Shown here: piece by piece, positions 1 to 24,278 of the stretch
Position numbering within the stretch: the first letter of the stretch is position 1
Layout: the number at the start of each line of letters is the position of its first letter
Source of the DNA: a virus
Length of the DNA stretch: 24,278 nucleotides
Virus record (IMG/VR): IMGVR_UViG_3300028844_008239
Location: 1-24,278 of that record
Reading direction: 5' to 3' (one strand)
Translations under genes and position numbers: made by a program
Notes under the pieces: model-generated
What the model was told of the DNA's origin: nothing
Databases searched by the model: none
Seen by the model: only the letters and a program-made list of their open reading frames with translations

Positions 1-945
1 ATGATTTTCCATAAACATAGCCATGTTGGGGCGATTGGTGATAGAAATATACAGATTTTAGAACACATTCAAAACCAATTACCAGGGTGGCATATCATAG
101 ATGCAACCTACTTATTTAGACTAAAACCAGTATATTGGCAACACCCAGATAATAGATTTTTGTATAATGATACTATTCCTAATAGAAGATTACTTGTACA
201 ACAGTTAGATCCTGGTACTTACTTAGAAAATAATGAATTCATGGATCAATTGGATTTTAATCATTTGCCATGTGTAAGTGATGTTACATGTGATTGGAAT
301 TTTTGGGCATGGTTGTATGGACAAAACAGAGAAAATTATAACTTAAATTCCATTCCATTAGATTTAAACGATGACTTTAATCACTTTTTGTTTTTTAATA
401 AGAAAGCACCATTACACAGAAAACATGCAATAGATAATATAATAAACCATGACCTAACTGATTATGGCATTGTAACTATTGATGATGGTGAACGTTACAT
501 GACCTTTGAGGGAAACACCAGAGACGAGGAAGAAGGCGGTCAATTATTTAAATGGGACAACCAGTCACCGCCTGATGCTGGTTTAGGTAATAAAGATGTA
601 ATTGGAAACACCTTCTGTTACATTGTAGGAGAAACAACTTTTAATGATAGATTTTTAAGTGAAAAAACTTGGAAGCCTATTATAGCAAAAAGACCTTTCT
701 TGCATTTACATCCAGAAAAGTACAAAGCATTACAGGATATGGGATTCAAAACATTTGATTGTTTATGGGACGAAAAACGTGATTGGTTTGAAAACTTATT
801 ACATCTAACTACATGTAACAAACAGCAAGTACAGGATATGTATGATTCAGTACAAGATATATTAGATTATAATTATGATTACTTTTGGGGAGAGTTCCAA
901 GAGAAAAATATTGCTACTTTGAATCAGTACCTTCTTCAGATCTAA
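1..945 (+). CDS. Glycosyltransferase-like phage protein, possibly 5'-truncated
   Basis: A 314-aa protein open from the first base, so the true start may lie upstream of the window. The middle has an N-K-K-x-P-x-H-R segment (residues 133-140). The C-terminal part has FLSEKTWKPI (218-227) followed by RPFLHLHP and then GFKTFDCLWDE (248-258). In my knowledge this combination (E-K-x-x-x-P-I, a proline-rich loop, GFKTF, an acidic D-E) marks a family common in marine myoviruses and resembles the donor-binding half of GT10-like glycosyltransferases. Family membership is by motif memory only. It is the only plus-strand gene before 13 kb, and its 3' end overlaps the convergent gene at 914-1315 by 32 bp. 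Glycosylation of host or virion surface is a guess. Confidence 0.7.
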   Translation: MIFHKHSHVGAIGDRNIQILEHIQNQLPGWHIIDATYLFRLKPVYWQHPDNRFLYNDTIPNRRLLVQQLDPGTYLENNEFMDQLDFNHLPCVSDVTCDWNFWAWLYGQNRENYNLNSIPLDLNDDFNHFLFFNKKAPLHRKHAIDNIINHDLTDYGIVTIDDGERYMTFEGNTRDEEEGGQLFKWDNQSPPDAGLGNKDVIGNTFCYIVGETTFNDRFLSEKTWKPIIAKRPFLHLHPEKYKALQDMGFKTFDCLWDEKRDWFENLLHLTTCNKQQVQDMYDSVQDILDYNYDYFWGEFQEKNIATLNQYLLQI

Positions 946-1315
946 GTGCCTCTTCTATGTAAGGACTTAAATCCTGTATAGGCAACTTGTCACTAAACTT
1001 TAATTTAAACATCATCATATCCTCTTTAGTCCATGGTCTAGTTCTAAGTGATGCTTTTGCAATCACATTCACATACAATGTCATACCATCTACAATAGAC
1101 TCGTCCCAAGGATTACCATAGTTTATTTCAAACTGATAATCAGTGTCCATACTCTCAAACCACTTTCTAAAAGGTACAAGAGCATTGTGGATACCTGCTT
1201 CAGTTATCCATTCATAGTCTGCATCATCACTGCATGGAGCACAAATCAACAATACTGAATCTACAGTATTCTCGTGAATATTCTTCTTTAAAAAGTTTTC
1301 TTTATTATCTGCCAT
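914..1315 (-). CDS. Hypothetical protein, 133 aa
   Basis: Not recognised. It is soluble and acidic, with no signal peptide or TM segment. It has a D-D-A-D-Y-E-W-I segment near residue 30 and a W-T-K-E-D motif near residue 95. It is the last gene of the minus-strand run that descends from 5314, and its 3' end overlaps the convergent gene at 1-945. It begins 5 bp after the stop of the gene at 1321-1527. It looks like a real gene because it fills the operon without gaps, but the sequence gives no function. Confidence 0.65.
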   Translation of the reverse strand: MADNKENFLKKNIHENTVDSVLLICAPCSDDADYEWITEAGIHNALVPFRKWFESMDTDYQFEINYGNPWDESIVDGMTLYVNVIAKASLRTRPWTKEDMMMFKLKFSDKLPIQDLSPYIEEALRSEEGTDSK

Positions 1316-1320
1316 AAACG

Positions 1321-1527
1321 TTATGATTCGTCTTCGCCATAACGTCCACGTTCACGATTGCCATCACTGTTAAGTTCCGTGAGGTCTTGTTGTTTGTGTT
1401 TGAAATTTTTTTCTGCTTCTGATGTTTTCTTTCCCCAAATCCTTTCCCAAGAATCTGCGTAAGTGCTATTGTCACTACTTACTTTAGATTGAATACTGTC
1501 ACCAGTAATGTCATTTTTTGTTGCCAT
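1321..1527 (-). CDS. Small hydrophilic hypothetical protein, 68 aa
   Basis: A 68-aa polar protein rich in S, D, E and K. It has a W-E-R-I-W-G-K-K segment around residues 27-34 and no hydrophobic segment, and is probably largely disordered outside that segment. It overlaps the upstream gene at 1511-1714 by 17 bp, which suggests translational coupling. No family recognised. Confidence 0.55.
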   Translation of the reverse strand: MATKNDITGDSIQSKVSSDNSTYADSWERIWGKKTSEAEKNFKHKQQDLTELNSDGNRERGRYGEDES

Positions 1528-1714
1528 TTTCCTTTGCCTTATTAGTGCGTTCCTCTGCTGTTACTAGAACCGCGTCACAGTGAGGACATGTTAAATCAAT
1601 ATCTAACATATCACAAATTGCTTGGTGTTTTACAAAATTTTCTTTAGGTTCTTTTTCCATACTATTCCACATTTCTGTTGGTACAGGGTAACCCACGTGC
1701 TTAATAGTTTGCAA
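1511..1714 (-). CDS. Small protein with one CPHC motif, 67 aa
   Basis: A 67-aa protein with a single C-P-H-C pair at residues 43-46 after another Cys at 34. This could bind a metal, possibly as a dimer, since one CxxC pair is only half a zinc ribbon. The C-terminus is Lys/Asn/Glu-rich. It overlaps its neighbours at both ends (1511-1527 and 1701-1714), typical of a tightly packed phage operon. Function unknown. Confidence 0.55.
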   Translation of the reverse strand: MQTIKHVGYPVPTEMWNSMEKEPKENFVKHQAICDMLDIDLTCPHCDAVLVTAEERTNKAKENGNKK

Positions 1715-1967
1715 TGAACTTTAACTCATTATCAACTTCAGGATCATTCAAATGCCCTTTGACATCTGGATAGTCTTCGTTGTAATATATTTCATTACCT
1801 TTGAGTAAGGCAAGTTCCCATAGACCTTTTTTGCCACCGTAACTATATTTATGCTTAATTACACTAGCACCGTAACCATTCTTGAACTTGTACACATATT
1901 GTATACCACCTTGTTCAGGTTTGTGTGTTTCAAAAGATTCTAACAGGTCGCTGTCTCTCATACTCAT
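1701..1967 (-). CDS. Conserved phage protein, 88 aa
   Basis: An 88-aa protein with an aromatic, glycine-rich core: YVYKFKNGYGASVI, then G-G-K-K-G-L-W-E-L-A. The pattern resembles small conserved proteins of marine T4-like phages that I have seen annotated only as hypothetical. The start is supported by an AGGAAAA ribosome-binding stretch 5-10 nt upstream of the ATG. It starts 10 bp after the stop of the oxygenase-like gene at 1977-2804. Function unknown. Confidence 0.65.
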   Translation of the reverse strand: MSMRDSDLLESFETHKPEQGGIQYVYKFKNGYGASVIKHKYSYGGKKGLWELALLKGNEIYYNEDYPDVKGHLNDPEVDNELKFIANY

Positions 1968-1976
1968 TTTATTTTC

Positions 1977-2804
1977 CTATTTTAATAATTTATTATTATC
2001 ATACATATGACAGATATCGCTAAATGTGTAATCATTATTGCCCATAAATCTTAGGCTCAATCTATTACCACTATTTGCATGTACTTTATGCCAACTACTT
2101 AGAGGTATAATGTACCCACAATCATATTTCACTTTTTCGCCAACCACGTTTAAATTATCTGCATGTTCTTTAGATAATAAAAAATCTCCATGTGATGCTG
2201 TCAGTATATCCTGTTTTAACGTTATAGGTTCTAACCCTTCTGCATCTGATTGTTGCAGTAAGTTATGTTTTTGTTTATGTTCTGATAGTAACTTTTTAGA
2301 TAGGTTTTCTAGCTCAATTGAACCTTTAGCAAATTGTACACTAGTTTCTTCTTTCTCACCATAAAAAGGAAAATTAAATGCAAAATTACTTCTATTGTTT
2401 AAGTACTCACGCATCTGATCATCAGCCCAATAAGGATGTCCTTCTCTGTGCCAAAGAGTTGTTCCATGAAATTTAATTAAAGTTATAGGAAAATGTACTT
2501 TACCAAATCCTCTTTGTGGAGACATAAGAAGATTACTTTGAAAAGTATCTAGGAACCATTCATAAAGTGTTCTACCTACTCTATTACCGTTAGGTACTGC
2601 TAATAAATAAGGAAGTTCACTGTCACCTGATTTTATAAGTTGAGGCAACCACATAAAACTTGTAGTAGCAGTTGGTTTATCTACATGATAACTGCCGTCT
2701 GCTATATCTATATCCTGATCGTCAAAAACATCTTCCCACTTTATAGGTAACTCTAGATTAGGTAAATCTATAAAAGGATGTGTTTCTTTATCTTCCCTCA
2801 ACAT
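1977..2804 (-). CDS. Putative Fe(II)/2-oxoglutarate oxygenase-like protein, 275 aa
   Basis: A 275-aa protein in which H119-R-E121 is followed about 120 residues later by a distal W-H (239) and H242, then R252 in LSLRF. The spacing and the terminal basic residue resemble the HxD/E...H...R arrangement of Fe(II)/2OG dioxygenases with a double-stranded beta-helix. The metal motif is HxE rather than the usual HxD, so this is inference. The gene has its own late-type promoter (AATAAATA) ending 6 nt before the ATG, leaving no room for a Shine-Dalgarno sequence, so its mRNA may be leaderless when made from that promoter. Alternative: a cupin-like protein without oxygenase activity. Confidence 0.6.
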   Translation of the reverse strand: MLREDKETHPFIDLPNLELPIKWEDVFDDQDIDIADGSYHVDKPTATTSFMWLPQLIKSGDSELPYLLAVPNGNRVGRTLYEWFLDTFQSNLLMSPQRGFGKVHFPITLIKFHGTTLWHREGHPYWADDQMREYLNNRSNFAFNFPFYGEKEETSVQFAKGSIELENLSKKLLSEHKQKHNLLQQSDAEGLEPITLKQDILTASHGDFLLSKEHADNLNVVGEKVKYDCGYIIPLSSWHKVHANSGNRLSLRFMGNNDYTFSDICHMYDNNKLLK

Positions 2805-2810
2805 AATTTG

Positions 2811-2818
2811 TATTTATT
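2811..2818 (-). promoter_or_regulatory. Candidate T4-type late promoter (AATAAATA)
   Basis: AATAAATA on the minus strand, 6 nt before the ATG at 2804. It matches the NATAAATA late promoter of marine T4-like phages. The predicted start site falls on or next to the start codon. Confidence 0.5.
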
Positions 2819-3047
2819 CTTTTATTTTTCTAGCAAACTTTAATTCTTGTTGCCAGTTACTATCATTCATAGCCTCATGGCCTGAGCCTTCCTGTGCTAA
2901 AATAATTCTACCACCATCCATATCTATACGAATACTATCGGTAGTAATAACTTCACCGTGCCTACCCATAAACACGCCTGTCATTTTTCCTTGGGTATCT
3001 TCTTTATGTACCTTTTCAATTAGTTCTATTAGTTCTTCCTTTCTCAT
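2814..3047 (-). CDS. Small hypothetical protein, 77 aa
   Basis: A 77-aa charged protein with an N-terminal amphipathic helix (KEELIELIEKVHKE), a G-V-F-M-G-R-H-G-E strand segment and I-R-I-D-M-D-G-G-R-I-I. Its ATG overlaps the stop of the small membrane protein at 3044-3202 (ATGA overlap), so translation is probably coupled. No recognised domain. Confidence 0.6.
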   Translation of the reverse strand: MRKEELIELIEKVHKEDTQGKMTGVFMGRHGEVITTDSIRIDMDGGRIILAQEGSGHEAMNDSNWQQELKFARKIKE

Positions 3048-3202
3048 ACTATATTTTCAGTTTTTTCAATTTTAACATCATCAAAATAATTTTTTAACTC
3101 ATTATTATTTTGGGTTTGGAATACAACAAATCCTCCTACAAATATTACTCCGAGAAGCAATAATGGTATTACTATAAGTTGCATTATGTCATCAAAGCTC
3201 AT
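3044..3202 (-). CDS. Single-TM small membrane protein, 52 aa
   Basis: Read by hand from the minus strand: 52 codons plus TGA. Residues about 7-28 form one hydrophobic helix (QLIVIPLLLLGVIFVGGFVV). It is followed by a polar tail with N-N-N-E-L-K and D-D-V-K-I-E-K. The start ATG overlaps the stop of the gene at 3199-3687, and its own TGA overlaps the ATG of the gene at 2814-3047. The double ATGA overlap is strong evidence that it is translated. It fills what would otherwise be a 150-bp hole in the operon. Function unknown; a cytoplasmic-membrane phage protein. Confidence 0.72.
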   Translation of the reverse strand: MSFDDIMQLIVIPLLLLGVIFVGGFVVFQTQNNNELKNYFDDVKIEKTENIV

Positions 3203-3687
3203 CCTCTACGCATCCTTGCAATGTCTTTTGCTTGATCTGTGCCCTTCATAACAGGTACTGCATTACTTTTGTGCATAGTTGCAATACCTTGTATAAGGTC
3301 GCCTGTGTACTTCATAGGCTCTTTCTTAGTGCCTTTACCGTCCATGCCAGTATTAAAAGTACCATTCTTCATAGACTGTTCCATGAGACTTGGATACTTT
3401 TTTCTGTGTTCTCTATCTGCGTCTGCTCTCCAGTTAGTTTCTGGTATGCGAGTTTTAAATGTAGAACGATCACGTGGATCAGGCTTTTTCTTGAGACCGT
3501 AACAGTACTCAATATACTCATCAAGTGTATCGTATCTCATATGATGCAAATGTTTTTGCTTCATAGATTTGTTGTACTCACGCCACCTAAGTTCTAACTC
3601 TTTAAGTTTACCTTTAGTCATCTTAGGTAACTTGCAAGTTTTACGAGTGTTGATAGTACTTAGACCTTGTTGTAAATGCATTGTCAT
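3199..3687 (-). CDS. Conserved T4-like phage protein, 162 aa
   Basis: A 162-aa basic protein. The N-terminus has QGLSTINTRK, the middle has ELELRWREYNK and L-D-E-Y-I-E-Y-C-Y-G, and the C-terminus has LIQGIATMHKSNAVPV and A-K-D-I-A-R-M-R-R. I recognise this combination from hypothetical proteins of cyanomyoviruses and related marine myoviruses, where it is well conserved. No enzymatic motif is visible. The Lys/Arg content suggests nucleic-acid or virion binding. It starts 2 bp after the stop of the nuclease-like gene at 3690-4430. Confidence 0.72.
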   Translation of the reverse strand: MTMHLQQGLSTINTRKTCKLPKMTKGKLKELELRWREYNKSMKQKHLHHMRYDTLDEYIEYCYGLKKKPDPRDRSTFKTRIPETNWRADADREHRKKYPSLMEQSMKNGTFNTGMDGKGTKKEPMKYTGDLIQGIATMHKSNAVPVMKGTDQAKDIARMRRG

Positions 3688-3689
3688 AA

Positions 3690-4430
3690 TTATATTATAA
3701 CTCCTAACTTTGCTTTTGTCAACAATTCTTTTTCGCTTTTGTACTCGCCAACTAAGTAATCGCCAGCCATAACATCATTTAGAGATAAATGACCTTCATT
3801 TGTAGTACCGTCTTCTAATATAGCACCAGCATGTTGGTTAGTAATTTTAAGTGTACCATTAAGTATGTCCTCACTAGGAACAAGATACATGTTTACTTGA
3901 TCTTTACAAACTAGCACACAAAGAATATAATCAAACTCTTTTGCTTTTGTTTGTTGAAAACTGCCATTACCACTTTGCGAAATATCTGCAAATGATAATG
4001 CACGTTCTTCAAGTAGACTAGGAATAGCCTGATACTTCTTGCTTTTGTTTTTAGGCTTACCACTGGCCGCCCTTATAACTTTAATTTCTACTTTTAGCAT
4101 ATCATCGCCTTTCTCAAGTAGCCTATCAAAGTTAGTAGCCTTACAGTTGTTTGCTTTGTAAAACTCCTCGTAGATAACTTTGGTTTGTTTGGTCTTGGTT
4201 AAGATATCAATAAACTTATCTTCAACTATTTCTTCAACAGTTTCACCAATACCTGTACCGTAATTAGCATACAAGTTGTAAAAAGGAAAGTCTGCTGTTT
4301 TTATAGACTCGATAACTTTGTCTAGCAGTTGAGGACTGTGTTTAAGTGCCTCAAAGAAGTCTAGTGTATCACCAGCAGTATCCTCAGACCTTTCGAAACC
4401 AATTGCTTCTAAAACATGTTTATCTAACAT
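3690..4430 (-). CDS. Putative PD-(D/E)XK nuclease-fold protein, 246 aa
   Basis: A 246-aa protein with the layout of a restriction-endonuclease-like fold. An early helix carries acidic residues (IGETVEEIVEDK, 61-72). A strand then has D110-M-L-K-V-E115-I-K117 (D-x4-E-x-K), and a later helix-strand has Q-Q-T-K-A-K-E-F-D-Y-I-L-C-V-L-V. Such an E-x-K strand followed by a Q/K helix and a hydrophobic strand is typical of type II restriction enzymes and related phage nucleases. This is inferred from motif order only. Its ATG overlaps the stop of the upstream membrane-protein gene by 1 bp (TAATG). Possible roles are host DNA degradation or DNA processing. Confidence 0.6.
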   Translation of the reverse strand: MLDKHVLEAIGFERSEDTAGDTLDFFEALKHSPQLLDKVIESIKTADFPFYNLYANYGTGIGETVEEIVEDKFIDILTKTKQTKVIYEEFYKANNCKATNFDRLLEKGDDMLKVEIKVIRAASGKPKNKSKKYQAIPSLLEERALSFADISQSGNGSFQQTKAKEFDYILCVLVCKDQVNMYLVPSEDILNGTLKITNQHAGAILEDGTTNEGHLSLNDVMAGDYLVGEYKSEKELLTKAKLGVII

Positions 4431-4792
4431 TATTTAACCACCGTTCTTAAAACTTCAACTATTACTTTACCGTATTTGGCAAACCACCCTTGATCTTCTG
4501 CCATTGCTAGTTCAGGCATCAGCATAAGTGCTGTTTCTGTGCCTAGGAATGCATTACCAATTAGTAAAAAGCCTGCACTTGATACTAGTAGGTACATGTG
4601 ATCGTTATCTCTGAAACTGTGAATTATAATCAACAAGGTTCCAAAAATCATTGATAGGTATGCAAATATTTCCATGTCAGGATTGCTTTTACCTAGTGCA
4701 ACGGTCATTCCAATAAACAAACTGGAACAACCGATTATCTTCAAAGTGGTTTGAACAACACTATGAATCTTTTGCTTTTGCTTCTTAGTCAT
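4430..4792 (-). CDS. Multi-pass small membrane protein, 120 aa
   Basis: A 120-aa protein with a basic N-terminus (MTKKQKQKIH) and about three hydrophobic segments: residues 18-34, 42-59 and 67-95. A soluble tail follows with D-Q-G-W-F-A-K-Y-G-K. Positive charges at the N-terminus predict it lies inside the cytoplasm. It is in an operon with the genes at 4799-5314 (6 bp gap) and 3690-4430 (1 bp overlap). No family recognised. Confidence 0.65.
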   Translation of the reverse strand: MTKKQKQKIHSVVQTTLKIIGCSSLFIGMTVALGKSNPDMEIFAYLSMIFGTLLIIIHSFRDNDHMYLLVSSAGFLLIGNAFLGTETALMLMPELAMAEDQGWFAKYGKVIVEVLRTVVK

Positions 4793-4798
4793 TATTCC

Positions 4799-5314
4799 TT
4801 ATTGGATAATGCCATTAGACAGTTCGTATTGGATAGCAATACTGTTAAACAAGTTATAGTACTCGTTATCACTGTTTGGTCTGTGTTCTGAACCATATAG
4901 GTCAGCATCAACAAAGTTCCAATTCACAGAACCGTCTTTGTTAGTGTTTTCGTCTGAACTGACTGCTCTGTTAAATGCTCTAGCAAACTCGCTATCAAAA
5001 GTAACACCAGGTCTGTAAGCGGCACCTTTACCAAAGAAACCCATTTTTTCTAATGCATGACCAACTGAGTTGAGTGAAAACTTACCACTGTCTCCATCAG
5101 CATCACCTAAAGTGATTTGCATTGGATCATCAATAATATAGAACTTGTCTTCACCAAGTTCACCAAAGTTCTTAGACACATAGTCTTCTACAAACTTTTT
5201 ACCCTTTTCAAATGCTTCAGCATCATTAGTTCTGTATTGCATATCGTACATTTCCATACCTTTCTGCAACATTGTTGGCTCTTGTTGTTCGCCTAAAATT
5301 CTAACATTTAACAT
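4799..5314 (-). CDS. Hypothetical protein, 171 aa
   Basis: A 171-aa acidic soluble protein, first gene of the minus-strand operon that runs down to 914. A consensus sigma70-like promoter lies upstream (5350-5378), with a GTAGGAG Shine-Dalgarno sequence shortly before the ATG. Visible segments are YVSKNFGELGEDKFYIIDD and G-D-A-D-G-D-S-G-K-F. No catalytic motif recognised. The strong promoter suggests early expression. Confidence 0.68.
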   Translation of the reverse strand: MLNVRILGEQQEPTMLQKGMEMYDMQYRTNDAEAFEKGKKFVEDYVSKNFGELGEDKFYIIDDPMQITLGDADGDSGKFSLNSVGHALEKMGFFGKGAAYRPGVTFDSEFARAFNRAVSSDENTNKDGSVNWNFVDADLYGSEHRPNSDNEYYNLFNSIAIQYELSNGIIQ

Positions 5315-5349
5315 AAAAAACTCCTACTGTTTTATTAAATTATGTATAT

Positions 5350-5378
5350 ATTATAGCAAAAAAGGCCGAACGAGTCAA
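5350..5378 (-). promoter_or_regulatory. Sigma70-like promoter of the 5314-914 operon
   Basis: Minus strand: TTGACT (5378-5373), 17-nt spacer, TATAAT (5355-5350). The -35 is preceded by AAAAAGG, shared with four other promoters here. A GTAGGAG ribosome-binding site follows before the ATG at 5314. Confidence 0.85.
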
Positions 5379-5406
5379 CCTTTTTGCCACTTTTTTTGGT
5401 ATTTTT

Positions 5407-5607
5407 TTACGATTTTTTGCTATTAAGTAGTCTTAAATCACCCATTGTATAGGCTACAAACAATAATATGGGTGTGAAAGCCAATGCAATTTGAGTGTTT
5501 TTAGACACATCTAGCATACTGATTAGGTAGTTATATCCATACACTACGGCAAACATAGTGAACAAAATGCCCAGTCCAATTGAGGTTTTTTTGATAATAT
5601 CTAACAT
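5407..5607 (-). CDS. Two-TM small membrane protein, 66 aa
   Basis: A 66-aa protein with two hydrophobic helices (about residues 10-30 and 39-56), a short loop D-V-S-K-N-T-Q and a basic tail (LLNSKKS). It is monocistronic: its own promoter lies at 5643-5671, an AGGAG sits just before the ATG, and the next gene downstream has a separate promoter. Topology and size would fit a holin, antiholin or superinfection protein, but nothing in the sequence decides between them. Confidence 0.68.
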   Translation of the reverse strand: MLDIIKKTSIGLGILFTMFAVVYGYNYLISMLDVSKNTQIALAFTPILLFVAYTMGDLRLLNSKKS

Positions 5608-5642
5608 AAATTTACTCCTGTTATGTGTTTAATTACTCTATT

Positions 5643-5671
5643 ATAGTACTACATCTAGTATGTAAGGTCAA
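5643..5671 (-). promoter_or_regulatory. Sigma70-like promoter of the 66-aa membrane protein
   Basis: Minus strand: TTGACC (5671-5666), 17-nt spacer, TACTAT (5648-5643). It has the same AAAAAGG preceding the -35. An overlapping TATAAT gives a 20-nt spacer and is less likely. Confidence 0.72.
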
Positions 5672-5692
5672 CCTTTTTCACAATATATAGTC

Positions 5693-5720
5693 AAAAAAAT
5701 ACCCTCCGAAGAGGGTATTT
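5693..5720 (-). terminator. Rho-independent terminator after the outer-membrane protein gene
   Basis: A perfect 10-bp stem (5697-5706 with 5711-5720), with a TTCG tetraloop on the minus strand and then a run of T residues. It lies 24 bp beyond the stop at 5744, so it isolates that gene from the next promoter. Confidence 0.88.
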
Positions 5721-5743
5721 AAACTCATAATCGGGGTGTCGAT

Positions 5744-6352
5744 TTAGAATTTGTATGAGTAGCCAACATAAAAGTTGTCAACGTCTTGTACCTTGTCTAA
5801 AAGGTCTTCGTCGTTGTTATCGTGATCGATAAAACCAACTTTTACTGAACCACCCGCTAAGTCAAAAGACTTAGATACTTCAATGTAAGAACCTGCATTG
5901 TCCCAGTCGCCATAGGCAACGTCAACAACTTTTAATGCACTTGTTTCTACTAAGTAGAAATCACCTGCATCGTCAAGTCCTTTAGCATAGTATACGCCAA
6001 ATAGATCAAAGTTTGCTGAAACGCCCACTTCTTCCCATCCGTCAATGTCAATACCTTGGTAGCCACGGTCAACGTATGCAACGTTTAAATCAACGCCACC
6101 TAAGTCAAAACCATAACCAACCATAGTAGTTGTCATTAAATCTGAAGTTTCATTCAAAGACATAACTTTTGCACCAGCAAAGATACCATTATCAAGACTT
6201 ACTAAGCCTTGTGCTGAATATCCAATACCGTCACTCATAGTTACACCTCTGAAGATATTATCAGATGCGATTCCAACTTTACCACTAATATCAGCGGCAA
6301 ATGTTGGAGTCGATAGCATAATTGCTACCATAAATGTGAATATACCTTTCAT
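5744..6352 (-). CDS. Secreted outer-membrane beta-barrel protein (TIGR02001/Gcw_chp-like), 202 aa
   Basis: A 202-aa protein with a Sec signal peptide: basic MKG, hydrophobic core to about residue 15, and T-F-A/A cleavage near residue 19. The mature part starts with alternating beta strands carrying G-I-A-S-D-N-I-F-R-G-V-T, then A-Q-G and G-I-F-A-G. That matches my memory of the TIGR02001 proteobacterial family (SDYRFRG-S-S). The last residues are YVGYSYKF, a C-terminal aromatic beta signal for BAM insertion. It is slightly shorter than bacterial relatives (about 240 aa). It has its own promoter, strong AAGGAGG ribosome-binding site, structured leader and terminator, so it behaves as an independent host-derived cassette. 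It is predicted to be made in the infected cell and placed in the outer membrane. Role unknown: receptor masking and nutrient uptake are both possible. Confidence 0.8.
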   Translation of the reverse strand: MKGIFTFMVAIMLSTPTFAADISGKVGIASDNIFRGVTMSDGIGYSAQGLVSLDNGIFAGAKVMSLNETSDLMTTTMVGYGFDLGGVDLNVAYVDRGYQGIDIDGWEEVGVSANFDLFGVYYAKGLDDAGDFYLVETSALKVVDVAYGDWDNAGSYIEVSKSFDLAGGSVKVGFIDHDNNDEDLLDKVQDVDNFYVGYSYKF

Positions 6353-6374
6353 ATATTCCTCCTTTCTTATATAC

Positions 6375-6422
6375 GTTACTGAATTTTAAAGACGACTAAG
6401 GCCGGCCTTTTGCGACAGTAAC
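6375..6422 (-). promoter_or_regulatory. Structured 5' leader of the outer-membrane protein mRNA
   Basis: GTTACTG (6422-6416 on the minus strand) pairs perfectly with CAGTAAC (6381-6375). The 34-nt loop contains the 12-bp palindrome AAGGCCGGCCTT (6398-6409). The predicted +1 of the promoter at 6429-6457 is about 6422, so the mRNA would begin with this stem. It ends 22 nt before the ATG, leaving the AAGGAGG free. It may protect the 5' end, act as a riboregulator, or be a DNA operator. Confidence 0.55.
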
Positions 6423-6428
6423 TATTCT

Positions 6429-6457
6429 ATTTTACTAAAAATTGACTCTAAGGTCAA
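6429..6457 (-). promoter_or_regulatory. Sigma70-like promoter of the outer-membrane protein gene
   Basis: Minus strand: TTGACC (6457-6452), 17-nt spacer, TAAAAT (6434-6429), with AAAAAAAGG before the -35. TTGAC also recurs inverted inside the spacer (TTGAC-N6-GTCAA, 6442-6457), a possible operator. Confidence 0.75.
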
Positions 6458-6504
6458 CCTTTTTTTGGGAGTAATTGAACCTTTTTTTGATATTATAAGA
6501 CTTT

Positions 6505-6512
6505 TATTTATC
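6505..6512 (-). promoter_or_regulatory. Candidate late promoter (GATAAATA)
   Basis: GATAAATA on the minus strand about 150 nt upstream of the outer-membrane protein ATG, behind the terminator at 6554-6584. It could give that gene a second, late transcript. It is a short motif in AT-rich DNA, so chance is possible. Confidence 0.3.
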
Positions 6513-6553
6513 AATAGTTTGTGCGATTTTTATGCAGACTCTTTAGACAATCC

Positions 6554-6584
6554 AAAAAAAAGCACCCTTAAAGAGTGCTTTTTT
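6554..6584. terminator. Bidirectional rho-independent terminator
   Basis: AAAAAAGCAC (6556-6565) pairs with GTGCTTTTTT (6575-6584) around a 9-nt loop, with T runs on both strands. It sits 15 bp past the stop of the winged-helix gene at 6599-6862. Confidence 0.85.
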
Positions 6585-6598
6585 CTAACAGTTAGTTG

Positions 6599-6862
6599 TT
6601 ACACTAAACCGTTTGCCATTGCTTTATAACCAGCGGCAATAACAGCTCTTGAAGGTGTACCTAAACGGTATACATTTCTGCTTCTGTTTTTAGTGTCGGT
6701 CACTGTGTTCAAATAGATAGGATATCCTTTGAATCTTAGTGATTGAATCACTGCTTGTGGGTTACCAGCACCGAAAAAACTTCTGATTTGTGCTGAAGAT
6801 AAAGTTCTGCCTTCTTGTAAAGCGGCTAAAACTTTGCTTTCTTTAGTTGTTGATGTAGTCAT
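6599..6862 (-). CDS. Small winged-helix DNA-binding protein, 87 aa
   Basis: An 87-aa protein whose first half reads as a helix-turn-helix: KVLAALQEGRTLSSAQIRSF, then N-P-Q-A-V-I-Q-S-L-R-F-K-G-Y-P-I-Y. The wing follows (K-N-R-S-R-N-V-Y-R-L-G). The tail LGTPSRAVIAAGYKA recalls small putative regulators in cyanomyoviruses. It is monocistronic with its own consensus promoter (6920-6947) and terminator (6554-6584), as expected for an early regulator. The target is unknown; the inverted repeats near 6398-6457 are the nearest candidates. Confidence 0.78.
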   Translation of the reverse strand: MTTSTTKESKVLAALQEGRTLSSAQIRSFFGAGNPQAVIQSLRFKGYPIYLNTVTDTKNRSRNVYRLGTPSRAVIAAGYKAMANGLV

Positions 6863-6919
6863 ATGACCTCCTAATTTTCAACTTTTTGGTTAGAACACCC
6901 TTGCTCTAACTTGTATACT

Positions 6920-6947
6920 ATTATACACATTTTATACACAAAGTCAA
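6920..6947 (-). promoter_or_regulatory. Sigma70-like promoter of the winged-helix gene
   Basis: Minus strand: TTGACT (6947-6942), 16-nt spacer, TATAAT (6925-6920), preceded by AAAGG. The -35 contains the TGA stop codon (6946-6944) of the upstream cupin gene. Confidence 0.82.
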
Positions 6948-7375
6948 CCTTTATATCTCTCTGCTAGGTACGTTTGGTGATGTTTCCAAACGCCTTTATC
7001 TATAAAACCCCATTCTCTTACACTTGGACCGGGAATAAATAAAGTCCAAGTATCAACGCCAGGCTCCAACTCAATGCGGTGTAGGCTACGACTGCCTGCA
7101 AAACGACAGGTACCGGGCCTCCTCCATTTTCGTTCGCCAGTTTTAAGGTGCTCCCAATAGCCACCTTTAAGGATAATAGTGCAGTAAGGCCAAGGATGGT
7201 CGTGTAAATCATCTGGATCTCCTTTGTGAAAGTTATGTAAAAATATATTGAAAGGGAACCACTTGCGTTCTTTTAAAAACAAGTAGTACCTAGTTAAATA
7301 TGGTATGTTACTTTGTCTATCTAGTATTACCCTTTTTCGTCCAAGAGCATCTAAAAATTTTAAAAAAAGTGTCAT
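6944..7375 (-). CDS. Cupin-fold phage protein, 143 aa
   Basis: A 143-aa protein with a cupin-like core. D56-L-H58-D-H60-P-W follows a hydrophobic strand, then TIILKGGYWEH, R-R-P-G and an H99-R-I-E-L. The tail is TWTLFIPGP...REWGF. The HDH plus downstream His arrangement fits a metal-binding cupin, such as a sugar isomerase/epimerase or a small-molecule dioxygenase. It is the last gene of the long minus operon, 12 bp after the cytidylyltransferase at 7388-7825. A role with the two nucleotidyltransferases in surface-sugar or polyol chemistry is inferred from context. Confidence 0.7.
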   Translation of the reverse strand: MTLFLKFLDALGRKRVILDRQSNIPYLTRYYLFLKERKWFPFNIFLHNFHKGDPDDLHDHPWPYCTIILKGGYWEHLKTGERKWRRPGTCRFAGSRSLHRIELEPGVDTWTLFIPGPSVREWGFIDKGVWKHHQTYLAERYKG

Positions 7376-7387
7376 ACTCTGTGATAC

Positions 7388-7825
7388 CTATTTGTTTGCT
7401 TCTGATACACGTTTGCGTAAACTACTACTACTAAAAGAATGGTCTCTTCCATTGTATATAATTTTACTGCCACGTTGTTTAGCAATGTCTTTGCCAGTGA
7501 AGTCTTTTGTTTTATACTCATCGCCTAAGATACGAACGTCTATTGGTAATGTGAGCAGTAAATCAATTAAATCTTGTTCTGTGTTGTAGATAACAATTTC
7601 ATCTACATACTTTACTGCCGCTAGTTGTATTTGTCTTTCGACAATGCTCTGCACTGGTGCATTCTTTTCTGGACGGTCTTCAGTAGGGTCGTTTTGTAAT
7701 CCTACTATTAAAAAGTCACAATGTCGTTTGGCTTCTTCTAACATTGTAACATGTCCTGCATGTAGCAAATCAAATGTGCTACATGTAAATCCTATTTTAC
7801 CGCAATCTTTATAATGTAGTCTCAT
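7388..7825 (-). CDS. Cytidylyltransferase-family enzyme (TagD/RfaE2-like), 145 aa
   Basis: A 145-aa single-domain nucleotidyltransferase. It has the H22-A-G-H25 catalytic signature after STFDLL, a P-E-K-N-A-P-V loop, R-Q-I-Q-L-A-A-V-K-Y-V-D, R-I-L-G-D-E-Y, and a C-terminal HSFSSSSLRKRV matching the ISSTxLR element. The family transfers CMP or AMP to a sugar phosphate or polyol phosphate such as glycerol-3-phosphate; which substrate is used cannot be read here. It overlaps the small gene at 7809-8000 by 17 bp. Together with the HSGH enzyme at 8440-9219 this is the second nucleotidyltransferase in the operon. Confidence 0.85.
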   Translation of the reverse strand: MRLHYKDCGKIGFTCSTFDLLHAGHVTMLEEAKRHCDFLIVGLQNDPTEDRPEKNAPVQSIVERQIQLAAVKYVDEIVIYNTEQDLIDLLLTLPIDVRILGDEYKTKDFTGKDIAKQRGSKIIYNGRDHSFSSSSLRKRVSEANK

Positions 7826-8000
7826 CTCTTATAACCGGTCGTTTACAGTAATCTAATTCACCTGCTGTAATCTTGCAAGGAATAAATTTAGCATTGTTTA
7901 TAACTTTTCTAAGTTCTTTGTCTAACATAGTTCCATCGTTTAGTAGTTTGTTACTGTAAGGTACTTCTACTGTGATAGTTGCTCGTATTGTTTTAGCCAT
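7809..8000 (-). CDS. Small hypothetical protein, 63 aa
   Basis: A 63-aa protein with an amphipathic beta start (ATITVEVPY), then a charged helix and an I-T-A-G-E-L-D-Y-C segment. It overlaps the ferritin-like gene by 1 bp (TAATG) and the cytidylyltransferase by 17 bp, so it is embedded in the coupled operon. No function recognised. Confidence 0.6.
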   Translation of the reverse strand: MAKTIRATITVEVPYSNKLLNDGTMLDKELRKVINNAKFIPCKITAGELDYCKRPVIRDETTL

Positions 8001-8440
8001 TATGAATAATCTTGTAGCATTTTCCTAATTTCTAATGCGTGTTGTTCTTCCATACCAATCTGTCCTCTGGCATATTCTTCTAACATAATACTTGCATCAG
8101 CAACTTCCATTAGTAGTTCTTTGTATGTCTCTACTGCTTTCATTTCGTGTTCTAAACTCTCAGTAAGAATTTGTTCAACACTATGATTGTGATTTTCTTC
8201 AATAGCAGATATCTTTTGACTTGGATGACCGCCAAAGCCTGTGATGTATTCACCTGCTTGTAAGGCGTGTGCTAAACTTTCTGTTGCCTGTTCCTGTAAA
8301 AATTGTACAATTGGTATTCTGTTAGGTCCTGTTACCATTAAAGAACTGTGTGCATATCTCACAACACCAGCCATTTCTAATTCCACTATCTCATTTAGTA
8401 TATCGCATACTTTCGATTCGTTTAGTGTCTTCAATTCCAT
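8000..8440 (-). CDS. Ferritin-like diiron protein (bacterioferritin/Dps type), 146 aa
   Basis: A 146-aa four-helix-bundle protein with diiron ligands in the expected order: E22 and Y29 in helix A (ELEMAGVVRYAHSS), E54/H58 in helix B (TESLAHA), E94 or E97 in helix C, E131-x2-H134 in helix D (GMEEQHA). The loop G-F-G-G-H-P-S is also typical of bacterioferritin-like proteins. In helix B the acid-to-His spacing is E-x3-H, one residue longer than the ExxH of classical bacterioferritin, so the site may differ. Likely role is iron storage or oxidation or peroxide protection in the infected cell. It is coupled by 1-bp overlaps to both neighbours. Confidence 0.8.
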   Translation of the reverse strand: MELKTLNESKVCDILNEIVELEMAGVVRYAHSSLMVTGPNRIPIVQFLQEQATESLAHALQAGEYITGFGGHPSQKISAIEENHNHSVEQILTESLEHEMKAVETYKELLMEVADASIMLEEYARGQIGMEEQHALEIRKMLQDYS

Positions 8441-9219
8441 TATTCTCCGTCGTAATATTCAAGACGCTCAATGTCGTCTTCTGTTGTTTCTTCACCATAT
8501 TGTATTTCTATAATATGACATGATTGATCACTTTCGTTTACTATCTGATGCCAGTCACCTTTTTTAATATGGATAACTTCATCTGTTTTAAGAGTTGTAA
8601 TTATAAAATCTTGTGGATTGTCTGTGTCCATTCCATGTTTAATACTACATTCGCCTTTACTCACAAACCACATTTCACTACGTTTAAAGTGTCTTTGGTA
8701 ACTGATACCTTTACCTGGTTCTATTACTAACTCTTTAACTTTTACTGCTGAGTCTTGAAACAAGTCTGAAAACTCGCCCCACACTCTGCGTTCTGTTGGG
8801 TACTTCCATTCTTTTAATATCCAACTACTGCTGTTGGCTTTATTATCACCACCTACAGCAAATTCAAACTCGTAACCTTCGACATCCATTTCAGGTATGT
8901 TGTCCTTTCCTCTGTCACCGCCATTGCAAAAAACATATTCATGTTGATGACCAAATGCATTTCTAACTTGAATGAGACCGTGTGTTACACTACCATCACT
9001 GTCATCAACAGCATACACATTGTCTACCATGTCCATGCGTTGAATTATAGTTGATCTTTCTTCGAAAGGCATAAAAGGTCTACCTTTCTTTTTTGTGAGC
9101 CATTCGTCACTGTTTACCAGTACAACAAGTTTGTCACCATATGCTCTTGCACTTTCTAATAGATTTATATGACCAGAGTGCAGTGGATCGAAACCTCCAC
9201 TAACAACAACTATTTTCAT
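8440..9219 (-). CDS. Nucleotidyltransferase-cupin fusion (RfaE2-like + mannose-6-P isomerase type II-like), 259 aa
   Basis: Two domains. Residues 1-138 are a cytidylyl/adenylyltransferase fold with GGFDPLHSGH (H14-S-G-H17), a P-F-E-E-R loop and a SSSWILKEW end like ISSTxLR. Residues 143-250 are a cupin close to the type II phosphomannose isomerase C-terminus: R-V-W-G-E-F, then S-Y-Q175-R-H177 and E182-M-W-F-V, a later G-D-W-H-Q, and the tail Y-G-E-E-T-T-E-D-D-I-E-R-L-E. The metal set Q-x-H-x4-E...H is intact. It probably makes an activated sugar or polyol and isomerises or binds a sugar. It overlaps bS21 and the ferritin-like gene by 1 bp each. Confidence 0.82.
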   Translation of the reverse strand: MKIVVVSGGFDPLHSGHINLLESARAYGDKLVVLVNSDEWLTKKKGRPFMPFEERSTIIQRMDMVDNVYAVDDSDGSVTHGLIQVRNAFGHQHEYVFCNGGDRGKDNIPEMDVEGYEFEFAVGGDNKANSSSWILKEWKYPTERRVWGEFSDLFQDSAVKVKELVIEPGKGISYQRHFKRSEMWFVSKGECSIKHGMDTDNPQDFIITTLKTDEVIHIKKGDWHQIVNESDQSCHIIEIQYGEETTEDDIERLEYYDGE

Positions 9220-9638
9220 TATGCTACACCGCGTGAGCGAAGCCTTCTTTGTATAGCCTCTTTGTGTTGAGCATGTTTTCTAGTTTTTCTTTTATCCTTC
9301 ATCCACTTAGTACCAGTTGGCTGATACATGTGAAAGTCTCCACGTTGCTCTGCATCTCTAACGTATTTGTTCCAACGTTTTTTTGCTTGGTCCTTCATAC
9401 GTTTCTTTTTAACAGACGGTTTTTCATAATATTGCTGTTTAGCAATTTCTTTTTGGAAATCAGATTTTTCTAATCTCTTCTTGAGAATTCTAATGGCTTT
9501 GTTTACATCACCATTTCGAACTTCAATACTGGCATCAAATTCTTTTTCTTTAGGTTTAGTTTTATCGAACTTTTTCTTAAAGTCTCTATTGTAACCCTTA
9601 GTAATTTGCTTACCTTGTTGTTTAAAATTTGTACTCAA
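9219..9638 (-). CDS. rpsU: Phage-encoded ribosomal protein bS21 with extensions, 139 aa
   Basis: Residues about 38-92 align by eye with bacterial S21. IEVRNGDVNKAIRILKKR matches the VRENE-ALRRFKR region, and EIAKQQYYEKPS followed by K-K-K-R-M-K matches the hallmark REFYEKPT-ERKRAK. It is flanked by a basic N-terminal extension (1-36) and a C-terminal extension (95-139, ending RRLRSRGVA), making it about twice the usual 70 aa. Phage bS21 is known in SAR11 myoviruses. It is expected to enter the 30S subunit near the anti-Shine-Dalgarno helix and favour phage mRNAs. It starts 4 bp past the ClpX stop and overlaps the next gene by 1 bp. Confidence 0.87.
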   Translation of the reverse strand: MSTNFKQQGKQITKGYNRDFKKKFDKTKPKEKEFDASIEVRNGDVNKAIRILKKRLEKSDFQKEIAKQQYYEKPSVKKKRMKDQAKKRWNKYVRDAEQRGDFHMYQPTGTKWMKDKRKTRKHAQHKEAIQRRLRSRGVA

Positions 9639-9641
9639 TGT

Positions 9642-10892
9642 TTACCTCATTTGTTTAAGTTTATAGTTTGTGTCTACTTCACTAATACCAGTATTATACG
9701 ATAAAACTGGATAAGAGTCAAGATCTTTTGGATATTTATTAAAACTTATTTTATCTACACCACTTTGTTTAAGTTTTGGTGCCCTAAACATAATGTTATG
9801 TAAACTAGATTCTATAATGCTTTTCAACCCTCTAGCACCTACTTTTCTATCAATAGCCAATTGTGCTACATCCTTTAAGTATTGCTTTGAGAAGTCTACA
9901 TCTATATCATCAAATTCTAATAATTTTTGCATTTGTTTAAGTACACTACCTTTTGAGTTTTCTAATACTTCTACCATTTGATCTTCAGTTAAACCTCTGA
10001 GATGTATTAAGTTTGGTAGTCTACCTACAAATTCTGGAATCAAACCAAATTCAATTAAGTCTCTATGTTCTACATATTCTAACCATGAATCTGATTGAAA
10101 TTTTTCGCCAATTGCTTTATTAAATCCTATTGACGTTTTGTTCAGTCTCTTTTTAACAACTTGGTCCAAACCAACAAATGAACCACTTACTACAAATAAT
10201 ACATTTTGTGTATTAAATTCTATAAATTCATCCATACGTTTAGAACCATTAGTTGAAACTTTTATTGTAGTGCCTTCAACAAGTCTTAGTAATGCTTGTT
10301 GTACACCTTCTCCACTAATATCTTTTGTACTGGTATTTGATTCACTGCTTCTAGTCTTTTTATCAATCTCATCAATAAAGACAATGCCTCTTTCTGCTAA
10401 TTCTACATTCCAATCGCAAGTATTAAGTAACCTTTCTATAACACTTTCTACATCTTCACCTACATAACCTGCTTCAGTAAGTGTTGTTGCATCTGCTATA
10501 GCAAATGGTACACTTAGTTTCTTAGCAAGTGTTTGTGCTAATAATGTTTTACCTGAACCAGTAGGGCCTACCACAACACAATTACTTTTTTCTATTTCAT
10601 TTTGTGTGTCAAATATGATTCTTTTGTAATGATTGTAGGCACTGACACTTAAGACTTCTTTTGCATAGTCTTGGCCAATGACATAGTCATCTAAAAAATC
10701 TTTTATTTCTTGGGGTTCTGGAATGTTTTCCAAGTCGAGGTCATCAACTTCTACATCATTTATGATCTTATAACTGATATTGATACACTCGTTACAAATG
10801 TAACTAGTTGGTCCTGCTATAAGTTTTTTTACTTCGTTTCGCTTTTTACCACAAAAACTACATTCAAGATTATTATCTTTTTTGTCAGACAT
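9642..10892 (-). CDS. clpX: ATP-dependent unfoldase ClpX, 416 aa
   Basis: Full length for ClpX. It has an N-terminal zinc-binding domain (C11, C14, C33, C36), Walker A GPTGSGKT (109-116), GYVG pore loop (143-146), Walker B VFIDEID (171-177), SGEGVQQ (193-199), Arg-finger region PEFVGRLP (286-293) and sensor 2 GARGLK (352-357). The ClpP-docking IGF tripeptide is present at 255-257, so it should be able to pair with host ClpP; no clpP is in the window. The position of the E. coli RKH loop, which selects substrates, reads K-R-M (218-220), suggesting altered recognition. Its ATG overlaps the previous stop by 1 bp. It likely redirects host proteolysis or acts as a remodeller in phage assembly. Confidence 0.96.
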   Translation of the reverse strand: MSDKKDNNLECSFCGKKRNEVKKLIAGPTSYICNECINISYKIINDVEVDDLDLENIPEPQEIKDFLDDYVIGQDYAKEVLSVSAYNHYKRIIFDTQNEIEKSNCVVVGPTGSGKTLLAQTLAKKLSVPFAIADATTLTEAGYVGEDVESVIERLLNTCDWNVELAERGIVFIDEIDKKTRSSESNTSTKDISGEGVQQALLRLVEGTTIKVSTNGSKRMDEFIEFNTQNVLFVVSGSFVGLDQVVKKRLNKTSIGFNKAIGEKFQSDSWLEYVEHRDLIEFGLIPEFVGRLPNLIHLRGLTEDQMVEVLENSKGSVLKQMQKLLEFDDIDVDFSKQYLKDVAQLAIDRKVGARGLKSIIESSLHNIMFRAPKLKQSGVDKISFNKYPKDLDSYPVLSYNTGISEVDTNYKLKQMR

Positions 10893-11599
10893 TACTTTTT
10901 AAAATACCTCGGTTCAGTGTCATCATTATCTTCATCCTTAGTTGGTAATGGTACTGCCCAAAAGCCCAACTGTTTATTTAATTCTTCTTCGCTGTATTTT
11001 TGCAAAAGTTCGAATATTTCTTTTGCACTCAGGCCTTCTTTGTTAAGTTCACTGTTTGCAATAAATTGCGCCGAACGTCTTAAATCTTTTGAAGATTCTT
11101 TTTCTACAACTTCTGGTTTTGTCTGTAGTTTATTTATAAGTTCTTGGTTGTGTGCTTTTAATTTTGCGATCTGATCTCTGTATAATTGCTCTTGGTGGTT
11201 TGCCATAGGCATGACAACTTCTCTAACATTTTTGCTAGACTCTACTTCAACCTCAACAATCTTTTCTACTTCAACAATCTTCTCGACTATTCTTTCGGGT
11301 CCTGGGACTTCGACTTCCACGATTCGTTCCACGATTCGCTCTGGTCCTGGGACCTCAATAATACGCTCGGGTCCTGGGACTTCGACTTCGCGAGTGACCA
11401 CAACCTCCTTTGGGACCTCGACCTTGCGTTCAACTTCGACAATTTTTTCGACCTCAACTTCGATCTCCTTTTCAACAATTACTTCTTTAGGCTTTTTATC
11501 TAGTTGATCTAAGGCATCATTCAGAGATGATAATGTTTTACCATATCTGATCCAAAGATCATCTAGAGCTTCTTGAATTTTATTTTCTTTTTGAGTCAT
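10892..11599 (-). CDS. VPGPER-repeat protein, 235 aa
   Basis: Residues 40-120 are a Val/Glu/Pro low-complexity segment. It has VEKIVEVE-type heptads and three VEVPGPERI-like units at about 72-80, 82-90 and 95-104. The N-terminus is a short helix. The C-terminus (130-235) is a charged helical region with a folded-looking end, L-S-A-K-E-I-F-E-L-L-Q-K-Y-S and G-F-W-A-V-P-L-P. No TM segment or signal. The regular E-V-P-x pattern resembles extended rod linkers such as that of TonB. It overlaps the membrane coiled-coil gene by 20 bp and clpX by 1 bp. The C-terminus of that neighbour has a related V-V-I-E-K-I-V-E-K stretch, so the two may interact. Function unknown. Confidence 0.78.
   Translation of the reverse strand: MTQKENKIQEALDDLWIRYGKTLSSLNDALDQLDKKPKEVIVEKEIEVEVEKIVEVERKVEVPKEVVVTREVEVPGPERIIEVPGPERIVERIVEVEVPGPERIVEKIVEVEKIVEVEVESSKNVREVVMPMANHQEQLYRDQIAKLKAHNQELINKLQTKPEVVEKESSKDLRRSAQFIANSELNKEGLSAKEIFELLQKYSEEELNKQLGFWAVPLPTKDEDNDDTEPRYFKK
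11240..11482 (-). repeat. In-frame coding repeat (VPGPER / VEKIVEVE units)
   Basis: Near-identical DNA copies of GGTCCTGGGAC[CT]TC on the plus strand occur around 11299, 11343 and 11371, interspersed with short TTCGAC/TTCAAC units. The block is visibly richer in G+C than flanking sequence. Copies stay in frame, so the array can expand or contract without breaking the gene. Confidence 0.8.
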
Positions 11600-13052
11600 C
11601 GTTATCTAGTCTTTTTGATATTTTCTTTTCTAAATCAAGAATCTCTTTTGGAGGTTTGATATTAAGTTTAGGCGACTTTTCTACTATCTTTTCTATAACG
11701 ACTTTCTCTGGTTTTTGTTTTTGTAATTGTTTAACAAGGCCTTCGAGCTCATCTATTTTTTTATTATTAGCCGCGGCACTTTCTGCCATTGCAACTGCGG
11801 CATCTTCTACTGCACTCGGAACATCTTCTAAGTCTGGCATATTATCACCATACTGTGCTCTTGCTTGTTCTTCGAAGTCACTGTCATGCCAATCATCATT
11901 TAGATCAATTGAAGTTCCTTCGTCTTTGTCTTCTGGCATATCAGGTCCTGTTTTTTCAAGGTTTATGCCATAACGTAATAAAGTTTGGTTGGCCGCAATC
12001 ACTAGCATAACTGCTAATGGGTCAAACACGAATACCAACATAAGTATGAATACTTGTACTGCTTTGTCGAGTAGCTCTGATGAGTCACCACCAAATAATA
12101 ATTGTGCAACATATTTTATAGGTCCTACCTCTTTTTCTAAGTTTCTAACTTCTTGTTCTGCTTCAAACTTTTCGTCTTTAAGTGTTGCTATAACATTGTA
12201 TATTTCATCAATTTCTGTGTTGTATTCTTCGATTTTTAATAAGTTGTCGTCTTGTGATTGAGTACTCGAATTCCTCAATCTATTTATTTCTGCATTTGCA
12301 TCATCAATAGTTTTTTGTGTTTGAGCCCTATATCTATCAATGTTATCTTGTTGTGATTTTATATCATCTCTGATTTGATCACGTTGTGGTTTTTGTTGAT
12401 CAAACAATGTATTTGCTTGAGCAACATAGTCTATGGTTTCTGTTTCAGCACGTCTAAATGTTCCTCCTTCTTCAGTGGTAATAACTTCTACACCTTTTTC
12501 TCTAAGGTCATTTACTGCTTTGTCTAGTACTGCTAATTGATTTCTTAAACTAGTAATTTGTCCTTGTGCATAATCTATATCGCCTTGTACTCTTTCCCAT
12601 GCACCATCTCTGATAGTTTCTTGTTGTTTAATACTTTCACTTACGTCAACACTTCCGCCAACACCTAGTATTCTATCTTCTAATATATCTATTTTGTTTT
12701 CTTGTCTGGCTATTTGGCCATCTATACGATCTACTGTAGCAAAGGCATCTCCTGCCACACCTGCTTGATCCAAATGTGCTTTACTTAGATAACCAAATAT
12801 ACCCATACTTGTAATCAGCATGAGTATAAGGACTGCTAAACTTAGATAGGTTTTTAAGGCCAGAGTTGTTTCGTTCCAATACCTATAAAGCCAACTTGCT
12901 GTAAGTAATTTACCTACTTCAAGTGTTCCAGCCATTATAGCAATTGGTAGAGCCGCCGCACTGAATATTGCCATTAAACCAGCAATACTAAACCAAGCCG
13001 CAACACCGGCTATGGCTAGGGCAGTAATTAAAGTTAAGATACCAAACCACAT
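11580..13052 (-). CDS. Membrane-anchored long coiled-coil protein, 490 aa
   Basis: The start is placed at 13052 (MWFGILTL). Codons further upstream run into the divergent promoter region, and a late promoter ends 8 nt before this ATG. Hydrophobic segments lie at about 3-45 (two helices) and 68-92. A roughly 230-residue coiled-coil/charged region (about 100-330) follows, then another hydrophobic stretch (about 340-375, FILMLVFVFDPLAVMLVIAA) and an acidic, Pro/Lys-rich cytoplasmic tail. This architecture recalls a large hypothetical membrane protein common in marine T4-like phages. It is the first gene of the operon that includes clpX and bS21. A periplasm-spanning or inner-membrane scaffold is possible. 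Function unknown. Confidence 0.8.
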   Translation of the reverse strand: MWFGILTLITALAIAGVAAWFSIAGLMAIFSAAALPIAIMAGTLEVGKLLTASWLYRYWNETTLALKTYLSLAVLILMLITSMGIFGYLSKAHLDQAGVAGDAFATVDRIDGQIARQENKIDILEDRILGVGGSVDVSESIKQQETIRDGAWERVQGDIDYAQGQITSLRNQLAVLDKAVNDLREKGVEVITTEEGGTFRRAETETIDYVAQANTLFDQQKPQRDQIRDDIKSQQDNIDRYRAQTQKTIDDANAEINRLRNSSTQSQDDNLLKIEEYNTEIDEIYNVIATLKDEKFEAEQEVRNLEKEVGPIKYVAQLLFGGDSSELLDKAVQVFILMLVFVFDPLAVMLVIAANQTLLRYGINLEKTGPDMPEDKDEGTSIDLNDDWHDSDFEEQARAQYGDNMPDLEDVPSAVEDAAVAMAESAAANNKKIDELEGLVKQLQKQKPEKVVIEKIVEKSPKLNIKPPKEILDLEKKISKRLDNDDSKRK

Positions 13053-13060
13053 AGTAAATA

Positions 13061-13068
13061 TATTTATC
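13061..13068 (-). promoter_or_regulatory. Late promoter of the clpX/bS21 operon (GATAAATA)
   Basis: GATAAATA on the minus strand, 8 nt before the ATG at 13052, with no Shine-Dalgarno between. It lies back-to-back with the plus-strand TATAAATA at 13073-13080. Confidence 0.6.
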
Positions 13069-13072
13069 TTAT

Positions 13073-13080
13073 TATAAATA
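13073..13080 (+). promoter_or_regulatory. Late promoter, exact T4 consensus TATAAATA
   Basis: TATAAATA ends 5 nt before the ATG at 13086. The predicted start site is at the start codon, so the mRNA should be leaderless. Confidence 0.62.
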
Positions 13081-13085
13081 CATAT

Positions 13086-13616
13086 ATGATACTTAATTGG
13101 ATACATAACAGAGAAACCAAAGAATTAAAGTGTGTTATACACGATAACCTATATTACACAACGTATAATGGTGGTGGCACTATAACAAAATATCTTGATA
13201 GCAATGAATCTGTTATCACAGATTGGGAAGATGAAAAATATTGGCTTAGTGCAAACTATCCTGAATTAGGAGTTTACGAACCATTTGAGTTACCTGATGA
13301 TCAACAAGAACAATGGCTGATTGATAATAATTGGAATGAAGCATTTCCTTCATTTGGTTTATGTCCAGATGGCCATTACTTAGATAGATTACAACGTTTA
13401 GCGGAAGTACAAGAACTCAAAGGATACTACGATTTTATATACGAGCCAGAAAATAAATTAAATATTATAAAGAAAAATGGTGAGTATTTTAAAAGAGAAT
13501 GGTGTGAAGAAAATAACAGTTTTTACAATTTACAACCTTGTTGTGTATTCCCAGATAATCCTGGTCTAACTCCCTTAACTAAAGAACAGGCAGAAAGTTA
13601 TAAAAGTAGAGGGTAG
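13086..13616 (+). CDS. Hypothetical protein, 176 aa
   Basis: A 176-aa soluble acidic protein, isolated on the plus strand between minus-strand operons. It is aromatic-rich (W-L-S-A-N-Y-P-E-L-G, WLIDNNWNEAFPSFG) with two Cys pairs (C-P-D-G-H near 93 and Q-P-C-C near 151). No recognised domain. It is preceded by an exact late promoter at leaderless distance and followed by a hairpin overlapping its stop codon. The late promoter suggests a structural or packaging-stage role, which is inference. Confidence 0.68.
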   Translation: MILNWIHNRETKELKCVIHDNLYYTTYNGGGTITKYLDSNESVITDWEDEKYWLSANYPELGVYEPFELPDDQQEQWLIDNNWNEAFPSFGLCPDGHYLDRLQRLAEVQELKGYYDFIYEPENKLNIIKKNGEYFKREWCEENNSFYNLQPCCVFPDNPGLTPLTKEQAESYKSRG

Positions 13617-13718
13617 GACATACTACCCCTACAATCAATCTACACAATGCCTTTTCGGCACTTTGCGAAATGCTGGAACCCTACTGTTTTCGGGACACTG
13701 ATTTCAAGTTTATTATTA
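13606..13718 (+). other. Structured gap: hairpin over the stop codon and alternative stems
   Basis: GTAG-A-GGGTAG (13606-13616) pairs with CTACCCCTAC (13623-13632) with one bulged A; the stem includes the TAG stop at 13614-13616. Downstream, TGCC/GGCA (13648-13660) forms a small hairpin that competes with TTTCG/CGAAA pairing. The rest of the 102-bp gap shows no ORF. It could be a 3'-end stabiliser or part of a small RNA. No tRNA fold fits. Confidence 0.45.
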
Positions 13719-14201
13719 TTATACGTTTTCTATAAAACGTAATTTTTGATGATCAGCAAGTTCAACAGTAGCACTATTATGTGCATGTTCTCTTACAGTT
13801 GTTGCTTGTACCCAGCATCTACCATCTGTGAGTTCAGTAACTATTTCGTTTGCCTTATCAAAAGCCATTTCTGCAAATCTCTCACAACCAGTTGCAGAAA
13901 CAATTCTCAAATCAACTAGATTTTTTTCTTCTAGTTCTTTGAATGTTTCTAATTCTGGATCATCTTCGGCTACCAAGTATGTATGGTCAAACATTTCTTT
14001 TAACCATTCTTTAAGTGGCTTTAATCCACCAAAGTCTACTATCCAATTACGCTCGTCAAGTTCTGTTCCACCAAAGGTGAATTCAAACTGTAATGCATAA
14101 CCGTGAATTAGATTGCAATGACTATCTGCTCTCCATTGTCTAAATGCACAACTGTGACCAGTTGCATGTGTGTATGTTTTTCCTGAATAGAATCTTTTCA
14201 T
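13719..14201 (-). CDS. queD: 6-pyruvoyl/6-carboxy-tetrahydropterin synthase family (QueD-like), 160 aa
   Basis: A 160-aa protein with the family layout: H16 in T-G-H-S-C-A-F, C29-N-L-I-H33-G-Y35 (canonical C-x3-H-G-H), R-N-W-I-V-D-F-G-G-L-K-P-L-K, F-D-H73-T-Y-L, and a C-terminal T-V-R-E-H-A-H-N-S-A. The second His of HGH is Tyr. I have seen HGYAL in a subfamily of alphaproteobacteria, so this is probably a subfamily trait rather than decay. Canonical members make 6-carboxytetrahydropterin for queuosine/7-deazaguanine. No folE, queC or queE lies in the window. A consensus promoter ends 6 nt before the ATG, so the transcript should be leaderless. Confidence 0.85.
   Translation of the reverse strand: MKRFYSGKTYTHATGHSCAFRQWRADSHCNLIHGYALQFEFTFGGTELDERNWIVDFGGLKPLKEWLKEMFDHTYLVAEDDPELETFKELEEKNLVDLRIVSATGCERFAEMAFDKANEIVTELTDGRCWVQATTVREHAHNSATVELADHQKLRFIENV
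13723..13748 (+). terminator. Candidate terminator for the 13086-13616 gene
   Basis: ACGTTTT (13723-13729) pairs with AAAACGT (13734-13740) around CTAT, followed by AATTTTT on the plus strand. The stem is AT-rich and lies inside the 3' end of the convergent QueD-like gene, so strength is uncertain. Confidence 0.4.
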
Positions 14202-14207
14202 AATTGT

Positions 14208-14235
14208 ATTATACCGATTTTAATATAAAAGTCAA
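14208..14235 (-). promoter_or_regulatory. Sigma70-like promoter of the QueD-like gene, leaderless geometry
   Basis: Minus strand: TTGACT (14235-14230), 16-nt spacer, TATAAT (14213-14208), then ACAATT and the ATG at 14201. A 6-nt discriminator puts +1 on the A of the start codon. Confidence 0.8.
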
Positions 14236-14240
14236 GTTTT

Positions 14241-14528
14241 TTATACGATTAAATTTGTTGTTGATTGAACGTATGCTTTTGAAGTTTCATCGTTTGTTTT
14301 AACAACACTCATACAATGATTTGCTTGTATTGTATGCTTTAAGTCTGGTTCAACTGTAAGCATAAAAGGTAGAAGGCCGTAACCTTGTTGATTCATAGAA
14401 ACAATCATAGGCTTAGATACAGTTGTACCTTCGTCATTTGTTTCTTCTAATGTGCCAATTAGTTCTTCGCCAGTGATAAGTCTAACACTAACAACTTCGC
14501 CTTGCTTTAATGGTTTTTGTAATAACAT
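14241..14528 (-). CDS. LSm/Hfq-like small beta-barrel phage protein, 95 aa
   Basis: A 95-aa protein. It opens with VVSVRLITGEELIGTLEE, the strand-turn-strand pattern of an Sm1 motif (hydrophobic, G-E-E-L-I-G-x-L), followed by T-V-S-K-P-M-I-V and G-L-L-P-F-M-L-T-V. Similar short proteins in cyanomyoviruses are generally unannotated; the LSm comparison is my inference from pattern. It could bind RNA as a ring. The upstream region has GGTAAATA, a weak late-promoter match, and a GGAAAA ribosome-binding stretch. Confidence 0.65.
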   Translation of the reverse strand: MLLQKPLKQGEVVSVRLITGEELIGTLEETNDEGTTVSKPMIVSMNQQGYGLLPFMLTVEPDLKHTIQANHCMSVVKTNDETSKAYVQSTTNLIV

Positions 14529-14555
14529 AAAATATTTTCCGTTTTGTAATAGGAG

Positions 14556-14563
14556 TATTTACC
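14556..14563 (-). promoter_or_regulatory. Weak late-promoter match (GGTAAATA)
   Basis: GGTAAATA on the minus strand 27 nt before the ATG at 14528. It differs from NATAAATA at one conserved base but shares the following ACTC with the site at 15111-15118. Confidence 0.35.
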
Positions 14564-14598
14564 CTATACAAAAACCATCATAAGACTTTTTTGGTATA

Positions 14599-15072
14599 TT
14601 ATTCTATGCCTGCTTCTTCTAGAGACATTTCAACTAAACCTTCTTCAATAAGTTTTTTTCTGTTTTTCATATGTGCGGCTTTAGTTTTATCTTTACTACC
14701 ACCCATATACTTAACAGCATATCCTTCATTGATTAAAATTTTAGTTACTAGTGAACCATTCTTATATCCACCATATCCATCTTCAACAATAAAGTCACCA
14801 AGGATACGACCGAACTTGCCTTTCATATCTTCGCCGTCTTTGTTTATTTGAGTCTTAAGGACTGGCTGACCTTTTAATAGTTCTTTTAATTTTGCCTTAC
14901 TGGCTAAACCAAATTTCTTTTCTACTAAATCTCTTGTTCGACTTTCTGGGGTGTCGATACCCATTATGCGTACTCTTTCGTCTTTGAGGACAATTCCGAA
15001 ACCTAAATCTATGTCTACGTCTACTGTGTCTCCGTCAACGATTTTTACGACTTTACATCTATACTCGTACAT
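14599..15072 (-). CDS. Staphylococcal-nuclease-like (SNase/TNase) endonuclease, 157 aa
   Basis: A 157-aa single SNase domain. It has VDGDTVDVDIDLGF (12-25), R35 in RVRIMGIDTPES, D40, T41 and E43, and the second catalytic Arg in KFGRILGDF (R89). These match the catalytic Arg, Asp and Glu of staphylococcal nuclease. No signal peptide is present, so it acts in the cytoplasm, perhaps degrading host nucleic acid. It follows a late promoter (15111-15118) and a GTAGGAG ribosome-binding site. The C-terminal 25 residues are charged helix (K-A-A-H-M-K-N-R-K-K). Confidence 0.88.
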   Translation of the reverse strand: MYEYRCKVVKIVDGDTVDVDIDLGFGIVLKDERVRIMGIDTPESRTRDLVEKKFGLASKAKLKELLKGQPVLKTQINKDGEDMKGKFGRILGDFIVEDGYGGYKNGSLVTKILINEGYAVKYMGGSKDKTKAAHMKNRKKLIEEGLVEMSLEEAGIE

Positions 15073-15110
15073 CGTTACTCCTACATGCTATCCTACCAGC
15101 ATTATAAGAG

Positions 15111-15118
15111 TATTTATC
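15111..15118 (-). promoter_or_regulatory. Late promoter of the SNase-like gene (GATAAATA)
   Basis: GATAAATACTC on the minus strand, about 38 nt before the ATG at 15072, with a GTAGGAG ribosome-binding site between. Confidence 0.55.
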
Positions 15119-15123
15119 GAATA

Positions 15124-15678
15124 TTAGTCGTTTCTTACTAGGAACGTATGGTTATAAATTTGTGCAGAAACTGGGTATGCTGTACCCCAACTTGGACTAC
15201 TAATATTATGATTATAATAATGTGTAGCACCACTGGTTGGATCTATAGTAATACCTTTTATAGATAGTAATGCAACTTGTACACTTTGTTTCCAGGCTTC
15301 CATATTTGGACCAATAGGTTTGAACTGCCGTTGTCCATGTAGATACACAATCGGTATATCATCTGCTTTGCCATCACAATACCAACTGAATTGGCATCTA
15401 CCAATCACAGGAACTTGAGTACCATTCCATTTAGTTCTCATTTCTGCTTGATGTACAACATCACAAATGTTGTTAGGATACTTAGGGTGTTTTACTCTGT
15501 TAAGTGTAACATGAGCCACAGCACTTTTACCTGCTAATGTTTCCCCTTTTGCTTCATGGTAGACATTTTGTGCTAGGCATAAGGCCTGCTCTGCATCAAT
15601 GTCTACATTGTTTAAGTTATACGGAGCATAATTTATCATCATGCTTAGTAATACGGTTTTAATTGTAGTAATTTCCAT
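15124..15678 (-). CDS. SleB-type cell-wall hydrolase (Hydrolase_2 family), 184 aa
   Basis: A 184-aa protein. CLAQNVYHEAKGE (34-46) carries the family catalytic Glu (E42). It is followed by A-V-A-H-V-T-L-N-R-V, I-C-D-V-V-H-Q and C-Q-F-S-W-Y-C-D-G, all hallmarks of SleB/CwlJ lytic enzymes. A weakly hydrophobic N-terminus (TVLLSMMINYAPY) is not a convincing signal peptide. The family cleaves peptidoglycan glycan strands. With the GH24 lysozyme at 19927-20397 the window carries two peptidoglycan hydrolases. A perfect consensus promoter (TTGACA-N17-TATAAT) drives it, unusual for a lysis gene, so a non-lysis role such as wall remodelling or a tail-associated enzyme is possible. Confidence 0.88.
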   Translation of the reverse strand: MEITTIKTVLLSMMINYAPYNLNNVDIDAEQALCLAQNVYHEAKGETLAGKSAVAHVTLNRVKHPKYPNNICDVVHQAEMRTKWNGTQVPVIGRCQFSWYCDGKADDIPIVYLHGQRQFKPIGPNMEAWKQSVQVALLSIKGITIDPTSGATHYYNHNISSPSWGTAYPVSAQIYNHTFLVRND

Positions 15679-15700
15679 ATTGCACCTTCCTTATGTATAT

Positions 15701-15729
15701 ATTATACTAAAAAATGTGTTCTATGTCAA
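15701..15729 (-). promoter_or_regulatory. Perfect consensus sigma70-like promoter of the SleB gene
   Basis: Minus strand: TTGACA (15729-15724), 17-nt spacer, TATAAT (15706-15701). Both hexamers match the consensus exactly, and AAGGAAGG precedes the ATG at 15678. Confidence 0.88.
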
Positions 15730-15740
15730 GTGTTTTATAT

Positions 15741-16493
15741 TTAGTAAATTTGGTAACCTTGGGTAGAAAATATATTAAAATTTTCCTTACACCAATCATT
15801 CATTTCGTCTACATTTTTTAATCTTAGCATTTTATGATGTGCTGTAAGTATATCTTCTCCTCGAATATTTACTTTTTGTATTTTGTTTGCATAGTCATAA
15901 TGTTCTAAAATAGTAGGGTGTAATTCTGGTGCACCTCTATGCGTGTAAAGTGGTTTTCTGCTACCCCATTGACCTTCTATGCTAACAAGACTTTCCATCA
16001 TAGTAGGGTAATCAAATTTTATAATTTCTGACACATATTGCAAATGATCTAATTGTTGTTGATTTAAATTTTGATATTCAGCAAACGTTGTATCAAAAAT
16101 ATCATGCATTGCTGTGAACCAATAACACAATTCATTTGCTTCTAGGTATTCCTTTAAGAAGATAATATCATTTAAACTTTGCATCAGCATCCAGTCTCGA
16201 GGAACACCTGGATTTGAGTATTGAGAACCTTGGCATACCCAAGTAGTTTCTCCGTTATTGGTACCAACTTTATCATGTCTAAATAAGGAAGGTAACATGA
16301 TAATAATTTTGTCTAGTTCAGTAAAATTATATTTGCGATTTGCATTAGCAACTTTATGTAGTATCTGAGTTATTCCGCCGCCTTTTTGTCCAAAGTTATA
16401 ACCATCATTTTTATAACAAATCATGTCTGCCCAAGTAGGCCAATACCATTCGGTAAAACTACAACCAAAAGTAAAAATTCTACTATTACTCAT
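15741..16493 (-). CDS. SGNH-hydrolase-like protein, 250 aa
   Basis: The start is placed at 16493 ([10 protein letters not shown]), which overlaps the ferredoxin stop by 8 bp; a longer frame would read back into the ferredoxin. Residues 10-14 are G-C-S-F-T, the block I position of SGNH hydrolases (GDS with Cys in place of Asp), followed by W-A-D-M-I and F-G-Q-K-G-G-G (block II). E-L-H-P-T near the C-terminus sits at the block V position with E-x-H in place of D-x-x-H. Such proteins in marine phages often carry GCSFT. Likely acts on an ester, such as deacetylating a polysaccharide. Substrate unknown. Confidence 0.72.
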
Positions 16494-16845
16494 CGGTAAT
16501 ATCTTTAAATGGGATTCTTGATACTTTTTCAAATGCTTCGTTGGTATCATAGTTGATATCTTCGTGTCCGGGCATAGGATCTTTCACTTTGGTAATAACA
16601 GGCCATTTTTCTTCTTGACTCATTTTTTTATTGAATTCTAGCCAATGATGATCTTCAGGCTTTAGTTTTCTATCACTCACAATAGCATCAACTGGGCATT
16701 CTGGTTCACAAATTGCACAATCAATACATATATCAGGATCAATGACTAATGTGTTTTCTCCTTCAAAAAAACAATCAACAGGGCAAACTTTAACACATGC
16801 GGTGTGTTTACAATCTACACATTCACCTTTTACAACATAAGTCAT
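16486..16845 (-). CDS. fdxA: 7Fe ferredoxin (FdxA type), 119 aa
   Basis: A 119-aa protein starting MTYVV. Cysteines at 9, 17, 21 and 25 and at 40, 43, 46 and 50 give the 3Fe-4S plus 4Fe-4S pattern of FdI/FdxA. C12 is extra. The conserved CPVDCFFEG and [16 protein letters not shown] segments and the C-terminal [10 protein letters not shown] extension are as in proteobacterial FdxA. It carries electrons to an unknown reductase or oxygenase in the cytoplasm. Cyanophages carry plant-type 2Fe ferredoxin; this bacterial 7Fe type points to a non-photosynthetic host. It overlaps the SGNH gene by 8 bp, and an AAAGGAGATTAA ribosome-binding region precedes the ATG. Confidence 0.92.
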
Positions 16846-17027
16846 TTAATCTCCTTTGCGACCTATTATTTACTCAAAATAAACCATTTTACTTCGTTTT
16901 TTAAGTAAACGATTAAATATTAGTAACTGATTGGCAATGAACCAGTTGACAAAAAATGTTTTTCGCCCCTCATTAAGATGCGATATATAGTAAAGGAACT
17001 CGGCGTTCCCCAATCAGTACAACACTA
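16846..17027 (-). promoter_or_regulatory. Gap between ferredoxin and UV endonuclease genes
   Basis: 182 bp without a credible gene. It contains TTTACTT/AAGTAAA (16888-16909 region) as a 7-bp inverted repeat with an 8-nt loop. AGTAAATA (16874-16867, minus) is a weak late-promoter match 22 nt before the ferredoxin ATG. GGAAC/GTTCC (16995-17009) is a small hairpin that could end the UV endonuclease transcript, though its T run is poor. No good -35/-10 pair for the ferredoxin was found. Confidence 0.4.
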
Positions 17028-18080
17028 TTAAACTCCGGAGTTTACAGTTTGTTGGAATAAATTGTAGAGTTGTTCACTGGCTAAGTTCTTAGCCTTTGCT
17101 TCACATTGAATATCGAATTGATCTATAAAACTAAGTGCCCATAGGTTAGCATCCTTGTTGGGATAATAATCTGAATGTGCTCTTAGTTTTTGTTTCTTGT
17201 GACCCGCTTCAAGTAGTCCCACGATATCATGCATATCAGAGTGGGTATTGTCACCAGCAGGTAAATGCTCGTCACGACTGTAACTATAATGCATAGCAGG
17301 GCGAACTCCACGCCAACTGTCGATAACCGCTTTAACTCTGTCATCCTCGGGTTGTATGTACTCTTCATCTCTAATCCAGTGATGGTGTATATCTAATACA
17401 AGTGCCACGTGGTCTTTCAATTTAAGACTTTCGTCTAGACCCCAACACATCTCATCATTCTCAATAGTTATTGTATTTAGTGCTTCAGGTGATAATCGAG
17501 GCAAAGCCTTAATTATACCTTCTGCACCTTGTCGTCCACTAATGTGTACGTTTATTTTCATGTCTTGCCACTGCTGACCATAACCCATCCAACGTGCCAT
17601 GTTTACATGATACTCAAACTCGTCAATGCTACGTTCTACAACGTCTGACTTATCTGAAGCCAGCACACAAAATTGACCAGGATGGAAACTAATACGAACA
17701 TCACGTGACTTCGCAAGTTCTCCAATCTTGGCAAATCCGGCCTCGAGTACTCTAACGTTAGTTGGATCATCCCATAAGTAACGCCAATTAGGCTCAGTAG
17801 CCATAGGTATTTGATTACTTCCAAGTCTCACCATCCTTCTATTTTCAGGCAAAGTACTTACCCATTCAACGAGGTTGTATGCACTTTGCATATTATGTGT
17901 AACAACATCAAGTAACTTTTGTTCAGCAACAGACTTTTCTTGTCTGTTACACCAAGCGACAGTTGTGCCTTTTTCTGTAAAGTTTTGTTGAATCTCTTTA
18001 AGAATCTTTGGCTTCTGACTTTGATCAGGGTCCATGTACTTGCAACAAAAACCTATACGTTGTATACTATTATCAAACAT
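17028..18080 (-). CDS. uvsE: UV damage endonuclease UvsE/UVDE, 350 aa
   Basis: The start is placed at 18080 (MFDNSIQRIGF). An upstream ATG at 18128 would place a perfect promoter inside the coding sequence. The protein is a UVDE TIM barrel: RIGFCCKY (8-15), R-L-G-S-N near 86, SFHPGQF, INVHISGR, T-I-E-N-D-E, VLDIHHHW, MHYSYSRDEH and RAHSDYY provide the His/Asp/Glu metal ligands. Length is normal for bacterial members. It nicks DNA 5' to UV photoproducts, protecting phage DNA in surface water, a role T4 gives to DenV. The -10 lies 6 nt before the ATG, so the mRNA should be leaderless. Confidence 0.95.
   Translation of the reverse strand: MFDNSIQRIGFCCKYMDPDQSQKPKILKEIQQNFTEKGTTVAWCNRQEKSVAEQKLLDVVTHNMQSAYNLVEWVSTLPENRRMVRLGSNQIPMATEPNWRYLWDDPTNVRVLEAGFAKIGELAKSRDVRISFHPGQFCVLASDKSDVVERSIDEFEYHVNMARWMGYGQQWQDMKINVHISGRQGAEGIIKALPRLSPEALNTITIENDEMCWGLDESLKLKDHVALVLDIHHHWIRDEEYIQPEDDRVKAVIDSWRGVRPAMHYSYSRDEHLPAGDNTHSDMHDIVGLLEAGHKKQKLRAHSDYYPNKDANLWALSFIDQFDIQCEAKAKNLASEQLYNLFQQTVNSGV
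17029..17044. repeat. Perfect 16-bp palindrome at the UV endonuclease stop codon
   Basis: TAAACTCCGGAGTTTA reads the same on both strands and contains two bases of the TAA stop (17028-17030). It could be a protein-binding site or, as RNA, a stem after the gene. Confidence 0.6.
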
Positions 18081-18086
18081 GTCAGT

Positions 18087-18115
18087 ATTATATACTATTG
18101 ATACAGCAATGTCAA
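18087..18115 (-). promoter_or_regulatory. Perfect consensus promoter of uvsE, leaderless geometry
   Basis: Minus strand: TTGACA (18115-18110), 17-nt spacer, TATAAT (18092-18087), then ACTGAC and the ATG at 18080. Its -35 overlaps the plus-strand late promoter at 18114-18121. Confidence 0.85.
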
Positions 18116-18121
18116 TAAATA
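18114..18121 (+). promoter_or_regulatory. Late promoter of the second SGNH gene (AATAAATA)
   Basis: AATAAATA ends 5 nt before the ATG at 18127, leaving no Shine-Dalgarno. It shares two base pairs with the -35 of the divergent uvsE promoter. Confidence 0.5.
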
Positions 18122-18126
18122 ATTGC

Positions 18127-18825
18127 ATGAATTTAGAAAAAGTTGATGGTATTATTGCTTGTGGGGATAGTTATACATTAGGTCCTAGATATGGTGATGA
18201 TATACATCATGAGGATAGTTGGCCTAGCATTTTAGGTAAATCACTATCTAAGCCTGTTTCGAACGTTTCTAGAGGTGGTGCAAGTAATACTGAGATTTCA
18301 TTACAACCACTAAAAACTTTATCTAGTTTTAAGAATCCATTATTGATATTTGGATTTACTGTTGATATACGTTATCCGTTTTTCACTAGAGATGGCATTT
18401 TGCATAGTATGAATGGTTTAAGTGATGCAGACTTTGAACGTGAAGATTCTATAAGAAATAATAGAGTATCACTAGCAAAACAATTTATGCAACAATTTCT
18501 ACTTCCTGTAGGTGGACATACCGGAATGCAAAATTTGTTTGTGCAATCTGTAAAAACAGCAATGGCATATAAAAAACTAAATCCTAGTGCTCAAGTGATA
18601 TGGGGAAATATACATAGTCAAAAACCGACCAAACGTATCAAACCAAATAATAGATTAGTATCTGAGAGCATGTATTGTTTTAACAGCATTGCAAATAGTA
18701 AACCATTACAATCGTTGATACATCATAACACCGATGCATGGATTTCCCCAAAAGATAGCCATCCTAACAAACTAGGTTGTACCATAATTGCAGATAGCCT
18801 TAAGAGATACATTTCTCAATTTTAG
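18127..18825 (+). CDS. SGNH/GDSL-type hydrolase, 232 aa
   Basis: The start is placed at 18127 (MNLEKVDG), the first ATG beyond the divergent promoters. Block I is G13-D-S15-Y-T, block II is N-V-S-R-G-G-A-S-N-T-E, and the C-terminal catalytic pair is D210-S-H212-P-N. The nucleophile Ser, the Gly/Asn oxyanion residues and the Asp/His are all present, more canonical than the GCSFT protein at 15741-16493. Probably an esterase/deacetylase acting on a surface polysaccharide. It has a late promoter at leaderless distance, and is the first gene of the plus-strand late block. Confidence 0.8.
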   Translation: MNLEKVDGIIACGDSYTLGPRYGDDIHHEDSWPSILGKSLSKPVSNVSRGGASNTEISLQPLKTLSSFKNPLLIFGFTVDIRYPFFTRDGILHSMNGLSDADFEREDSIRNNRVSLAKQFMQQFLLPVGGHTGMQNLFVQSVKTAMAYKKLNPSAQVIWGNIHSQKPTKRIKPNNRLVSESMYCFNSIANSKPLQSLIHHNTDAWISPKDSHPNKLGCTIIADSLKRYISQF

Positions 18826-18832
18826 ATAAATA
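18825..18832 (+). promoter_or_regulatory. Late promoter (GATAAATA) of the virion-protein candidate
   Basis: GATAAATA overlaps the last base of the upstream stop codon and lies 50 nt before the ATG at 18883. Confidence 0.55.
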
Positions 18833-18882
18833 AACATTGTAGATTAGTCTACATAATCGATTATTAGACGGAGTGACCAAAA

Positions 18883-19470
18883 ATGGCAGATATAAATAAT
18901 TTTGCGTTAAAAGGACTGGGCAATTTAGTACAGTTTGGCAAACGCGGATTAAAAATCCTCACAGACACGACAGATGACTATTTTAGTTTTACTGACAACG
19001 ACGGTTCGACTCTAGTTGAAGTACGTGGTGCTAATGCTACGGTGGCAAGTGCATTTTTGACCAAAGGTCAATTTGATGCGGCGACGGCTCCCATAGCACA
19101 ATATGTTAGTACCGAAATTGCGTACAATACAGGAACAACAACTTTGTTTGAATGTCCTGCAAACTCTTTAATTTATAGTGTTACTGTTGATGTTCCTAGC
19201 CCTTGGGTTAGTGCTAACGATACAACTGCAATAGTAGTTGGTGATAGTGGTGATGCTGATAGATTATTCACAGCCGATGATGCTGACATGACTGAGACTT
19301 ATCAGTTCCACAGCAATTATCAACATATTTATACTGCTAATGCAAACGTTACAGCAACAATTACACAAGGTGGTGCATCTTCAGGTGTTGCTACTGTGAC
19401 TTGTTTAGTCGTAACTGAGAACTTATCTGTTAAAGATTATGGTTCTATTGCAGACTTAGGCGGTTTATAA
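18883..19470 (+). CDS. Probable virion/fibre-type structural protein, 195 aa
   Basis: A 195-aa protein rich in Thr, Ala, Val, Asp and Gly with predicted beta structure. It has T-G-T-T-T-L-F-E-C-P-A-N-S-L and repeated A-N-x-T-A-T-type strands, and the C-terminus is D-Y-G-S-I-A-D-L-G-G-L. The N-terminus MADINNFALKGLGN is like those of small structural proteins in marine myoviruses. The composition and the late promoter favour a head decoration or fibre protein. A strong terminator follows at once (19495-19524), so it is expressed alone or with the preceding hydrolase. Confidence 0.65.
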   Translation: MADINNFALKGLGNLVQFGKRGLKILTDTTDDYFSFTDNDGSTLVEVRGANATVASAFLTKGQFDAATAPIAQYVSTEIAYNTGTTTLFECPANSLIYSVTVDVPSPWVSANDTTAIVVGDSGDADRLFTADDADMTETYQFHSNYQHIYTANANVTATITQGGASSGVATVTCLVVTENLSVKDYGSIADLGGL

Positions 19471-19494
19471 AAGTAACTAGAGTTCAAAGATATT

Positions 19495-19524
19495 AAAAGC
19501 CCCCAATTTATGGGGGTTTTTTTT
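19495..19524 (+). terminator. Rho-independent terminator after the virion-protein gene
   Basis: CCCCCA (19500-19505), a 5-nt loop, TGGGGG (19511-19516), then eight T residues; an A run precedes the stem. Confidence 0.92.
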
Positions 19525-19536
19525 GGCTAAAAAAGG

Positions 19537-19565
19537 TTGACATAACCTCTATATTTTGTTATACT
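19537..19565 (+). promoter_or_regulatory. Sigma70-like promoter of the 75-aa membrane protein
   Basis: TTGACA (19537-19542), 17-nt spacer, TATACT (19560-19565). AAAAAAGG precedes the -35, as in four minus-strand promoters. ATAGGAGG precedes the ATG at 19600. Confidence 0.85.
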
Positions 19566-19599
19566 ATCTAGTTCATATACAGAATCATAGGAGGTTTTT

Positions 19600-19827
19600 A
19601 TGAATAGTATATTAAAAAGTGCTGGTGATTTTATCGCCGGTCTAACAACCATCTTAGTATCATTACTAGGATTAGGTATTATTGCACAATTATTGTTCGG
19701 TAGTACTGTGGTTATAGGTGATGTTGTTGCAAACATTACTGGGTTAGTTTCATCTTTAGGTGAAAGTGGCTTAGTAGGTTTAATTGTAGCCATCATTGTT
19801 ATTGGATTAGTGTCTAAAGACAAATAA
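19600..19827 (+). CDS. Two-TM small membrane protein, holin candidate, 75 aa
   Basis: A 75-aa protein with hydrophobic helices at about 13-33 and 55-71, joined by a loop with G-D-V-V-A-N-I-T-G-L, and ending K-D-K. It is monocistronic between its own promoter and a terminator, directly upstream of the T4-type lysozyme. Size, topology and position fit a holin. Similar short proteins are widespread in cyanomyoviruses without assigned function, and the strong sigma70-like promoter argues for early expression, which is odd for a holin. So the call is tentative. Confidence 0.7.
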   Translation: MNSILKSAGDFIAGLTTILVSLLGLGIIAQLLFGSTVVIGDVVANITGLVSSLGESGLVGLIVAIIVIGLVSKDK

Positions 19828-19845
19828 TTTAATAACCAACTGTAC

Positions 19846-19877
19846 AAAGGGCCGTTAGAAATAACTGCCCTTTTTTT
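19846..19877 (+). terminator. Rho-independent terminator after the 75-aa protein
   Basis: AAAGGGC (19846-19852) pairs with GCCCTTT (19867-19873), with an inner GTT/AAC extension, followed by a T run to 19877. Confidence 0.85.
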
Positions 19878-19885
19878 GTGGTTGT

Positions 19886-19893
19886 GATAAATA
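19886..19893 (+). promoter_or_regulatory. Late promoter of the lysozyme gene (GATAAATA)
   Basis: GATAAATA lies directly after the terminator and 33 nt before the ATG at 19927. AAAGGAAA provides a ribosome-binding site. Confidence 0.65.
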
Positions 19894-19926
19894 CAAACAT
19901 ATAGAAATATTTTAAAGGAAATACAA

Positions 19927-20397
19927 ATGTTTTTTAAAAAAGACACAACACTAGATCGCGAAGCGGTCTTTGAACAACTCAAAATTGATGAAGGAGTAGT
20001 ACATGAAATCTATCTCGACCACCTCGGGTATCCCACCTTTGGAGTCGGTCACCTTATCCTCGAAAGTGATGAGGAACATGGAAGGCCAGTTGGAACTCCA
20101 GTTAGTGAAGAAAGAACACGGGCGTGTTTTGAAAGAGATCTTGACATTGCCATCGGAGAGTGTGAACTATTATACGAAGATGGGGTCTTTGGAGACTTAC
20201 CAGACGAAGTACAGCAGATCTTGGTCAATATGATGTTCAACATGGGTAGAACAAGATTAAGTAAATTTAAAAAAATGCATGCCGCTATCTTAGAAGGCGA
20301 CTGGAAAACAGCCGCAGTAGAAGGTAGAGACAGCAGATGGCACAAACAAGTAACTAACCGTGCTGAAAGATTGATGGAAAGATTAGAGAACGTATAA
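19927..20397 (+). CDS. T4-type lysozyme (GH24 endolysin), 156 aa
   Basis: Catalytic E22 (DEG), D31 (YLD) and T37 (PTFGVGH) keep exactly the E-9-D-6-T spacing of T4 lysozyme E11, D20 and T26. Other family segments are V-Q-Q-I-L-V-N-M-M-F-N-M-G, F-K-K-M-H-A-A-I, and the tail N-R-A-E-R-L. It hydrolyses peptidoglycan between MurNAc and GlcNAc. There is no signal peptide, so it needs a holin to reach the wall; the gene at 19600-19827 is the obvious candidate. A late promoter precedes it. Its stop overlaps the next start (TAATG), coupling it to the head-protein candidate at 20397-21059. Confidence 0.95.
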   Translation: MFFKKDTTLDREAVFEQLKIDEGVVHEIYLDHLGYPTFGVGHLILESDEEHGRPVGTPVSEERTRACFERDLDIAIGECELLYEDGVFGDLPDEVQQILVNMMFNMGRTRLSKFKKMHAAILEGDWKTAAVEGRDSRWHKQVTNRAERLMERLENV

Positions 20398-21059
20398 TGA
20401 AAATAACTGATTTTTTAAATGAAGCAGATCAAGTTAAGGCAAAAGAAAAAAAGCCTAAAAAGATTAAGCCTAATAAAGGTAACGAAAGTCCACATCCTAT
20501 GAGAGGAAGACTTGTTGGGGAAAGTAAACCTCAAAAACAAAAACCTTATGACCCAAATAAAAATCAGCCTAATCCAGTAGCAAAGCATTCACGTAATAAA
20601 AGTGGTGCTGGTTCTCATAAGTCTGCTAAAGATTATGATAGAAAAAATAAACAATCAGACATTAGATCACAAATGGATGAAGGTACATACGTTGCCGACA
20701 GAATGGATGTTTTAGATTTTATATTAAAAGAAATTAAGAAAGAAGCATACAAAGATATCGGTATGATAAAACACCTAGCAGATATGATAGGTAAGAAAGT
20801 TAGTGTAAGATATCACAAACATAAAAAAGAAGGCGGAGTATTGCAATTAGAAATGTATGATGGCAATATACCTTTTAATAAGTGTCCACAATGTGAAGGT
20901 GAGATAGTTCACATTGATGAGGCAGAAGGCAAAAATGATGCTTGTTACCACAAAGTAAAAAGCAGATACAAAGTATGGCCCAGTGCTTACGCCAGTGGTG
21001 CATTAGTACAATGCAGAAAGAAAGGTGCTAAGAATTGGGGAAATAGTAAGAAGAAATAA
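20397..21059 (+). CDS. Candidate internal head protein with capsid-targeting peptide, 220 aa
   Basis: The N-terminus MKITDFLNEA resembles the T4 internal-protein capsid-targeting peptide (MKTYQEFIAEA) and has an L-x-E/A site after residue 9, the gp21 prohead-protease consensus. A second match, I173-D-E/A176, would release the C-terminal 45 residues, which are basic and contain DACYHKVKSRYKVWPSAYAS, a segment I recognise as widely conserved in T4-like phages. Residues 11-90 are Lys/Asn/Pro-rich and disordered. A C163-P-Q-C166 pair may bind metal. It is predicted to be packaged, cleaved and possibly injected. Processing is inferred; no protease gene lies in the window. Confidence 0.75.
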   Translation: MKITDFLNEADQVKAKEKKPKKIKPNKGNESPHPMRGRLVGESKPQKQKPYDPNKNQPNPVAKHSRNKSGAGSHKSAKDYDRKNKQSDIRSQMDEGTYVADRMDVLDFILKEIKKEAYKDIGMIKHLADMIGKKVSVRYHKHKKEGGVLQLEMYDGNIPFNKCPQCEGEIVHIDEAEGKNDACYHKVKSRYKVWPSAYASGALVQCRKKGAKNWGNSKKK

Positions 21060-21060
21060 C

Positions 21061-21396
21061 ATGCTAATCAAAGAAATTATAGAAGACATAACTACTCTTA
21101 ATACAGAACCTAAGTTAGGTAAACTTCCACATGAAGAAGTAGAGTCAGTTATCCATCAATGGGTCAATCAAGAAGATCACATAGAATTAAGTAATGGCAT
21201 GCATGTACTCAGTGGTGAGAATCACGGCTATGATGATAATGTAGCACTCATAGTTGATGCTGATTATAAAATATTGGATCACGATGATGACATTGTTGAA
21301 CTAATGCAACAATTCACAGCACAAGAAATAGACCCAAGCATTGTAGAAACAATAAAGGGTAAGGCCAAAAATGTTTCTAATACCAAAGGGAAGTAA
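21061..21396 (+). CDS. Hypothetical protein, 111 aa
   Basis: The start is placed at 21061 (MLIKEIIEDI), 1 bp after the previous stop; an earlier ATG would overlap that gene by 35 bp. It is soluble and acidic, with a middle that looks like a small alpha/beta fold (ALIVDADYKILDHDDD) and a short basic tail. The N-terminus loosely resembles the MK-x-x-FL-x-E-A peptide of its neighbours but ends E-D rather than E-A, so no cleavage site is claimed. Function unknown. Confidence 0.66.
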   Translation: MLIKEIIEDITTLNTEPKLGKLPHEEVESVIHQWVNQEDHIELSNGMHVLSGENHGYDDNVALIVDADYKILDHDDDIVELMQQFTAQEIDPSIVETIKGKAKNVSNTKGK

Positions 21397-21402
21397 ATAA
21401 GT

Positions 21403-21663
21403 ATGTATTGGTTATTCATATTAGCATTAAAAAGCATTCTATCAAGTATAATTGGTAGTAGTTTTTATCAATGGTTTAAGAATACAAAAGCCGGCGTATG
21501 GTTTCAAGTAAAATTAGACAATACAATGGAATGGGTTGCAGAAAGATACGATATCGAAATTGCCACTAAAGAAGATAAGTGGTTATCTCAATATCCAAAC
21601 TTAGCAAAACGTATAGAGGACCTGGAAAAGGAAGTAAAAATATTAAAAAATAAAAAGAAGTAA
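21403..21663 (+). CDS. Membrane-anchored coiled-coil protein, 86 aa
   Basis: An 86-aa protein with an N-terminal hydrophobic helix (about 2-18), then W-F-K-N-T-K-A-G-V-W-F and a charged C-terminal helix with heptad-like spacing (LAKRIEDLEKEVKILKNKKK). One-pass anchor plus cytoplasmic or periplasmic coil. In size and shape it could be an i-spanin-like or scaffold protein, but it lacks any diagnostic feature. It is coupled to the basic 56-aa gene, whose ATG follows its stop directly. Confidence 0.66.
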   Translation: MYWLFILALKSILSSIIGSSFYQWFKNTKAGVWFQVKLDNTMEWVAERYDIEIATKEDKWLSQYPNLAKRIEDLEKEVKILKNKKK

Positions 21664-21834
21664 ATGGCAAAAGCAAGTAACAGAAACAAACACACATCAC
21701 TAATAAATGGAAAAGGAAGAAAATGCTCTTCTATTGGAGTTGGAGGCAGAGGCAGAAAAACTAAAGTTAGTATGTCGACTATGAACAAGTCTAAGAAAAG
21801 ACAATTAAAAGTTTATAGAGGACAGGGGAAGTAA
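21664..21834 (+). CDS. Very basic 56-aa conserved phage protein
   Basis: Read by hand: ATG immediately after the TAA at 21661-21663, 56 codons, TAA at 21832-21834. The sequence is Lys/Arg/Gly/Ser-rich with KCSSIGVGGRGRKTK in the middle and MSTMNKSKKRQ then Y-R-G-Q-G-K at the end. I recognise the S-S-I-G-V-G...M-N-K-x-K-K-R...Y-R-G-Q-G pattern from tiny T4-like cyanophage proteins. It fills the gap between two genes with 0 and 1 bp spacing. Probably binds nucleic acid, in the virion or on ribosomes; function unproven. Confidence 0.75.
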   Translation: MAKASNRNKHTSLINGKGRKCSSIGVGGRGRKTKVSMSTMNKSKKRQLKVYRGQGK

Positions 21835-21835
21835 C

Positions 21836-22048
21836 ATGCCAGTAAAATTTGGAAAAACAACTATTGTTAAAGACAGACAAACTGGTAAACTTACAACACA
21901 ACATGAGTACATGAAGTCTAAATCCAAAGAGGAATTATTTGATTATATCAATAATGGACAAAAACCTAAAATTAAACAAAAATGTCGTAACGAACTTACT
22001 AGGCGCGGAGTTAAAATAGTTTATGTCGATAGATCATCAGAAGAATAA
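21836..22048 (+). CDS. Small basic protein, 70 aa
   Basis: A 70-aa protein with KFGKTTIVKDRQTGK at the N-terminus, then H-E-Y-M-K-S-K-S-K-E-E-L-F-D-Y-I-N and K-C-R-N-E-L-T-R-R-G. Basic and without membrane segments. Short proteins of this pattern occur in marine T4-like phages without known function. It overlaps the oxygenase gene by 26 bp. Confidence 0.66.
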   Translation: MPVKFGKTTIVKDRQTGKLTTQHEYMKSKSKEELFDYINNGQKPKIKQKCRNELTRRGVKIVYVDRSSEE

Positions 22049-22745
22049 CGAACCTCTTTTTTCTATAGTAGATATCAGAAACCCTAAAATATTAGATATA
22101 TTAAACACCAGTGTGGAATTAGGGTTGTTTGATGATACATCAAAATCAAAAATTAAATACGAATCCGTAGACTACGAAAAAGAATCTATAACATATTGTA
22201 GCATTGACTTTTTTAGGAATGTAGTCGAACCTAATAAACAGAACCACGGCAGAGTCAATAAAGACTTTTGGATTGATGCAAATGGAAATGAACGTTCAGG
22301 TGCTGGTCCAATTAAACACAAAAAGAATGGCTTTGCAGATAAAACTCCAGGTGGAAAATACTTTATAAAATGTTTTGAAGATCTCACAGGTTTAGATATG
22401 GGTGATGGCTCTCAAGATTTTGCAGGTTTTAGATCAAGTACTTATAATCCAAACGGTTATTTAGGTTGGCACAAAGACGATCACTATGGTGTTTATACTA
22501 TAATGTTTAGTTATTGTGTAGACAATCCCAATGGTTTTTACAGGTGGGTAGACAATCACACTGGAGAAATTACCACATTACCAGATAAGTCTGGATGGTC
22601 TTGTAAGTCTATGATCATGATAGATGACGAACATGCAGAATGGCACACAATATATACTGCCACTCCTAGATGTTCATTAGTACTAACATTTGGTGATTTT
22701 GCAGATTATGTTAAGTTAAGAGATTTTATTCAATCTGATAAATAG
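22023..22745 (+). CDS. 2-oxoglutarate/Fe(II)-dependent oxygenase, 240 aa
   Basis: A 240-aa protein. YNPNGYLGWHKDDHYGVYTI gives H150-x-D152, and EWHTIYTATPRCSLVLTFG gives the distal H208 and the 2OG-binding R216, eight residues on. This is the prolyl-4-hydroxylase/AlkB-type double-stranded beta-helix signature. The family hydroxylates protein side chains or demethylates nucleic acid bases; the substrate cannot be read here. 2OG oxygenases are common in marine T4-like phages. It overlaps the previous gene by 26 bp. The next late promoter overlaps its stop codon. Confidence 0.85.
   Translation: MSIDHQKNNEPLFSIVDIRNPKILDILNTSVELGLFDDTSKSKIKYESVDYEKESITYCSIDFFRNVVEPNKQNHGRVNKDFWIDANGNERSGAGPIKHKKNGFADKTPGGKYFIKCFEDLTGLDMGDGSQDFAGFRSSTYNPNGYLGWHKDDHYGVYTIMFSYCVDNPNGFYRWVDNHTGEITTLPDKSGWSCKSMIMIDDEHAEWHTIYTATPRCSLVLTFGDFADYVKLRDFIQSDK
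22737..22744 (+). promoter_or_regulatory. Late promoter (GATAAATA) of the large terminal gene
   Basis: GATAAATA spans the last codons of the oxygenase gene and lies 28 nt before the ATG at 22773. Confidence 0.5.
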
Positions 22746-22772
22746 TATTAAGTATTAAACAACGGATATTTT

Positions 22773-24278
22773 ATGAAACTTTATAAATTTTTAACAGAAG
22801 CAATAAACTATGCAGAACCAGATCCCAAACCAGAACAAGATATCGTAGATAAATTTGCTGGTGTAAGTGATAAACTTCGTTCATATTACATCAACAAATG
22901 GGCTGAAGAAAAAGGAATCGATAGCGACGATGCTATGTTCAAAGCAGGCTATATAAAAGATGGTTACATAGGTCAAGGAGCATGGAACTGGCGTTATGTG
23001 GGCATGGACGAAAGTATTCAGGAAGGCGAGGAAAGAAGTATTATACAAGATGCAGTAGTAGATCATTTAATAGAAACATTTGGTGGTCAAAATTGGATGA
23101 TATTTGCTGATACTAGAGAACAACTAGAAGCAAAAATGTATGATGAGATCGAAACGTTAAGTGTAGAAGAAGTAGTAGATCCAAATATGGAAGTAGGTGG
23201 ACAACCAATTGGAAACTTTGCTAGTGGTAGAGTAATAGATGTTATAGATAGCAGTAGTGCTATTGAAAGTGCAATGCAACATGTAGAAGGATTAGACGAA
23301 GGCAAAAGTCCACACAAAAAAGGTTCAGCAAAATATAAAAAACACATGGCGGCTATGCATGCCGAAGATGTAAATGACAGTGGAATGATCGGTGTGCCAG
23401 AGGCAGAATTATCAGAAAAGGCAACCATACCTGTAAAAGGATATACCGATGCCTATGACTTTATAAGTGATTTTTGGTTCTATGGTCATAATCCAAGCGA
23501 AATGCTAAGTCACACCGGACCTAGATCTAGACCAACTTCGATCTTTTTTAAAGATCCAAAGCATAAAGAATTAGACAAATTTTTAGATGACAACGACATG
23601 TCGGGTTCAAAACTACACTACGACGAACTTAAGGTTGTATTATGGTTAGCAAAGAAAATGAACATTAGCCCTATGACAGTTTTACGTTATGGTAGTGATT
23701 CAATTAGATTTGACACTAATACTATTAAAGCAGTAAAACAAAAAGTAGCAAAATCAAAACGCATTAAAGAAGCAGAAGAGGGAATGATTGGTACGCCTGA
23801 TGATTACTATGATGCCGAAGAACGCAAAGAAGCATACGATGATTTACAGACTGCTTTAGATGGTGTTAGGAACGATTGGGAAAAACAAAGTGTTATAGAT
23901 GGTGTATGTCCAGAGTGTAGCGGATCGTCATACATGGACGGTGACTATGACAATGATGAAGACAGTTGTTATGGTTGGGGCAACTACGGTTGTGATCAAG
24001 GAGAGATGGAAAATGCCAGTTGGGTAGAAATCATTAAGTTTGATCAACAAAATGTAGATAAACAAAAAGCCAAAAGAGGCCCTGCTCCAGATAAAGAAAC
24101 AGTAATGAAAGTACTACCACGTTTACATGATGACTATGTTAAGAGTGGAAGATTTAATGCTATGGAACTACCTGGCATACTTAGACAAATGTATCCAGAG
24201 TTAGGAAAAAGAGAAGCCGCTGGTTATACAGCAGAGTTTTTCAAAACCTTCAAAGAACATGCAGAATTACAAAGATTA
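22773..24278 (+). CDS. Large candidate internal head/virion protein, partial (at least 502 aa)
   Basis: Read by hand: an open frame of 502 codons from the ATG at 22773 to the window edge, no stop. The N-terminus MKLYKFLTEA is the same type of capsid-targeting peptide as in the gene at 20397, with L-x-E/A after residue 9. Further L/I-x-E/G,A sites occur at L174-D-E/G177 and I331-K-E/A334. A Lys/His block follows the first internal site (K-S-P-H-K-K-G, then KYKKHMAAMHA). G-M-I-G-x-P occurs twice (204-209 and 337-342). A Cys cluster (C379, C382, C399, C407) looks zinc-binding. It is probably cut into several virion peptides by the prohead protease. The true length is unknown. Confidence 0.78.
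   Translation, partial: MKLYKFLTEAINYAEPDPKPEQDIVDKFAGVSDKLRSYYINKWAEEKGIDSDDAMFKAGYIKDGYIGQGAWNWRYVGMDESIQEGEERSIIQDAVVDHLIETFGGQNWMIFADTREQLEAKMYDEIETLSVEEVVDPNMEVGGQPIGNFASGRVIDVIDSSSAIESAMQHVEGLDEGKSPHKKGSAKYKKHMAAMHAEDVNDSGMIGVPEAELSEKATIPVKGYTDAYDFISDFWFYGHNPSEMLSHTGPRSRPTSIFFKDPKHKELDKFLDDNDMSGSKLHYDELKVVLWLAKKMNISPMTVLRYGSDSIRFDTNTIKAVKQKVAKSKRIKEAEEGMIGTPDDYYDAEERKEAYDDLQTALDGVRNDWEKQSVIDGVCPECSGSSYMDGDYDNDEDSCYGWGNYGCDQGEMENASWVEIIKFDQQNVDKQKAKRGPAPDKETVMKVLPRLHDDYVKSGRFNAMELPGILRQMYPELGKREAAGYTAEFFKTFKEHAELQRL

Follow-up and report, generated by a model that had tools for sequence, protein, structure and literature searches.

Why would a phage encode the protein unfoldase ClpX and the ribosomal protein bS21 in adjacent genes, and might the two products serve one end during infection? 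The question is raised by a 24,278-base virus fragment from IMG/VR, hereafter the window (the whole stretch of DNA analysed), the source of which is a marine jumbo-type phage. A preliminary description had placed a complete clpX beside a bS21 gene at 9219-10892, and both the coordinates and the reading frames prove to be correct. The features that bear on the question are:

8000-8440, minus strand: ferritin-like protein, a neighbour conserved only within the window's wider clade
8440-9219, minus strand: nucleotidyltransferase-cupin fusion, conserved only within the same wider clade and outside the general module
9219-9638, minus strand: bS21 (rpsU-like), 139 residues, TTG start, S21 core at residues 37-91
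9636-9654, minus strand: clpX/bS21 junction, with a GAGG Shine-Dalgarno sequence in the last clpX codons (..ATGAGGTAAACATTG..), then TAA, then TTG
9642-10892, minus strand: clpX, a 416-residue AAA+ unfoldase, ATG start (10892), TAA stop
10892-11599, minus strand: GMEM tail ORF, the split-off C-terminal tail of GMEM, whose stop overlaps the clpX start
11580-13106, minus strand: GMEM, an uncharacterised membrane coiled-coil protein encoded upstream of clpX

The clpX product exceeds the cut-offs of two ClpX models, namely, the equivalog TIGR00382 (489.8 bits; cut-off 370.75) and NF003745 (506 bits; cut-off 359), and carries the N-terminal C4 zinc-binding domain (PF06689, 6e-17). The alignment to E. 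coli ClpX spans the full length of both proteins, and from it the zinc-binding domain, the Walker A and B motifs, the GYVG pore loop, the arginine finger, sensor 2 and the IGF loop could all be read off; the AlphaFold model is of low confidence (mean pLDDT 57). The ClpP-docking loop, which the preliminary description had reported as kept, is indeed present as SIGFN, with [IVM]GF across the clade, and on the strength of this tripeptide the protein is a predicted partner of ClpP that would bind and feed the protease. Domain order, motifs and docking loop are common to the window and E. coli proteins, whereas the RKH loop of the former is shortened and its gene adjoins bS21 rather than clpP; in contrast to bacterial ClpX, moreover, it belongs to a phage-specific branch of the ClpX tree.

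The bS21 product scores above the curated cut-offs of both PF01165 (2.8e-13, 49.8 bits; cut-off 27) and TIGR00030 (48.6; cut-off 28.95), in each case over residues 37-91 only. The flanking extensions had been described as long and basic, and so they are: at pH 7, the N-terminal 37 residues carry a net charge of +5.5 and the C-terminal 51 residues one of +10.0, the latter including a TGxKxxKxKRxxR motif that is conserved in the clade. In the AlphaFold model (mean pLDDT 65), the helices in the extension region are of low confidence. A gap of 3 nt separates the clpX stop codon from the bS21 start, and we infer that the two genes are translationally coupled; an overlap or short gap is retained in relatives. 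Both genes are under purifying selection, with dN of about 0.03-0.05 and dS of 0.28-0.43 between the window and L002, which puts dN/dS well below 1. Since the pair is retained in relatives, is under purifying selection and recurs far outside this lineage, its existence is not due to chance.

The clpX-bS21 pair is conserved in every IMG/VR relative of the first scans whose sequence covers both genes. As far as the fragments extend, the order in the relatives from the first two scans is GMEM, the tail ORF where separate, clpX, bS21, the nucleotidyltransferase-cupin fusion and the ferritin-like gene, with ClpX identities down to 54% and with clpX and bS21 either overlapping or separated by 1-3 nt. 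Two of the relatives, G004 (110 kb) and G006 (119 kb), encode a full-length ClpP with a conserved Ser-His-Asp triad, and G004 additionally encodes a ClpA-like protein, DnaJ and GroES. Three jumbo phages, Sinorhizobium phage Phosso, Vibrio phage 2.275.O and Agrobacterium phage Atu_ph07, have the DNA polymerases closest to that of G004, but the identity of 43-46% is too low for a host to be named. G004 also carries a near-complete SUF iron-sulfur set (L028 3545-8528 and L029 9693-11042) comprising SufB, a SufC-like ABC ATPase, a SufD-like protein, SufS, an FeS_assembly_P protein, SufE and an IscA/SufA-type protein, the gene for the last lying directly 3' of clpP; an AmtB-type ammonium transporter gene (PF00909, 7e-90) is found at L029 2349-3563 on the same phage contig.

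The pair had been described as part of a late operon, for which we find no support. The same-strand neighbours of clpX and bS21 are metabolic, membrane and cell-wall genes, with no structural gene recognised among them in the window; matches to the late promoter TATAAATA are at chance level there (4 against 3.9 expected), and sigma-70-like sites are rarer than in shuffled sequences. A search for tRNA and tmRNA genes in the window and in G004 found none. Elsewhere in the window, positions 16486-16845 encode a ferredoxin and 17028-18128 a UvdE-type UV endonuclease (PF03851, 1e-40), which is also present in relatives.

Two alignment-based IMG/VR scans with cassette-type queries, of which the best matches were listed, together with other fetched loci, yielded 114 viral clusters of ClpX when grouped at 90% identity, and in 109 of these the sequence continues for at least 700 nt downstream. 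Among the matches listed, bS21 and/or IF3 directly follows clpX in 97 of these 109, mostly with an overlap between clpX and the next gene: 63 clusters have clpX-bS21, 28 clpX-IF3-bS21 and 6 clpX-IF3, such that IF3 stands between clpX and bS21 in about one third of the cassettes, whereas 5 have clpP-clpX and 7 neither bS21 nor IF3. Bacterial clpX was followed by bS21 or IF3 in none of 69 clusters, 57 of which have clpP upstream. The difference has a Fisher p of 3e-37, without phylogenetic correction. The viral figure of 89% is not a population estimate, because the bacterial sample comprised the sequences closest to the query and the viral one came from the listed matches to cassette-type queries. 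In the ClpX tree, the bacterial group excludes the cassette proteins (99 SH-aLRT), and only 5 changes are needed to account for the cassette state; the gene order has therefore survived deep divergence. The four clpP-clpX loci from 'viral' contigs that the first tree includes nest within its bacterial group, and were set aside as recent acquisitions or bacterial sequence. The adjacency of clpX and rpsU that the preliminary description had proposed to look for in other phages thus recurs in IMG/VR clusters, as it does in cultured phages (see below), and the clpX-(IF3)-bS21 module is well supported as a fact of gene order.

The earlier idea of a unit coupling proteolysis to initiation survives in these counts and proves far more general than the window alone could reveal, although the unit extends beyond two genes to take in GMEM and IF3. 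Among the matches listed, a family profile detects GMEM no further than 1.2 kb upstream of clpX in 87/92 cassette loci (clpX-bS21, 58/60; clpX-IF3-bS21, 25/26; clpX-IF3, 4/6), as against 0/5 clpP-clpX loci. Hsp20 and ClpS are often encoded downstream, clustered at cassette loci. GMEM matches no Pfam or NCBIfam family; it comprises N-terminal transmembrane segments, a long coiled coil, a C-terminal transmembrane segment ('FDPLAVMLVIAAN') and a tail, and its true start is probably at 13052 (M19). In the window the gene is split into two ORFs (11580-13106 and 10892-11599) overlapping by 20 nt, which reflects either a gene fission or a frameshift site; in L014, L051, L141, L146 and L147, GMEM and tail are a single ORF. 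The window's tail ORF ends in the conserved GFWAVPLP, and the same GFWAxPLP motif occurs in the fused relatives. In L068, one of the members examined, a peptidoglycan-binding-like segment that scores below the Pfam cut-off lies within the coil; from this, the coil would face the periplasm and the tail the cytosol.

Seen from the partners, the association is looser. A scan started from IF3, for which a smaller alignment was used as the first lacked a sufficiently conserved stretch, found clpX directly upstream in 17/54 IF3 clusters; one other has clpX elsewhere in the locus and one is cut short. The scan started from GMEM found clpX downstream in 30 of the 43 evaluable clusters. Each of bS21, IF3 and GMEM can be found in phages that have no clpX beside it, and so does not need clpX; the dependence runs one way only, with clpX tied to its partners but not they to clpX. 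L401, L402, L405 and L417 lack clpX between GMEM and the downstream bS21 (or IF3-bS21) and Hsp20. There are also counter-examples on the ClpX side: the clpX genes of phage G, Lak and two other huge phages adjoin neither bS21 nor IF3. The ClpX of Prevotella phage Lak-A1 is 735 residues long (L358 2983-5190), with an insert, possibly an intein, splitting the AAA domain.

Cultured phages also carry the arrangement. A tblastn search of cultured phages with the window bS21 gave no match at 1e-3, and bS21 was located with the PA5oct protein instead. Adjacent clpX and bS21 are present in eleven PA5oct-group records and in SCTP-2, and clpX-IF3 in Phosso and Atu_ph07. The Pseudomonas phages PA5oct, MIJ3 and Paride share with the window the clpX-rpsU order (with a 14-nt overlap in PA5oct) and the loss of RKH, with Hsp20 and ClpS downstream, but their bS21 is of normal size (68 residues), PTPS is encoded upstream and there is no GMEM gene within 5 kb upstream. 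Paride (OR805295, position 42244) is a member of the PA5oct group, whose members have adjacent clpX and bS21. In Sinorhizobium phages AP-J-162 and Phosso and in Atu_ph07, clpX is again followed by a translation-initiation gene, although here it is IF3 that adjoins clpX, bS21 lies further downstream and the loop reads RKN instead of KR. That clpX lies beside IF3 was already remarked by the authors of the AP-J-162 work.

In Pelagibacter phage HTVC008M (L363 1633-4190), the bS21 gene is preceded by a gene annotated CobS and followed by Hsp20. CobS is an AAA+-type ATPase different from ClpX. Phage bS21 as such is known (PMC6375957, PMC9723584, PMC7162821, PMC7029224), and one such protein, that of HTVC008M, enters E. 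coli ribosomes and alters their activity (PMC6375957); for the window protein, incorporation into 30S subunits is a prediction. The bS21 proteins of HTVC008M and of the Bacteroidetes phages of Chen et al. 2022 (PMC9723584) share with that of the window the S21 core and a proposed substitution into host ribosomes, but their genes lie beside structural or other genes, whereas that of the window lies directly downstream of clpX and its product has long basic extensions. Chen et al. counted Clp protease families at most 10 genes from bS21 in 50/900 and 47/900 genomes, and their main text describes no clpX-bS21 unit. In the open-access literature, supplements aside, we came across neither the clpX-(IF3)-bS21 unit nor its association with GMEM; the parts are known, but so far as we could find the conserved module is undescribed.

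What the phage ClpX might degrade, and with which protease, can be approached through its RKH loop and the Clp partners of longer genomes. The loop had been described as having K-R-M in place of RKH; it is indeed altered, but GGRKHPQQEF of E. coli corresponds to GSKR--MDEF, a loop two residues shorter in which KR replaces RKH and His230 is gone. Thr199 in pore loop 2 is kept, so that some ssrA activity is possible, and Val202 is replaced by Ile. Among the matches listed, RKH is lost in 54/63 clpX-bS21 clusters and in 1/28 clpX-IF3-bS21 clusters, the remaining 27 having RKH or RKN intact, as against a loss in 1/71 bacterial clusters; however, the tree requires only 8 changes of state, and the events are therefore few and the cluster counts not independent. 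The ssrA degron is contacted by Arg228 and His230, and H230A strongly raises KM and cripples degradation (PMC7652416). Given these roles, loss of the loop suggests that the ClpX paired with bS21 has probably left ssrA traffic and turned to an altered set of non-ssrA substrates. As for the protease, no ClpP is encoded in the 24-kb window, itself a fragment, but the 31 long cassette records encode ClpX in 31, ClpS in 31, bS21 in 29, ClpP in 26 and IF3 in 16, each IF3 gene directly following clpX; the five in which no ClpP was seen may be incomplete. A phage ClpP with an intact triad, a ClpA-like protein and ClpS suggest that phage ClpX probably works first with phage ClpP, and with host ClpP only secondarily. 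Hence, of the proposed control of host proteolysis, a proteolysis gene in the unit stands, and the unit is better read as belonging to a Clp system of the phage's own.

A functional link between ClpX and translation initiation is likely, and the clpX and bS21 functions probably work together during infection. The explanation we favour, tentatively and at somewhat short of an even chance, is that the module biases initiation through phage bS21 while ClpX degrades opposing factors with phage ClpP as its main partner. The window pair is one version of a conserved large-phage module, GMEM-clpX-(IF3)-bS21, which in many cases continues with Hsp20 and ClpS. The phage bS21 would replace that of the host on 30S subunits, biasing initiation toward phage mRNAs, and the co-translated ClpX, docked mainly on phage ClpP through its IGF loop, would unfold and degrade opponents of the switch, be they defence proteins or factors of the host that act in initiation or associate with the ribosome. 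In the branch with bS21 alone, a ClpX that has lost its RKH loop would be freed from ssrA-tag traffic for other substrates, possibly delivered by the cytosolic tail of GMEM; RKH is mostly intact in the IF3 form, so a single substrate story may not fit all members. A stronger version, in which GMEM, ClpX(P), IF3 and bS21 form a physical machine converting ribosomes one by one to phage initiation, seems to us decidedly improbable: the cytosolic tail of GMEM, with its GFWAxPLP or SWLxEF end, would dock ClpX at the membrane, and ClpX would strip or degrade host initiation factors on the 30S subunit while co-translated phage IF3 and bS21 load.

Alternatively, the genes may share only timing and dose, with clpX, IF3, bS21, Hsp20 and ClpS acting as independent boosters and ClpX having no substrate linked to initiation. 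The clustering of Hsp20 and ClpS at the same loci, the occurrence of bS21, IF3 and GMEM without clpX, and the DnaJ, GroES and ClpA-like genes elsewhere in G004 are all consistent with this; the clpX-(IF3)-bS21 association is, however, tighter and older, the nucleotidyltransferase-cupin and ferritin-like genes being limited to one part of the tree, and we judge the boosters somewhat unlikely. It is distinctly unlikely that the phage and host ClpX proteins compete for host ClpP, with the phage one so redirecting the host protease: an IGF-type tripeptide is kept in the window and most relatives, and ClpP is absent from the window and unseen in 5/31 long (possibly incomplete) records, but it is encoded by the two longest close relatives and by 26/31 of the long records. 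The intact RKH or RKN of 27/28 clpX-IF3-bS21 clusters among the matches listed would suit a role in translation quality control, with phage ClpXP removing ssrA-tagged fragments from hijacked ribosomes, whereas the loss of RKH from the window and from 54/63 clpX-bS21 clusters makes this highly improbable; human ClpX, with Leu at the T199 and H230 positions, does not degrade ssrA substrates (PMC7652416), although the window protein keeps T199. Finally, ClpX has been proposed to act in virion assembly or DNA replication in jumbo phages (PMC7824862) and Atu_ph07 (PMC6102473), and in Phosso, Atu_ph07 and SCTP-2 clpX does have topoisomerase genes nearby; a topoisomerase match is found in just 6/114 viral loci among the matches listed, however, the constant neighbours being translation-initiation genes, and we give this role only a very slight chance.

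Until now, phage ClpX and phage bS21 have been seen as separate curiosities, with ClpX guessed to serve assembly or replication. Conservation of the clpX-(IF3)-bS21 order among large phages that are themselves divergent, and its lack at the bacterial loci examined, argue that phage protease and ribosome parts belong to one process, and the module may, as the preliminary description supposed, reprogramme which proteins are made and kept. It opens a testable route to the long-open question of how host ribosomal proteins are displaced by those of a phage, and cultured carriers for such work exist in PA5oct, Paride, SCTP-2 and Phosso. Dormant cells of P. aeruginosa support the replication of Paride (PMC10761892), with which the module may help.

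Follow-up and report, generated by a model that had tools for sequence, protein, structure and literature searches.

Two proteins encoded near the end of a virus record of 24,278 bp, probably a fragment (the whole stretch is hereafter called the window), begin with nine residues that resemble the capsid-targeting peptides of T4 internal proteins. The original prediction read them as polyproteins that are processed inside the capsid and injected into the host, which raises the question of whether their internal motifs are cleavage sites and what the released pieces would do. We consider it quite likely that both proteins, together with one encoded between them, are capsid-targeted modular polyproteins that would be cut by a gp21-type protease and whose basic modules would be kept in the head.

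Layout of the locus and its phage

Protein 1 (20397‒21059, plus strand, 220 aa) consists of the targeting peptide MKITDFLNE (20397‒20423), with a predicted cut before Ala10, a basic region, and the C-terminal module A (residues 176‒220, 20922‒21056, net charge +10, pI 10.1). T4 gp21 cleaves after L/I-x-E (PMC9026906). Protein 1 has [LI]xE/[AG] sites (slashes mark predicted cuts) at residues 9 and 175, the latter being IDE175/A176 (20919‒20924), and further [LIVMF]xE motifs at residues 42, 95, and 112.

Protein 2 (22773‒24278, plus strand) is cut by the window end after 502 aa; its relatives have 668‒684 aa and end in module E behind TFE/AEYQGRK. Its targeting peptide, MKLYKFLTE (22773‒22799), is likewise predicted to be removed before Ala10. 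The [LI]xE/[AG] sites of protein 2 are located at residues 9, 84, 176, and 333, and further [LIVMF]xE motifs at 80, 101, 133, 210, 215, and 495. Module B, GKSPHKKGSAKYKKHMAAMHAE (residues 177‒198, 23301‒23366, net charge +5), directly follows the predicted site LDE176/G177 (23298‒23303), and a basic cassette of 118 residues (216‒333, 23418‒23771) is flanked by LSE/K and IKE/A. Acidic segments and basic modules alternate along the protein (pI 4.1, 10.1, 9.5, and 4.4), and its acidic C-terminal portion contains a segment rich in Cys, CPEC...C...C (23907‒24020), that possibly binds metal.

Between these two proteins, an acidic carrier protein (MLIKEIIED..., 21061‒21396, plus strand) ends in VE96/TIKGKAKNVSNTKGK, the tail of module D. 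As judged from its sequence, it belongs to the same system as proteins 1 and 2. Next to a closely related copy (G003), it looks internally deleted: module C is gone, and little of module D is left. A separate ORF of 56 residues (21664‒21834, net charge +17, pI 12.0) lies between the polyprotein genes and possibly encodes a free-standing head protein.

Neither a terminase nor a capsid gene was seen within the 24-kb window. In a terminase search, the relatives were placed near jumbo phages such as PA5oct: the terminase of a related contig (G005) shares 58% identity with that of Pseudomonas jumbo phage PA5oct, and a 306-kb relative (G010) carries that terminase (54%) together with gp21 and gp23. 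From these relatives, we infer that the window derives from a marine jumbo myophage of the broad PA5oct-like group. Another head type had been suggested by a first gp21/gp23 search, in which both genes were present in only 3 of 23 records, and was set aside on the terminase placement and G010.

Recurrent basic modules and their junctions

Many matches of protein 1 span only its last ~45 residues, and many of protein 2 only residues ~174‒198. About ten recurrent short segments emerged when 2,286 non-redundant proteins of the fetched loci were screened by k-mers. Profile searches then located these segments in 239 proteins, where they often follow one another, for example as D-A-C-F or J-D-A-C-F. 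The modules are short and Lys-rich, mostly with two Cys residues (pI 9.5‒10.7), and the carrier segments are mostly acidic (pI 4.1‒4.5). The two window proteins are members of a large, unnamed protein family of marine phages.

Six module families (B‒F and J) are preceded by [LIVMF]-x-Glu in a mostly fixed register. In counts of non-redundant instances, with each module anchored at its first conserved residue, Glu occupies position −1 of the 22-aa module B, the position of site 176, in 37 of 39 copies, with a hydrophobic residue at −3 in 69%. For module C, Glu is found at −2 of the anchor in 38 of 62 copies (hydrophobic, 65%), and the corresponding values are 41/55 for D (75%), 26/27 for E (85%), 18/19 for F (58%), and 18/19 for J, where the hydrophobic residue is present in 19/19. 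A sizeable minority of C and D copies are without the Glu site, and the recurrent segments G, H, and I, which have no such site, were left out of the counts. Since binomial p-values over all instances overstate independence, we prefer counts with one representative per unrelated upstream context. These give Glu in 27/28 contexts for B, 32/35 for E, and 11/11 for J, and the complete [LIVMF]xE in 16/28, 30/35, and 10/11, against 2.1% per residue in other proteins; the fractions for C and F in this count are too low, as their regular expressions admit unrelated matches. Two of the internal gp21-type sites that had been proposed are not a matter of chance: site 175 of protein 1, at the start of module A, and site 176 of protein 2, directly before module B, adjoin short basic modules that reappear in phage proteins with no other resemblance to each other.

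Module A differs from the six families in that its motif Glu lies at a variable distance, 3, 4, 6, or 8 residues before DACY. Relatives of protein 1 or its module A are found in 365 GenBank phage records. Module A shows 92% identity at the protein level and 43% at four-fold degenerate sites; recent DNA exchange alone is therefore insufficient to explain its conservation, and these values indicate that purifying selection acts on its protein sequence. The idea of a released zinc-binding module does not hold for protein 1, since its CPQC pair stands upstream of site 175 and a cut there would separate the pair from module A. Module B is known here from IMG/VR contigs only, and tblastn searches of GenBank phages with protein 2 and with module B gave no matches.

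Site 333 had been taken as a site of protein 2 proper. It is instead the border of an insertion (residues ~207‒333) that is missing in the two closest relatives (G002 and G003). The 118-residue cassette within this region recurs in another locus (L092) on a different carrier, again directly after an [LI]xE/K motif (IEE/K), and that carrier belongs to the family of the third window protein. In relatives of the third protein, its module junction is followed by modules C and D, module C with other sequence, module B, or the cassette. The presence of differing modules at the same junction of one carrier points to exchange.

Among known families, DUF6321 matches the consensus of module F, which is absent from the window, with 87.2 bits (cut-off 28.5), and module F occurs in 541 phage records. 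DUF5872 matches the consensus of module A weakly, with 16.6 bits, under the Pfam cut-off of 27.5. The PHROG matches are families of unknown function. Structure models of the modules reached modest confidence (pLDDT 66 and 76); the model of module E had no match in the PDB, and that of module A was too weak for a fold search.

Targeting peptides, virion proteins and the prohead protease

The reading of MKITDFLNE/A and MKLYKFLTE/A as T4-type capsid-targeting peptides is borne out by published virion proteomes, in which cyanophage proteins with starts of the same type were detected by mass spectrometry. S-SCSM1 gp91 and S-CREM2 ORF154 were found in virions (PMC9602691, PMC10665884), and by sequence they begin with MKSFLQFLKE/A and MKNFSSFLTE/A. 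The virion enzymes with such a start are an NMNAT in S-SCSM1 and a cytidylyltransferase in S-CREM2. Module-bearing proteins are also listed: S-SCSM1 gp29 ('virion protein') and S-CREM2 ORF137 and ORF160 were detected in CsCl-purified virions, the two S-CREM2 proteins by 4 and 7 unique peptides; N-termini are not given in these proteomes, and the authors caution that some such virion proteins may be purification carry-over (PMC9602691, PMC10665884). The module content is D-A-C-F in gp29, F in ORF137, and D-C-A in ORF160, and the homologue in Synechococcus phage S-P4 is annotated as structural protein T4-GC0119. Two virion-listed proteins, S-CREM2 ORF160 (L396:35343-36236) and S-SCSM1 gp97 (L397:23122-23307), each include a stretch similar to the mature N-arm of the phage's major capsid protein (GFTGxxAxEGPxAGYDPLM); this stretch is perhaps a docking mimic.

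Using a strict regular expression over whole contigs, we counted two targeting-peptide-like starts in the window, against 0.23‒0.26 expected from shuffled N-termini. Since the excess over the six tested contigs taken together is only about threefold to fivefold, the N-terminal pattern alone is evidence of moderate strength. More than 25 distinct M[KR]-peptides are joined directly to module starts, e.g., MRASEIITE/KCWKGYEKK, MRARDFITE/DLRAWF, and MKINEILNE/GKSPHKKG, the last of which (L156) is followed by module E; a peptide with one module is thus the minimal form. Matching sites are also present in the major capsid proteins of these phages (FLAE/A, LLTE/A, and LSE/A) and in their gp21.

Small podo- and siphophages have modules E and F as well; there, module E forms its own gene, e.g., MAKYQGRTVKLNKP in Pelagibacter phage Kolga. 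In the fetched loci, fused module E has Glu at P1 in 81/84 copies, Ala at P1' in 77/81, and L/V/I/M/F at P3 in 75/81, and reads [LVIM]xE/AEYQGR, whereas all eight free copies read M/AKYQGR, with the start Met at the Glu position followed by Ala. The Glu therefore seems dispensable to module E itself. Several free copies of module F start within about two residues of the Glu position of the fused copies, and others are longer with a different N-terminus.

The distribution of the gp21 family (PF03420) parallels this difference. All five GenBank myovirus records that carry fused modules have a member, as do four large contigs, including G010; among small phage records the count is 0/9. Exceptions among these nine are CRP-6, whose diverged module E is joined to another domain, and CRP-2, with a diverged start. 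By eye, this other domain of Roseobacter phage CRP-6 (L222:835-1524, without gp21) looks XkdF-like, which agrees with a viral structure match to a protein named XkdF. Stand-alone module F genes of podophages (L216‒L218) have genes for head assembly, scaffold, or capsid as direct or near neighbours. The gp21-like protease expected of such a phage was found in the larger relatives, G010 among them, and not within the 24-kb window; gp21 and gp23 are also absent from the fragments of the nearest relatives, and the tie of the window proteins to gp21 runs via the larger relatives.

Possible roles of the modules and comparison with known systems

The polyprotein logic and the basic modules of the original prediction are supported by these comparisons: the targeting peptide, the internal gp21-type sites, and the basic modules stand, and the zinc release at 175 and the conservation of site 333 fall away. 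We regard the architecture, a modular polyprotein with a capsid-targeting peptide, as quite likely, and from it we infer the cutting, the retention in the head, and the role of the modules. As in T4, the 9-residue N-terminal peptide would draw the precursor into the prohead core, where a gp21-type prohead protease would cut after [L/I/V/M/F]-x-Glu. This would take off the N-terminal peptide and detach small modules of strongly basic charge (A and B, and E in full-length relatives) from the acidic carriers. The released modules would remain in the head beside the DNA.

We think that binding or condensing packaged DNA is somewhat likelier for the modules than a host effector role, since their charge and their conservation across hosts fit it. 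Under either role, the modules could afterwards reach the cell along with the DNA; their injection seems a possibility somewhat short of even. The same processed polyproteins could, however, deliver host-takeover effectors comparable with T4 IPI or Alt, a plausible alternative that we would not favour. T4 ejects internal proteins that bear such peptides, among them the antirestriction protein IPI (PMC9026906), and both the cyanophage virion enzymes bearing the targeting peptide and the swapping of modules like cargo would suit effectors. Nevertheless, conservation of the modules is high among phages of both cyanobacteria and heterotrophs, and their stand-alone versions adjoin head genes in several podophages, so that a head or DNA role suits them better than a host-specific target.

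Alternatively, the modules could belong to the scaffold or core and be lost from the head after cutting, as with T4 gp22, gp67, and gp68. This would account for the likeness of the acidic carriers (pI 4.1‒4.5) to core proteins, which gp21 cuts at many sites (PMC9026906), but is unlikely, given that module proteins are found in mature virions and that the modules are basic, conserved, and survive as free genes in phages without gp21. It is more improbable still that hydrophobic-x-Glu merely belongs to the module fold or reflects linker bias, with the proteins working uncut. Glu-rich linkers are common (linker background of ~10% within four residues), and the motif may be shared by descent where the upstream sequence is homologous; yet the register is fixed before several sequence-unrelated modules in unrelated contexts, and in free-standing module E the position of Glu is taken by Met. 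Returning to processed head proteins, we tentatively, and at less than even odds, extend the proposal to marine T4-like and jumbo myophages at large, whose heads may be filled with combinatorial, protease-cut basic proteins that are exchanged as site-bounded cassettes, pass into the host along with the DNA, and work inside it.

This organisation offers a testable functional frame for uncharacterised protein clusters found across hundreds of sequenced phages and predicts exact mature N-termini from the module junctions. The comparison of fused and free-standing modules makes cleavage sites readable from genomes alone. An interchangeable set of small proteins could be packed together with the virus DNA, which points to a natural, cassette-based means of loading phage heads with proteins.

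The targeting peptide and the cutting by gp21 are already known from T4. We found no description of an exchangeable module series with its own sites in the open literature searched, although such absence is not proof. The Pfam domains of unknown function DUF6321, which is module F, and DUF5872, which resembles module A below the cut-off, have no link to head processing in the sources examined. T4-GC0119, with PHROG 727 and 3477, is the cyanophage member of the window family (modules D, A, C, and F); it is listed as structural or unknown, and its module and site organisation is not described in those sources. The ejection proteins of SPN3US and the phiKZ type are likewise packaged in a jumbo phage and matured by the prohead protease, which removes long propeptides from one mature protein; a module series was not found in PMC10052503. 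The T4 core proteins gp22, gp67, and gp68 share the acidic segments and the many gp21 sites, but their pieces mostly exit the head, and a series of conserved basic modules is not described for them in PMC9026906. Also close, by peptide type and cleavage-site pattern, are T4 IPI, IPII, IPIII, and Alt, which combine a short N-terminal peptide of the same type and an L/I-x-E cut with basic cargo inside the head. Whereas these T4 internal proteins have one cargo per peptide, the window family carries recurrent modules in series, each with its own site and swapped between carriers.
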